Below, piece by piece: positions 1 through 64,000 of a DNA stretch of 64,000 bases; the stretch's first letter is position 1; each line of letters starts with the position of its first letter. A program made the translations under genes and the position numbers. The notes under the pieces were generated by a model. That model ran no database searches and was not told the origin of the DNA. It worked only from the letters and a program-made list of their open reading frames with translations. This stretch comes from Hyaloraphidium curvatum (lineage: Eukaryota; Monoblepharomycota; Hyaloraphidiomycetes; Hyaloraphidiales; Hyaloraphidiaceae), in NCBI GenBank assembly GCA_025558095.1, contig JAIVFI010000041.1, positions 124,001 through 188,000 on the forward strand, written 5' to 3'.

Positions 1-1305
1 GATCCGGTCCGCCGACATGGGCCCCGCGAGCCGCTCGGCGTTGGCCCGATCGGCGAGCGCGGCGGGGTCCAGACCGGGCGGTGGCGCGGCGCCGAGGTGC
101 TCGACGACCTCGAAGGAGCCGGGGACCACGCGCGCGCCGGACTTTTGGAGCTCCGAGAGTGCGGCGAGGCGGTCCAGGCGCTCCTGCTCCTTTTCCCGCT
201 CGGCCTGGCGGCGCGCCGACGAAAAGGGCAGCGTCCAGGACGGGGATTTGCGGTGTTGCTGCTTGCGGGGCGGGCTGGCCGGGCGCGAGGGGAAGGTCGG
301 GGCGTGCTGCGGGTACGGCGGGGTTTCCACCGGCGGGGGCGGCGACGGCGAGAGCGAAAGCGTGGGGATGATTGGCGGCGGGGTCGCCGACGAAGGCGGG
401 GTGCTCGCGGGCGAGGCGCTTCCCGGCGGGCGCAGGGTGCGCGGCTCGGGCGCCGTGTCGGCGTGCGATATCAGCCTGTCGGCGGTGTCCAGGAGCACCA
501 GCTCGGGCGAGATGCGCTGCGGCTCGGTGAAGCTGATTTTGAGGCGCGAGAGGTCCGGCGCCGAGGCCACGGAATGGACCGACGGCGGCGGCGAGGGGGA
601 AGGGTCGCACCGGCCCATCGACGGCGACGGTGCGCGCAATCGCGTCCCGGACAATGTGACTGCGGTGGCGCTGGCTGCGGCCGACGGCCTCCTGCGCGGG
701 TCCGAGCCCGGCAGGTCCGCGACCAGGTGCGCGACCGGGCCCGGGCAGCCCCGCCAGAACCACTGCAGCTCGACGCGGCAGCCGCCCCACTGCGCGCGCA
801 GCGGGAACAGCAGCGACTCGTGCTCCGCGCGGGCGACGGCGACTGCGCGGCGCAGGTTGTCGTCGAGCGGCGCGGCGGCGAGCAGCGCCTCGAGGCGGGC
901 GAGGCGCGGGGCGAGCAGCGCGCGCGTGCGGCGGATGTCGAAGTCGAGCGACACGCGCGGCCGCGGCGGCGGGAGGAGGCGGCGGGCCGTCAAAACGTAC
1001 GGCAGCCGGAGGAGCTCGCCGGGCAGCGCGGGCACCGGCAGCAGCGAGTCCGCGGGGGCGTCCCCGGCCGGGTCGCCGCCCTCCCCCGCCGGTGCGCCCG
1101 CCAGGAAGACGAGGTCGACGCGCAGGAACGTCGCGCCGTCGCGCAGCAGCCCGTCCTCGAACGCGTCGCGCGCAGGCGCGTGCAGCGCGCGGCAAGTCCC
1201 GGACAGCGCGAGCAGCCCCGGCGGACGCAGCCGCCGCAGCACGCGCGCGAGCACCGGCGCCGGCAGCGACAGAAGCCCCGGCGCGGGGGGCGCCTCGTCG
1301 GCCAT
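1..1305 (-). CDS. F-box protein with Ser/Pro-rich tail (C-terminus beyond window edge)
   Basis: The reverse strand is open from an ATG at 1305 to the window edge: 435 codons with no stop, so the C-terminus is missing. Residues about 10-50 read as an F-box (LLSLPAPVLARVLRRL, then LLALSGTCRALH), the Skp1-binding motif of SCF ubiquitin-ligase substrate receptors. A globular stretch of about 120 residues follows, then a long Pro/Ser/Thr-rich disordered region from about residue 230. A charged Arg/Glu helix (RRQAEREKEQERLDRL) lies near the cut end. The F-box directly after the first Met supports this start; no earlier in-frame ATG was seen. Known: F-box proteins recruit substrates for ubiquitination. 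The substrate cannot be guessed. The next gene, at 2236, is divergent. I see no intron, but one could lie in the missing part. Confidence 0.72.
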   Translation of the reverse strand, partial: MADEAPPAPGLLSLPAPVLARVLRRLRPPGLLALSGTCRALHAPARDAFEDGLLRDGATFLRVDLVFLAGAPAGEGGDPAGDAPADSLLPVPALPGELLRLPYVLTARRLLPPPRPRVSLDFDIRRTRALLAPRLARLEALLAAAPLDDNLRRAVAVARAEHESLLFPLRAQWGGCRVELQWFWRGCPGPVAHLVADLPGSDPRRRPSAAASATAVTLSGTRLRAPSPSMGRCDPSPSPPPSVHSVASAPDLSRLKISFTEPQRISPELVLLDTADRLISHADTAPEPRTLRPPGSASPASTPPSSATPPPIIPTLSLSPSPPPPVETPPYPQHAPTFPSRPASPPRKQQHRKSPSWTLPFSSARRQAEREKEQERLDRLAALSELQKSGARVVPGSFEVVEHLGAAPPPGLDPAALADRANAERLAGPMSADRI

Positions 1306-2235
1306 GCGTCCGCGAATGCCCGACGGAGGCCCGACCACCTGCTGCGAACCATCACATGTGCGGACCCCCGGCCGGCGGCCCTCCGAAACCCAGCATCTCA
1401 CTTACTGCACGTTTCTGCAACATCGGTACGAGGTCCGGCACGGGGCTCGCGGAATGGACGGCCACCGGGGCCCGCATTCACGCGAAAGCCCCACAAAATC
1501 CGGAGTCTCATCGCGGTCTCGGTCCGAGCCCTGTCCCATAGCTCGGCCATCGAGCTTCCGAGGCAAAGAAGCAGGAGACACGGGGCGGCCGGATGTCAAA
1601 TGGGCCGCTAAAGCGCTCGCAATGCGGCCCGCGATTCTCCTGCAGAGCCGCTGTGGCAAAAGACCGCTTCCTCGCGGGGAGCTCCCGCCCTGCCCTGTAT
1701 CCGCATCGCGAGGACCGCCGGAGCCAGCGACGCATAGTCGCACACAAACGATGCGTTGCGACGGGGAACCCGCGAGGGATTGCCGCCGCGGGCGAACTAA
1801 ACTGTTTCGGGTGCCAGGGAGCCGCCCTAGACCGCATGGCCGCAGCAGCTTGCTCCCGGGTTTATGCATCGCACGGCGCCAAGTCCGGTAGGAGTTCGTG
1901 GATTGAAACTTTAGCTCTGCTTGCCATCAGGCTTTCCCCCGGTTCGCTGCAATTCTTCAATGTCGGCGGGTTCCTGTGGCGGGCTTCGGGTCTCGAGACG
2001 AATCGGCGACTTCAGCGAAAGCCACCGCATGGGGTGCGGAATCCGACCGACTTCAAGTCGATAATGGTATACAAAAGAAGTCTCGCAGCAATCTGTGGCC
2101 GTCTGCGGCGATATTGAGGCGAGCCGTGCACGCGGAGGGAACCGACGGGCACTGGCCCACCAAGGTGGGTGAAACTTCTCCTTCGCCTCACTCAAATCCA
2201 ACTTACGATTCACACACTCGCGACAACTCCGAGCC
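1306..2235. other. Divergent intergenic region, no gene seen
   Basis: 930 bp between the reverse F-box gene and the forward gene at 2236. Frames across it are open on both strands only because of the GC bias, and none has a protein-like composition. It must hold both promoters. I saw no clear TATA box or repeated operator. Confidence 0.5.
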
Positions 2236-3299
2236 ATGCCCCGCACCTTCCCGCAACCCGCCGGCCCCCCCGCTGCGCCGCAGTGGCCGGCGTGGGCCAC
2301 GCACGCGCCGCCGCCGCGCCCGACTGGGCCCGGCCCGCCCGTCGCGCACGTCGGCCCCCGCGCGCAGACGCCCGCGCCGCCCGCCCCGCTCTCGCCCGCC
2401 TCGCCGCAGTCGCCGACGAACTCGTTCGGCTCCGCATCGACGTGGTGGCAGCCGGGCGCCGCCGGCGCGGCTTTCCCCGGCTCCCCGGCCGCCGCGACAC
2501 TCGGCCGCTCGCTGCCCCCGACGCCCCCGCCGCCCGCCATCCCCGACAGCGGCCCCGTCGCCGTGCTGTACTCGGACGAGGCGCGCAGGCCGCGCTTCCT
2601 GTTCCGCCGCAAGGACAGGGTCGACGCCCAGCTCCGCGACCTCGATGCGGACGTCGCAAAGGCCGCGGACGTCAAGTACTCCAAGGACTTCCTCAGCAAG
2701 CACTCCAACTACGTCATGGCACGCGAGGGCAGGCGTGGGGACTTCAGGGGCTCCGAGGGCCAGTGTGGGTTGCTCCGTGGCTTCATCTCCGCATGTCACT
2801 GACCTTTCTCCGCCGTTGCAGGGATCTACTACGTGGGTGCCTCGCAAGGCCCCCTCGCCCGTGACTGGCAGACCTGCTGACACCCCTTTCCTCGCAGAAC
2901 AAGGTCAACGCGCGCATGCTGGCCTTTGCCCACCTCAACCCGGACCTCGTGAAGGAAATGGACAAGCCCGAGCTGACCGAGCTCGCCGACGCCTTCCTCA
3001 AGGCCACCGGCGAGGCGCCTCCCCAGGGCCCCCGCCGCCGCCGCGCCAAGTCCGCCGGCATCGGCCCGCGCGGCGGCCCCGCGGGCGGCGCGGGCGGCGC
3101 GGGCAAGCGCGGGCGCAAGAGCCGCAGGACGAGCACGGACGAGGGCAGCCTGCCCGACGTGGAGCGCTCCGAGTCGACCCCGGCGGTTGAGGCGCCGTTC
3201 CCGGGTGCAAGGGAGGAGAGGCCGTGGTACCTGTCGGGCAGGCTGGGCTTTGTGGGCGGCAACTTTGTCGTGCTGCCGGGGTCCGGCCACACGCTGTGA
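2236..3299 (+). CDS. Unknown proline-rich protein, 313 aa, with an 11-nt exon
   Basis: Not recognised. Three exons fit: 2236-2764, 2822-2832 and 2898-3299 (942 nt, 313 aa). Both introns (57 and 65 nt) start GTGGGT, carry CTGAC branch points and end in CAG. The middle exon is only 11 nt (GGATCTACTAC). If it is skipped, or if the competing GTGACT donor is used, the frame into exon 3 fails or the intron is only 37 nt. Residues 1-100 are Pro/Ala-rich and low in complexity. Residues about 105-175 are charged and helical (KYSKDFLSKHSNYVMAREG). Exon 3 begins with a leucine/aspartate helix (NPDLVKEMDKPELTELADAF), followed by an Arg/Gly/Ala-rich basic segment and the C-terminus YLSGRLGFVGGNFVVLPG. There is no signal peptide or membrane segment. 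The basic Lys/Arg clusters would suit a nuclear or scaffold protein, but this is only inference. Confidence 0.55.
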
Positions 3300-4120
3300 T
3301 GCGGGCCGGTTCCCGCTCAGAACGGGTGGACAGGAAACTCTTGGCAAGGTGGACGGCGGGAGGTGTACAGGCGACAGGTTCCCCCGAGCATGGGGACCTG
3401 GGCGTGGACGGCGAAAAGCTCCGACGCGGTTGCACAGGCGGTGTGATTGATACCAGTCAGGCGTTGATTCTGTATGGCTGAAAAATGGGCATTGCAGCGT
3501 TGCAGACAATCGGGAGGCGGTCGCGGCCATGTCCTCCTTCGCTTCGACAAGCACATCCTCGGCCGGCAGCTTCTATCCAGCGCCATGGACCATCTGGTGC
3601 CGTTTTGCTGAGCTTCGAGCGACGCGCGGTCACGCCTTGATGGACGGTCTGGCAAAGCGGCAGCTCTCCGCGTTCCGTCGGGCCCGGGGCAGGGGAAGCG
3701 AGCGCTGGAGGGACCTCGATCAGCACCGATTGACTTGTGCGGCCGATTGGCCGTCCCTACGAGCTGGATGGCCATCGGATCGCCGGCACTCGGGAGCGCA
3801 TACTGGGGGACTAGGTTCGGACGGACGAGGATACACACAGTTTGGAGTCGGCACCGCTTCATCCGCAGCTCTTCTGCTCGGCACAAGTGGGCACGTAACG
3901 AAGGAGGTCTGTGAGGCGGTAGGGATGTCGGCTCCGAGGACGTTCGAAGGGACCATTCGAAGGGACCTTTTCGGGGGAGCGGTCATCCCGAAGGTCCCTA
4001 CGGCCCGAGTTCAAAAGGACGCGCTCCCCCCCCCACCATCCTCCATCCACCCGTCCACCCAACAGACCAGCGCCGCCAGGCGCGCGCTGTCTGGTCTGAT
4101 CTGACCTCCCCTCCCTCCAG
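3300..4120. other. Intergenic region probably hiding a 5' exon of the next gene
   Basis: 821 bp. The last bases (ctgacctcccctccctccag) are a good branch point and acceptor, so the end of this stretch should be an intron. I looked for an upstream exon with a signal peptide ending in phase 2 and found none that convinces. A 12-bp tandem repeat lies at 3943-3967. Confidence 0.4.
3943..3967. repeat. Two direct copies of TTCGAAGGGACC
   Basis: TTCGAAGGGACC occurs at 3943-3954 and again at 3956-3967, separated by one base (13-bp period). Each copy starts with the palindrome TTCGAA. It could be a paired regulator site upstream of the surface-protein gene, or a replication slip. Confidence 0.45.
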
Positions 4121-5379
4121 GTGGCCCAACAACCTCACCCTCGATGCCGACTCGGGCTACATCAGCCTGCCCGGCTACACCGGAACCGTCGAGATCAACT
4201 CGTACACCCTGCCCACCTGCGTCAAGACCGACGGCTCTTCCAGCACGGCCTTCACGACCCAGGACTTCTGCTACCAGAACGGCCAGCTGAAGATCGCCAT
4301 CGGCGACGTGTGCAACGTCGGCGGCACCTACGCCTTCAACTTCGATACGAACTGCTTCCCCGGCGCGGCAAACACGAATACCTGCACGGGCAAGGTGCTC
4401 ACGGCCAACGCCCTCATCGGCACGCCCAACGCCTCGGGCGCCCTCGAGCTCGACCTCTGCAACGCCCTGCTGAACACGGTCGCCTCGGTCACCGGCGTGA
4501 TGGTTGCGGACAAGCCCCAGGGCTACTTCTTCGGCGACACCGTCCTGCTCACGGCCACCTTCACCTCGCCCGACCTGCCCATCTACGAGGCCCGCCTGAC
4601 CAAGATGATCCTCGGCCGCAACAAGGTCGAGCGCACGCCCAACATCGGCGCCGCCACCACCGTCACGCGCAATGTGAACACCACGCTCGTCGACTCGGCC
4701 GCCGGCCCCGCCGCCGTCGGTGCCCTCTCGACCCTCGCGGTGAACACCAACTTCACGTACCTGCCCACGGCCGACCCGAACGTCGTGGAGATGAAGGTCA
4801 CGCCCAACATGCTGCCCAAGCAGGCCGGCGTCGATTTCAACGACGAGTCGTTCCTGACCACGGACGACTTTGACTCGATCACCGTGAGTAGCTTACGGAT
4901 GCGGGCCGCACTCGATCGGTCGCTCACACACCTCCTCCCTCCAGGACTACACCTTCTACGCCACCTTCCGCATCTACTTCGACCAGCAGTCCGCCTCCGG
5001 CCAGCGCCGCCGCCGTCTCCTCGCCCGTGACGTGCAGGTGCCCGCCCCGGCCCTCCGTCAGACGACCACGAGCAACCAGAACGCCAATGCCGCCCTGACG
5101 GTGCCGCCGAACCCGAACGCGGTGCAGACCCAGCCCACCACCGCCCCGGTCGCCCCCGTCGCCCAGCCCGCCGCGGCCACCTCGTCGAACGAGGCCCTCG
5201 TCATCGCCGCCATCGTCATCGGCACCCTCGCCCTGCTGGCCGCCTGCTGCACCCTCATCGTGCTGCTCGCCATGCGCCGCAAGGACAAGAAGCGCGAGGA
5301 GGAGGACGCCTTCATCCGCCAGAGGCTCGTGCAGGGGCTCGACGCCAAGGCGCCCGCGTGGGGCACCGCCTCGGCTTGA
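4121..5379 (+). CDS. Single-pass membrane surface protein (first exon not found)
   Basis: Two exons are clear: 4121-4883 and 4945-5379, joined across a 61-nt intron (GTGAGT...CTCCAG, phase 0). Exon one follows an acceptor at 4120 and starts in phase 2, so an upstream exon with the start codon and probably a signal peptide is missing from the model. The ectodomain has about 300 residues and is rich in Thr, Asn and Cys, with several N-glycosylation sequons. Near its end is an Arg run (QRRRRLLARD) that could be a dibasic/furin-like cleavage site. A Thr/Pro/Ala-rich stalk follows, then one membrane helix (EALVIAAIVIGTLALLAACC) and a short basic and acidic tail (RRKDKKREEEDAF). The topology is type I, with the N-terminus outside. 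No family is recognised; it may be an adhesin or wall-associated sensor. Confidence 0.6.
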
Positions 5380-5632
5380 GCATTTTTTGGGGAGGGGAAA
5401 AGGGCCGCAGCCCGTGATCGGGCAATCTAGTGTAGACACCCGAGTTCAAAACTGCAATGCCTTGAACGTACTTTCCTGCTTCGAGCCCCGTCCGATGTCC
5501 AGTCACGCGCACGGTGGATGCAAAAAGCCCAGGAGAGAACAGACAAGGGTGCAATCCGCGTAAACGTAGGTGTCGAACAAGTCTTAAAATTGAACTCTCC
5601 TACAAACATCATGCGAATCACGCGGTTCGCAA

Positions 5633-6524
5633 CTAAGGCCTGGCACGAGCTTGAACGGTGGCGCGGATGTAGGCGAAAAAGGCCTCCTCGTCAAAGAGCT
5701 CGACAGCTTGGCCGCGAAGCATCTTGGACCAGTTGCGGGCGCTGACGATGAACAAAGGCAGGCGCCCGAGGCCGTTGGCCTGACGGCTGTTTTCGACCTG
5801 CGAACGGAGCGCCCGCTTGGCCTGCTCGACCGTGGTAATGCTGGGATCGTCCTCCAGGAGTGCATCGAGGTCAATGTCGGCCTTGGTCCAGACGATGCCG
5901 ACGGTCCGGTTGAACTCCGCGGCGCCCGTGGCGACGTCGTTGGCCACCTCCATCAGGCGGTTCGCCGAGACGAGGAAGATGGCATCGAAGGCATCTGCAA
6001 AGCACGTCAGAGCCCGCAAGCGGAGGTGCACAGGAGTGGAACCCACAGAGCTTCTTGTCGGCAAAGTAGGTCGCGGCGGGGTGGTTTACCGTCCCGGCGC
6101 CGGGAATGCCCCAAATCTTGAGCCACGGCAGAGTCGGGTGCGAGTACACTTGGATGTTCATCGTGGTTTCGGTGATGCCGACCGGAGCCGCGCCACGAGC
6201 CCCGTTTAGGATGCCGAGGAGCGCATTGACGAGAGAGGATTTGCCGACGCCGGAGGAGCCGCACAGGGCAATGTTGTACTGCGAGGAGCGCACACAGGAT
6301 CAGCAAGAGCGTGCCGGTGCCGGCGAAGGGAGACGCACGTAGTTCACCGGGTCAATGCCGAGAGCTTGCTGGGCTTCCGCGATGAGCTCGGCGGGGGTCT
6401 TGCCCTGGGCCGGCGCGACCTCGACGGGGCGGCTCGGCGGCTTGCTGAAGATGGAGACGAGGGTCTCGACGATCTTGAAGATAACGGGGGCGACGGGCAG
6501 GATGGCGGAAACGACGGATCCCAT
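5633..6524 (-). CDS. IIGP/IRG-like GTPase A, N-myristoylation motif, altered G3
   Basis: Three exons: 6339-6524, 6047-6278 and 5633-5994 (780 nt, 259 aa); the introns are 60 and 52 nt and all junctions keep frame. The family is the P-loop GTPases of the interferon-inducible (IRG/IIGP) type. G1 is GSSGVGKSS (residues 69-77), the G2-like block is PVGITETT, and G4 is WTKAD (175-179). The segment after G3 (HPAATYFADKKL) matches the IRG-like order. G3, normally DLPG, reads GIPG here (residues 119-122), so the Mg-contacting Asp is absent. The start MGSVVS fits the N-myristoylation consensus, as in mouse Irga6. The C-terminal helical domain of vertebrate IRGs is missing, so this is essentially a bare G domain. 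It is divergent from its paralogue at 6753. Role (membrane or vacuole targeting, defence) is inference only. Confidence 0.82.
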
Positions 6525-6752
6525 GGTTGAAGACGGTTCGTTGCTGCGCGGCGAGTGGGGCCCGCCGCTCGGCCGGCCCGGACTTTATAGTCCATTGCGC
6601 GTAGGGACCAGCCTCAACAGCGTCTCGCGGGTCTCAATGGGTCTCAATGCTGTCTCCAGTCTCACGGCCGCGGGGTCTCAAGGTGTCAACATTACGTCAG
6701 CACCACCGATGGGCTTCCAACGCATCGTTGCAATTCCCGCGGAACTGCAGCT
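6525..6752. promoter_or_regulatory. Shared divergent promoter of the two IIGP genes with GGGTCTCAA repeats
   Basis: 228 bp separate the two start codons, so both genes must be driven from here. GGGTCTCAATG occurs at 6629-6639 and again, overlapping by one base, at 6639-6649. A third partial copy, GGGTCTCAAGG, starts at 6673. The spacing of the first two is exactly 10 bp, one helical turn. That would suit a shared activator site, but the assignment is inference. Confidence 0.5.
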
Positions 6753-7521
6753 ATGGGCAACTACCTAGGAAAGCTGAGCTATGCTGTCAGCAAGCTGGGG
6801 ATCGACTACAACAACGAAGTAGGCGCTCGCAGCGGTTCGGCCGCTTCCGCTCACCGACCGCCCCAGTTCCACGTCGCCCTCTGCGGCCCGTCCGGGACCG
6901 GCAAGTCGTCGCTGATCAACTGCATCTTGGGCCTGCGGAGCGGCGACCCCGGATCTGCCCCCGTCGGGATCACGGAAACAACGCACGAACGGAAGATGTA
7001 TACGCATCCCAAGCTTCCATTCTTCAAGGTGTGGGACCTGCCCGGCGCTGGGACACAGCACCACCCTGCATCAACCTACTTTGAAGACCAGCTCCTGTGT
7101 AGGTTGCTATCCTCGGGGGCTTCGAAGCCTGACCGCTGACGACCCACCTGCAGACGGATTCCACATGATCATCATCGTGTCGTCAAACAGGATCCTTGAA
7201 GTCGTGAACGACATCGTCAGGCACTCTGCAGGATGGCCGCCGAAGATGCTTCTGGTGTGGACCAAGGCCGACTGCGACCTTGAGTCGCTCACGGAAAACG
7301 GAGCTTCGATCGCGGATGCCAAGGCCGCTCTAAAGGCAGCTGTAAAGCGTGATTTCCAGGCCAAGGGGCTCAACGGCATCCCGATGTATGTCGTCAGCGC
7401 ACGCAACTGGTCTAGGAAGCTCCGCGGCGTCCCTGCAGAGCCCTTTGAAGAGGAACTGCTTTTGGCGCACCTCGAAGAGTCTGCCAGGAGCCGGATGCAG
7501 CGCAGGAGCAGGCGGGCATAA
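6753..7521 (+). CDS. IIGP/IRG-like GTPase B
   Basis: Two exons: 6753-7098 and 7154-7521 (55-nt intron GTAGGT...CTGCAG, phase 1), giving 237 aa. G1 is GPSGTGKSS (residues 45-53), the G2-like block is PVGITETT, G3 is DLPG (95-98, intact) and G4 is WTKAD (151-155). It begins MGNYLGKLS, so Gly2 could be myristoylated, although position 6 is Gly rather than Ser. The phase-1 intron falls at the same place as intron 2 of the reverse-strand neighbour (both create a Tyr codon after ...LL/KL). The two are therefore duplicates that share an intron. Vertebrate IRGs are about 400 aa; both genes here stop after the G domain. The main difference between the copies is the G3 aspartate, present here and lost in copy A. 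Confidence 0.85.
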
Positions 7522-7708
7522 AGAAGCGGATCACCTGTTTAAAGACGGGCAAATGATGCGCTTGAATGCATTGTAACGTAACACGATTGTTGGGAAGCGA
7601 CACGACTCGTTGCTGGCGTGTCGATCCGCACGTGGACACAGGGTGTCGCACTCCGCAGCCCCTTCCGTGTCATGAGGACTCGCGGCGCGCCCTCGCGACC
7701 TTCTTTCG

Positions 7709-8206
7709 ATGGAATTAGGATCTGGAGCATCATCCTTGAGGGCAAAGCGCAGGCGCAATGACGATGCGCGCCCGGAACGCGTGCTGCGCCCTCGAAGAGC
7801 CGGAGCTACTACAGGAGGGTCCGGGAGGTCGAATGGCGCCGGACGCGGACAAGAACTGGACCGCCCGACGGCAAGCTCTCTTGGCACGGTTAATGGAGCG
7901 GCCGCGGATCCCGTGGAGCGACGTGCCGAGGAGGAAAGTGCAGACACGCGACCTGTTCTCGAGGGCTCGACGGCCTTGCCAATTGAGGCCACGATCCTCC
8001 GCCTGCTGGCGGCCCGCAAGGACGGAGCCACGATCTGCCCCTCGGAAGTTGCCCGCGCGCTGGCCAAGGATTGGAGGCCGCTGATGGACCCAGTCCGAAC
8101 CGTTGCCTCGGACTTGGTCGATCGCGGACTGATTGTCGTCACGCAAAAGGGCCAGATAGTGGACTTGCGGACAGCGAAGGGGCCGATACGGCTCAGGAAG
8201 AGATAG
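7709..8206 (+). CDS. DUF3253-family protein
   Basis: Intronless, 165 aa, starting at an ATG at 7709. The first 85 residues are basic, low in complexity and probably disordered. The C-terminal 80 residues match the DUF3253 family, a small winged-helix-like domain common in bacteria. Typical blocks are ILRLLAARKDGATICPSEVA, then WRPLMDPVR, then DRGLIVVTQKGQ and the end GPIRLRK. Function is unknown in the family; a nucleic-acid role is guessed from the fold. It lies downstream of IIGP B in the same direction (187-bp gap), and its 3' end is only 77 bp from the convergent lactate dehydrogenase. The basic N-terminal extension is not part of the usual domain. Confidence 0.75.
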   Translation: MELGSGASSLRAKRRRNDDARPERVLRPRRAGATTGGSGRSNGAGRGQELDRPTASSLGTVNGAAADPVERRAEEESADTRPVLEGSTALPIEATILRLLAARKDGATICPSEVARALAKDWRPLMDPVRTVASDLVDRGLIVVTQKGQIVDLRTAKGPIRLRKR

Positions 8207-8283
8207 TTCCATTGCTTGATTGTGGTGTACGGACCAGCGCGCCCGAGCTGCGCCAAGCCATAGAATCATCACCAGTCGTTGCG

Positions 8284-9540
8284 CTACAGAACCACCGGAT
8301 GCAGCGGCATCCCTGTCCGAGCGAAGTTCGAAATGTTCGCAATCGTCGTGGAGGCAATCGCCCGCAAGGCCTCCTCGGTGAAGAACCCTTGGTGTCCCGT
8401 CACCAGAACGTTGTTGAAGGTCAGGAGCCTTGCGAAGACGTCGTCGGTGATGACCTCCGACGAGAGATCCTTGAAGAACAAAAGTTCCTCTTCCTCGTAA
8501 ACATCCATACCCAGGTAGCCGATCCGGCCCGTCTTGACGGCCTCAACAACGGCCGCGGTGTCCAGCAGCGCGCCCCGCGACGTGTTGATGATCATCGCCG
8601 TCGCCTTCATCTTCCTGAGCGCCGCGTCGTCAATGATGTGGCGCGTCTCGGGCGTTAGAGGGCAATGCAGGCTGATTATATCTGATTCCGCGAGCAGCGC
8701 GTCCAGCGGCCGGTACTCCATCCCGAGCGCAACGCACGACGGGTTCTGGTAGTGATCGAAGCCCAGCAATCGGCATCCGAACCCGGCCATTATCTTTGAG
8801 AACGCCAGGCCGATCTGTCCCGTCCCGATGACGCCGACAGTCTTTCCGTGGACATCGAATCCAAGCAGGCCATCCAAGGCAAAGTTGCCCTCGCGGGCGT
8901 GCATGAAAGCGCGGTAGATCTTTCGGTTCAGGGCCATAATCAGGGCGACAGCGTGCTCCGCCACGGCCTCGGGGCTGTAGGCGGGTACCCGGGCGACCGA
9001 GATGGAGAAATGCTTCGCGGCTTCGAGGTCCACGTGCGAGAAACCGGCCGAGCGCAGGGCAAGCAACCTAATTCCGTTGTTGGCGAGCACTTCCAGCGCC
9101 GCAGCGTCCGCGTGGTCATTAACGAAGATGCAGGCCGTACCACAGCCGTTGGCGAGGTGCGCGGAGCGGGCGTCCAAACGCTGGTCGATCCACGTGAAAG
9201 CGTGCTTCGGGCCGCCCGACTCGCGGTTCGCCGCCTGCAAGAACCGCTTATCGTAGGCCTTTGAGCTAAAGACGGCGACGCGCTGAGGCCGCACCCATTG
9301 GGAGGGTTTATTGGTGGAAGAAGAGTCGGATCCGTCTTCGCCGGCTCCTCCCTCCCCACGCCCGTGTCCTTGGTGCCCGGGCGGTCGGGGCGGGTGGTGC
9401 GTCCGCATCAGTCGCGTGTCCCAGCGAGCAGTCGCAGGCCTGAGCTCTCTCGGAGCGTGGTCGCGCGCCGCTCGGACCAACCGGCGGGACGAGCTCGGCA
9501 GCGGCGCCAGGCACCGCAGCGGCAGCGCGACCGCCCGCAT
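8284..9540 (-). CDS. D-lactate dehydrogenase (LdhA-type 2-hydroxyacid dehydrogenase) with N-terminal extension
   Basis: A 418-aa intronless frame from an ATG at 9540. It converts pyruvate and NADH to D-lactate and NAD+. The catalytic region (about residue 85 to the end) closely follows bacterial LdhA. The start is VAVFSSKAYDKRF, the substrate-loop arginine lies in LRSAGF, and the NAD site is GVIGTGQIG. Later come the hinge block HCPLTPETRHI and NTSRGALLDT, with the catalytic His in VTGHQGF. The enzyme is normally about 330 aa. The extra 80 residues at the N-terminus are Arg/Ala/Pro-rich with almost no acid at first (MRAVALPLRCL, then RRLVRAARDH), which looks like a mitochondrial presequence. 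The frame extends further upstream, but only to a GTG, so I take the ATG. A bacterial origin is possible, but base composition matches the neighbours. Confidence 0.88.
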   Translation of the reverse strand: MRAVALPLRCLAPLPSSSRRLVRAARDHAPRELRPATARWDTRLMRTHHPPRPPGHQGHGRGEGGAGEDGSDSSSTNKPSQWVRPQRVAVFSSKAYDKRFLQAANRESGGPKHAFTWIDQRLDARSAHLANGCGTACIFVNDHADAAALEVLANNGIRLLALRSAGFSHVDLEAAKHFSISVARVPAYSPEAVAEHAVALIMALNRKIYRAFMHAREGNFALDGLLGFDVHGKTVGVIGTGQIGLAFSKIMAGFGCRLLGFDHYQNPSCVALGMEYRPLDALLAESDIISLHCPLTPETRHIIDDAALRKMKATAMIINTSRGALLDTAAVVEAVKTGRIGYLGMDVYEEEELLFFKDLSSEVITDDVFARLLTFNNVLVTGHQGFFTEEALRAIASTTIANISNFARTGMPLHPVVL

Positions 9541-9770
9541 GCTTCCGATTGCGTGCCAAGCCAAGCGAATTCGGGGTTTGAACGCGCCCACGAGGGCAGA
9601 GCGCGGGGAGAGCGTCACGGCGCCTTTGTTTGGCGGCTGACTCAGTTGACGCGCCCCGTCTCCTACCGCTGCGGCTGCGGAATCCCGGTCTCATTCCGGC
9701 CCAGAAGCAACGAAATCTACATTCAGCAACATACATTACTCGGATACGATGGCAATGCACAACGATGGAA

Positions 9771-11136
9771 TCAGTCTGCGACGCGCACGTTGCCCAGCTC
9801 GACATCCAGCTCCCGAGCAAGGTCCGGCCACTGCGAGCGCCACGATCAGCGCCGAGAGCCACAAGCAGCAGTTTACGATACCCACATATCGGAGCATGGT
9901 GTGCGGGTGGTTCGTCCGCCGGTTGTACAGCAGCTTCCGCTGGGGCTGCGCGGTCTCCATCAGCTTGCTCCTCCGCGAGCCCTTCCTCGCGTCCTCGATC
10001 GCGCGCTTGGCCTCCTCCGAGAGTTCTTTCTGCTTCAGGCCCGGGATGGGCTCCAGCGGAACAGCGGGGTCGGGACCGAGGAAGCACGGGATGGAGACGC
10101 GCTTCCGCTTGGAGAGGTTGGCGTTAACGCGGTGCATCGTGGCGACCAGGTGGTCCGACGTGGCGGTAGCGAGGGAGCAGCCGACGTTGACAATCACGTG
10201 GCCCTGATGAGGATCTTCAGCCGCGGTTCCAGGTGACGACGAGCCGGGCAACCAACAGGTATAGGCGGCGCCGGGATCCACTTCCCGTCGTGGTTCATGA
10301 CCTCCAGCCCCACGTCGTCCGCGATGAGCAGCGTCAGGAACGGGTTGTAATCCCTGTGCTCGTTCAGCGCGAGCGGGCTCCCGTCCCGCGCGACCGTGAG
10401 CAGCTTCCTCCTCGCCTCGTCCGCCTGCTCCAGCGGCGTGTAGTGGATGATCCGCACGCTGACCCAGCCGTGCGGGCGATCGTCCTCGGGGTTCCAGCAC
10501 CATTTGTCCAGGGAACCCGCGGGGACGCCCAGGGATTCGCAGAGGCTGCGGTGCAGCGTGCGGTTCAGGGCGTCGCAGTTGCGGAGGTGCTCCTCGAAGG
10601 CTTCCTGGAAGCCGGGGACCTCCTTTGGCCACACGTTCGGGCCGTAGAGGACGCGCTTCCAGAGCGGCACGGACTCGTCGTCAGGCTGGTGGCCCTCGTG
10701 CCCGTAGCCGTAGTGGAACTCCTGCGACAGCTCGGCCTTCTTCGGCGGCTGCCACCCGAAGAAGTTCCGGTTCTCCTCGCTCTCCAGGAGCTTCTCCTGC
10801 GGCTGGTCGTAGAAGGCGTGGGCGAGGGCAAACAACCGCTCCTGCGAGGCTTGGTCGACTGGTCGCGTCCGGATGTCAGTTCCGGGTCGGCACGACGCTC
10901 CGTTCACCCACAGCCCTCGGCGTTCTTCAAGTAGGCGAAGCCGACGTCCGCGAGCGCGCGTCGGAGGTCCGCGAGGAACCGCGGCCTGTCGGTCTCGAGC
11001 AGAGCGAGGTCGACGACGGGCACGGACTCGAACGATGCCTGAGGAAGGGCGGGTCGAATCGCGGCGGCCGGCCCCGGCACAGCGGAAAGACGCTCACAGC
11101 CTTCGGCGACGGGTCGTCGTCGGGGACCGGAGCCAT
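9771..11136 (-). CDS. 2-oxoglutarate/Fe(II)-dependent oxygenase (isopenicillin-N-synthase-like)
   Basis: Five exons: 11098-11136, 10912-11038, 10257-10858, 9886-10203 and 9771-9830 (1146 nt, 381 aa). All four introns are 53-59 nt with good sites. The family is the DIOX_N plus 2OG-FeII_Oxy enzymes, which hydroxylate or desaturate small molecules using 2-oxoglutarate and O2. The N-terminal block VPVVDLALLE and the helix RLFALAHAFYDQP are typical. Iron ligands are H223 and D225 (NEHRD) with H280 (TMHRV). The 2-oxoglutarate arginine is R291 in RVS. The last exon restores the usual ending (HTMLRYWPDLARELDV). If the last intron is read through, it mimics a membrane helix, which I reject. The substrate cannot be deduced. 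Confidence 0.87.
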
Positions 11137-11548
11137 CTTCTCCGCACTCTGGGTCGTTGGGAGACGATGGTGGAGGTTCCAATCAACGGAACCCGAATGG
11201 CATCATCATCATCGGGCCTTCACCCGTTGACGTCCGCCGAGCTTCTGTGCCATCTTAGCAAGGGTGTTTCCTCGATCCAATATGTTGTAAGGAAGTGCAA
11301 TTGCTACCTTGCAGTGGAGAGCTCTGCTCAGGTGGCGGGGAAGTCAATGGCACGCCTCCGAGACCATCTTGCCGCAGCAGACGTCCCGAAACCCGCTTCA
11401 TCCTTCCGCGTGTGAAGTCCTAGCCATCTGGCGTTAGAATTATTCCAGATCGGCCGTTGGAGGCGGGATCCAAGAGCGATCGGGTCGGGTTTGGCGACGG
11501 CCACGGGCCGCGGCAACGGAACCGGAAGCGGACCGGCTTTCGGCGCCG
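11137..11548. other. Divergent intergenic region, no gene seen
   Basis: 412 bp between the oxygenase start codon and the ABC transporter start codon. Presumably it contains both promoters. I saw no convincing repeat or small gene. Confidence 0.5.
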
Positions 11549-14190
11549 ATGGCGCACACCCACAGCCACGCGGGCGGCGGGGGCCACGACCATGCCCACG
11601 GCGGCGGCGATGTGCTGGCGGACCTCGTCGGCGGCGACGCGGTGGCGGCTGCGGCGGCGGGCGGGCTGCGCGGCGCCGACGGCCTCACGCGCGCCATCGC
11701 GGGGCTCGACGCCGCGCACGCGGGCAGCGCGCGCGCGGTCGACGGCGCGTGGCGGGCGCTCTCGCTCGCCGTGGCCGCCGGCTGGGCGCGCGACGCGTGG
11801 CGCGGCCGGACAAAGGGCGACGCGCTGCCGGCGCTGCTCCGAATCTGCTTCCCCGCGGCGGCCGGCCCCGAGGCGCTCCTCGCGGCATCCTATGCGGCGA
11901 CTTTAACGGCAAAGACGTTCGCCGGTGTGCGCGTGGCGGCCGGCGAGGCGGCGATCGTCGAGCTGGTCCTCGGCGCCGCCCCCGCCGCCGTCTCCCACTC
12001 GGCGCATTCCGCGGGGCACAGCCATTCGCACGGCATTTCGCACGGACATTCCCATGGTCATGCCTCGCACGGTCACGGGGCCGCTCCACGGGGCCCGCTG
12101 GCCGTGCTGGCCGCCGCGCTGGCCCGCCACCTCCTGGTCGACTGCCTCCCGCTGGTCGTCCTGTCGGGCCTGCTCTCCCTGATCGAACGGACGCTAGCCT
12201 CTCGCTTCCGCACGCGCCTCACGGAGCACCTGTCGCGGCGGTACCTCCTCGGCCGCACCGGCGGCCGCCCCAACCTGCACGCCGTGCGCGCCAAGATCCC
12301 CGACCCCGGCGCCCGGATCTACGCCGACGCGGACCGCTTCGCCAAGGGCCTCGCCGACGTCGGCGGCTGCCTCGTCGGCCCCTTTGTCGACCTCGTCGGC
12401 TTCGCCTGGGCCGCCTGGACGTGGCTCCGCGGCCGCCAAAACTCGGGCGGTCCGCCCCCCCGCAACCCCCTCCTGCAGCCCGCCATCTTCCTCATCCTCC
12501 TCACCGCCCGGCACCTCCCCTCCGCCCCCTGGTCGCAGCTCACCTCGTCCCTGCGCCGGCTGGAATCCCTCCGCGCGCACGCGCACGCGTTGCTGGCGCG
12601 CGACGCCGAGCCGATCGCGCTGCTGAACCAGGGCGGCCCGCCGAGGAGGGAGATGGCGATACTAGCCGAGAGGGAGGCGGAGCACGATGCGTTCGAGGAC
12701 TACGTGGAGCGGGAGAGGGCAAGGGAGGAGCGGTGGGAGGGGTGGATCGTGGGAGACCTTTGGGGCGCGCTGGGGATGCTGGTGCCCGGTTGGAACGTAT
12801 TTGCCTCTGCCGGCTCCCCCGATCCGCACCACGGGCATTCGCATCACGCGCACGGACATTCCGTTGCGGCATCGCACGAGTGCGAGCACGACCATGACCA
12901 CGATGCCCACGGCGGGGGGGCGTCGGCGCTCGAGGTCGCCTCGCACCGCGCCGCCGCCTTCCTCGAGTCGCGCGCGCTGCTGGCCTCGGCAGCCGACGCC
13001 GCGGCGCGGCTGCTGCATGCCAAGCGGGAACTATTGGAGCTGGAGGGTTCGGGGGAGAGGCTGGCCGAGATGGCGAGGGCGCTGGAATCCCCGGACGCTG
13101 TGCCTGGCGCGGGAGTCGTAAGCGAGGGCACCGAGCAGGCGGTCGAGTTTGACGGCACGGATGTTGTTGCGCCAGTGGGGGAGGGATGGGACGCCGGCGA
13201 GCAGGCCGGCGGCGAGGTGCTGGTCCGGGGCCTGACTTTCCGCTGGGAACGGGGCATGAACATCGTGGGTGTTCAAGCGGGATCACGAGGTCTCAATGGT
13301 CTTCTAACGCAACGCTGCGGCAGCTCGTTCGCGGCCCGAACGGCTCCGGCAAGTCTTCCCTCCTCCGCATCTTGGCCGGTCTCTGGCCCGCCGAAGGCGT
13401 CTACTCTCCCGGCTTCGCCGCGCGCCGCGCCGATTCCGGCGCCGGAAGCAGCGGGATCCACCTCACCCCGCAGCGCGTCTACCTCCTCCCAGAGCTCGAC
13501 CTCCTCTCCAACATCCTGTACCCCGCCGCGGTCCCTTCGGACCCGGACGAGCTCCGCGCTCTCCACACCGAGCTCAAGGGCTACCTCGACCTCCTCTCCA
13601 TGACCCACCTCGCACCATACCTGGACCCGTCCTCCCCCCTCTCCTCCCTGCCGATCGGCAACCTCCACCTCCCCCCCTCGGCAACGCACCGCCTCGCCCT
13701 CCTCCGCCCCCTCCTCGCCCGCCCCGCCCCCGCCTTTGCCGTCCTCGACGAAGCCGCCTCCGCCTTGCGCACGCGCGCGGAGGAGCTCGCGTTCTGGGCG
13801 GCGCTCGCGAAAAGGGGGACGTCGGTCGCCGTCGTGAGCCACGGGCAGGTGTGGGGCGCCGAGGAGGGCGTGTTCACGCATAGGCTCGAGTTCCGCGGGC
13901 GGGGGGCGGTGGATGGGGAGTGGGTGTTTGAGAGGATCGGGGAGGGGAAGGGGGAGGCGCCTGCAGGCGCGGCGGATGGGGACGGGCCGTCGTCGGGTTC
14001 CGAGGAGGGGGAGCTGCTGGCCGAGTTTTCGGAAGGGGAGCTGGAGGCGCTGCGGGCGGTCGCGGCGGAGGACGAAGAGGTTGCGCGGCTGGTGGAGGAG
14101 AGGGCGGAGCTGGAGAAGCGGCTCAGGAACCTTGCCGCGGTGCGGAAGAGGAGGGACGAGCTCGCCGTCCTCGTCGCAGGCTTGCGGTGA
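11549..14190 (+). CDS. ABCD-type (peroxisomal) ABC half transporter with His-rich loops and degenerate signature
   Basis: Two exons, 11549-13264 and 13324-14190 (59-nt intron with CTAAC branch point), 860 aa. The half transporter has the peroxisomal fatty-acyl (ALD/ABCD) layout. The membrane domain carries the family block RTRLTEHLSRRYLLGR (221-236) and an EAA-like loop (residues about 351-370). The ATPase domain has Walker A GPNGSGKSS (576-584), Q-loop Q622, Walker B VLDEA (712-716) and H-loop H745. The signature, usually LSGGE, is absent: the region reads LPIGNLHLPPSATHRLALL (681-699). Three His-rich runs (residues 4-17, 150-177 and 427-454) resemble zinc-binding loops and are not usual in this family. 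A Glu-rich coiled tail follows the ATPase. Peroxisomal acyl-CoA import would fit the acyl-CoA oxidase further right, but the missing signature makes transport activity uncertain. Confidence 0.8.
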
Positions 14191-14431
14191 GGGCGTCGAT
14201 CGCGGCGATCCCGGGTCTTGCGCGGTTCGGTTGCCGACGCAACGGTACCCCGAGAAGTGCAATGTCTCGGAATAGACCTTCTTGACGTCCTTGCCAGATT
14301 ACTTGCGACGATTTGACACTCCGAGCTTTGATCGACGTGCGGCCGCCTGGGTGTGTCGACGCCTCCCAAACAACGTTGAACGTCCTCACTGCAGGACCTC
14401 CCCAAAGCGTCAACAGGCGAAGCGTCTCGAA

Positions 14432-15589
14432 ATGCCCTTCCCTCCGAAACGCGACCTGAGCCAGAACGTCGCTATCGTCACCGGGTGCGCGTGCTGCGCG
14501 ATTCGGCGGGCATGTCTCCCGGCTAATCCTGTCGCCGCAAGCGCGTCTTCGGGCTTCGGCTTGGGGCTAACGCGTCGCCTGGCCGGTCGAGGGTGCCGGG
14601 TGGTGATGGCAGATGTCAACACGGCCGGGGAGAAGATATCTGAAGAGCTGAACTCGACGTACGGCAAGGGGACTGCGGTCTTCTTGAAGACGGACGTGTC
14701 CAAACCCGAGGACGTCGAGCGGATGTTCCAGGTGAGCACTCAGCACTCGCGCCATCTCAAGTGCCTGAGCTTTTGGCTCTTGTCTGACGTTGTCGTTTAG
14801 GTGGCCTTGAAGGAGTGGGAACGGGTCGATATCGTCGCCAACAACGTTGGGCCTCCGTCTCCCTCCGTGACGTGCCCTTGCTGATTCCAGCATCGTCCTT
14901 AGGCCGGCACGGGCGAACGGACCGACTTCTACACGGACGAGACGCGCTCGGGATGGCAGACACAGCTGAGCGTCAATCTCGCCCCTGTCATCCTCGGGAC
15001 GCAGATTGCGATCCAACAGGCCAAGAAACAAGGCCGCGACTGCGTCGTATTGAACACTGCGTCGCTTGCCGGCCTTTACCCGCAATCAGGCAGTGTTATC
15101 TATGTATTTTCGGTGGTACCCTGTGTTTTGGCGCCTACGCTAATGCCCACTTTGACAGGCAACCGTCAAGGGCGCGATCGTTCACATGGTTCGGGGCATG
15201 AAGTTCCTCGGTGACGACAAGGCCGAGTCGCCCAAGATCCGCGTGGTGGCCATCTGCCCTTCGTTCTCGCCGACGGGCATGCAGACTCGCATCGACCTGC
15301 CTCTGGTTCCGTCCGAGATGGTCGTCGACGCGATGATGCACGCGATTGGTGTGTCGTAAAGCTCGTTACTCGAACGTGTCGTTAACCGAATGTGTCTTCA
15401 GAGGACACGACGATCGCGGGCGAAGCCATCCGGATAACGCCCGAAAACGGCATCGAGATCCAGTACTTCAGCTCCAGAGGCAACAAAAGACGCCTGGAAT
15501 CTGATCTCCCGACGCGCGTGGCCGGCAGTGCCGAGAAGAGGCCCGAGAATGCGATGACGCCCGGCGCCGGCGTGCGGGGCAAGCTCTGA
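14432..15589 (+). CDS. Short-chain dehydrogenase/reductase (SDR)
   Basis: Six exons: 14432-14484, 14542-14731, 14801-14845, 14903-15103, 15159-15348 and 15402-15589, 867 nt, 288 aa; every junction keeps frame. Classical SDR motifs appear only after splicing. The cofactor loop is TGASSGFG, split by intron 1, which ends in an unusual AAG. ADVN after beta-strand 2 suggests NAD(H) preference. NNAG is split by intron 3. Catalytic Ser lies in NTASLAG, and Tyr/Lys in YATVK, split by intron 4 (donor GTATTT). It would oxidise or reduce an alcohol/carbonyl; the substrate is unknown. The 3' end is convergent with the Baeyer-Villiger monooxygenase, and an alcohol dehydrogenase next to such an enzyme is a plausible pair (alcohol to ketone to ester), though this is inference. 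Confidence 0.87.
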
Positions 15590-15670
15590 AGCAGTCTGAT
15601 GTACTTTTTCCCAATCACCCAACCAAAAGACTCGTCTATCTACAGAAACTGAATCAAAGCTATGCTCTGT

Positions 15671-15790
15671 ACGCGGCCAACAATGCGATACCCTCCAGCT
15701 CTCCGTTTGCGATGAAGTCGTCGAGCGTCTACGCGGCCGAGACCGCGAAACCCTCCAGCTCTCCGTTCGCGATGAAGTCGTCGATCTTCT
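15671..15790. repeat. 60-bp tandem duplication of the 3' end of the monooxygenase gene
   Basis: Bases 15671-15730 and 15731-15790 are two adjacent 60-bp units with 52 of 60 positions identical. The right copy holds the true last codons and stop of the reverse-strand monooxygenase. The left copy lies beyond that stop and still encodes nearly the same peptide ([11 protein letters not shown]) in the same frame. Confidence 0.9.
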
Positions 15791-18519
15791 TGCGGTAGGC
15801 AAGCGCGCCAGCCCCGAAGAATTGGGCGCGGTTGACGCTGCGAAGCTTGGCGAGATCGCCTTCGGCTGCATGGGAGGCAAAAGGAGAGTAAGCATCCAGC
15901 CATTGGAACCAGCGTACGATCTGCGCACCGTTGTAATAGCCTGTAGCAAATGCCAAACAAGCATTGGTCGTCAGCAAACATCCCCGACATGCCCGAGAAG
16001 CAAACGCACCGGGCGTGCACTCTTGCGCGAACTCGGGGTTGAACCTCGGGTTGTTCCTGGTCACGCTGAGCACCTCCTCGGTCCAGGCTTCCTCGGCTTC
16101 CCTCGTGCACTCGACCGTCTGCAGGCCCTTTTTCACGGCGGTCGCGATGATGTGGCTGATCATCCTGGCTTGGTCCTGGAGATGCAGCAGTGGTTAGTTA
16201 GACGCAGCGGAAAGAAACAGAGAAACGACAACATTGTAGATTGAGGGGAAGTTAACAGAGACAGCACTCTGCGCGTTGCCGAACTGCATTGATAGGAGTC
16301 AGCAGCAGCACGTCGCGGACGTTTGCAGCGACCAAACCATGAAGTAATTGGGCAGTTCTGAAGTGGCAACGCCGTACTTGGTGGCGAAACCGTCGTTCTT
16401 CTCGAACTTCTCCGCCATCGTCAAACCGGTTCTGCCGACGATCCGGTACTCGTGGTGCTGCCCAATCAAACCCGTGATGGTGAATCCTGCGAAGAAATGC
16501 ATCATGATCCCGGCCGCAGACTTCGTATGCCCTTCAAACCCGACCTGTCGACCAAATGATCACGTCGACCTTGTACTCTTTTCCGTCGACGACGATCCCG
16601 TCCGGCGTGATCTTCTCGATGCCTTTGGAAACCGAGGTGTCGACCAGCTCCACGTTCGGGCGGTTGAAAGTGGGAAGGTACAAATCGCTGTAGACCGGAC
16701 GCTTGCAATAGAGGTTGTCTGGAGGAGGATAGGGGAGGATAGGGATGTCAGACGGTGTCCACACGAAGCAACAGCAGCAAACCAACACCACGGCTTCAAG
16801 AGCTCCGCCGTCCGCTTGTCCTTGACAACCTCGTCGCAACGCCTCCGAATCCTCTCCATGTGTTTGAAGTCTGCGAGCTGCATCAGCTCGCGGAAGGTGT
16901 ACTTGGATTCGCCGCCGGTCTTCTCGCTGGCCTTCCACAGGCTGAACAGGGCGCGGTTCGAGTTCGAGAACCCATCATCCAGGTGAATCTTCGGCTCGCC
17001 ACCAGTTGCCAGGAGCTGGAAGGCATAGTCTCGCTCCGCCTGCCAACCTTTGGGCAGCGACTTGTACCACTCGGGGCTAGGGGGAGCACAACAATCAGAC
17101 TGAACTCATTACGCCAAGGCGCGTAGCTCACTCGGTCTCCTTCTGGTCACGCACGTCGATCGCCGACGGGGTGCGTTGGAAGACGTAGAGCTTCTTGCAG
17201 CTTTCCCCGAGGTACGGAATCGCCTGGATGGCAGTGGCTCCGGTCCCTGCGATGACAGAGGCAGCCATCAGCGCTGTCGTAGAATCTTGTGCGCGGATTC
17301 CCACCGATGATCGCCACCGTCTTGTCTGCCAACTTCGAGAGGTGGTAATCACCCTCCATGGGATTCCCGCCGGTAAAGCCATAATCCCAGCGTGCGGTGT
17401 GGAACTCCTTGCCCTTGAAAGAATCGATTCCCTCGACGTCGGGCAGGTGCGGGTGGTTGAGAGGCCCCCCGCAAGTCACGAGGAACTTGGAAACGATCGT
17501 GTCTCCCCGATCGGTCGTGGCGCGCCACACTTTGTCCTTGTCGTCCCATTCGGCCGTCTTGAGCGATGTCTGGAAGACAGCGTTGTCGTAGAGTTTGAAG
17601 TGGGTGGCCATCCGCCAGCAGTGACGCAGAATCTCGGGCGCCATAGCGTCTGGAGCGAGCGAAGCTTGGTCAGACGTCCAGACGACCGCAGGAGATCACC
17701 GTAACTCGCATTTCATTGTCGGCATGTAGCCGGTTTCCTCCAACAGCGGCAAGTAGCCTATGGCAAGTACAGTAAGGAAGTGAAGCAGCATTGAGAGTAG
17801 GTGGTAGCACGTACAGTAGGCTGGTTGGAACGGAGAGGAGAGGAGAGCAGGTGAACGGAAAGTGAAGGGAAGGAGAACGGGGAAGGGGAGGAGAACAGGA
17901 AGAGGACGGTGAGTCCGGACGGCATGGCTTTTCTCCGCCACGTGATCCACCTTCGGAGTCGCAGGCAGCGCCGGGATAACTGGATCGGGTGTCAGCCTGA
18001 TTCGCAAGCCGATTGGCCAACAGAGAGAGTTCAGAGACCCACCGATTCCAATACCACGTCCCTCCAAAGTTCCCAGCGGCATCCAGGATCTTGAAGTCCT
18101 CGATTCCAGCTTGCTTCAGCTTCGCGCCCAGCTGGATTCCCGAAAAGCCGGCCCCGGTAATCAGGACGGTGGTCTCGATTTTCATCGGCTCGCGCTCCTT
18201 CAGCGGAGTCCACGGGTCCGTCAGCCAGTGGGAGTACTTGGCCCCCTTGCCCTCGCCGATCGTGATGTACTGTTGCTGTCTGTCGCCGCGGAGTCGGCGA
18301 TCCCTCTCGGCCAAATATTTTTCCTTGAGCTGTCGGATGGCATTGGAGAACAGGCAGCAACGTTCAGAGAGCCCCGGAACAGAAGAGAGCAGAGGAGCGT
18401 GGGTTGACAGCGGGGTGGGAGAGCACGAAGCGTTCAGACGAGCGCGCGACACGAAAAGCCGAGGAACTCACGGCAACGGGATCAAAGTCAAAGTTCCAGA
18501 TGTCTTCCTGGGCTGCCAT
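15729..18519 (-). CDS. Type I Baeyer-Villiger monooxygenase, 13 exons including a 6-nt micro-exon
   Basis: Exons: 18472-18519, 18043-18329, 17951-17979, 17815-17820, 17710-17757, 17305-17649, 17132-17246, 16787-17076, 16545-16718, 16338-16486, 16233-16283, 16010-16175 and 15729-15940. They total exactly 640 codons (639 aa). The enzyme is an FAD/NADPH-dependent ketone-to-ester monooxygenase. The FAD site is GAGFSG, the next block is [12 protein letters not shown], and the second dinucleotide fold is [11 protein letters not shown]. The Baeyer-Villiger fingerprint [12 protein letters not shown] covers residues 217-228 with the key His at 223. Length and N-terminal extension resemble the long, substrate-tolerant group. 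The 6-nt exon CCTACT restores DSExYxYLPLLEE and sits between a CAG and a GTACGT. Intron 5 starts GC (GCGAGT), not GT; only that choice joins PTMK to YAMAPEIL. The 3' end is tandemly duplicated. Confidence 0.85.
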
Positions 18520-18825
18520 TGTTGCTTTCGTGCTCAAAGGGGTCCGACGGAACGATTGGGGCCGGCCAAACTCGGCCCGAAGTGCTGGCGGTTCTGAACG
18601 ACTCCGCCTCTCGGACGACTTCTGTCGGCGCCAGACGAAGCGCAGTAATAGCGCAGGAGTCGGAACGGAGACGCGCAGGAGCTTTGTCGGGTAGCCGCAC
18701 TATTTGGCGTTTGTAGCCACACGTCGGCGTTGAGGATTCGTTGTGGCAAGGCGATCGGCGCTTCCGTGGGAGGCATCACTCTTGCGAGAACAAAGCGCAA
18801 CTAATTCGGGCCTCACCAAGATCGT

Positions 18826-21800
18826 TCAGAGATCGTCTTCGCCCTCCCAGGTTCCCGCAGCCTTCCGCTGCGCCACCATCCCCTCGACCCACTTGCCGAT
18901 CCGATCGCCGAACCGTTCCGTGAACCTCATCCGCATCTGCGCAATCTCCATCCCCTTCTTGACGTACAGCCCAGCCATGCGCGGCATCGTGTGCCTGCAG
19001 TCCGGATCCGGGTCGTTGAAGCGATCCGCGTCGGAGGTCGAACAGAGCCCGTACTCGCGCTTGAACCAGTCGTTCATGTCGCGAATGTGGATTGGAGAGC
19101 CCAGGGTGGAGGCAATCACCTTGAGCACCTCTCCGAATCTGATCGGCGGCGTCAGAGAAGCGTCACAAGGCGCGCGCTGAACGTGCCCACCTTTGGCCGA
19201 TTGGCCCGATGTTGTACCGGCGCATCAGGTCCTCCCAGTTCTCGCGGAAGAAGGTCCAGGTCTCGAAGTTGGCTTCGTACGACGACGATGTGATCCAAAT
19301 AAGGGCCCTGAACGTGTCCTGGAGCCGGACTGCGGGGCTGGTGACGAACAGGAGGTTCCGACGGACGAGGAACAGCGGCTTGGCCATGCACATGGCATGC
19401 AGGATGCGCTGCTGCTCCGTCGCAAACGTAGCGTTGTGGAACATGGCCTGCAGCATCTCGTGCTCGCGCTCGTTGCCGCTGAGGGGCAGTTCAGCACACT
19501 GTTTAACAGTTCGTGACTGGAGAACCGCTCACCCTATCATGGCCGAATCGTAGATAACGTCCAGCACGTCGGGCGTCACGGCCGGCTTCGCCAGCTCCTC
19601 CGGAGTGTAGCCAGCGCCGGACTCGACCTCCCATTGCTTGAGCTCCTTCCGCACGGCCACCTCCCCGCTGGCAATGCTGTCAAACAGGTGCTTCGCCCTC
19701 TTGACCGTCCCGTGTTCGCCGATCGCCACGGCGAACCTCAGCAGCATGGTCCGCAGCAGCCTCCTGACGTGCGGATCGCGCCGCTCCTCGTCCCACCCGA
19801 CCTGCTTGATCGCCGGGCGGCACAGGAGCTGGAGCCACTTCTTGACGAGCCCGTAGCTGGGGTGGACCTCGAACGCGCCGTGAAAGAAGGCGCGCTGGAT
19901 CGAAGCGATGGTCACCGACCACACCACGAGGTCCTCCTCGGCCAGGAGTGGGCGGAGCAGCTTGTCGAACAGGATGAGGGTCGACTCGATGTCGTCCGAG
20001 CGGCCGCTAAGCGACATGGAGATGGCGTCCGAAAGCAGGCCCGCGCGGCCGACGGGAGGCAGGAAGAAGGACTTTTCGATCCAGTCGGCAAACACTCGGA
20101 TGTCGCCGGGAGGATCTGAAAGAACGAGTTAGGCAAGATGACACCGAAACACGGTTGCCTCACATTGAACGCGGTAGAAGGCGGTCTGCCTGAAGTTTGC
20201 CTTAACCAGCTTCATGTCACACCCGGCCTGCCAGTCGTTGCAGTGCCCGATTCCCGAAAGCACCATCTCCCGCTCCTTCATCAGCACCGTCTGCGGCTGC
20301 CCGACCGGCACGGGGATCCCGCCCTCCGACGCGTTGGTGTACACCTGGTACGAGAACGGGATCCACCACGTCGTGTTGTCGGCGGGGAGCGACGGGTCCT
20401 GGCAGCAGTGGCTGTGGAAGTAGCGTTCCTGCCTCAGGTGCAAGCTGCCGTCGGGCAGCGGGGTCATAATGACGACGGGGAAGCCCTCCTGCTCCGTCCA
20501 GGTCGACATGGTGCGGCCGACGCCAAAGACGGGGGCGTCGCCGGTGTGGTTGTGCGGCGGGTGCTTCTCGGAATGGTTGTGGTGGTGGAGGTCCAGCTTG
20601 GCCCAGAGGTCCGCCGTGGTAGCGGTCCCGTACGCGTAGGTCGAGAGGTACGAGTGCATGCGGCGGAAGAAGTAGTCCGGGTGGTAGGGGTCGGGCTGCA
20701 CCGGCGAGTAGGAAAGGGGTGCGGGGGAGGCAACGAGGGCATCGGAGCCGGGAAGGACCAACGTCCGCTGGGCCGGCACCCTGTCCTCCGTCGGAGGCGG
20801 CGGGTTCGTAACGTTCTTCCTGGCCTCGTTCACCCAGGCGCGGAGCATCCGGATGAGCGAGCTGCCCTTGGAGTACGTGATCCTGCCATGGCATCAAGGT
20901 AAGCATTATCGAAAGGCCAACTGCCGAGTGGCACCCACGCGTCGAAAGCTTCCTCGATCTCTCCCGGCGTCTTGAGGTTCTTGTTCACCACCGCGTGCGT
21001 CCACCGCCCCGCGTCCTCCCACAGGCTCGACTCCTCCTCGCCGCCGAAGAACTGCTCCTCCATCCGCCAGTTTTCGTTCTCGCTCAGGCCGTACTCCTCC
21101 GCGCCGAGGTTCTCGACGTACTGCGCAAAGCCCTCGTTCAGCCAGAGGTCGTCCCACCTGGAACATGTGGATCAGAAGACGTTCGCAGGGATACGGCATG
21201 CCGAAACCCACCAGCGCATGGTCACCAGATCGCCGGTCCAGAGGTGCGCCAGCTCGTGGGCCACCGTCGCCGCGACGGTCTGCTTGTCCTGCGTCGAGCT
21301 GCGCACGGGGTCGTACAGCAGCGACGTGGAGCGGAACGTGACCAGCCCCCAGTTCTCCATTGCGCCGCTGGCAAAGTCCGGTATGGCGATCAGGTCCAGC
21401 TTGGGCAGCGGGTACGGGATGCGATACAGCCGCGAGTAGAAGGGGAGGCAGGCCATGGCGACGCGGAGGGAGAGGGATGCGGTGTGTGCCTGCCCGGGAG
21501 GGAAGAAGATGGAGATGCGGACCGGCTTTGTGGAGCCTTGCTCGGCGGGGGAATCGTTGCTGCTGTCTACCGGCTCCGGGGCGTAGAGCGGCATGTAGAC
21601 GGTGGAAGAAACGCTTTCAAAAGCCGAAACGACGTAGGCCACGAGGTAGCTCGACATGGCGGGGGTCGAGCCGAACTCGGCCGTCCGCCAGCTGCCCTCG
21701 CGCTCCTTCATGCCCGAAGACCAGGTCGGGGCTCCGCCCTCGCCCTCGCGCAGCAGCGGCATGTTGAAAAGGGTGCGGAAGCGGTGCCGTGTGTGGCTCA

Positions 21801-22734
21801 CGAGCGAGAAGGCGGCCTTGAAGATGGGCTCGTCGAGGCAGGGGAAGGCGCGGCGCGCGTCCGTGGACTCGAACTGCGTGCTGGAGAGCCAGCGCGTCTC
21901 CCCGCGCTCTTCATAGCTGCTCCGGTAGTAGCCGAGCAGGCTTTCTTCCAGCTTGCCGCGGAACGGCAGGCGCAGCGTGTAGCCGCGCCCAGGTACCATG
22001 GTCGCGGGCAGCCCCGGTTCGGGCTTGAACCTTGGCGACGAAAGGCGGAGGAAAAGCTGCTCATTGGTGTGCATCGAGATGTTGAGCGGCACTGGGTGGA
22101 AGGTCTTTGCCGGTGGGCGGCGACCGTGATCGTCGCCCGCAGGACGAGGGTCTGATCCGACGGGCGGGATCAGCGACAGGGAGCTTTCATCCCCCGCGCT
22201 CTCGGTCCGGTTCCGCTCCGCGATCTCGGCCGCACCGAGCTCCATGTCCGCATAGTTGAGCACCAGGAAATCTGTCTCGTTGTCGACGTGGAAGTCCATC
22301 TCGACCACGCCGCGGAACGAGAACTCGTCCTCCGGCCCGTCGAGCGGATCCTGCCCCGCCCGCCCGCGATCTGCCGCATCGCGCCACTCGAGTTCCGTGA
22401 CGAGCTCGATCCGGTACCAGTCCGGCCGCACGTGCGGCGGCAGGCGGAAGTTGTCCCACGCGGCGTCGGCGGGCGCGCCGACCAGCGGGAAGCTGTAGGG
22501 CGGCGCGCCGGGCAGGTCGGGCGGCGAGACGGAGCCCGCCGAATGCAGCTGTCCGCGGCCGAGCAGCCACACCGCCGCGGGCAGCGCCGGCCGAAGGAAC
22601 GCCCCCGCGAGCAGCAGCGGCGGAAGCCATCTCCACGCCGCCGCGCGCCGCCGCGGCCCCGTGTCCGCCGCATCGGCACGCTTTTTAATTGAATGGAGGA
22701 GCCCCCGCTCGAGCGCATCCGGCGCGGACGCCAT
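18826..22734 (-). CDS. M1-family membrane aminopeptidase
   Basis: Six exons: 21212-22734, 20939-21157, 20164-20882, 19533-20115, 19191-19478 and 18826-19138 (3645 nt, 1214 aa); introns are 48-56 nt. It is a zinc aminopeptidase cleaving N-terminal residues from peptides. GAMENWG binds the substrate amino end. The zinc site is H492-E493-L-A-H496 with E515 in LWLNEGF, at the family spacing of 18 residues. The second and third exons carry the following blocks (EIEEAFDA, then ITYSKGSSLIRML). The C-terminal ERAP1-C-like helical domain is present (FYRVQYPPGDI and after). One signal anchor (residues 34-59) near the N-terminus after basic residues gives a type II protein with the catalytic domain outside or in the lumen, as in aminopeptidase N. 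At 1214 aa it is longer than the usual 900-1000; an insert rich in Pro/His lies at about residues 595-690. Confidence 0.9.
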
Positions 22735-22973
22735 CGCCAGTCGAGGGAGCAGGATGCCGATTTCGGGGACCCACGAGCCGCGGGTGATCCTACGCTACCC
22801 GAACCGCAATCGTCATCCACGCCCCGAGCGTCCACCATCAGGCCTTTCCATCACTTCCTGCTATCTGTGGCAGACACCGCAAGCAATCGGAGGCTATGTC
22901 GCATTGGATGCTCTGGTTTGGCATGTTCTACATTCTGTAAACGGAAATGTGAAGGGCGGGGGGCTCGCGACGC

Positions 22974-24409
22974 TCAGACCGTTGCGGGGCAAAAGCTCTC
23001 CATCGTCAAGCCCACGTTGAGGGCCCGCATGATGCTCCACAAAGCCACGGCCACCGTCAAGGCCGTTACCCACATCGTCCTGATCGTGCTAAAGGAAACG
23101 ACGAATCCAAAGAACCGGGAGCGGTAGTGCGCAATGTCCAGGAAGGTCGACACGGCGCGGTCGTGCAGAGCGAGTTCGTCGGCCAGAGGGCCCGCGCCGA
23201 CCCAGAGGGAGAGCGCACGGAGCTCCCGTTGTGCGTCGCGGTAGACCAATGCAATAGAATCAAGGAGGGCATTTCGGGCGGCAAGGTTGACGGCGTTCAA
23301 GGTGAAATAGTACGCGGCGTGGGCAAAAAGGGCAAGCTGCCACACAGCAATGCACCGCCCGACGGCCTAGGATTATGATAAGTTAATGGTTGAAAGCCCT
23401 GTCTTCCTCCACGAGTCCACGAGCACCTACCACGTATGTTATCATGGAAAAGACCATCACTGGCACCAGGATGAAGCCGTAAAGGCGGGACACGACAACG
23501 GAATCCTGCTGGCTTCTCGTACGGCACATGGCAGCGAAGCGGTAGTAGAGCCGCACGTACAGCCACGAGCGGAGCCGCGGTGGCGGATCTTCGTTGTCGG
23601 CAGCGGCACGGAAGCGCCCTAGAAGGTCGCTCATGGCCAGGCCCACAGCGCGGCATTGAAGCCGGCGCTCCAACATTGTGTACGCAACGTTGATGATAAA
23701 CACGGGTCTTCCGGATGCCAAACAGGTGTAATCGCTCCAAGCAATATGCCGTACCAAGACGACCAAATCACTCTTGTATAGGTGACCAGCGGTGTGTAGT
23801 CCAGTGCCACGAAAACGAGGAGCGTCAAGGGGATGTAGATGACCACATCGAGGAGTGAAAGCCATCCCGCCGCGTTCTGCACAGAACCGCAGCAGGCTCT
23901 GCACGGACAGGCTTTGTCCCCCGCCACGTGGTCCACGAGACTTGCACCCGAGCCTTTCGAGGAGTCGGCAGAAGTTGATCGAACGAGCCGTAGCCAGCGG
24001 CAGAGAGCTCCTGCAGCGCAGGACTCGAGGGAACCGTTGAGCAAGAAACTCGAACCCCACCATAGCTCGCTGGCAAAGTAGATAACCACGTTCCCTGGGA
24101 ACCGGCGAAGGGTACAATGGTCGCGAGAAGGGCAACGGCCACGGCTCCGCAGATTGCAAGCGCGGTGGCATAGAACCGTCCCGGAAACAAGGCGTGTACT
24201 TTCAGAGAGAGCCAAACAGCAACTCGCTCCGCGCCAGCTAGATCGCGCAGCACGCCGTCGGGTGTCAGCGGGTCCTCCGAGCGCGCTCCATCTTCCGGTG
24301 AGTCCGGCCCGGGCTCGTCCCCGAACGACGGAAGCACCTCGCTAGCAGGGGCGGGAAACAAGGCAAGCCATGCCTTGGCGTGGAAATCGGCATCTGTATC
24401 CTCAGCCAT
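22974..24409 (-). CDS. Multi-pass membrane protein, possible gustatory-receptor-like (GRL) protein
   Basis: Tentative exons: 24061-24409, 23724-24010, 23431-23667 and 22974-23366 (1266 nt, 421 aa). The last intron (64 nt, GTAGGT...CCTAG) is firm. The first (50 nt) is good, and the second is weaker, ending in GAG. After a 60-residue acidic N-terminus I count six or seven hydrophobic helices. Examples are FYATALAICGAVAVALLATI, LLDVVIYIPLTLLVFVALDY, LYGFILVPVMVFSMITYV and, last, TMWVTALTVAVALWSIM. Size, a cytosolic N-terminus and a conserved-looking end (helix RSRFFGFVVSFS before the final membrane segment) recall gustatory-receptor-like proteins reported from chytrids and plants (DUF3537). I have no alignment, so this is a suggestion; it could be any polytopic protein. 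It is divergent from the F-box gene at 24516. Confidence 0.5.
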
Positions 24410-24515
24410 GTGCAGAGATGGAACCAAGATGGAACGCGCCTTGATGGAAGCTCCATCAATGGAAGCTCGTTCTGCTCCGATCTCCAGACCAGAAGCTGCG
24501 AACCAATACGGTGCC
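24410..24515. promoter_or_regulatory. 106-bp divergent promoter with perfect inverted repeat
   Basis: Between the two start codons lies TTGATGGA-AGC-TCCATCAA (24441-24459), an 8-bp perfect inverted repeat with a 3-bp centre. It sits within a run of four ATGGAA hexamers (24418-24466). It could be a dimer binding site serving both genes; no direct evidence. Confidence 0.4.
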
Positions 24516-25688
24516 ATGGAGGCCTCATTCGTCGAGTCTTGCCAGGAGGCTTGTCCCCGAAGAACGGCGCAGGACGCAGAGGGCGGAGAACCGGGAGATG
24601 CAGACTTGCGCCCGAGGCTGCCGCCGGAGCTCCTCGGAGCCGTCATGGAGCGCCTTGCGACGAGCGGGCGCAAGCGTACCCTGCTGCGCTTCATTCTGGC
24701 CAGCCGGCAATGTCAGGAGCTCGGCCTGCCCTCGCTCCTCCGGCAACTTGACCTTTCGGGCTGGGACGCAGCCTGGCTCATCGCCTTCTCGCGGGACGGC
24801 CTCGGCGCAAACAAATTCCGCCACATCAGGAGCCTGAAGGCCATGCTGGTGGACGAGGACGACTTCCTTTCCCTGCAGGAGACCCTCGAGTGGGGCAGCT
24901 CGTTCCTCGTCCTCTTGCGGCGCGTTTCCGCGACGCTTGCGAATCTGCACCTCGCTATCGTCAGCTCGGCCGTTGCGGCGCGCGCATGGGAGGCAGTGAG
25001 ATCGTTCGGAGCCCTGCGGACGCTGAACCTGGAGCTCCAGGGCCGTCCTCCGACAGAGCTCTCGAAAGGGCAGCTACCAAAGGACCTGAAGTCGCTCACC
25101 TTGATCAGTCGCGATGCCGAAGACGCGTTTGGTGCCCTGAGAATGATCCAAAAGAGCCACGAGTCTTTCGTGGATCTCCATCTGGCAGTCGCCCCTCTTG
25201 CCGCCGTCAACCTGATCGCTTCGGTGGTGCCCAAGATCAGGAGCGCCTCTGTCTTTTCGCACGAGGTCGAACTGCTCTCGAGGTACCCGGATTTTGCGCC
25301 GCACCAGTTGGCGGTCTCGTGTTCGGCCGAAGAGGATGGCTGGCTGCTCTTCAGATCCCTCTCCCGGATCCGCGGACTGCAGGACCTGTCGATCTGGTTC
25401 GCCTACCCGAACCTGCTGTCCGGGGCCGGCGACCTCGACATCCCCTTGCAGAAGCTCTCGTTCGAGTACCTGCGGGCACCGGCCGACGCGGACCTGGAGC
25501 AGGTGGAGCTGATCGCAGCCGGCCTGCGGGCCGTGGCCGCGCACGCGATCGTCGTGCGCGTCGGGATCAACTACGGCCGCGAGCCGATCGGGCGGGACTT
25601 TTGGAGGTCGCAGCCGCGGGTGCGGTACATCGAAGCGGACCGGCCGCACGTCTGGTGGATTCCGCCGGGGTCGCCGTTCACGAGATGA
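24516..25688 (+). CDS. F-box protein with LRR-like repeats
   Basis: Intronless, 390 aa. I start at the ATG at 24516; the frame is open further left, but that part would overlap the promoter of the divergent gene. Residues about 32-75 fit an F-box (LPPELLGAVMERLATSG, then LLRFILASRQC). The rest alternates leucine-rich strands and helices (LRTLNLELQG, LKSLTLISRD, LQDLSIWFAYP, LQKLSFEYLRAP), which suggests a degenerate LRR or TPR-free solenoid for substrate binding. There is no signal peptide. Its likely role is an SCF substrate adaptor, by family knowledge. Its stop lies 45 bp from the convergent SnoaL-like gene. Confidence 0.68.
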   Translation: MEASFVESCQEACPRRTAQDAEGGEPGDADLRPRLPPELLGAVMERLATSGRKRTLLRFILASRQCQELGLPSLLRQLDLSGWDAAWLIAFSRDGLGANKFRHIRSLKAMLVDEDDFLSLQETLEWGSSFLVLLRRVSATLANLHLAIVSSAVAARAWEAVRSFGALRTLNLELQGRPPTELSKGQLPKDLKSLTLISRDAEDAFGALRMIQKSHESFVDLHLAVAPLAAVNLIASVVPKIRSASVFSHEVELLSRYPDFAPHQLAVSCSAEEDGWLLFRSLSRIRGLQDLSIWFAYPNLLSGAGDLDIPLQKLSFEYLRAPADADLEQVELIAAGLRAVAAHAIVVRVGINYGREPIGRDFWRSQPRVRYIEADRPHVWWIPPGSPFTR

Positions 25689-25733
25689 TGTCGCCCTGGA
25701 TTCACCAAAACAGCGCCCGTGCCCCGCGCGCCC

Positions 25734-26154
25734 TCACGCCCTTCCCGACACGATGTGCGAGATCTTCCCGTCCGCGTCGAAGCTGACCTCCGACTTGACC
25801 TTAACGGGAACCATCATCCATTTCACCTTGCCCGTCAGGACCACTTGCCCGCCGACCTCCTCCAGCTTCGCGTCCTGCCAAGGCCCGGACGGCGGGACGG
25901 TCGTGAGGTACTCTGCCGTCCGTCAGCGGGGAAGATGATCCGGCGGTCGTCAATCCCACTTTGGAACTCGTCCCTTCCGCGGAAGACGCCGTCCTTGGCG
26001 GACTCGAAAACGATGGCGTCGGACACGAGGCTCATGCACGCCACGGCGTCGTTGCTCGCCCGGCTATCGAAGTAGGCCTTGGCGATTTCCACTGGAAAGC
26101 GGGTTAAGGGCGGTTTCGTTGGTGGGGACGTTGCAGCGGACCTCGAGAGGTCAT
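25734..26154 (-). CDS. SnoaL-like (NTF2-fold) small protein
   Basis: Three exons, 26142-26154, 25960-26091 and 25734-25912 (324 nt, 107 aa). The introns are 50 nt (CTTAAC branch point, TTTCCAG acceptor) and 47 nt. The first exon encodes only MTSR plus one base. The protein is a single cone-shaped SnoaL-like domain. An early helix reads VEIAKAYFDSRASNDAVACM, then SDAIVFESAKDGVFRGRDEF, then paired strands with VVLTGKVKWMMVPVKVKSEV and the end DGKISHIVSGRA. Such proteins are small isomerases, hydratases or binding proteins of unknown substrate. The gene is divergent from the esterase at 26383 (228-bp shared promoter), so co-expression is possible. Confidence 0.8.
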
Positions 26155-26382
26155 TGTTGATGCGGTGACGTGGCACCGTGCGGGGAGAAGATCCCGAAGC
26201 TCGCGGGCACGATTGGCGAGGGACGGTTTCGACGGCACGAGTAAGAGGAATAGAGGTGTTTGGCGGCTCGATAGCCGCCGCCTAGGAGTAGCCGATGTAG
26301 AGGCCCGCGAAGTGTTTGAATGGGGGGCTGCAACCGAACTTGCCACACTCGGCTCCGCTCATCCGTCTCCCGTCTTCTCCCA

Positions 26383-27369
26383 ATGGCCGATACTCGGCGC
26401 GATGGGGCCGAGGCGGCCGCCGATTACGACGAGGAGCTCTTCCAGGCCACATCTCCCACGTTTTTCGCGTGGACGCCCGTCAACTACTTCACGCTCAAGC
26501 TCCGCGCGCTGATGGCCTACTTCAAGGGCCCTGCACCGGGAGCGCCGCCGGGCGTGACCACCAAGGCGATCAAGGAGGACGGCGCGGACATGCTGCTTCA
26601 CTTGCCCGAGAAGCCGTCGACGCCGAATCCTTCGCCCTGCATCGTGCACATCCATGGCGGCGGAGCGCTCACCGGCTCGCCCGAATCCTTTGCCGGCGCC
26701 GCCGGGGCCTATGCGCGCACCCTCGGCGTGCCCGTCTTTGCCTTCCGCTACCGCCTTTCCCAAAGCCACCCCTTCCCGGCGGCCCTGGACGACTGCGAAG
26801 CCGATTGGGACTACCTGATTGCCAATGCGGCCAAGTACAACGTCGACCCCGCCAGGATCGCCATCGTGGGCGACTCTGCGGGCGGCCTGTTCGCCGCCTC
26901 CCTGTGCCTGCGCCTCCGGGACCGCGGCAAGCGCCTGCCCCACGCCGTCCTGTACAACTACGCCATGCTCGACGACCGCACCGCCGCACGGGAGGACATG
27001 AAACGGGCCAAGCACCCGTACTGGAGCCACGCGTCCAACGTCTATGCCTGGGAGACCTACCTGAGACAGGCCCCCGGCCTCGCGAGCGTGCCGAAATACT
27101 CGGTGCCATCGCGTGAGGCGGATCTCCGCGGCATGCCTCGGTGCTGGATCGGCGTTGGCGCCGCCGACATCTTTGCCGACGAGGATGTCGAGTTTGCGCG
27201 CCGTCTCAGGGAACAGGGCGTCGAGGTGGAGCTGGAGGTGGTGCCCAAGGCTTTCCACCTGTTCGACGCCGCGAGGCATCCCGTGGCGAAGCGCTACAAC
27301 GGCATGAAGTATGATTACCTGACGCGGATGCTGGGCCTGCCCGCGGGGAAGGGGAAGTCGAAGCTGTAG
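26383..27369 (+). CDS. Alpha/beta hydrolase fold-3 (HSL-type) esterase
   Basis: Intronless, 328 aa. It hydrolyses carboxylic esters. The oxyanion block is HIHGGGALTG (HGGG at 91-94), the nucleophile Ser165 sits in GDSAGG, the acid is probably Asp in GVGAADIFADED, and the His lies in AFHLFD. This is the hormone-sensitive-lipase layout (Abhydrolase_3). The frame extends upstream to an ATG at 26320, but the later ATG gives normal spacing and a cleaner N-terminus. There is no signal peptide, so it is probably cytosolic. Its 3' end lies 30 bp from that of a second esterase of the same family on the other strand. Confidence 0.9.
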   Translation: MADTRRDGAEAAADYDEELFQATSPTFFAWTPVNYFTLKLRALMAYFKGPAPGAPPGVTTKAIKEDGADMLLHLPEKPSTPNPSPCIVHIHGGGALTGSPESFAGAAGAYARTLGVPVFAFRYRLSQSHPFPAALDDCEADWDYLIANAAKYNVDPARIAIVGDSAGGLFAASLCLRLRDRGKRLPHAVLYNYAMLDDRTAAREDMKRAKHPYWSHASNVYAWETYLRQAPGLASVPKYSVPSREADLRGMPRCWIGVGAADIFADEDVEFARRLREQGVEVELEVVPKAFHLFDAARHPVAKRYNGMKYDYLTRMLGLPAGKGKSKL

Positions 27370-27399
27370 GGCGAGTGAAGGATGGAACGGCATTGGAAT

Positions 27400-28796
27400 T
27401 CAAGCGAGTATGTTTGCGTACATCTGCGCCGCCTCTTCTCCTCCCACCACCTCCGCAAACAGCCCCTGCTTCTTCGCCGCATCCACGTAGCCCCTGATCC
27501 GGTCCTGCAGCTGCTCCCCCGACAGCTCCGTTCTCTTCCCCGTCAGCGGATCGCACGAAAAGTAGCCCCCGACGATCTTTCCCGGGTCCGACGTTGCGGC
27601 CCGGACGAACCGCGCCATCGAGGCGATCGACTCCCGGAACATGGTCTCCGGCCCCGCCAGCAGATGCGGATCATGCGGCATCTCCTCCCATATCTCGAGG
27701 ATGCAGCGGTCCCCGGCCGCGTTGCGCCGCAGCGCCAGCGCCCCGTCCTCGGCGAGCAACGTGTCGTGGCCGCCCGTGAGGACCCAGCTGGGGCACAGGC
27801 CCGGCTTGCGGTCCACGACGGGGGTGAAGTAGGGGGAGGAGGCGATCTGGGGATCGAAAGGGTAGGCGGTGCCGGCGTACGAGGTGGTTGAATCCCGGCA
27901 GGCTTTGTGCGTGAGGCAGCAGAGCGAGAAGGGCGAGGCGGGATCGAGGGAGCCGAGGAGCAGCGTGGGGGAATTCAATGACATGTCGACATCTAGGAGA
28001 GTTGGTGAGCTGGGACATTCGGGATGAGGCACGTACACCTACAGGGCGTGAGCGGGGCCAGGCCGGCCGGCATGGGCCACTTCATCTCCTTCCCGAAATC
28101 GCGAACGACCATGGCCGCAGCGAAACATAATCCCGCTCCAGCGGAATCACCCGTGAGCACGATCCGTGAGGCGGGCCATCCTTGCGAGACGGCGTAAAGG
28201 ATCGATGAGACAGCGTCCAAAACGGCCAGGGGGAACGGGTTCTCGGGCGCGAGGGCATAGTCCACGCTCATGACCGGGATCCCGTGGTCCTTGACGATTC
28301 TGTAAGGATATGCGCGCGAGCCTTGGGGGCTGCCGACGATGTAGCCGCCTGTCGATGCCCGGTAAGCCAAGGGAGACACTAGCGGCCGAGGAGAGTGCTC
28401 ACCGCCGTGGAACATGATAATCATCGGGCCTTCCTTATCCGGCCCTCCTTCCGGCGTGATCCATTCGGCCTCGAGCGGGGTCAACGCCCCCTTCCTCCCC
28501 AGCGACCCCGCCCAGAGCGCGTCCGGCACCCTCCTCGGATCGAGCCGCGGCACCGCGAACCTCTCCCCCACAACCACCCCCTCCGGCGGCGGCAGCACGT
28601 TCTCCTTCAGCGCGATCCTGATCGGCGGTATGTCCGCGTCGCGGAGCAGCGCCCTCAGCCCCGCCGCCATGGCGACCATCGCCGCGCCGTCCGCGGACCA
28701 CGACGCGGGCGGGGGGAACGTCCCCGCGTACGTCTCGAAGGGGGTGCCGATGCGGGAGCCGGGGGTCGCGGTGCCGAGGGCGGCTTCGATGCCCAT
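27400..28796 (-). CDS. Second HSL-type esterase, three exons
   Basis: Exons 28403-28796, 28043-28348 and 27400-27992 (1293 nt, 430 aa); introns are 54 and 50 nt. Splicing of intron 1 creates the oxyanion motif MFHGGGYIVG. The nucleophile is Ser in LTGDSAGAG, the acid lies in VLTGGHDTLLAED, and the catalytic His in MPHDPH. About 100 residues precede the catalytic core, typical of the longer fungal members. The family is the same as the convergent gene at 26383, but intron content and sequence differ strongly, so the duplication is old or the two came together by chance. There is no secretion signal. Confidence 0.88.
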
Positions 28797-30749
28797 GGTG
28801 GGGCGCTCGCGGCGGGATGCGGGGCGTGAGGCGGGTGCGGTTCTGGTCTGGGAGAGGGCGAAAGTGCGGTGTGGCGGGCGGAGTTCAAAGGCGGACCGTC
28901 GCGTCCCCACGCATTCTGGCATCGGCGCAGGCAACAGCACACTTACCGAGGAATGAACTGGATAAAATGTATTTGGGCAGGTCGCGGCACGCTGGCGATG
29001 GATGTCACTGTGCTTGATACAAGGCTTCGAAGTCCCCTCTCCCCCAGAGACGCAATCGGAGGAAGGTAAGCTCGTGCTCGAGAAGCCTGCATCCACTACA
29101 AACACGCCCAGGAGCCAATGTCACGGCGGACGTCCTCCCGGGCCGAACTAAGGGGGGCCTCAGTTCGGCCCGAGGTGCGGAGATTCGCGTCTTCCGGGTC
29201 AGAGGCACTTCCGTCACCTGTGTCGGCTGCGGCCAGGCATTCCGGCACCCAGGAGATGCTGCCAGATGCCGGAAATGCCGCAGCCGCGCCCCAATGGAGC
29301 GGAAGCACTGTCCCGCAGCCCGCCATCCGCCCTTGCCCGTGCCGCCCACCTCCTCCACCGCCCTCCTCCGACCGCTGCATCCGTCCCCTTGCCACCCTAT
29401 CCCCTCCCCCGATCCGCGGAGCCCTTCCCGATCCGCGCAATCGCAGCCGCGCCACCTCCAGCCGACCATATTCACCCGCCCCCGTCGGCAGCGCCACACC
29501 TCCCCCGGCCGCACGGCCTCCCCCGGCCCTCCCCGCCCGGCGGGCGCCCCAGACGCGTGCGATAATGTTAGCCCGCCCTGTCCGCTGCCGCCGCGGGCGG
29601 CGCGCGCGGGGGAACGAAGGGCGGGGACGGACGAGTCACTCCGGGGACGTTCTCGACCGCGATGAGGGTCCCGACGAGGGCTCTCGCGAGCTTATCGGCC
29701 GGTCGGGGTAGCGCGGCGGAGCGCGCACGTGGGGCGGATCGGCGCTACACCTTGACCGCAATCATTTCCCGGACGGTTTCTCGCAGACCTTCCCGGTGCG
29801 TGCCGGTGTTGGGCGGGGTTCGGAGGTCGGGGGTCACCCGCCACACGCCGGCCCGCTTTGCCGACGAAACCCGGTCGGCACGACGTGAGAGCGGATCGGT
29901 GGGGCTGCCGGGGCAGGAAAAATTCGCGGTCGGGCGGGGGGGACACCGCGCGGCGATGGGATCGCGCGGGTGAGGGGACCGACCGGCCGGTGAGGATCGA
30001 GGCGGGCGGAGAATTTTGTGCAGTCGGATCTGATCACTACTGGCACATTGCGGAGCCGCGGTTGCGAGTCCCGGTGTCCAGTGCTGGCATTCAGATCCAT
30101 CCGATGCGAGTCAAAATCACCGCTCCCGCGCTGCCGCGCCGGTAGCAGCTGAACCTGAACCCTGTGTGCCCTTGCGACGATTACAGCATCAGCCTGGAGC
30201 CCAGTTGATCCGCCTCTGAACAACCATGCTGACGGTCCGTCAACGAGAGGCGGTCGATGTTCCGGTGGTCGGAAGGCGGCGGGGACCGGTCAGCACGTCA
30301 CCCCCGCCCGGAACCACCGGCCCGGCGACGGCCGTGCGGGGCGAGCGTGGTTGCCTGGCGGAAGGGCGGGAAGTGGGGCGAAGCCGGCGGGGCGTGCAAC
30401 AGGGAAGGAGAGGTGGATGGCCGCGCGGCGGATGACATTGAGGACGCCGGTCCTTGAAGTTCGTCGATTGCTCATCGCCGGGTTGGGACCCGAAAGCTGA
30501 CGGGCCGTGGCAAACGTCCCCCGACGGGCCACCCCACTTGACGAGGGCGCGAAAATACCAGCGACTCTCGAGCTCAGTTGTGGAGATGGATTGAGTCGGA
30601 ACTTCGCCCGCTGGCGGCCGCGAAGGTCTCAAGCAGTCGGCGACGCAATTTTGAGGATGCCTGGCTGGCGGCTGGTGGTCCAGAGGGAAGTTCGGTTCCC
30701 CTGGCCCTGCGTCACAATCTTCCCGACACCTCCCACCGCACTTCTCCCG
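28797..30749. other. Longest stretch without a recognised gene
   Basis: 1953 bp. Several frames are open on both strands, but their products are Arg/Pro/Gly-rich shadows with no domain or splice logic that I can support. It holds a strong hairpin at 29139-29172 and polypyrimidine runs around 29290-29560. It could contain a non-coding RNA or a fast-evolving gene. Confidence 0.45.
29139..29172. repeat. 11-bp perfect inverted repeat (hairpin)
   Basis: CGGGCCGAACT at 29139-29149 pairs with AGTTCGGCCCG at 29162-29172 across a 12-base loop (aaggggggcctc). Flanking CCTC and GAGG extend the stem with one bulge. It lies in the gene-free stretch; it may be a structured RNA, a small element's end or a site for a dimeric protein. 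Confidence 0.6.
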
Positions 30750-32309
30750 ATGGCGGCGCCGCGGTGCCCGCCGTCCCCGCCGCCGTCCCCGCCGCGGTCG
30801 CCGCGCTCCCCGCCGCCGCCGCGGCCGGCGTTCCACCGCGTCGGCGCATGGCTCGTCGCCCCCGAGCCGATGGGGTCGGGCTCGTTTGCCGCGGTGCGGC
30901 CCGCGTTCCACGCGTCCACGGGTGCGCCGGCGGTGTGCAAGACGACGACGTTCTCGCGGTCGCGGCGCGCGGCGCGCAAGCAGGTGGGCGCGGCCACCCC
31001 CGCCGGCCCGCCGCGCTGACTCGCCCCGCAGCGCCTGTGCGTCCTCCGCGAGATGGCCACGCTGGCCGCGCTGGCGCACCCGAACATCGTGCGGATATAC
31101 GACGCCGTGTGGACAGACGCCGCAGTGCACCTCTTCATGGAGCGCGTCGACGGCGTCGAGCTGTTCGAGTACCTGCGCCAGGACGGCCGCGGCGGCCGCG
31201 TGCCCGAGGACGACGCCCGCGTGGTCACCGTGCAGTGCCTGAACGCGCTGCAGCACATGCACGACCGCCGCGTGCTGCACCGCGACGTCAAGCTCGACAA
31301 CATCATGGTCGTGGTGAGTTCCCCCGTCGCCCCTCCTTCGCACCGGACCTGACGCCTCCCCGCCCCCCTGCCGCAGCCCCCGCTCACGCTCACGAACCCC
31401 AACCCGTTCCCGCTGGTCAAGATAATCGACTTCAACCTCTCGGCCTTCTACCACCCCGCATACCCGGCCCACGAGACGTGCGGCTGCATCCACTACACCT
31501 CGCCCTGGATCTGCGGCACCGCCGTCGCCGCCGCCGCCTTTGCCCAGGCACCGGACCGCAACAGGCCGCACGGCCTGGCCCCCGCCACGCTGGGCGTGGC
31601 CAGCGACGTCTGGGCGCTGGCCGTCTCCGTCTTTGGCGCCCTGCAGGGCTACTTCCCCTTCCGCGCCCTCACCGTCGAGGCCCTCTCCGCCGAGATCGCC
31701 TGCCTCTCCGCCTCCCCCATCGGCTCCCGCCTGACCTACCCGCACGCCGTCTCCTCCGCCGCGCGGCACTTCCTGGAGACCGGCATGGACCCGCTCTGCC
31801 CCACCACCGCCCACAACCTCCTGCAGCACCCCTGGCTCGCCCCCATCGACGCCCTCGCCGCCGCGTACCCCATTCTGTCGCGGGAGCGCTCCCCAGTCGC
31901 GGGACGGCACCACCTCTCCTCCCCCTGGGACTCGATCGTCCCCCCCGACGCGTGCGACGACTCGTGGTACCCCCTCTCCCTGCTCATCTCGCGCAACCGC
32001 TCGATGCCGCAGTCCCATGCGGACGCCCTCCGCAGGGAGGAAGAGCGCTCCATGGAGCGGTGCTGCGGCGCCCTGTCGCTCGCGGCGGAGCGCCTGGCCG
32101 CCCTCCGCGGCCCGGCGCTCCCGCGGATCGACGCCGCGGGGTACCCCAGCCCCACCGAGCCGCACGCGGTGCCGCGCCCCGCGGGTCCGACGGACCCGCA
32201 GGGGGGCTGGTTCCCCGCGTGCGCGACCCCGGATTCGGGGTACGCCTCGGCGTGCTCGTCGGCGGACTTTAGTGCGGCGGGGAATGCGTCGCTGCCGGCT
32301 CCCGCATGA
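30750..32309 (+). CDS. Ser/Thr protein kinase with DFN instead of DFG
   Basis: Exons 30750-30983, 31032-31313 and 31377-32309 (482 aa); introns are 48 and 63 nt. Residues 1-27 are Pro/Ser-rich. The glycine loop is GSGSF (42-46), the ATP lysine K64 is in AVCK, and helix C carries Glu in LREMATL. The catalytic loop is HRDVKLDN (161-168). The metal-binding motif reads D190-F-N192 in place of DFG. The activation segment is long and Pro/Ala/Tyr-rich before SDVWALAVSVF, and the usual APE is not obvious (YTSPW). After the kinase comes a Ser/Pro tail of about 160 residues. Asp is kept, so activity is possible, but the Gly-to-Asn change would alter the flip of this loop. Substrate and pathway are unknown. 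Confidence 0.82.
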
Positions 32310-32616
32310 ACGTGCGTGCGGATACGATATGTAGCTATGGACATGACTCTGCGCAGGTGGATGGAAGGGCAGGGGGGGCTGAGGTGCACGCGGCGGGCGG
32401 CCGACGGACTGCGGCTTGAAACACTACAAGTGGACTCATCCAAAGAACTGATTCAATACAATGTGTTCATTATGCAAAGATCTATTGCTTTCGGTGCGGC
32501 TGCGGCGTGCGTGCGTGCTACTGGTGCCCAAGAAGCCCCGACGAGTCCGCGACTACGGCTACGCTTCATCCTGCGACAAGCCATCCATTAGGAGCGCCAT
32601 TATCGCCCAAGAGGTC
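32310..32616. other. Convergent intergenic region
   Basis: 307 bp between the stop codons of the kinase and the reverse-strand unknown gene. Nothing was recognised; it should contain both polyadenylation regions. Confidence 0.5.
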
Positions 32617-33531
32617 TCACCCACCGGCTTTGGGTCCCCTCCTGGCCCGCCGCAGCGTCCTCTCGCTCACGGCCATGAAGGATGTGCTCCTCACCGCCGG
32701 GTACCCCGGCACCCGCGCCTCCAGCAGGTACTCCCACGTCCTCCGATTCCTCCGATCACGCCCGTGCACCAGCGCGTTCGGGAAGCGGAGCCTGACGGCG
32801 AGCACCCGCGACGCCGCCCCGTCTTCCCACCGCTCCGACTCCCCGACCAACTCGATCGTCGACGCCGCGACGGGAAGCTCCTCGCCCGCGCCTTGGGTGC
32901 GCCTTGCGACGGCCGAATACACGATTCCGGCCACGTGCACGGGGCCGGCCGCGTGGGGGAGGGCGATCTCGGTTTCGATGGTGACGTCGCCGGGCGACTC
33001 GTACCGCACGGCGCGGTGGTGCTGGCCCGCGATCAGCCGCAAGAGCACGGAGCGGAGCCGACCCGTCCAGCTCCCCCCGACTGGTGGGCCGGCCGGCGCA
33101 TGCGCGGTACGTGCGGGAGGATTCGTGGCCCGCGGAAGGCCCGGAGCGCGACGGTCGACGCCTCGCTCGGGGACCCGCCGCTGGCCTCGAAGCCCCGCGC
33201 ACGCACCGCCCATGCGGCGGCCGCGGACACCTGCCGCCGGAAGCGGACCGCCACCAACTTGCACGGTGCCGATTCCCAGGCTCAGCACGGGGCCCGTGGC
33301 GGGCTGCGGCACGGGCGCGGGAGGGAGGCCGGCGAAGCCCTGCGCGAGGAGCTGCGCGGGGTGCAGCTCCGGCCCCGCGGCTTCCGTGAAGTTGAAGAGC
33401 TCCTGGGTGTCGAATACGTCGCCGATGTGCGGCTGCTGCTGGAGCTCTGAGCCGGACATTTTCTCCTCCGCTTGCGATGAATCGGCTCGCGTCGATTTGT
33501 TGACGTCCGCAAAAGGAGATGATTCGTCCAT
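32617..33531 (-). CDS. Unknown protein, probably three exons (272 aa)
   Basis: Not recognised. The reverse strand is open from the ATG at 33531 to 32617 without splicing (304 aa), but the middle then becomes Arg/Gly/Pro-rich filler. A spliced model works better: 33313-33531, 33063-33257 and 32617-33021 (272 aa), all phase 0. The first intron is 55 nt with a CTGAGC branch point and ends AAG; the second is only 41 nt, or 90 nt from another donor. The spliced middle gives beta-rich sequence (LVAVRFRRQVSAAAAW, STVALRAFRGPRI). The C-terminal part is clearly protein-like: VTIETEIALP, VAGIVYSAVARR, VLAVRLRFPNALVHGRD and a basic end. The Arg-rich end and alternating strands would suit a DNA-binding Ig-like fold, but that is a guess. 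Divergent from the DUF2293 gene. Confidence 0.45.
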   Translation of the reverse strand: MDESSPFADVNKSTRADSSQAEEKMSGSELQQQPHIGDVFDTQELFNFTEAAGPELHPAQLLAQGFAGLPPAPVPQPATGPVLSLGIGTVQVGGGPLPAAGVRGRRMGGACAGLRGQRRVPERGVDRRAPGLPRATNPPARTAHAPAGPPVGGSWTGRLRSVLLRLIAGQHHRAVRYESPGDVTIETEIALPHAAGPVHVAGIVYSAVARRTQGAGEELPVAASTIELVGESERWEDGAASRVLAVRLRFPNALVHGRDRRNRRTWEYLLEARVPGYPAVRSTSFMAVSERTLRRARRGPKAGG

Positions 33532-33857
33532 CGACTGCCCATCCGCACGAGATCAACACGGTGTGAGCATTACTTCAGCTTCGTACAGTTGATGATGCGG
33601 ATCTGCCTACTCGGGGCTTCGGAAGTGTTGTGCTGAAGAACTGGTTCGGGTCAGTTGTCGGAGCAGCGTCTCCTCAAACCATCCAGGAAACGATGGCGAA
33701 AACTGCCTTAAAGGCTCGAAGATATCGTTTGATGGAGCCTGTATTGACGTCTCGGCTGCCGCCGAGCATGGTTCAATCGACTTTTGGGCCCGTCGTCCCT
33801 CCATTCGCTTCCACCACATCCCCCCCGGCCCGAGCACCGAGCGACCCCGTTGCCGCG
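33532..33857. other. Divergent promoter region
   Basis: 326 bp between the unknown reverse gene and the DUF2293 gene. The frame of the latter is open through part of it, but composition and the later ATG argue that it is not coding. No motif was recognised. Confidence 0.4.
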
Positions 33858-35519
33858 ATGTCGGAAGCCGCCGCCGCGCCTGCCATCGAAGGCATCGTGC
33901 CCATCGACCCCGCTCCGGCGCCCGAAGCCGCGGACGGCGCGACTCGGCGCTCGACGCGCGTGCGCAAAGCCCCCGAACACTTCGACGCCGAGGCCCTGCA
34001 GAGGCCCACGCGGAAGCGCAGGTTGGCCGCTGCCGGGGGGAACGAAAGTGGCGGTGGGCAGGAGGAGGGCGGGGAGGCCAAGAGGCGGCGCACGGCGGCA
34101 AAGGGCAAGGGCAAGCCCGTCAAGTCGGAGCCGAGCATCAAGGACGAGGAGGACGTCAAGATCAAGGTCGAGAAGAGCGACGACGAGGGCGATGCGGAGG
34201 AGAGCATGGAAGAAGCGCAGCCCGGGGAGCCCGAGGAACCGGAGTCCGAGGAGGAGTGGGACTCGGACGCTCCGAGCCGGCGCCGGAGCGGCCGCGGCCG
34301 GGGACGCGGACGGGGCGGGGCGCGCGGCGGCAGGGCTGCGCGCCAGCCGCGCCAGAAGCATCCTTGGGAACTGCTTCCGGTGGCCGCGACGCCCGGGGCG
34401 GTCAGGGAGACGTTCGACAACACGAGGCCAAACGGCTACGTTTACTTCCATTCGGGTGAGGATCCGGTACTTGCGCTCTTCATTTATGCCCAAGCGCTGA
34501 TGTTGTTTTTCAGGCAACCAGTTTATGACCCTGAACTGCAAGAAGGCGAGCCTTGCGTCCGGCCGAGAGTGCGTTTCTTTTTCTCGTCGCCCTTTCCCCA
34601 CGAGACTGACTCTAGCGCCTCCTGACTAGCTTCTATGAACACAGATATTGGGACCGCGTGGGAGGCCGATACTTCCCCAAGACGACCGGCTATAGGTGGG
34701 TTCATTCTATTCATCGATGCCTCAATTCCAAGTGCTAACAATGTGCACATCTAGCTGCCCCACGGACGTGTACAACGCCATCGTCGCGAAGCAGCAGTAC
34801 ACGCAGGAGAAGCGGGCGGCCAGCTCGGAGAAACGCGAGGACAGGCTGCTCGAGGAGGCCGAAGCCGCGATGGACAGGCTGTTCCCAAGCATCCCGGCCG
34901 ACGACAGGCAGGCGATCCTGGATCGGGCGTTCGAGAAGGGCTCGGGGAGGATCGGACGGTGGGCGGCGATCATCGTCTGACCCGTTTCTCGCGCCAATTT
35001 GCTTTTACCGTATCTAGGAAAGCGGGCTTCAGCATGGACGAGAAGATCCTCCTCGCGAGCCGCGCGCACATCCGGTACCAGCACACGGATTTTGAGGACG
35101 TGCTCGAGCGCATCAAGGATGGGTACCGCAACATGGGCGAGCGTTGGGATCGGCACGAAGTGTACGACGAAGCCGTGGCCGAGGTTGACGGCGAGGTCGA
35201 CGAAGTCGTCAGGCTGTGGAGGGCTCCGAGGGCGGCGGCTCCGCTCGTGGCGGCATTGCCGGCACAGCGCACGCCCCAGCAGGCCCCGCTCGGTGCGCCT
35301 TCGGCTGTGTCTCCTGCTCCGGGTGCCGCGAAAGTCGAGGAGTGGGAGGCCAAGGACGTGAAGAAGCTCGACCCGAAGGACGAGCTCAAGCTCGAGCCCG
35401 CGGAGGTTCCCTCGATCGAGGCCCGGGTTGGGAAGGCGGAGCCCTCATCGGAGGTCGCCGTCAAGAAGGAGCCCGCAGTCCCGGTGGTCAAGGTCGAAAA
35501 GGACGACAGGATGGAGTAG
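33858..35519 (+). CDS. DUF2293-domain nuclear protein with clustered SUMO-type motifs
   Basis: Five exons: 33858-34455, 34514-34568, 34645-34695, 34755-34958 and 35018-35519 (1410 nt, 469 aa); introns are 58, 76, 59 and 59 nt. Residues 1-170 are charged and disordered with basic nuclear-import-like clusters (KRRRTAAKGKGK) and an RGRGRGRGG stretch. The DUF2293 domain spans exons 4-5 (LFPSIPADDRQAILDRAF, GSGRIGR, AHIRYQHTDFEDVL). Before it is a small Cys-containing segment that ends YFPKTTGYSCP. The function of DUF2293 is not established. Six psi-K-x-E SUMO consensus sites (VKSE, IKDE, IKVE, LKLE, VKKE, VKVE) flank the domain. Most sit in acidic context, which favours modification. An alternative ATG at 33630 would add 76 residues without protein-like character. 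Confidence 0.83.
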
Positions 35520-35766
35520 CAACTTCTTAGCTCTTTTTCACTTCTCTTTCATGCCATTGTAGCCGCGTGTCGGTCGCATCCTCGTCGTCTGGGCCCCTGG
35601 AGGGGTTGGGGAGGGAATCCCCGACGGGCTGGGGCAGCGGCTGCTTTGTCAACAGGACGGTCCAACGCGACTCACTCCAACTGCTCACGCCACGGTGGTC
35701 CGTCCGCGGCCGTCGTTCCCGAAAACTACTTTCCTCACAGTCTAGCGCTTCAGCAGTACAGACGCG

Positions 35767-37452
35767 ATGGCGAACCCCGGCGGGTACAACATTCTGTTCA
35801 TCCTCACGGACCAGGAGCGGCACTTCCGTTCCGATGAGGTCGCGCGGTCGGCGGCTGGCGAGCCCTTTGTGCTGCCGTCGCACGAGCGGCTCGCGGCTTC
35901 GGGCGTCGTGTTCGAGAACCACCGCATCAACTCCTGCGTCTGCACGTCGTCGCGTTCCGTAATCTATACGGGGCAGCACATCCAGAAGACGGGCCTGTTC
36001 GACAACGTCAACTTCCCCTGGTCGCGCTCCCTTTCGACCGACATGAAAACGGTGGGCCACCTGATGCGCAGCGCGGGCGTGTACTCGGCATACAAGGGCA
36101 AGTGGCACATGTCCAAGGAGTTCGAGGAGGAGAACACGCTGGAGGCGCCGCACCACTTCTTCACCAAGGAAATGGACGAGTACGGGTTTTCGGACTACTA
36201 CGGCATAGGCGATGTCATTGCTAGAACTCAAGGGGGCTACTTGCACGACGGTATCACCGCCGCGATGGCTGCCAACTGGCTGCGCGGCAAGGGCACCGAG
36301 CTCGCCGCTGAGAAGAAGCCCTGGTTCCTGGCCGTCAACATGGTCAACCCGCACGACGTCATGTTCTACGACACGGACGAGCCGGGCAAGCCCGTCCAAG
36401 CTGAAGGTGCCCTCGCGGATCTGCACAGCGACCCGCCGCACGCCCTGTACCAGAACAAGTGGGATTTCGACCTGCCCAAGAGCTTTTCGCAGCCCATCGA
36501 CTCGCCCGGCCGCCCGCACGCGCACTTCGAGTTTGCCGTCACCGACGCCGTCCTGACGGGCCGCATTCCCGCCGATCAGGAATGGCGGTGGAAGAAGCGC
36601 CACAACTTCTACCTCAACGCCCTGCTGGATGTCGACCGCAACATTGTCGCCGTGCTCGATGAACTGAGGGACACTGGCTTGGATTCAAACACCATCGTGA
36701 TCCTGACCTCGGACCACGGCGAGCTCGACGGGGCCCACCAGCTGTCCGGCAAGGGCGCCACCGCGTACCGCGAGCAGAACAACGTCCCTCTGATCATCTC
36801 GCACCCGGGCCTCCCGCACCTCGCCGGCAAACGTTGCCGTGCCGTCACGTCGCACCTTGACCTGGTCCCGACCATGATCTCGCTCTCGTCGGCGCCCTCC
36901 GAAGTCAAGGCCGACATCCTGGCCTCGCTCCCGGGGAAGGACCTGTCGTCCATCCTTTCCTCGGGCAAGCCGGAAGAAGCAGCGGTGGACTCGCTGCGGC
37001 CCGACGGCCAGCTCTACTGCTTCAACATGTTCCTCACGATCGACGGTAACTTCCTCACAAAGGCGAGGAACATGTTGGTCGCACCCGGTGGCGCGGAAAA
37101 GCTCAAGGAGGCGGGCCTGCGCCCCGACCTGCGCAAGCGCGGTGCAATCCGGAGCGTTTTCGACGGCCGCTACACGTTCGCGCGCTACTACAGCCCGAAA
37201 CAGCACAACTTGCCGCAGACCCTCGACGAGCTCTTTGAGCTCAACGATGTGGAGCTATTCGACACGGTGGCAGACCCCGATGAGAAGGAGAACCTGGCCT
37301 TGGACCGCGTCGGAAACGCTCGCATCCTGATGGAGATGAATGCCAAGCTCAACAGGCTGATTGCCGCCGAGGTCGGCGAGGATGTTGGGCAGATGCTCCC
37401 TGGCGGCATCGACGGCGGCTGGGTTGCGACCAAGGTCGTCAACGACTTGTGA
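35767..37452 (+). CDS. Sulfatase (arylsulfatase-like)
   Basis: Intronless, 561 aa. It hydrolyses sulfate esters. The formylglycine site is C59-T-S-S-R63, followed by SVIYTGQ. Position +2 is Ser rather than the usual Pro, a known variant. The first metal-binding strand is NILFILTDQERH (D15). The second is ILTSDHGELDG, and the conserved lysine lies in YKGKWHM. Maturation requires a formylglycine-generating enzyme or equivalent. There is no signal peptide, so the enzyme seems cytosolic, unlike lysosomal sulfatases. The C-terminal ending (HNLPQTLDELFELNDVELFD) carries the typical 'D-P-E-N' style subdomain (ADPDEKENLA). It could scavenge sulfur from sulfate esters. The lack of introns in a gene this long is notable here. 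Confidence 0.9.
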   Translation: MANPGGYNILFILTDQERHFRSDEVARSAAGEPFVLPSHERLAASGVVFENHRINSCVCTSSRSVIYTGQHIQKTGLFDNVNFPWSRSLSTDMKTVGHLMRSAGVYSAYKGKWHMSKEFEEENTLEAPHHFFTKEMDEYGFSDYYGIGDVIARTQGGYLHDGITAAMAANWLRGKGTELAAEKKPWFLAVNMVNPHDVMFYDTDEPGKPVQAEGALADLHSDPPHALYQNKWDFDLPKSFSQPIDSPGRPHAHFEFAVTDAVLTGRIPADQEWRWKKRHNFYLNALLDVDRNIVAVLDELRDTGLDSNTIVILTSDHGELDGAHQLSGKGATAYREQNNVPLIISHPGLPHLAGKRCRAVTSHLDLVPTMISLSSAPSEVKADILASLPGKDLSSILSSGKPEEAAVDSLRPDGQLYCFNMFLTIDGNFLTKARNMLVAPGGAEKLKEAGLRPDLRKRGAIRSVFDGRYTFARYYSPKQHNLPQTLDELFELNDVELFDTVADPDEKENLALDRVGNARILMEMNAKLNRLIAAEVGEDVGQMLPGGIDGGWVATKVVNDL

Positions 37453-37680
37453 TTCATCCTACTTGGATCTATCTATCGGACTCATCAATAGGGTAACTAT
37501 CCTGTATTAGGAGCTTTTGAATCGTTAGATCGAGCGCTGGACACGCCGCGCGGACTTGGCGGCACTGCTCGCTTTGGGGCGCGTTGTTTTCTTCGCGCGC
37601 GGGCAGTAGGCAGCCTGCTTCGAGGACTTGAAGTGGCGAATCCACGAAACTTCCCACACAACAGCAACTCTAGCATCGCG

Positions 37681-40133
37681 ATGGCAGCCGCGGGAACCGT
37701 AGCTGTTCCTCCGTACCCGCGGGATGTGCCGCTCAAGCAGATGGCGGACCTCGCGGCGGCGAGGAAGCGCGCGTCGCTGGACCCGGAGAAGATGACGCCA
37801 CTCCTTTACACCCCGGAGGCCATGGCCAAGCGAAAGCGGGCTCTGGAGATTGTTTCTGGCGAGAAGCTCTTCCTGGACGCCATGGACCAATGGTGCGGCG
37901 TTTGCGGAGGCGGCGATTCATGTCCGCCTGACTCTTGCCGCTGGAGGCACTTCCTCGGACGCACGGAGCAGATGAAGCTCATCATGCCGGTCATGAAGCG
38001 ACTGGCGGAGATCAAGCTTGAGAACGGCTTTTCCAGGGAAGACATGCTTTACCTCTACGGAATCCTTGGTGAGGCTGGATATCCTCTTGGGAGACACTCT
38101 TCACTGACCGTCCGCGGCCCTGCCTTCAGGTTTCAGCATGCCGATATTCAACCACGAGCAGACTTTCTTCGCCGCCGGTCTTACCAGCAACGCCACTCCC
38201 GAGCAGCTCGAAGACTGGGGCCCCAGGGGAGAGGAATACAGATTCTGGGGCGCTTATGCGCAGACAGAGCTTGGACACGGCTCGAACATCTCGGCCCTGG
38301 AGACCACCGCGACCTACGACCCAGCGACGCAGGAGTTTGTGATGGACACGCCGACGCTGAGCGCCACGAAGTGGTGGTAAGCAGTTGTGTAGAGCCCATG
38401 TCGGCCATCGCTGACAAAGCGACAGGATTGGAGCGCTGGGAACCATGGCGACGCACGCCCTCGTGATGGCGAGGCTCATCATCAAGGGCAAAGAGTACGG
38501 CACCGCTCCGTTCATGGTTCCGATCCGCGACATGAAAACGCACGAGCCGCTTCGCGGGGTCTGGTGCGGCGACATCGGTCCCAAGATCGGCTCCTCGACG
38601 ATCGACAACGGCTTCCTGCGCCTGGACCACGTGCGGATCCCGAGGGAGAACATGCTTTCCCGAAACTCTTCCGTGACGCCTGCGGGAGAGTTCGTGAAGC
38701 CGAAGCACGAGAAGCTGTTTCTCGGCGGCATGCTGGTCCGCCGCACGGAGATCACCGCCGGCGCAGCAAGGGCCTTGGCGAAGGCATGCACCGTGGGCGT
38801 CCGCTATGGCGAGGTGCGCAGGCAGAACTGGGGAATCGGAGCGGGCGGGAAGCGGAGCGGGGAAGAGGCCGCAATCATGGGTTATCCGATGGTTCAGATG
38901 AGAATCCTGCCTGGTCAGTCATGGTGTGACCTATTCTCGTCCACGCCTGACAGCTCCTTCGCTTACCAACAGCTCTGGCCGCGGCGTACTCCTTCAACTT
39001 CGCCGGATCCTTCCTCGTCAACTACTTCACCAACTACAGGTCGCAGTTCCTCAACGCGAAGGACGACAGCTTCTTGGATACCTTGTCCGACTTCCACCCG
39101 ACCTTGAGTGGTCTCAAATCCTACTGGTTCGGCGAGCGTATTGTTCCTTTTGGCACCCTAGCTCACTATCGCTATATGCAGCACCACCGTCACGGCAGAC
39201 TTCATCGAGGACATCCGTCGGTGTCTGGGCGGCCACGGGTACTCTTTGGCTGCGGGACTTGGTGATCTCTACCGGAACTACGTCAACACAAACACGGTCG
39301 AAGGAGAGAACGTGCTCATGACCCAGCAGGCGGCCAGGTACCTCATGAAGATTGCCCGTGGCAACAAGGCTAGCAGGGAACGTTTGTCGCAGAGCCCGGC
39401 TACTGCGTACCTCGCTCGCCTGTTCGAGAGGGATCCGCCTTGCAGCATCCAGTCTGAGGAGGGCTTCGCAGATCCGAAGGTCCAGATCGAAGCCTTTGGC
39501 CACCGCGCCCGGCGTCTCGTGGAGGAGTGCTTCGAGGCGGTGAACCGCAACAACGGGGACATTGGATCTGCAGCGCCCGAAGCCTTCGCGGTCAGCGTGG
39601 CGCACACTCAGAACCTGATCGTGACGCTCTTCTGGCAAAAGCTCGAGGAACTCGAGAGGAGCGGCACCGCAGACCCGGCGTGCTCGAAGGCGCTGCGGAG
39701 CCTTGCCGTATTGAACGGGCTTTACCTCATGCAGAAGCATGCCGCCGAGTTCCTGGAAGACGGCTACCTGAATGGAAAGCAGATCAAGATGATCCGCAGC
39801 AGCCGTAGGTTTACGTTTTACTTCTCGAATGATTTCGCTGAAGCATTTAACGCACTAGTGCACGCCCTCCTCCCGAAGATCCGCACGGATGCCGTCGCCC
39901 TTGTCGACGCCTGGGACATTTCGGATCTAGAGCTGCAGAGCCATCTCGGACGCAAGGACGGTAACGCGTACGAGAGCTACTTCCTCTGGGCATTGAAGGA
40001 GCCGGTGAACAAGGGCAAGGGCGGCAAGGGCGTCATCGACGGGTACGAGCAGTACTTGAAGCCTCTGCTGAGCGGGGAGGTCGCCGACAAGGCGAAGCGG
40101 ATCCGCGAGAGCAAGGGCAATGCCAGGCTATAA
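37681..40133 (+). CDS. Peroxisomal acyl-CoA oxidase
   Basis: Exons 37681-38068, 38130-38376, 38426-38913, 38973-39126 and 39182-40133 (2229 nt, 742 aa); introns are 49-61 nt. It makes trans-2-enoyl-CoA and H2O2 in the first step of peroxisomal beta-oxidation. The FAD-binding region is YAQTELGHGSNISALETTA and the CxxGGHGYS-type block is RRCLGGHGYS. The catalytic Glu lies in NTVEGENVLM. The C-terminus is NARL, a weak SKL-like (ARL) peroxisome signal. A frame extends to a GTG at 37633, but the ATG is at 37681. An odd Cys-rich insert near residue 80 (WCGVCGGGDSCPPDSC) is not usual in the family and could bind a metal. The 3' end is 25 bp from the convergent amine oxidase. Confidence 0.92.
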
Positions 40134-40158
40134 TGTCACATGTTGCACAAAGCTTATG

Positions 40159-41850
40159 TTAATGAAGCTTGCGAAGAAAAGATGCTACGTCGCGGCCAAC
40201 CACCAATCCGGTTTCGATTGCGCCGTCGATGAAGCCCTTCCAGCCCTCGCTATAGTCACCGTTGGCAAAGAACATACCGTTCCCGTGCTTTGCCCGCAGT
40301 GCGATGTCGTGTCCGCTAGACCAGAACTCGGGTCCGTGGAATGACCATGTGCCCATCGAGTATGGGTCGTGGGTCCAGTTGTGGAAGGTGTAGGCCGAGA
40401 CGGGCTGTGAATCGCTGGTTCCGAAAACAGACAGGTCAGGGAACGACTTGAAGAGCCCATCCATGATCCGCTCCGGATCGTGCTTTGCTTCCAGCTCCGG
40501 ACGGTAGACGCTGGGCAGCGAATCGACGATCCCGCGGGCGCAGCCGAAGCCTACAAGAAGAGCTCCGCCGTCTCCCGTTCGCTTATCGCCCATACTCATG
40601 TGGAAGACAGGAGCGTTGTCGCCGAATCCTGCTGCAAAGCCCGATGCCGAAGGCGGTATGCCCGAGGCTGCGGTTGAGTGCGCAATGACCTTGTAGCCCT
40701 CCCCAGTGTGCGGTTCGCCGATAGCGGCAGCTTTTGCCGTGGACAGAGGCGGGCTGAACGAGACCTTGTGCAGAACATTGTGAGGAATCGTGATGATAGT
40801 TGACCGGGCTTTGAAAGCAACAGCCTCCGCGGGGTTGGACGGTGTCGGAGTTGCGAGGGGGTTCAAAGTGGTCGAAAGTGTCACGACCCCGTCAGCTTCC
40901 GTGACGGAATCGACGACACGATCGAAGACGAAATCGATCTTTGCCCCCGCAGACAAGGCGTCGTCCAGGATGTGGCCGAGCAAGTTGGTGGTTCCATGCT
41001 TCAGCTTCCAGACGCCGCCGGCCTCGACCAGCCCCTCCACCGTGTGCCCGGGAAGCGAGAACCAGCGCCACGCTTCAACAAAGCCCATCTTCTTGGGATC
41101 GGGTTGCAGCGCCAGCGAGGACATGTACGCGAGCACGTAGTCGGCCTGCTTTCCATTGATCTTGCCGGCCTTGAGCAGCTGCTCCACCCGGTCCCCGACG
41201 GATAGCGCATCCCATTTGGCGAGCCCCTCGGCGTTCAGGTCGCTCGTCGAGAGCGTGAACGGCTGCGGAATGTCCTTACGGCCCAGGAAACCGTCGACGT
41301 CAAAGAAGGCGACGAGGGCCTCGTCGTAAGATGGGTCGTATTCGACACGGGAGAACGTCGTGTGGGTGTCCCCGGGTTCGACAAACGTGAGCGACGTTGC
41401 GCCGGGCTTGAACAGGGACTCGCTGGCGACGAGAGAGTTCCTCAGGCCGTAGCGCGTGAGCTCGGCAAAGACATGGGGCTGCGACACATGCACCCATGTT
41501 CCGCCCATCTCGACTTTGGTCGTTCCTTGATCGCCTCCCCAGGGGAGCTCTGCCGTGAAGGTGCGTCCGCCGATCCGGTCGCGGGCTTCCACCACGAGGA
41601 TGCTCTTCACGCCCCGCCAGGCCAGCTCCCGGAGCGCTGTGAGGCCCGCAAAGCCAGCTCCGACAACGATGCAGTCGTAGACGTCCGAAGACGCGTCCGT
41701 GACGTCGACAGAGGGCGGTTTCGAGGCAGCGGATGTCGGAATGCCGAACGAGCCCTTGAAGGCGCCGGAACCAGCGTCAAGCAGAAACGTCGTGCCATCC
41801 CGGGTCGACGGAGGGACGGACGCGCCGCCGGACGACACCGAGGGTGCCAT
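40159..41850 (-). CDS. Flavin-containing amine oxidase (MAO-like)
   Basis: Intronless, 563 aa. It oxidises primary or polyamine-type amines with FAD. The FAD fold is CIVVGAGFAGLTALRELAWRG (about 59-80), followed by ARDRIGGRTFT. The C-terminal flavin and aromatic-cage block is MFFANGDYSEGWKGFIDGAI. The insertion domain and the motif GGTWVHVSQPHV are typical of monoamine oxidases. No covalent-flavin SGGCY-like Cys is seen near the end, so FAD is probably non-covalent. About 55 disordered Ser/Pro residues precede the core. There is no clear PTS1 (ends RKLH). The start is divergent from PPT1 with 171 bp between. Confidence 0.9.
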   Translation of the reverse strand: MAPSVSSGGASVPPSTRDGTTFLLDAGSGAFKGSFGIPTSAASKPPSVDVTDASSDVYDCIVVGAGFAGLTALRELAWRGVKSILVVEARDRIGGRTFTAELPWGGDQGTTKVEMGGTWVHVSQPHVFAELTRYGLRNSLVASESLFKPGATSLTFVEPGDTHTTFSRVEYDPSYDEALVAFFDVDGFLGRKDIPQPFTLSTSDLNAEGLAKWDALSVGDRVEQLLKAGKINGKQADYVLAYMSSLALQPDPKKMGFVEAWRWFSLPGHTVEGLVEAGGVWKLKHGTTNLLGHILDDALSAGAKIDFVFDRVVDSVTEADGVVTLSTTLNPLATPTPSNPAEAVAFKARSTIITIPHNVLHKVSFSPPLSTAKAAAIGEPHTGEGYKVIAHSTAASGIPPSASGFAAGFGDNAPVFHMSMGDKRTGDGGALLVGFGCARGIVDSLPSVYRPELEAKHDPERIMDGLFKSFPDLSVFGTSDSQPVSAYTFHNWTHDPYSMGTWSFHGPEFWSSGHDIALRAKHGNGMFFANGDYSEGWKGFIDGAIETGLVVGRDVASFLRKLH

Positions 41851-42021
41851 TGCTTCGAACGCAGCTCAATGACGGTCGGTTTTGACAAGCGTCGGACGGC
41901 GGGACGGAAGCGCGAAGGGACTCCCTGCCTGACTCCGCCTCATTCCGATATCGCCGTCTTCTCCGCTACGCAAGCTCCTTGCTCATCGCTCGAAGCTGCT
42001 CTGATTCATTGAATCGGCGAA

Positions 42022-43082
42022 ATGCGATCGGTGATTTCGTTGGTGGCGGTCGGCTTGGCCGCCTTGGCCCCCGCTGCGCTTGCCCGGCCGGCGACGAAAC
42101 CGCCCTCCGCGACTTTGCCTGTCGTCCTCTGGCATGGCATGGGCGACAGCGGGGACTCGGACGGCATGGCCTCGGTGGCGTCGATGATCCAGGACGTCGC
42201 CGGGTCGGACGTCTACGTCGCCTCCATCTCGCTCGGCGACGACGACAAGCGCGCGAGCTTCTTTGGGGAGGTTAACGAGCAGGTGGACGCAGTCTGCGAA
42301 TTGCTCGCCGAGGACGCGGAGCTGCAGGGCGGCTTCATCGGCATCGGGTTCTCGCAGGGCGGGCAGTTTCTCCGCGCCTACGCGGAGCGCTGCAACGACC
42401 CGCCGCTGAAGACCCTGATCACCTTCGGCGCCCAGCACATGGGCGTGGCCTCCCTGCCCGGCTGCCCCGACGACGACAGCTCGGTCGCGTGCTCGATCGC
42501 CAGGAACCTCGCGCTGCGCGCCGTCTACTCGGACTTTGTGCAGTCGCGCGTGGTCCAGGCCCAGTACTTCAAGGATGTCTCGCGCTACGACGAGTACCTG
42601 GAGAAGGTCAAGTTCCTGCCCGACATCAACAACGAGGGCGAGGAGAAGAACGACGTCTACAAGAAGAATCTTGCGTCGCTGGACAAGCTGGTCCTGATCA
42701 TGTTCACCAACGACACGACTGTGATTCCGAAGGAGAGCGCTGTAAGCCCTCATTCCGGCCACTCGAACGCCCCTCCTAACCACGTCCCGCCTGCCAGTGG
42801 TTCTCGTTCTATGACCTCTCCGAGGAGAAGGTGCTCACGCCGATGCGCGACCTGCCCATCTACAAGGAGGACTGGATCGGCCTCAAGGCGCTGGACAAGG
42901 CCAAGAAGATCGACTTTGTCGAATGCGTCGGCGGTCACATGCAGATCTCCGAGGACTTCTTCACGGACGTCGTGCGGAAGTACATTGGCAACGGAGGAGG
43001 CAAGGGCGGCAACGGTGCCAGGCGGTTCGTCACCAAGACCGTCCGACTCGGAACCGAGGAAGCGCTCGAGATTCAGCAGTAA
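42022..43082 (+). CDS. PPT1: Palmitoyl-protein thioesterase
   Basis: Two exons, 42022-42741 and 42798-43082 (56-nt intron GTAAGC...CTGCCAG), 334 aa. It removes thioester-linked fatty acids from proteins during lysosomal or vacuolar turnover. A signal peptide (MRSVISLVAVGLAALAPAAL) is followed by the oxyanion block LWHGMGDSGD. The nucleophile Ser is in GIGFSQGGQF, Asp in the segment FTNDTTVIP and His in CVGGHMQI. Length matches human and fungal PPT1 (about 300). The intron lies between the acid and the His. The C-terminus continues with a Gly/Lys-rich linker. The stop is 61 bp from the convergent reductase-hybrid-cluster gene. Confidence 0.93.
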
Positions 43083-43143
43083 CGCCACTGCGGGGCATCA
43101 TTATGTATGGTAAACGAATCGATTACAGATTCAGATTTTTCGC

Positions 43144-46100
43144 TCAGGCCTTGCCCTCCATCTGCTTGAGGTCCTCGAGCGCGTTGCCGGTCGCCTTCAG
43201 ATCGAACTTGTCGACGAGGAACTGGAGCGCAGCGGGGCGGACAAAGGCAGGGAGGCGGGGGCCGATCCTCACGCCGCGGAGGTTGAGGTGGAGCAGGGTA
43301 AGGAGGATGGCGACGGCCTTCTGCTCGAACCACGAGACGACGAGGTTGAGGGGGAGGTCGTTGACGCCGCACTTGAAGTGGTTGGCAAGAGCCACGGCGA
43401 TCTGGATTGCAGAATAGGCATCGTTGCACTGCGATGGAATGTCAGCATCCGTCAACCTTGCAATCCACCTGTAAGCTCACCTGTCCGAGGTCAAGGAGGC
43501 GGGGAATCCCGGTGTCGCCAATCGTCTGGTACTGCAGCTTGTCGCCGAGCACGCGGTACTTGCCGCAGCCCGAGGTGAGGACCACCGAGGTCGGGGGCAG
43601 GTTCTCCATCAACTCGCTGTAGTAGCTGCGCTCGCCCTCGAAGCCGTCGCAGCCGCCGACGTAGTAGAAGCGGGTGATGAGGCCCTTTTCGATGGCGCCA
43701 ATGACGGTGGGAGCCACAGAGAGCACCGTCTCGAGGGCGAAGCCGACGTTGTACGACTTGGCGGGCTTGCCGAAGGGGTCGAGAGGATACGTGTACTCGG
43801 TTTCACCCTCCTTGAATCCCGGCATTTGCTGTGCCTTCGCGATCACGGAGCTGAAATCGAAGCCGTTTATCGCCTCGCAGCCGGGAAACCCGACGGCGCC
43901 AGCGGTGAAAATGCGGTCCTTCATCTCCTCTTTCGGCGGGACGAGGCAGTTCGTCGTCATGACCACAGGGCCCGGGAAATGAGGAAATTCGACGGTCTGG
44001 AAGTGTTTCGGCGTGAGTGGAGACCTCCGAGAGGCCCAGTGCATGCAAACGCACCTGGCGCTGCCATGCGACACCAAAGTGACCAGCCAGGTTGCCGTAC
44101 TCGCGGAGCTTGGGGTAGCCGAAGGCCGGAAGCATCTCGCCGTGCGTGTAGACGTTGATGCCGGTGCCCTTGGTCTGCTCGAGCAGCTCCTCCAGGAACT
44201 TCATGTCGTGACCGGAGATGAGGATCGCCTTGCCGGGCTTGGGCGCCACGGGCACCACAGCAGGCGACTGAGCGCCGTGCGTGACGGTGTTGGCGCGGTG
44301 GAGCGTCCTGCGAGGAAGAGCGTTAGCGTGGGAGGGGGCTTCCCAACCCGCGCGGCATGCACTTACTCCATCGTGATGAGGTTGGCCTCCCCGCAGCGGA
44401 GCAGCATGCCGACCACCTTGTCCAGGTCGTAGGCGTCGGGTCCGATGAGGAACGCAAGGGCCTCGTTGACGTAGTCAAAGATTCGCGCATCCTCCTCGCC
44501 GAGGAGCACGGCGTGATCCGCGTACGCCGAAACGCCCTTCAATCCGTAAACCAACATCTCGGCGAGTCCCACGACGACGTCGTTCTTGACGGTGCGGAAC
44601 TTGGCAAGCAGGCCGACGAGCTCGCCCTTCTTGGCCAGCGCGGCGGGGTCCGTCAGGCCGACCGAGAGGTCGGGGATCGGGCACTTCTGCTGCGCGGCGC
44701 CGACGGCCTTGCAGATGTCGGCGTAGAGCTGGCCGCGGGACTTGGTGGCCTGGCCGACCTTGAGGATGTAGTCGGCGATCGCCTGGCTATCGAAGTTGAC
44801 GTTCGTGAGCGTCGAGAACAGGGCGAGCAGGGTGAAGCGGTCCGTCTCGCGGTCCTTGGCCTTGTCGGCGAGGGCGGCAGGCACGTTGCCCTTGGCGACG
44901 AGGGTGCGGATCTCGTGGTTGTACCAGCCGAGCCGCTTGACGACGTCGACGAGCAGATCCTGGAGGGCGGCGACCTCGGGGGTCTTGCCGCAGACGCCGA
45001 CGCTGGAGTCAGAGGAGCATCAGCATCCATCCCGAGCTCAAAGGAAAGGAGATTGCTCACGTCGTGCAGCCCTTGCCCTGGAAAGTCTGTTCACATTGCA
45101 TGCAGAGCATTTTCGCTCCCTCGAAGACGGCGGCGAGCGGCTTGTCCTGCTCGGCCTTGGCGGCGTAGTCCTTGAGCAGGTTCTGCGCAAAGAGGTTGAG
45201 GACAGGTCCGCGGGGAGAAAGGCGGCCGCGACCCACCTCGACGTCCACCTCCCTCGTGTACGCCTCCACGGTCCACCTGTTGGGCTTGCCGGGCACCATC
45301 TCCCCCTTGACCTCGGCCAGCTCCGCCGCGGCGGCCTGCGGGTGCACCCCCTTGACGGCGGCGATCGCTTCCTGGATCGACATCTCGACCGCCTGAGGGA
45401 CCACGCCGGCGGGGCCGGTGTAGACAAAGACGCCCTTGCTGTCGAGCAGGGCCTTGACGGCGGACTCGGACTTGCTCAGCGAGTCGGTGATGAGGCTGCC
45501 CTGGTCCATCGCGGCGGTAGAGAGCTGCATCCGCGGATCCGAGCGGTCAGCGATCCGACGCCACGCGCTGCATGCGGGCTAGGGGACCCACGTTGCACAC
45601 GCCCTGCGAGGCGTACTTCCCGAGCTCCTCCTCGAACACGAAGTCCTTGTCCGCGTGCCTGAACCCGTAGAAGAGCTCGATCGGCGCCACCTTCTTGCCC
45701 TGCGCCTTGAGCGCGGCCCAGTGCTGCACGAGCCCGCGGGCGACACCGATCCCCGAGCCGAGGCCGACGGCGACCACGGGCACGTCGGGCGAGGGCACGA
45801 GGATGGGGCTCTGCTGCACCTTGACCTGGACCTTGTCGCCGGGCTTGAGGGCGGCGAGGTACCCGGAGGCCAGGCCGACGAACTTCTTGGAGGGGTTCGA
45901 GAGCGTGGCCCAGACGTCGGCGGCGAAGACGAGGTCGATCTGGTTGGGCGAGGCCAGGGGGGAGCTGGCGATCGAGTAGTAGCTGAAAAGAAAGGGCGGG
46001 TCAGTGGGCGATAGATGCGCCCAGATCGCACGAGACGAACCGGGGCTGAAGCCTCGGCACAGTCGAAAGCAGCTGCTCGATTGACAACCTGGCCGACGGG

Positions 46101-47692
46101 AACTTTTCCATAGCATCCACGAACGAGAACACCTGCAAAGGGGGGAAAACAGTCAGCACCGAAGCGCTCGGAACCCGCACCCCGATCAACGCACCTCTCC
46201 GTTGGTCAGCTTCCCGTACTCGTTGCCCTCCTCCATCCCCTCGGCAACCTCCACCAGCCTCTCCTTCTCCTTGGGATCCGTCGCCATGACGCTCAGCGCC
46301 TCGAGGAAGCTCCGCGTCGCCAGACCCTGCAGCTCGAGCTCCTCGGCCAGCAGCCTGCGCACGGTGGTCGTGTGGCCCTGCGAGGGGTCGTCGACGCTCG
46401 TCACGCGCACGGACGAGTCGATGGTGGTGCCGCCAGGGAGGAGGATGGCGTTGTAGGCGCGGTCGACGAGCGCGGGGGGGTTGGTGGGCGTCACCTGAAG
46501 TGGGACAAACGGTGATCAGTCGATGGTGGGGCCCAATGAAGGGAAGGAGACGCACGAGGACGTGGCCCGCGACGGGGTAGCCGTCATTGGCCTCGATCGA
46601 CACCAGGCGGATCTCCTTGGCGGTGCCAGGCTTGGAGAGGACCTCGTTCGTCTTGACCGTCGCGGCCTCGAAGCCGGGCAGCGCGGCGGGCGAGAGGGCC
46701 GCGCCGGGGGCGGGCTGCACGCGGAACGAGACGGGGAGCGAGGCCGAGGTCGTCGCGGTCTGCCCGAGGGCGAACCTGGCCGATGGGAGAAGGAGATCAG
46801 CGATGATTTAAGGCGGGCTAACAGCGCGATGACGCACCAGATCGACTTGACGAACGGCCTGAAGGCGGCCTCGTGCCCGCTGCTCGAAAACTCGTCGCCG
46901 AAGCCGGCCGGCACGAGCTGCTTGGCGCCGAGCTCCTTCATGCGGGACTCGAGCCTCTTTGCGGCGACGTTGAAGTTGTCCTTGTTGGCCTTGTTTCCGA
47001 GGCCAAAGACGGCGAACTTGACGTTCTTGAGCAGGTGCGAGGCGGTCTGGGTGTCGGCGGACTCGAGGGCCTTCCAGAACGAGAGGGCTGCGAGGGATGG
47101 GAAGCGTTGATGGTGAGCGGCAGGCATCGGCGGTGATCAGGGGGAGGCGCCCACCGTTGTCCGGGAATTCGCCTGCAGGTGCATGGAAAAGGTGGGAGAA
47201 AAGGAGGACGGTTAGGTTCCGTTCGGCACAGCTGCAATAGCGGCACGACAAACCATTGTAGAATGTCGATGACATAAGGACGACGGTCCCCTCCTGCGAC
47301 AGGGCCGAGATGACGCCGCCGCGGGGGCCGGCCTGGGCGACAAAGTCGGCCATGCTCGAGACCCTGACCGCGATGCCGCGTGCCTTGGCGAACGAGGCGA
47401 GTACATGTGCGAATGCCTGCGTATTGCCGGTTTGCGATCCGTAGAGGACGAGCATGCGCGACGAGTCCTGCGGGCTTCCTGCGGGGGCGGCGGACGCGAA
47501 CGTGCGCGGGGCGCTCGTCTGGAAGGCGCGCACGGCGGCGGCGGTCGGGGCGCGGGCGAGGCGGGCGGGCGCGGGGCGCGCGCGCGGGACGGCGGCGGCG
47601 GGGCGCGCGGCATCCGCGGCGGCGGCGAGCGGGGCCGCGCGGGACGTCGCGCGAGACGCCGCGCGGGCCGAGGCCGACGACTTCGTCAACAT
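43144..47692 (-). CDS. Fusion of NADPH diflavin reductase with hybrid cluster protein (HCP), mitochondrial
   Basis: Twelve exons: 47254-47692, 47155-47172 (18 nt), 46838-47087, 46556-46775, 46195-46494, 46041-46132, 45592-45982, 45061-45524, 44367-45002, 44055-44307, 43481-43996 and 43144-43428, exactly 1288 codons (1287 aa). Residues 1-75 form an Ala/Arg-rich presequence (cleavage perhaps near RAFQTS). The flavodoxin runs from 80 ([10 protein letters not shown]), then a CPR-type FAD domain (PRYYSIASS) and an NADPH domain ([21 protein letters not shown]). HCP starts about residue 709: C711-x2-C714-x8-C723-x5-C729. Hybrid-cluster ligands are conserved: H992, E1024, C1038, C1137, C1165, C1194 and E1228. 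One exon (45061-45524) spans the end of the reductase and the start of HCP, so this is one polypeptide. Expected activity: NADPH-driven reduction of hydroxylamine or NO. Confidence 0.88.
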
Positions 47693-48204
47693 GGCGGCGC
47701 GGCCAGGAGAGAGAGGGGGTTGTGATGGAGGCGGCGGTCCCCGCCCCCGGCCTTTTGACTCGACGGCCGATCCTCATCCCCAGACCAAGTCACATCCGAG
47801 CAAGGAGGACACAAAAAGTGCACAGAAAGAATTTTCCTGCCCCGGAGCTAACGCAGAATGTCTCCAGGATTCCACTGCCGGACGGAAGGCTGGCGTTATA
47901 CGTTTGATGCAGCGTTGAAATGCTGGGGTGTTTGACGCCCTCACAGCCACTTCTGATCGGCGGGTCGGCGGCCGCGCGAGGCCTTCAACTGACCTCCGTT
48001 TCGTCGTCCTAGGAAATCGGGAGTCACTTGCCTTGCTCTATCAGTGGCTTCACGTGGTTGCTGCGCAGAAGCCCCGTTCCCCGGCTTGTTTGTTGGGCAA
48101 CCCAGCGGTCGCCGCGCGGGTGGATCCGACACGTCATTCCGTCATTCCGAAGAGATACTTATCTTCATCGCCCTTCAAACGCTCTCGCCGCTCCCGCCAT
48201 CTCG
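47693..48204. other. Divergent intergenic region
   Basis: 512 bp between the reductase-HCP start and the F-box gene start. Presumably it holds both promoters; no repeat or small gene is convincing. Confidence 0.45.
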
Positions 48205-49056
48205 ATGAACCGCAAGAGCCTGTGGGGCGGCTCCCTCCGCGTGCGCCGGCTCAAGCCCGCTCCCTGGCCGCCCGGCCGCCCCCGCCCGCGCCTGGTGCTT
48301 CCGTGGGAGGTGGCCGCGATAGTGCTGCGCTTTCTGGACCCCGCGTCGGTGCTCTCCGCCGCCCGCTCGTGCCGCATGTTCCACGACGTCGTCGGCTCGC
48401 GGGAGTACGACTTCTGGGATTCGTGGCTCCGCGCGCCCGCGGGCAACTTCGGGCTCGAACGCCGCCGCGCCTGGGACGCCGCCGCCGCGCTGGCCGCCAC
48501 CTTCACCGCCGTACCAGCCGAAATACGTGTGCCGGTCGCCGTGGCCCAGCTGGCCGCGAAGAAGTGTCAGTTCTGCTGCGCTTCACCCGGGATCCCAGTC
48601 GCGCCCTGGGGATGGAGGTGCTGCAAGGGTACCCACGCGGTTTGGGAGCTCCCCTGGGGCCTCGGCAAGAAGCACATGGCGGGCTTCCCGGCCGGCAAGA
48701 CGAAAGCTTTCTCCAAGGTCCACAAGCACCGCATCGAGTTCGAGGTCTACTCCAAGTTCACCGTCGAGCAGGCAGCGAGACGCCTCTGGGAGGTGCCGGA
48801 AGGAGCCAGCCTCGGGGAGCGCTACAAGGAGGGCGCCTGCAGGCGCAAGGCGCTGATCCGGACCAAGCTCGAGGAGAGGAAGCTTCTGCACTTTACGCAG
48901 CGCGTTTCCAAGATCGCGTTCGCCAAGATGCGGGAGCTCGAGCTCGGTGCGCCGTGGAGCGAGGTGGAGAGGTGCGTCGACGAGGCCGTGGACGAGTGCG
49001 AGCGGCACATCCGGGAGAAGAGGGCGGCGAGGCAGGGCGCACCGGCGGCTGCGTGA
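48205..49056 (+). CDS. F-box protein, 283 aa
   Basis: Intronless from the ATG at 48205. Residues about 31-75 are an F-box (VLPWEVAAIVLRFLDPASVL, then SCRMFHDVV). The rest is Trp/Cys-rich at first (KKCQFCCASPGIPVAPWGWR), then helical and basic (RKALIRTKLEERKLL, ECERHIREKRAARQ). The four Cys residues around 120-142 may bind a metal. The role is a presumed SCF substrate adaptor, the third F-box gene in this window. The frame reaches left to 48028, but that part is in the promoter and does not look coding. Confidence 0.72.
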   Translation: MNRKSLWGGSLRVRRLKPAPWPPGRPRPRLVLPWEVAAIVLRFLDPASVLSAARSCRMFHDVVGSREYDFWDSWLRAPAGNFGLERRRAWDAAAALAATFTAVPAEIRVPVAVAQLAAKKCQFCCASPGIPVAPWGWRCCKGTHAVWELPWGLGKKHMAGFPAGKTKAFSKVHKHRIEFEVYSKFTVEQAARRLWEVPEGASLGERYKEGACRRKALIRTKLEERKLLHFTQRVSKIAFAKMRELELGAPWSEVERCVDEAVDECERHIREKRAARQGAPAAA

Positions 49057-49223
49057 CCTAGGCCGTGGGGCGAGTCTCTTTCAGTCGGATCACATTCGGC
49101 ATTCTTTTTCGATGTTTCCCTCTGCGATCGATCGATGAACTGCTGCAATCTTGATCATTGAGGTTCTCGATGACAGGGCATTCTATGGGTTCAAAACTTG
49201 TTTCCGAAGAAGCCATCCCGCGA

Positions 49224-50319
49224 TCACTCGGCCACCTCGCTGCTCGCCCCGTTCTCCTGCACCGCGATCCCCAGGACCCACGGGATGTCGGCGTACCGCC
49301 CGTTCGCCAGCGAGAAGTAGTCCCCCGGCCAGATGAGCTGTCCCGGCGATCAGCACTCCTTCCCTCGTGCGAAACGTTAAGCCCACCTTGCCGATCGGGT
49401 AGACGTAGCCGTTGCCCGTTTGCACGGGCTCGGAATCGTAAACGGGCGCCGAGTTGGCGAGGTAGCTTTCGCCTTCCTCCGCTTTGGTGACGTGAATCCT
49501 TACAGAAAGTCGATCAATGCGCCGCGGAGCAAGGGACATCGAGGGACCCACGACGAGTAGCCGTCCACGCAGCGGAGGTAGGCGTCGCCGTCGCCGGCCG
49601 AGACCTCCTCGGGGAGCAGGTAGCTGCCGTTCAGGACGTGGTAGGTCACCACATGCTTCCAGAAGGGGTTGGCGTAGGGGTCTTGGAGGATCCTGGCGTA
49701 GGTGATGTTGTCGAACATGACCGAGAAGGCTTTTCGCGAACGAGGCGTCCGTCAGTGAAGGCGTCACCAGACTTTTGCAGAGGCCAACCTTCGTCGGTGG
49801 GTGCCAGCACGGTGTAGTTGCCCAGCGGCTCCACCTGCTGGCGCCTCGCGAGGCGACGCCTCACCACCTCCTCGGGCCCGGGAGACACCGTGGTGCCCTC
49901 GGGGAACCCAGCGAGCAGCGGCCAAAAGTCGTCGTACCTGCGGGAAACGTCAGCACATGCTGAGGCACGGGAGCTCAGGTAACCCACTGGGAGAGGAGCG
50001 AGCTGAAGACCACGAAAGACCCGTTCGTGGAGAGGTAGTCGTAGACCGACGTCGTGCTCACGCCCGTGGGCTCGGCTGTCGGTTCGGCGGTCCCCGTAGG
50101 CCCTTCGGTCGTCGTCCCCGTGGGCTCCTCGGTCGTGGCGGACGTAGGTTCCTCGGTCGTGGTGGCCGTGGGCTCATCGGTGGTCGCGGGGGAAGAGGTC
50201 GTCGACCCGAGGGTGACCGTGGTCGTCGACGTCGGACGAGTCGCCGTTAGGGTGTCGTACTGCGCGGCCGCGACGGCGGCAAAGGCCAGGAGCAAGACGG
50301 CCACGTGGCGGAGCTTCAT
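49224..50319 (-). CDS. Fasciclin (FAS1) domain secreted protein with mucin-like stalk
   Basis: Five exons: 49988-50319, 49789-49937, 49552-49729, 49387-49498 and 49224-49337 (885 nt, 294 aa); introns are 49-59 nt, and two end in AAG. A signal peptide (MKLRHVAVLLLAFAAVAAAQ) precedes a Thr/Pro/Glu repeat (TTEEPTSATTEEPTGTTTEG), likely O-glycosylated. The FAS1 domain shows the usual order: YDYLSTNGSFVVFSSLL, then NYTVLAPTDEAFSVMF, then VVTYHVLNGSYLLPEEV, and the last part after VYPIGKLIWPGD. It is an extracellular adhesion-type protein, possibly wall-associated. No GPI signal or transmembrane helix is clear at the C-terminus, which ends SSEVAE. Confidence 0.82.
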
Positions 50320-50417
50320 CTCGGCGCGTGAGGGGTGTGGACGTGTTGCCAAGTTTTGTCGAATTGCTGTGAGGTGGCTTTCGATCGTGGCCTGCAGCCA
50401 ACTCAGCGCTCTAGCAG

Positions 50418-50769
50418 CATCTCCTTCTCCAACCTACCAACTGCAACGATGGCGAGGCGCTGGAAGGGCATGATGCGGGGCCGTTCGAAACGCCGCCGCC
50501 GCTGCGCCGGGGCAAGCGACACGTCACCTACGAGCTCCGGATCCACGAACCCGGGAGCCTCACGGAGACCCACAAGCTGCGCTGCTTCCTCGCGATGGAC
50601 GACAAGGTGGATTCGAGGGAATGCCACGCCGCGCAGGACGTCATCATCGAACATCCTTTCCCCTCCCTCCCCTCCTTCCCCTTCCCTCTTCCCCCTCCTA
50701 CTGCTCCGCCGCTTGCCAAAAGAAAAGCCTTGCCGTATCACAAGAAGGCGTGCAAGCCAAGGGAGTGAA
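50418..50769 (+). other. Orphan coding-like frame, 5' part not found
   Basis: From a possible acceptor at 50417 an open frame runs to a TGA at 50769. The stretch RHVTYELRIHEPGSL and CFLAMDDKVDSRECHAAQDV looks like real protein, but no ATG exists in frame before 50595. Only 98 bp separate it from the divergent FAS1 gene. It ends in a 50-base homopyrimidine run and a basic tail. It may be a terminal exon, a gene remnant or an accident of composition. Confidence 0.25.
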
Positions 50770-50967
50770 TCGGAGGAGTCTTCGGGATCGCGGTTCGGAC
50801 GCCTCGAGCGGGCTTCCAATGGACCATGCCACACGCCGCGAGCGTTCGACGGACCGACAGCCTGTTGCGCGAGCTTCCACATCACCTTGCAACTCGAATT
50901 CGATTCCTTTTTCGTGGCCCTTCCCGTCTGCTCCATCCGATCGCACGATCCCAACGACCAGCGCGGT

Positions 50968-53310
50968 TCACGCCCTCACCCGCGACATCTGGATGTCCGC
51001 CCTCTGCATCACCAGCCTCGCCAGCGGCTCCTCCCGCCGCTCCTCCTCCCCCTCCCCATCCCCCAGCGGCGACCCCGCATCCACTTCCGCACCCGCCGCC
51101 TCCTCCCCCCCGAACCTCACCGTCCTCCTCGGCCTCTCCCCCAGCCCCAGCTCCGCCAACCCCGCGATCGGATCCCCCTCCCCCGCCCCTTCCCCCGCCA
51201 GGCACGCGAAGCACGCCCCCTCCGAGGGCTCCCCGTCCCCGTCCCCGCCGTGCCCGCAGAACGCCCGCGGCCTCTGGGCGAACCGCAGCACCGCCGCCGC
51301 GTCGGGGCCGAGGGGCGCCGGGTCCCCGTGCTCCTGCAGCGAGCGGAGCAGCAATGCCGCGGATTTGTACTGCGGCATCACCGATGCGTCGAGGAAGGAC
51401 GCGCAGGCGTCGACGTCGGCGTGCAGCGCGGCGTGCAGCCCGGCGGCGGCGGCCTGCGCGGAGGGGGTCGGTGCGGTGGGGAGCGAGGCGTGCAGCCGGA
51501 GGACGAGGAGGTGCAGCCATGCGGCGTGGGTGGCCGAGGCGCAGCCGGTCATGAAGAGGAAGAGGTTGGCGCCGAGGTCGCCCGAAAGGATGCGCCGGGA
51601 GAGGGCGCGGAGGAGGGAGGAGAGGACGACGGCGGAGCGGGAGGCTTCGAAGAAGGAGGGGGAGGAGATCCACAGCCGGAGCAGCGCGTCCTCGTCCGCC
51701 TTGGGGCCCGTGCGGGGAACCGCGAGGCTGCTTGCCGAGGAAACGCCCGAGGCGAGGTCGCTCCCCCCCGCATCCCCGTCGACCGCCGTGTCGCCGTCGG
51801 TCGATCCGGACCCGGCGCGCGTGGCCACGGGCCGATCGGGCCCCACGAGGTCCGCGAACGGCTCGGGGCTCACGAGCATCATGAACAGCTGCCGGATGAG
51901 CATCAGCGCCGCCATCACGATCTGCGCCGCGTCGCCGGGGAGGGCGGCCAGCGCTGCGAGCATGGCGTCCAGGTCGCCGGCGGCCGATGCGGACGAGAGC
52001 TCGGGGGGGAGCGATTCCTCGATCAGCACGAGGGCGTCCCAGAGGTGCCTGCGGCGGCGGATGGCTTCTGCGGCGAGCGGGGCACGGAGCACGCGGTCCA
52101 GCTGCGGCGGGCGCGGGCCCCGCACGTGGTGGCCGCCCCGCGTGCGCGCGTCCTCGGCGACCAGCAGGCCGATCATCGACAGGCCGGCCTCGTCGCGGAG
52201 CCAGCCGACAAACTGCGCGACCTGGTACAGGGCATGCAGCACGCCGTAGCCAATGAAGGGAGGGCCGGCGCCCCGGAAGTCCGAGTAGCTCCGGCGGGCG
52301 ACCGACTCGGCGGGCTCCTCGGCGTCTTCGAGGCCGCCCAGAGGGTCCAGGAAGCCGAGGTAGTCCCGGCAGCGGGGCGGACGCCAGTCTGCGACGTCGG
52401 CGGGGATCGGCGCCCCAGCGGGCCGCTCGGCGAGGGGCGGGATGGCGACCAGGATCATCTCTGGGAGCGGCAGCGGGGCCGAGGGGAACTCGCGGGCGGG
52501 GTCGAAGCACATGGGCGCGCCTGCGCCGGCGGCGAGCATCGACTCCATGGCCACGAGGGACCAGAAGCTGTCGCGCCAGTGGTCTTCGATCAGGTAGTCG
52601 TCGACCGTGCGGGCGGCCGAGGGCAGCTCCCGCTCGCCGGGGGTGCGCGTGCGCCTGAACATGGCGGCGAGGGTCTTTGCGATCGCACGTGCGGCGTCGA
52701 GGCGCGCCATCAGGTTTGTGAAGAAGCCGACGCACGACGAGAGGGTCAGCACGAGCGCGAGGTTCTCGACGGTGTGCAGCGATCGCGGGTCGCCGTGAGC
52801 CGCCAGCTTGAGGTTGCCGCGTTTTGCGCCCCTTGGGGGAGCGGCGGTCGCGGCCCAGAAGCGCGCCAGCTCGCGGCGGAGCAGGCTGACGAAGCGCGCC
52901 TCGAGCGCGGCGACCACGCGGCCGGCGGGCAGCGGCGACGCGGCGGCCGGGAACTCGTCGCTCTCGGCGAGTGCGTATGCGCCGGCCCACAGGGCGAAGC
53001 CCACGAACGCCGCGTGGCCGAACAGCTCCGCCCAGCGCGGGTCGGCGGTTGGGGGGGCGTTGCCGGCCATGCAGTCGACGAAGCCCGGCCGGTCGTGGTC
53101 GAGCGCGGACGTGCCGTGCGGAACGCGGTGCGCGAACGCCTCGAGCAGCGCGCGGGTGCCCGGCGGGGTGAGCACCGCGTCGGCCGCCGTCGCCGACGAC
53201 ACGGACGACGTGGGGCTGCCCACCGCCCCGCCCTCCGCAAGCCCGCGGGACAGCTCGAGCTGCGACAGGAAAACATCGAGCGGCGTCAGGCGCGCCTCGC
53301 CGGTCGACAT
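50968..53310 (-). CDS. Fungal-type transcription factor domain protein without zinc cluster
   Basis: Intronless, 780 aa from the ATG at 53310. The long helical region carries the fungal-specific 'middle homology' signature of Zn2Cys6 regulators: DYLIEDHWRDSFWSLVAMES, then a loop ending FPSAPLPLPE (about residues 237-285). Before it are helical segments (LALVLTLSSCVGFF). The N-terminus lacks the six-Cys binuclear cluster, so DNA binding would need a partner, or an upstream exon is missing. The C-terminal third is Ser/Gly-rich with acidic patches (TDGDTAVDGDAGGSD, DGEGEEERREE) that could activate transcription. This class is a fungal hallmark, which supports the assignment of the organism. Confidence 0.7.
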   Translation of the reverse strand: MSTGEARLTPLDVFLSQLELSRGLAEGGAVGSPTSSVSSATAADAVLTPPGTRALLEAFAHRVPHGTSALDHDRPGFVDCMAGNAPPTADPRWAELFGHAAFVGFALWAGAYALAESDEFPAAASPLPAGRVVAALEARFVSLLRRELARFWAATAAPPRGAKRGNLKLAAHGDPRSLHTVENLALVLTLSSCVGFFTNLMARLDAARAIAKTLAAMFRRTRTPGERELPSAARTVDDYLIEDHWRDSFWSLVAMESMLAAGAGAPMCFDPAREFPSAPLPLPEMILVAIPPLAERPAGAPIPADVADWRPPRCRDYLGFLDPLGGLEDAEEPAESVARRSYSDFRGAGPPFIGYGVLHALYQVAQFVGWLRDEAGLSMIGLLVAEDARTRGGHHVRGPRPPQLDRVLRAPLAAEAIRRRRHLWDALVLIEESLPPELSSASAAGDLDAMLAALAALPGDAAQIVMAALMLIRQLFMMLVSPEPFADLVGPDRPVATRAGSGSTDGDTAVDGDAGGSDLASGVSSASSLAVPRTGPKADEDALLRLWISSPSFFEASRSAVVLSSLLRALSRRILSGDLGANLFLFMTGCASATHAAWLHLLVLRLHASLPTAPTPSAQAAAAGLHAALHADVDACASFLDASVMPQYKSAALLLRSLQEHGDPAPLGPDAAAVLRFAQRPRAFCGHGGDGDGEPSEGACFACLAGEGAGEGDPIAGLAELGLGERPRRTVRFGGEEAAGAEVDAGSPLGDGEGEEERREEPLARLVMQRADIQMSRVRA

Positions 53311-53915
53311 CGCGGCGGTCCGAAGCACCGGAACCGGAAAAGCGGGTCCGGGTTGCCGCCCGCGCGCCGGCTGACCGGTGGCGAAGAAACTTCTTTCCCG
53401 GCGCAGGCATCGGAGGCGGATGGAAGGAAAATCTAGCAGTTCTCGACTCCTCGACTGTCATTGGAATCAGTCCGCACATGGCGGCCGCGACATTCCGACT
53501 CGAGGTGCCGTTCGCGGGATGCTGACATTGGTCCCCCTACACGCCCTGTGCCCGAGAGTCGAGCGCCGGTATGCGAGGTAGCCCGTTCTCGGGGGGCAAA
53601 ACAAACCCATCTCCTTAGCTCTTGGCTGGATTTCGCGGAAGCGAATCGACGAGCTCCTCGAGGATTGGCGATTGGTTGCGGCGCTGCGGCGAGACAGTGG
53701 TCACTGCAGCTTTCCGATGGGGCGCCAGCTGTGGACGTACCGAAGAACGTATTCTATACTAGCTTGAATTTCATTCTCATTCAGTCGTTCCATAATTTGA
53801 TCTACTGTCTGGAATCGCCGAACCCGCCCCGCGCGAATTGTTGCGGGCGGGCTGTGCCGCCCCCGTTGTCTCCCCACCTCGAACCTCTCCCTCACCCGAC
53901 GCCCAAGCAATCAGC
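53311..53915. other. Divergent intergenic region
   Basis: 605 bp between the regulator and the flavin monooxygenase. Nothing else was recognised; the regulator might act on its neighbour from here, which is inference. Confidence 0.4.
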
Positions 53916-55539
53916 ATGCCCGCCTCGGACGGCACCCCCGCCCCCTTTGACGCCCTCATCGTCGGCGGCGGCATCGGCGGCATCGCGGCCGGCGCGGCCC
54001 TCTCGCGCGCCGGCCTCTCCTTTTCCCTCGCCGAGGCCGGCCCCAGCCTGGGCGGCGTGTGGGCCAAAAACACCTACCCCGGCGCGCGGTGCGACGCCAT
54101 CTGCCCGCTCTACAGCTACAGCTGGGCACCGCACGCGTGGACCGCGACCCACGCCGCGCAGCCCGCGATCCTCGAGTACCTCAAGCAGGCGGCGGACAAG
54201 GCCGGCGTCACACCGCACGTGCAGCTCAACACGTCCGTCAGGGGCGCAGAGTGGGACGGCGACGCCGGGGTGTGGCGCGTCGAGCTCGAGGGCCCCTCGG
54301 GAACGTCCGAAGCCGCCGCCCGCGCGCTGGTGCTCGCCACGGGGCTCAACAGCCGCCCGCGGCGGCCCGAAATCCCCGGCATCGCCGAGTTTGCCGGCCG
54401 CACGGTGTATACGGGCGAATGGGACAGCTCGGTGGGGCGATCCGCTCCCCCCCTCGCGCGATCGCGCCCTGATCACCCCACCTCGCAGCTGGACCTGGCC
54501 AACAAGCGCGTCGGCGTCGTCGGGACCGGCGCCTCGGGCACGCAGCTCGTCTCGGCGGCCTCGGCGCTCCCGGGGGCGGACGTCACAGTCTTCCAGCGGT
54601 CCTTCACCGCCGTGCTGCCGCTCGAGTTCCGCGAGTACTCTGCCGGCGAGATCGAGGAGATGAAGCGCGACCCGGGCAAGGTGGCCGCGTTCAGGGCGGA
54701 GAAGTGGGGGTTCTACGAGATGGCGACGGGGGCCCTGTTCGAGGGGAGCCCGCTGGTGGAGCAGATCACCGGCATGTGCAAGGCGGGCCTGGCGGCGGCG
54801 GTGCCGGACGAGGCGCTGCGGGCCAAGCTCGACTTTAACGTGGGTCTCTCGCCGATCGCGCCGGATCTCGTGCTCAACGCGGTGGTCGCAGCACCCGCCC
54901 TTTGCCAAGCGCCCCATCCTCTCGGACACGTACTACGCCGACGTCCAGAAGCCCAACGTGCACCTCGTCACGGACCCGATCCTCCGCGTCGTCCCGCAGG
55001 GCGTGGTGGTCCGCTCCCCCGACGGCTCCGAAGAGACGCACGCGCTGGAAGTGCTCGCGATCGCCGCCGGCTTCAGCTCGGCCGACTACGACCCCGGGTT
55101 CCCGATCGTCGGGCCGGGGGGAAAGTCGGTGCACGACCTGTTTGCCGAGCGCGGCGGGGCCGAGGCGCTGCACGGGACCTGCATCGAGGGCATGCCGAAC
55201 CTGTTCTGGATGATGGGGCCCAACACCTACCTGCCGCACACGGTGTTTGCGTTCGTCGAGCTGCAGGCGGATTTCGTGGTCGCCGCGCTCGGCAAGATCA
55301 AGGAGAAGGGCGCCAAGGCGGTCGTGCCCAGGACCGAGGCCGTGCGGAAGTACAACGCCTTCCTCGACGAGCAGCTCTTTGCCAAGAAGCACATCCAGGC
55401 GTACGAGGGCGTGTCGAACTGGTTCCGCTCGGGCAAGGGAAGGGGCAAGGTGACGGGGGCGTTCCCGGGCACCGGCGCGGCGCTGTTTGCGTTCCTCGAG
55501 GGCGGGCCCAAGGAGGAGGACTACGACTTCGTTAACTGA
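53916..55539 (+). CDS. Flavin monooxygenase, Baeyer-Villiger-like with altered fingerprint
   Basis: Exons 53916-54431, 54489-54839 and 54892-55539 (504 aa); introns are 57 and 52 nt, all phase 0. FAD fold LIVGGGIGGIAAG, then GGVWAKNTYPGARCD, and NADPH fold VGVVGTGASGTQL. The enzyme should insert or transfer one oxygen atom using NADPH. The Baeyer-Villiger fingerprint position reads FAGRTVYTGEWD (159-170): the usual His is Tyr165. Later blocks (KRPILSDTYYADVQKPNVHL, MPNLFWMMGPNTYLPH) are normal. It is much shorter than the other monooxygenase at 15729 and not a recent copy of it. The fingerprint change may shift it to N/S-oxidation or lower activity. Confidence 0.86.
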
Positions 55540-55648
55540 AGGCGAGATGGATGAGCGTGGACTTGGAGAGCGGTGGACTTGGGAGAGCGGTGATATGGTG
55601 GCAAGCCCCTCGGATTACGATCTGAGTTTACGAATCACTCTAGTCCCT

Positions 55649-56509
55649 CTAGTCCTTCCGCTCCACCCGCAGCTGGCCCGTCTCTCCGTCCATCGTGACC
55701 TTGCCGTGCATCTGCACGTCTCCGTTGATCTCCACGTTGCCGCGGAAGATCACGCCGGGCCCGATGATCACGGTCGCCTTGCCCTTCTTCCTCGGTTCCT
55801 CTTCCTCGGCCTTTTCTTCGTCCTCCGCGTACGGGTCCTCGTACCCATCGGCCTCATCCTCCGGCTGGGGCCGGTCGTCGTTCTTGTCTGCCCCGCTGAG
55901 CCTCCTGGAGATGGCCACGGCGGCCGTGTCGAGGTCCACCTCGGCCATGCCCTCCCTCCAATCCTCGATCGCGGCGCCGGGCGGCGAAAAGTAGTTCTTC
56001 GGGCCGCCGTACCATTTGCCGTCGGCTTCGAGGGAGCGGATCGCGCCGAGCAGCTGCGCCGGGGTATAGTAGGCCGCGATCATGTCGTCGGAGCAGACCG
56101 CGACGTCGAAAGGGCGGGTGGGGCCTTCTTCGACGACGGGGGCGGGGGCTGGCTTGGTTTTGGGCTTCTCCGAGGAGGCAGAAGAGGTGGCCGCGGGAGC
56201 CGCCGAAACTGCAGACGAGGAAGGGTCTCCGAACGCCTGGGGAAGCTTGATGTCGACGCCCTTCACGCCGCCCGGGCGCAGGAATGGATTGTCGTCGGCT
56301 GCCGCGGGCCCCGCGGGTGCCTGCGCTCCCGATGTGGCATGGAGCGGGATGTCTGAGTACGCCGGCGGCAGCGAGGCCGGGGCAGCGCCCGCGAGGTAGT
56401 CGGATTCGACGGCCGGCGCGGCGGCGGGTTCCGCGCGTGGGGCGGGCTTCGCGGGGGCCGGGGGGGCCGGCGCCGAAACGGGTTCGGAGGTCGAGCAGCA
56501 GGCGCCCAT
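55649..56509 (-). CDS. Myristoylated/palmitoylated small protein with bactofilin-like C-terminus
   Basis: Intronless, 286 aa from the ATG at 56509. The start MGACCSTSE fits dual lipidation: Gly2 myristoylation with Ser6, and Cys4/Cys5 palmitoylation. Residues 10-125 are Pro/Ala-rich and disordered, then a helical stretch (AAYYTPAQLLGAIRSLE) and an acidic linker (EDEEKAEEEEPRKKGK). The last 45 residues show short glycine-turned strands (VIIGPGVIFRGNVEINGDVQ, MHGKVTMDG), the pattern of bactofilin beta-solenoids, but only about three rungs. A membrane-tethered scaffold is plausible. The solenoid call is tentative because the repeat is short. Confidence 0.6.
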   Translation of the reverse strand: MGACCSTSEPVSAPAPPAPAKPAPRAEPAAAPAVESDYLAGAAPASLPPAYSDIPLHATSGAQAPAGPAAADDNPFLRPGGVKGVDIKLPQAFGDPSSSAVSAAPAATSSASSEKPKTKPAPAPVVEEGPTRPFDVAVCSDDMIAAYYTPAQLLGAIRSLEADGKWYGGPKNYFSPPGAAIEDWREGMAEVDLDTAAVAISRRLSGADKNDDRPQPEDEADGYEDPYAEDEEKAEEEEPRKKGKATVIIGPGVIFRGNVEINGDVQMHGKVTMDGETGQLRVERKD

Positions 56510-57303
56510 TTTGGAGCAGGAAAACCGCGCGAATGCTGGCCGCTGTGGGGCCGCTTTTTGAGGCGGAAAATCCGAGGCGGGGACCCGCTGACGCGCCGAC
56601 CGCCATTTCACCCGCAGACGGAGACCAAATAACGTGACGGACTTCCTCGTCGCTTGCCATATAATGCGGTCAGGGGTCCGCGAGCGGAGCCGAGCACAAT
56701 TCAAGTGCGGAAACTCGAGTCAGACGAGTCCATCCGAACTGCTCGGTCGATTGCCACAGCAAGATGTGGCCGGAGCACAAGGAGACCTGCCAGCCCATGG
56801 ATTGATCGAATGTATCATATCATTGCAAAAGGTCGCAAGAGTTGGAGGACCTTCCCAAAACTATTCCAAAGACAGCGACGCCCCCACCCTTCTCCACCCT
56901 GGCTTGGCCCCACGGCGCCCTCAGCTGACCGACGCCGGCATGTCAGGACTGCTCTCCATGCCGAGTAAGAGGTTCTGTGACCGTCTGCCTCGGCCAGTAA
57001 ATGCGATCGAAGAACGAGATCCGCTTTGCAGAGATCGAGCGCGATCGGGTTTCACTTGAGCCTTCCGCGCTTCATGTCAGCCGCAAGCGGGCAGACAACG
57101 CCCTCCTCACACTAGATGGCTGCATTTCGTATATGCCGCAAATCTGAGGGTCGTGGCGCGATGTCCCGGCGACCAGATGCCCGTCTGTCCGGCGAGAAAG
57201 CCGCGGGATGCATGAGTCGGCGCTCGCTCACAACGCAAACACTCGACCGGACTACTGAATCATCTTCATCAACACTCCACATCACACATGCTACCAAGAA
57301 TCA
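56510..57303. other. Intergenic region, no gene seen
   Basis: 794 bp upstream of the lipidated-protein gene and downstream of the receptor-like gene's stop. Frames are short, and no splice pattern or repeat was noticed. Confidence 0.5.
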
Positions 57304-60300
57304 TCAAGTAATGGACGCCCCAGCTGCATCCGCTCGCCTGGATTCCGCTTTCGGCTCGGCCGCCGACCCCTGTCCGTCCAAAGCAGTCCCCGCCGCGCCA
57401 TCGACGGCCGTCACCACGCTTTCCGGCGCCCCCAAATCACCGTGCACCCCGTCCAAAGGCTCGGGCACTTCCAACCCCCGCACATCCATCCCCACGACGT
57501 CCAGCACCTGCCCCGTCTCGTCCTCCCCGACCACATGCCCGTCCGCCTCCTCGATGTCCGCCTCGATGCCCAGCGGCGGCATCCCGTCCCACACGTACCC
57601 CGACGCCGCCCGCGTGGGATCCGCCCCGCCCTCGCGCGGCATCGTGTCGGGGCGCAGCTCCCGCCCGCCGAAGCTCATGATGGCCTTGGTCAGCATCGAC
57701 GCGCTGCCCCTCCGGTCGCCGGGCACGGCGTAGAACGACGCCTGGGCCGGCGGTTCGTCGCCGACCGCGTCCGAGGGGACGTTGGCGGCCGCCATGTCCG
57801 CCGCCGACATGCTCCTCGTCGCCGACAGCGCGGGCGCCTTGAGCACCCGGTACAGGTCGCGCATGTCCATGTAGGCGACAAAGTCATCCACGGTGATGGG
57901 CACCGAGCGCAGCTTGAACCCCAGCGCGATGCAGTTGGCGCACAGGCCGAGCTGCAGGATGATCTGGGACTGCAGGTAGGTGGCCTCGCTGACGATGACG
58001 ATCGTGACGATGATGAGCGGGATTTCGCGGAGCAGCTGCATTCCAGGTGAGCACGACCAGCAGGCAAACAGCACGGGGACAACCCACGAGCGACGAGCGG
58101 TAGACGATCTCGCGGATGCAGATGATCTGCAGCCTCCTCAGCTCCGCCTTGATGTACGCCATCTGGTCGATCGACACCCTCCTCCTTCCCCTCATCGCCC
58201 CCGCGTCCACCTCGACGTGCGTCTTCTTGTGGTACAGCAGCCCCGCCACCGCCGCGAACATGTTGAACACGAAGAACAGCGTGCCCACGACGCACAGGGC
58301 GGCGTAGAACCCCGACAGCAAGAGGCCGGGCGGCAGCGTGAACAGGCCGCCCCAGTTGAGCAGCACGGCGACGAGGTCCATGGCCGTGCGCACGACGACC
58401 CACGCCACGTGCAGGCCGAAGGACCGCTGCCACCGCGGCTTGACGGTGATCGGCGCCGCGACGGGCGGGGTGAGGAACGCCGAGGGGGCCGAGGAGCTGG
58501 CGGCGGTGGAGGAGGTGGTCATGGTCGCGATCCGCGGCATCGGGTTGCGCGGGATGGTGCCGCCCTGGGGAGCAAACACCTCCTCCTGGTACCGCACGGG
58601 GGCCACCACGGCGCGAAGGGTGCCGGTGGAGGAGCGGATCAGCATGGTCTGGTAGCTGTGCGGCGCGGGGGAGCCGTCGTCGGCGATCCGGACGTGCTTG
58701 CCGATGCTCATCGGGGCCGTCTGCGTCCGCGAGACCGGGGGGGGCGGGGCTCGCGTGCTCGGCAGCGGGGCGGGGAGGGTGGAGAAGCCCGACGGGGCGC
58801 GCTTGGCGGAGGCGTCGGGGGAGTGCCCGCCGCCGGTGCCGTCGTCCTCGTGGTCCGGCTCCTCCTCGTCCGCGGCGGCCGAAAACGCCGCCACCGTGCC
58901 GCCCGCCGCCGCTGCCCCGGGGATCGCCGCGGGCGCCGACAGCGACACCACGTACGGCTCCTCCCACGACACCCCCGTCCCTGTCTTCGCCCCCGTCCCA
59001 AGCTTCACTCCCACCTCCTTAGCCGCCGCTTTCTTCTCCCCCTCGGCCGCCTCCAGCGCCACGCGGTTGATGGTCGCGTTGAGCTCCCTCTGGCTCTTTT
59101 CCCTCGCCTCCCTCGGTATCCCCACCCTCGCGCTCTCCCCGCTCTGCACCTTTTTCTCCCTGCGGCTCTCGTTGCGCTGCCAGTACACCCACAGCGTGAT
59201 GGCCAGCGCCAGCACTACGCCCGCCATGATCCCGAAGGCGATCAGGAACACGCGGGTGCGGGTGTTTTCGTTCTGCGCGCGGATGTCGTTCTGCACCGCC
59301 GAGAGGAGGTACATGCCGTTGGAGCACTGGAACTGCGCGAGGATCTTCTCGGCGGCCTCGCGGTACGAGAGCAAAGGGGGTTGGGAGAAGGCCGCGACGG
59401 CGGCGAAGCCGAAGGCCGCGGCGACGCTGTCGGCGGCCGAGGTGGCGGTGCCCGGGGGCGCGCCCTGGTCAGGGGGGCCGACGATCCACCACGCGTACCT
59501 GACCAGTTCTGCGGTAAGGGAGCGGCGTCAGAACGGGCGGTTGACGGGCAACTCGGCGGGAGTTCACCGTAGGCGTTCTGGCAGCTGGCCGGGTTCCCGT
59601 TGCGCATGGCGATGTAGGTGAACCCGCTGATCGGGTAGGTGCGCTGCCCCGCCTCGTTTACCATGTTGACGTGGAAGTTGTCCAGGGCGGAAAAGTTGGC
59701 CGTGCCGGCGGCCTGGTAGGCCGCGGCCTCGTAGGTGGGCTCCGAGGGCAGGATGAAGTTGCCGACGCGGTTCTGGACCGCGGCCACGGGCAGGTTGAAG
59801 GTGCTGGCGATGTTGATGTCGGTGTAGCAGATCGAGTAGTCGGTGAGGAGCACGGCCGTGCCCATGTCCGAGAAGGGCACCTGGATGATGCTGCCCGGGA
59901 AGCCGGCGCCGGCGGCGAAGATGCCGTAGGTCGCGTTCCACGCCGGGCTCATGGCCGCCAGCGCGTGGGTGAAGAGCGAGGTCTGGCCCGAGGCGGTGTC
60001 GTTGCGCACGATGCGGATGATGGGCTGGTCCAGCAGGCCGGGCAGCTGCAGCCCGGGGTTGGCGCGCACGATGAGCGGGTCGGTCCAGTTCGCGATGGTG
60101 CCGTTCCAGATGCCGACCAGCACCTCTTGCGTCAGGTTGAGCGGCGCGGGATACGAGTAGAGCGGCGGCAGGTTGTAGGCGAGCACGACGCCGCCGACCA
60201 TGGACGGCACGATGCGCACGCCGGCGGCGACCTCGCCCGGCGACAGCGGCAGGTCTGTACCGCCCCACGCCACGGAGCCGTCCAGCACGCCGCGCACGCC

Positions 60301-60579
60301 TTGGCCCGACTCGCTGGGCGCGTAGGGGACGGCCACGCGCACGCCGCGGGCGGCCTGCGAGACGGGGTACACGAAGGCGTACTGCCCGTACACCGCCGCC
60401 ACGCCCGACGAGCCCGTACCGTTCAGCAAGATGATTTGGGTGGAGGGAATCTGCGCCGAGGCGTCGCAGGGCAGCGCGAGGAAGGCGAGCAGGGGCAGCA
60501 GGGCGGGCATCCCCCGCCGCCGGCCCCCGCGCCCCGGCTGCCGCCAGCCCTCTCCGCGTCCGCTGCAATGTCCCCGCAT
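57304..60579 (-). CDS. Receptor-like membrane protein with PstS-type phosphate-binding ectodomain
   Basis: Three exons: 59568-60579, 58088-59508 and 57304-58035 (3165 nt, 1054 aa); introns are 59 and 52 nt. After the signal peptide (MPALLPLLAFLALPCDASA; the ATG at 60510 is an alternative start) comes a PstS-like periplasmic-binding domain. The early Ser/Thr block is NGTGSSGVAA, then WGGTDLPLS, then EVLVGIWNGTIANW, and RNDTASGQTSLF. These match the phosphate-ligating loops of PstS. It is followed by a membrane helix (424-447), a 250-residue disordered cytosolic linker, helices at about 703-763, a basic segment (MRGRRRVSIDQM) and two more helices (813-851). An acidic tail of about 200 residues ends the protein. 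A eukaryotic PstS domain on a polytopic body is unusual; a phosphate sensor or transceptor is inference. Confidence 0.82.
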
Positions 60580-60841
60580 GGCAGAATGCCGCTCGACGCG
60601 GGCCCCGCCCGGTGTTAACACTGCGCGCGCAGGAACATTCAATTGATCGGGTTGAACCCCGCGATCGACCGCAGCCAGGCACCCCAACTTCTCGTTCGCA
60701 CTTCTCGTCCAACATTATCCTTCGTCAGTTATATGTTGCTTTGTTCTATATCGAATAAGCGACCTGAATGATCTGGATCGGGATCGGATCTGCATCTCGT
60801 GCCGTGCCACGACAGGAGGTTCAGACCCCCAGCTCGGCATG

Positions 60842-63083
60842 TCACGCTCCCCGATTGACATCCGTAGCTGCAGCGACGCGTGGATCGATGAAGCTGCGAC
60901 TCAAGCTCGACGTGCTCATGTCAAGATCCACCGCCGCGTACCCTGCCTGCGGGTAAAATGCGCCGCCGTCCTCCATCATCCGCCTCAGCTCGCCCGCGAC
61001 CGCCGCCATCTCGGGCCGTTCCTGCGGATTCACTGCCCAGCAGGAAGTAAGAAGTGACCATTCGGAGCTGCTGAACGTGGCCGTCGGCTCGGGGAGTGTG
61101 CCCTGCCTCACCCGGCGTGCGATTTCCTGGGAACGGATTGAGTCGAGGCGCTCGACATCAGCGACGGCGCCGGAAACCCACGAAATTGACGTCGATAGCA
61201 TTCCCCTGGCAGTCGGAGTATGGCCTATCCCCCCCCGATAAGACCTCAAAAGCCATCATGCCGAACGACCACACGTCGCCGGCACGGCCCACCTCCTCCC
61301 CGGCAAAGAACTCGGGGGGCGCATACCGCACCGTGCCGCCACCCTCCCCCTGGTATTCGAACGCCGGATCGGCCCCCGTGGCTTCGACACGCCTCCGGGC
61401 CTTGGCCAGTCCAAAGTCCGACACCTTGGCCGTTGGCAATCCCCCCACCGGCACGTCCACGAGCACGTTGGCCGGCTTGATGTCCGAGTGCGCGACGCGC
61501 TTGGCATGCAAGAAGGCGATCCCGGCCGCCGCGCCGGCAAGCAGGTGCAGGCATGCCGGGCGGTCCCAGCTTCGGCTCTCCAGGTACTCCCTGAGGTTGC
61601 CCCCGCGGAACAGGTTGGTGACCAGCATGGTGGGGCCGGTGCGGTAGCCCAGCAAGGGAGCGATGTTGGGGTGCGGGGGAAGGTCCAGCCAGCGCGCGAT
61701 CTCGGGGTCCAGAGAAGCATCGGCCTCGGGCGTCTGGAAGGGGTTGCGGGGCAGCTTGACGGCCACGTCCATGTGAAAGTAGGTGGCGGCAAACACGTCG
61801 CCGTACGCGCCGCCCCCTAGGCGCCGCGAGCGATCCACAGCGATCTCGTGCTGCTCGACCCAAAACGCGGACCGGGTGCGCTTGAACTCGGCACGGGGGG
61901 TCGGTAGCTCACTCGGCGGAATCGGGCCGGCGCCGATGGGATCGGGCCCGGGATCGGGCGCGGTCTCATCTTCTCGAGGTTTGGGAGCCGCTGCTCCGGG
62001 TACCCGGCCGTCACCGCCAACGGCTGCCGCTCCGGCGCGCTTGCGGGCGGTTGCCGCCGCCACGCCGTCCCGAAACGATGTAGGAAGCTTCTCGTTTCCG
62101 GCCCCAATTTCCAGGCGGACAAGCGAGGGGTGTGCCTCAAACATTTCCAGCAGCGAACGACCGCCGCGCTCCCCGATGGGGGTGTAGTTGAGGTCCAGTT
62201 CCTCCAGTGTAGTGTTGGCCTCGAGCGACTGGGCGAGGAGCGTCGCGCACACGTCGCCGATGCCTGCGTTCCCGGTCAGATTCAGGTACTTCAGGCGGGT
62301 ATTTTCCCGCAGCGCGTCCGCGAGCGGGCGGATGCCGTCCAGGCCGATCGAGTTGGCGTAGAGGCCCAGATGGGTCAGCGCGGGGTCCCAACGCAGCGCG
62401 TCGGCAAAGGCCGCCGCGCCGCGGTTGCCAATCGAGTTGTTGTCGATGTTCAGCAGCTCGATCGGGGCGCCGGAGCGGACGGCCGCTGCAACCGCGGCGG
62501 CTCCCTCGGCCCGCGCGGCGTTGCCGCCGAAATTGAGCGCGTGCAGAGCGCTCGATTTGAGTAAATCTGCGACGGCGCGGGCGCCCTCGACACCGGCAGC
62601 GTTGTCGTGGGCATGGAGCGTTCGCAGCGTGGTGTTCCCCTTGAATGCATCGACAAGGGCACGGAACCCTGCGGGGCCGATGGCATTGTTGTGCACGTGC
62701 AGGGTCTCGAGGGCACGGTTGCCCGCCAGCACCGCAGCCAGCGCCTCGGCCCCCTCATCACCCATATCGTTGCCGCCCAGGTTGAGGTCCTTCAGTGTGT
62801 CATTGCCCTTCAGCGCGCCCGCAATCGCGCGCACGCCCTCGGGGCCCAGGGACGTGTTGAGCAGGTGCAGGTCCCGCAGGGCCTTGTCGCCGGCCAGCGC
62901 CGCGGCGATCGCGCGGCCGCCGTCTGCCCCGAGCTCCTCCTCCGACACGTACACGCCCGGCTGCGCGGAGCGCCCAGCGCGGGCGACTCGCGCACGCCAC
63001 AGCGCCGCCGCGGCCTCGGCGTCCACGGGGAGCGCCGCACCCGCCGCATCGCGGATCGGAGAGTCGGGATTGCCGGCCTCCAT
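60842..63083 (-). CDS. LRR (ribonuclease-inhibitor-type) protein kinase
   Basis: Two exons, 61182-63083 and 60842-61126 (55-nt intron), 728 aa. Residues about 52-330 hold ten 28-residue LRR repeats of the ribonuclease-inhibitor type (LRDLHLLNTSLGPEGVRAIA, LKDLNLGGNDMGDEGAEALA and so on). A Pro-rich linker (350-400) leads to a TKL-like kinase: loop LGGGAYGDVF, K443, HSDIKPAN (532-539) and DFGLAK (556-561). APPEFF and DVWSFGMMAFEVL follow. All catalytic residues are intact. There is no signal peptide or membrane helix, so this is a cytosolic LRR-kinase with the LRR first, unlike plant receptor kinases. It may sense an intracellular ligand, as NLR/RNI proteins do; inference. Confidence 0.9.
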
Positions 63084-63235
63084 GGTCGACGAGACGGCAC
63101 AGCGGCACGCGGAGGCGCACGGGGCGGGACAGTTGATCGGGGAGGCGGAGTCTCGCGCGATCGACCGCGCGCCATCCCCTCGCGGGCATCGTCCACTGAC
63201 TGCGCCGATTCGCGCTTCTCTATCCTTCGTTGACC

Positions 63236-64000
63236 ATGTCGAACCCCGGTTTCACCAAAACAACCGTGTCCCGGACCGCCGAGGGCGATTCCTTGAAACT
63301 GGACCTGTACCTCCCCTCCCCCCGCCCCCCCGGCGCGCTCCCCTGCGCCCTGCTGCTCCACGGCTTCGGAGGCAACAGGAGCCACCTCTCGGGCCACGCC
63401 GCAAAATTGGCCGCGGACGGGACCGCTGTGCTGTGCCCGGACATGTCCCCGCTCATGAGGTTTCCGCTCGAAAGGTCGCAGCTGAGGAACGTCTCCCAGA
63501 TTATCGACCACGTCGCGTGGCTGTTCGGCCCCGCGAGGCCGGCGGGGGACCTGGACGCGTCGCGGTTCTGGATGGCGGGCCACTCGGCCGGCTTCGCGGT
63601 GCTCTTCGAGGCCGCACTGACCGTCGATCCCGCTCCCTGCGTGCTGGTCGCCCTCGACGGGGTCCCCTGGCCGCGGACCATCGCCCGCGCGCCGGACTTC
63701 GACCCCCGCAAAACTCAGCTCGTCTCGCTGCGGTGCGAGCCCGGCTCGTGGAACCGCAACGGCGAGATGCACCGCGAGATGGTCGGAAAGACGGTCGCCC
63801 CCGCGTGCGGGAAGCTCTCCACCCCGGACGGCCCGCGGTACACCGTGCTGGACGTTTTGTTTCCGGGCAGCCAGCATGGCGACCCCATGGCCGCCCCCGA
63901 TCCGCCCGGGTTCGCGATGAGGGCCATGGGGCTGGTGGGGTTGCCCGGGAGGAAGGAGGGGTTCGCGGCGGTCATCGAGGCGGTTGGGACGGACGTGGCG
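63236..64000 (+). CDS. Alpha/beta hydrolase (C-terminus beyond window edge)
   Basis: Open from the ATG at 63236 to the window end (255 codons, no stop). The fold is alpha/beta hydrolase. The first strand block LPCALLLHGFGGNRSH supplies the oxyanion loop. The nucleophile Ser is in MAGHSAGFAV. Later segments (LDGVPWPR, RYTVLDVLFPGSQHGD) fit; the His of QHGD may be catalytic. Composition and the short lid recall chlorophyllase or dienelactone-type hydrolases, but the substrate is unknown. The gene starts 152 bp from the divergent LRR-kinase, so a shared promoter is likely. The remaining C-terminus is missing. Confidence 0.8.
   Translation, partial: MSNPGFTKTTVSRTAEGDSLKLDLYLPSPRPPGALPCALLLHGFGGNRSHLSGHAAKLAADGTAVLCPDMSPLMRFPLERSQLRNVSQIIDHVAWLFGPARPAGDLDASRFWMAGHSAGFAVLFEAALTVDPAPCVLVALDGVPWPRTIARAPDFDPRKTQLVSLRCEPGSWNRNGEMHREMVGKTVAPACGKLSTPDGPRYTVLDVLFPGSQHGDPMAAPDPPGFAMRAMGLVGLPGRKEGFAAVIEAVGTDVA

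Follow-up and report, generated by a model that had tools for sequence, protein, structure and literature searches.

A minus-strand gene of the fungus Hyaloraphidium curvatum joins a diflavin reductase and a class I hybrid cluster protein (HCP) in one reading frame. We put the probability at roughly 0.6 that its product is a single-polypeptide, self-sufficient HCP, with the reductase in front of the HCP and the whole probably imported into mitochondria. The gene lies in the window, the 64,000-nucleotide stretch of DNA that was analysed, and runs from a start ATG at 47692 to a stop codon that ends at 43144 (Table 1). We rebuilt it without using the exon list of an earlier, sequence-only reading and arrived at the numbers given there, 12 exons that close exactly into one frame of 1287 amino acids. 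All 11 introns are bounded by GT and AG and measure 52-81 nt. Automatic splicing alone gave a product of 1322 amino acids, which missed intron 1 and overextended two exons, and was rejected; the motifs NGEFPDN, KSIWFAL and PRYYSIASS set the sites. The microexon that encodes the NGEFPDN loop (18 nt, 47155-47172) is likely to be overlooked by automatic gene finders.

Table 1. Features of the fusion gene, in window coordinates.
Feature	Position	Strand	Remarks
Whole gene	43144..47692	-	12 exons, 1287 aa: presequence, flavodoxin, FAD, NAD(P)-like domain, class I HCP
Mitochondrial-type presequence, residues 1-64	47501..47692	-	RAFQTS octapeptide-type motif at residue 55
Flavodoxin (FMN) domain, residues 82-230	46855..47449	-	PF00258, 92.7 bits, 3e-26; split by introns 1 and 2
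Microexon 2, 18 nt	47155..47172	-	Encodes conserved NGEFPDN loop of FMN domain
FAD-binding domain, residues 274-481	45859..46663	-	PF00667, 111.8 bits, 5e-32; RYYSIASS and GLASGYL motifs
Divergent pyridine-nucleotide-like domain, about residues 505-660	45255..45789	-	SR..K.Y absent; TGP in place of CGD
Exon 8, 464 nt, residues 571-724	45061..45524	-	Reductase-HCP junction in one open frame
RWTVEAYT, residues 653-660	45255..45278	-	Resembles C-terminal FAD-stacking tail of diflavin reductases; internal here
Reductase-HCP linker, residues 661-708	45111..45254	-	Boundaries from gene model, domain hits and alignment
Class I HCP domain, residues 709-1280	43168..45110	-	Prismane; [4Fe-4S] cysteines 711, 714, 723, 729

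The sequence-only reading had claimed that a single 464-nt exon joins the end of the reductase to the first HCP cysteines, and exon 8 bears this out. Its frame is open from stop to stop (45057-45578 in the six-frame list of open reading frames) and contains the end of the NAD(P)-like domain, a 48-residue linker and C711, C714 and C723. As the exon runs through without a stop, it links the reductase end to three of the four [4Fe-4S] cysteines. The single-frame fusion is confirmed as real, far beyond chance. Separate genes for the two halves, a chimeric assembly or contamination would be highly improbable explanations: an HCP-only isoform could start at M709 (ATG), but nothing else favours such readings, and the junction lies inside one open exon. 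The 11 introns, a GC3 of 0.91, the fungal neighbours and a contig of 472 kb also argue against these readings, and we rejected all three on the open junction exon, the gene structure and the neighbours. The last are ordinary fungal genes, encoding an acyl-CoA oxidase, an amine oxidase, a palmitoyl-protein thioesterase, an F-box protein and a protein kinase. Third codon positions with 91% G+C are what is expected of coding DNA in this region, which has 65% G+C.

A domain search of the 1287-residue product, which the sequence-only reading had proposed, found Flavodoxin_1, FAD_binding_1 and Prismane, with the NAD domain below threshold. The Prismane match (PF03063) covers profile positions 1-512 of 513 at 435.8 bits (2.9e-130), and the C-terminal part scores 629 bits against the NCBIfam hydroxylamine reductase model NF003658, whose cut-off is 367. 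The N-terminal cysteine spacing, Cx2Cx8Cx5C, is that of class I and lacks the class II insertion. We aligned the domain to the Desulfovibrio vulgaris HCP structure (chain 1e2u) and eight bacterial HCPs, naming the fungal ligands from the positions that we take to be the ligands in the D. vulgaris protein. Every one of the seven hybrid-cluster ligands that had been claimed could be placed, giving a predicted set of one histidine (H970), two glutamates (E994 and E1228) and four cysteines (C1038, C1137, C1165 and C1194). A tree with 92 rows gave the fungal domain a branch of length 2.23 and no reliable neighbour. The domain nevertheless keeps 99 of the 108 near-universal HCP positions, defined as columns at least 97% conserved in 91 other HCPs from prokaryotes and viral contigs, and this retention despite the long branch indicates constraint on the HCP. 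We looked for a close bacterial donor and found none: the best identity to any HCP compared is about 51%, the branch is long and the placement unsure.

The prokaryotic HCPs that we fetched for comparison were all single-domain proteins, and the HCP loci retrieved showed no diflavin-like frame. The Escherichia coli, Methylocystis and Acidithiobacillus records have a separate reductase-type gene after hcp, which makes a reductase the expected partner of an HCP. A FAD_binding_1 match was absent from four of five genomes that hold some of the closest HCPs. We also sampled three phyla (200, 247 and 249 genomes), in which 21, 219 and 207 genomes, respectively, had a Prismane match at E <= 0.001, many of these matches possibly being related CO dehydrogenases. 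Among the matches listed in these 447 genomes there was no frame of fused size, and the longest open frame with a Prismane match, 864 amino acids, is too short for this fusion. Full-length hcp also occurs on a 5.7-kb plasmid of Terrisporobacter petrolearius (NZ_CP154624.1), much of which it fills together with a cupin and a ferredoxin gene. On the Pelobacter propionicus plasmid pPRO1 (NC_008607.1), hcp lies beside nrfH/nrfA-type nitrite reductase, ric and flavorubredoxin genes, a neighbourhood that reads as a plasmid-borne nitrogen-oxide defence cluster. HCP genes on contigs filed as viral (five IMG/VR loci, L101-L105, and phage records MT837126, MT835472, MT837495, MT835843 and MT838097) are mostly full length and may be true cargo or host DNA.

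The reductase half has Flavodoxin_1 followed by FAD_binding_1, the order of diflavin (CPR/CysJ) enzymes, and among solved structures its best matches are P450 fusions and CPR. It is only 25-29% identical to each other diflavin protein of the same genome and is thus no recent copy of any of them; on these values we rejected an origin by recent duplication from the CPR, TAH18-like, CYP505-like or MET10-like gene of the fungus. Two further diflavin loci, L007 (G000:C39:322291-325899) and its close relative L008 (G000:C19:170198-173830), were read as CYP505-like P450-reductase fusions, with P450-type sequence visible ahead of the reductase in L007.

The earlier claim that a CPR-type NADPH domain accompanies the flavodoxin and FAD domains stood for the two flavin domains but not for the third. 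PF00175 scores 15.0 bits on the fusion protein, under the Pfam cut-off of 22, whereas the five other diflavin proteins of this genome all pass with 42-52 bits. Alignment with these proteins showed that SR..K.Y, residues that we take to hold the NADPH 2'-phosphate as established for rat CPR and P450 BM3, is missing from the fusion. The genome's CPR-like protein carries AFSRDQARKVYIQH at a site where the fusion has different residues, and the usual 2'-phosphate-binding residues are therefore missing. Where the other diflavin proteins have CGD or CGP, the fusion has TGP, so that the cysteine of CGD is lost. The six-frame list around 45300-45620 revealed no missed splice or other frame that would restore the NADPH motif. 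The domain is thus recognisable but non-canonical and divergent, and with the 2'-phosphate residues lost and PF00175 under its cut-off, hydride transfer is not assured.

Two readings of this divergence were weighed. The nucleotide site may have decayed, in which case the reductase half would have ceased to use NAD(P)H itself, and its FAD/FMN part would either be structural or pass on electrons from a different mitochondrial donor, such as ferredoxin or its reductase. The sub-threshold NAD domain and the loss of SR..K.Y and CGD favour decay, which we nevertheless consider unlikely, given that the protein keeps the motifs for both flavins, the GxGxG turn (VGLGSGIG), YGFR, DFVFEEEL and a putative internal tail, RWTVEAYT. 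The kept flavin motifs, turn and putative tail fit a changed specificity, for NADH, at least as well as they fit decay. The donor of the reductase may accordingly be NADH, or its specificity may be relaxed, instead of strictly NADPH.

In diflavin reductases, an aromatic residue of the C-terminal tail stacks on FAD. RWTVEAYT may be such a tail, as it fits the pattern R-Y-x-x-D-V-W with E and Y substituted; its counterparts in the genome's other diflavin proteins are RYVADVFA and FRRDVWG, and the pattern has two matches in the roughly 128,000 six-frame residues of the window. If RWTVEAYT is the tail, the reductase would be complete, with its tail internal and the chain continuing into the HCP. 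P450 BM3/CYP505, NOS and pyruvate:NADP+ oxidoreductase likewise carry a catalytic metal domain and an FMN/FAD reductase on one chain. In these enzymes the reductase lies at the C terminus and its tail ends the chain, as also seen in L007 and L008, whereas in the fungal fusion the reductase comes first and the tail motif runs on into the catalytic domain.

Consistent with the mitochondrial-type presequence proposed earlier, the N terminus is rich in arginine (11 K/R against 2 D/E in residues 1-78), and RAFQTS matches the processing motif R-x-F-x-x-S. These features make mitochondria the likely location of the enzyme. In bacteria, HCP disarms nitric oxide and hydroxylamine, and our best reading of the fusion is that it would be a self-sufficient, probably mitochondrial NO/hydroxylamine reductase. 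Electrons would pass from NAD(P)H through FAD, FMN and the [4Fe-4S] cluster to the hybrid cluster, where NO, and perhaps hydroxylamine, would be reduced. The hybrid cluster is typical of anaerobic or facultative microbes and most fungi are aerobic, which counts against this explanation. Class I HCPs are described as having no known physiological electron donor, although NAD(P)H would be energetically able to reduce them (PMC10210160). The HCP part might instead act mainly in S-nitrosylation signalling or in another reaction (nitrate to nitrosonium, or peroxidase). S-nitrosylase and related activities have been proposed for HCPs of E. coli and algae (PMC7412212, PMC10210160), but the roles are debated within those same papers and no sequence feature of the fusion favours them, leaving this alternative to NO/hydroxylamine detoxification quite improbable.

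Compared with the class I HCPs of Desulfovibrio vulgaris and Methanothermococcus, the fungal protein shares the Cx2Cx8Cx5C spacing, all hybrid-cluster ligands and a full-length Prismane domain; those proteins are single-domain and have no known reductase, whereas the fungal one adds a fused diflavin reductase and a presequence. E. coli Hcp-Hcr, reported as a high-affinity NO reductase in 2016 work as cited in PMC7412212, is similar in that a pyridine-nucleotide reductase supplies the HCP. There, however, a class II HCP is served by a separate, non-diflavin NADH oxidoreductase with FAD and [2Fe-2S], whereas the fungal protein pairs a class I HCP with an FMN/FAD reductase on the same chain and has neither the separate [2Fe-2S] Hcr nor the class II cysteine insertion. 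According to a table footnote from 2021 (PMC8003979), the alga Cyanophora paradoxa has an HCP fused to 'sulfite reductase', again an HCP joined to a redox gene in a eukaryote; the footnote names no subunit, order or sequence, and the architecture may be the same if the flavoprotein subunit is meant. The sequence-only reading was not aware of any description of this exact domain order. That view agrees with its absence from the prokaryotes sampled and with our finding no description of a diflavin-HCP fusion in fungi in the open-licence literature on HCP or hydroxylamine reductase with fungi; going by the footnote, however, the idea of an HCP-reductase fusion is not without precedent. The fusion is a new arrangement of known modules.

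The fusion is the sole HCP that a genome search found in the 31.9-Mb assembly. The same genome has a flavohemoglobin gene (G000:C28:52500-55500) that encodes a globin and an NAD-binding reductase. Flavohemoglobin is an NO dioxygenase and the expected aerobic NO-removing enzyme, and the fusion would be its low-oxygen partner. The genome search found no siroheme nitrite reductase and just weak, below-cut-off matches to copper nitrite reductase (NirK), a missing match in an assembly not being proof of absence in either case; a role of the fusion in nitrate assimilation is less likely on this account. A Rieske match was rejected as a nitrite reductase because FAD_binding_3 and DUF2470 lie next to it. 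The search recovered a single siroheme protein, a sulfite reductase beta subunit of the MET5 type (G000:C11:561500-567500, 3091-6000 on the minus strand), which is preceded by a flavodoxin domain and by sequence resembling pyruvate oxidoreductase. As this was the sole siroheme protein found and no siroheme nitrite reductase was among the matches, nitrate assimilation may be missing from this fungus.

Fungal denitrification has been described through NirK and CYP55/P450nor, without HCP (PMC7412212). We tentatively propose, at somewhat less than even odds, that this is the first self-sufficient class I HCP from a fungus and that it acts in mitochondria as an NAD(P)H-dependent NO reductase distinct from P450nor. 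The FAD-stacking tail of its diflavin reductase would then run straight on into the HCP, and the fusion would show that diflavin modules are able to serve as class I HCP donors. A natural covalent fusion names a type of donor for class I HCPs, whose donor is stated to be unknown (PMC10210160), and makes electron transfer, substrate and products measurable within a single protein. Should it reduce NO in mitochondria, fungi would possess, in addition to P450nor, an enzyme that removes NO and forms N2O; this would bear on fungal resistance to nitrosative stress and on sources of N2O.
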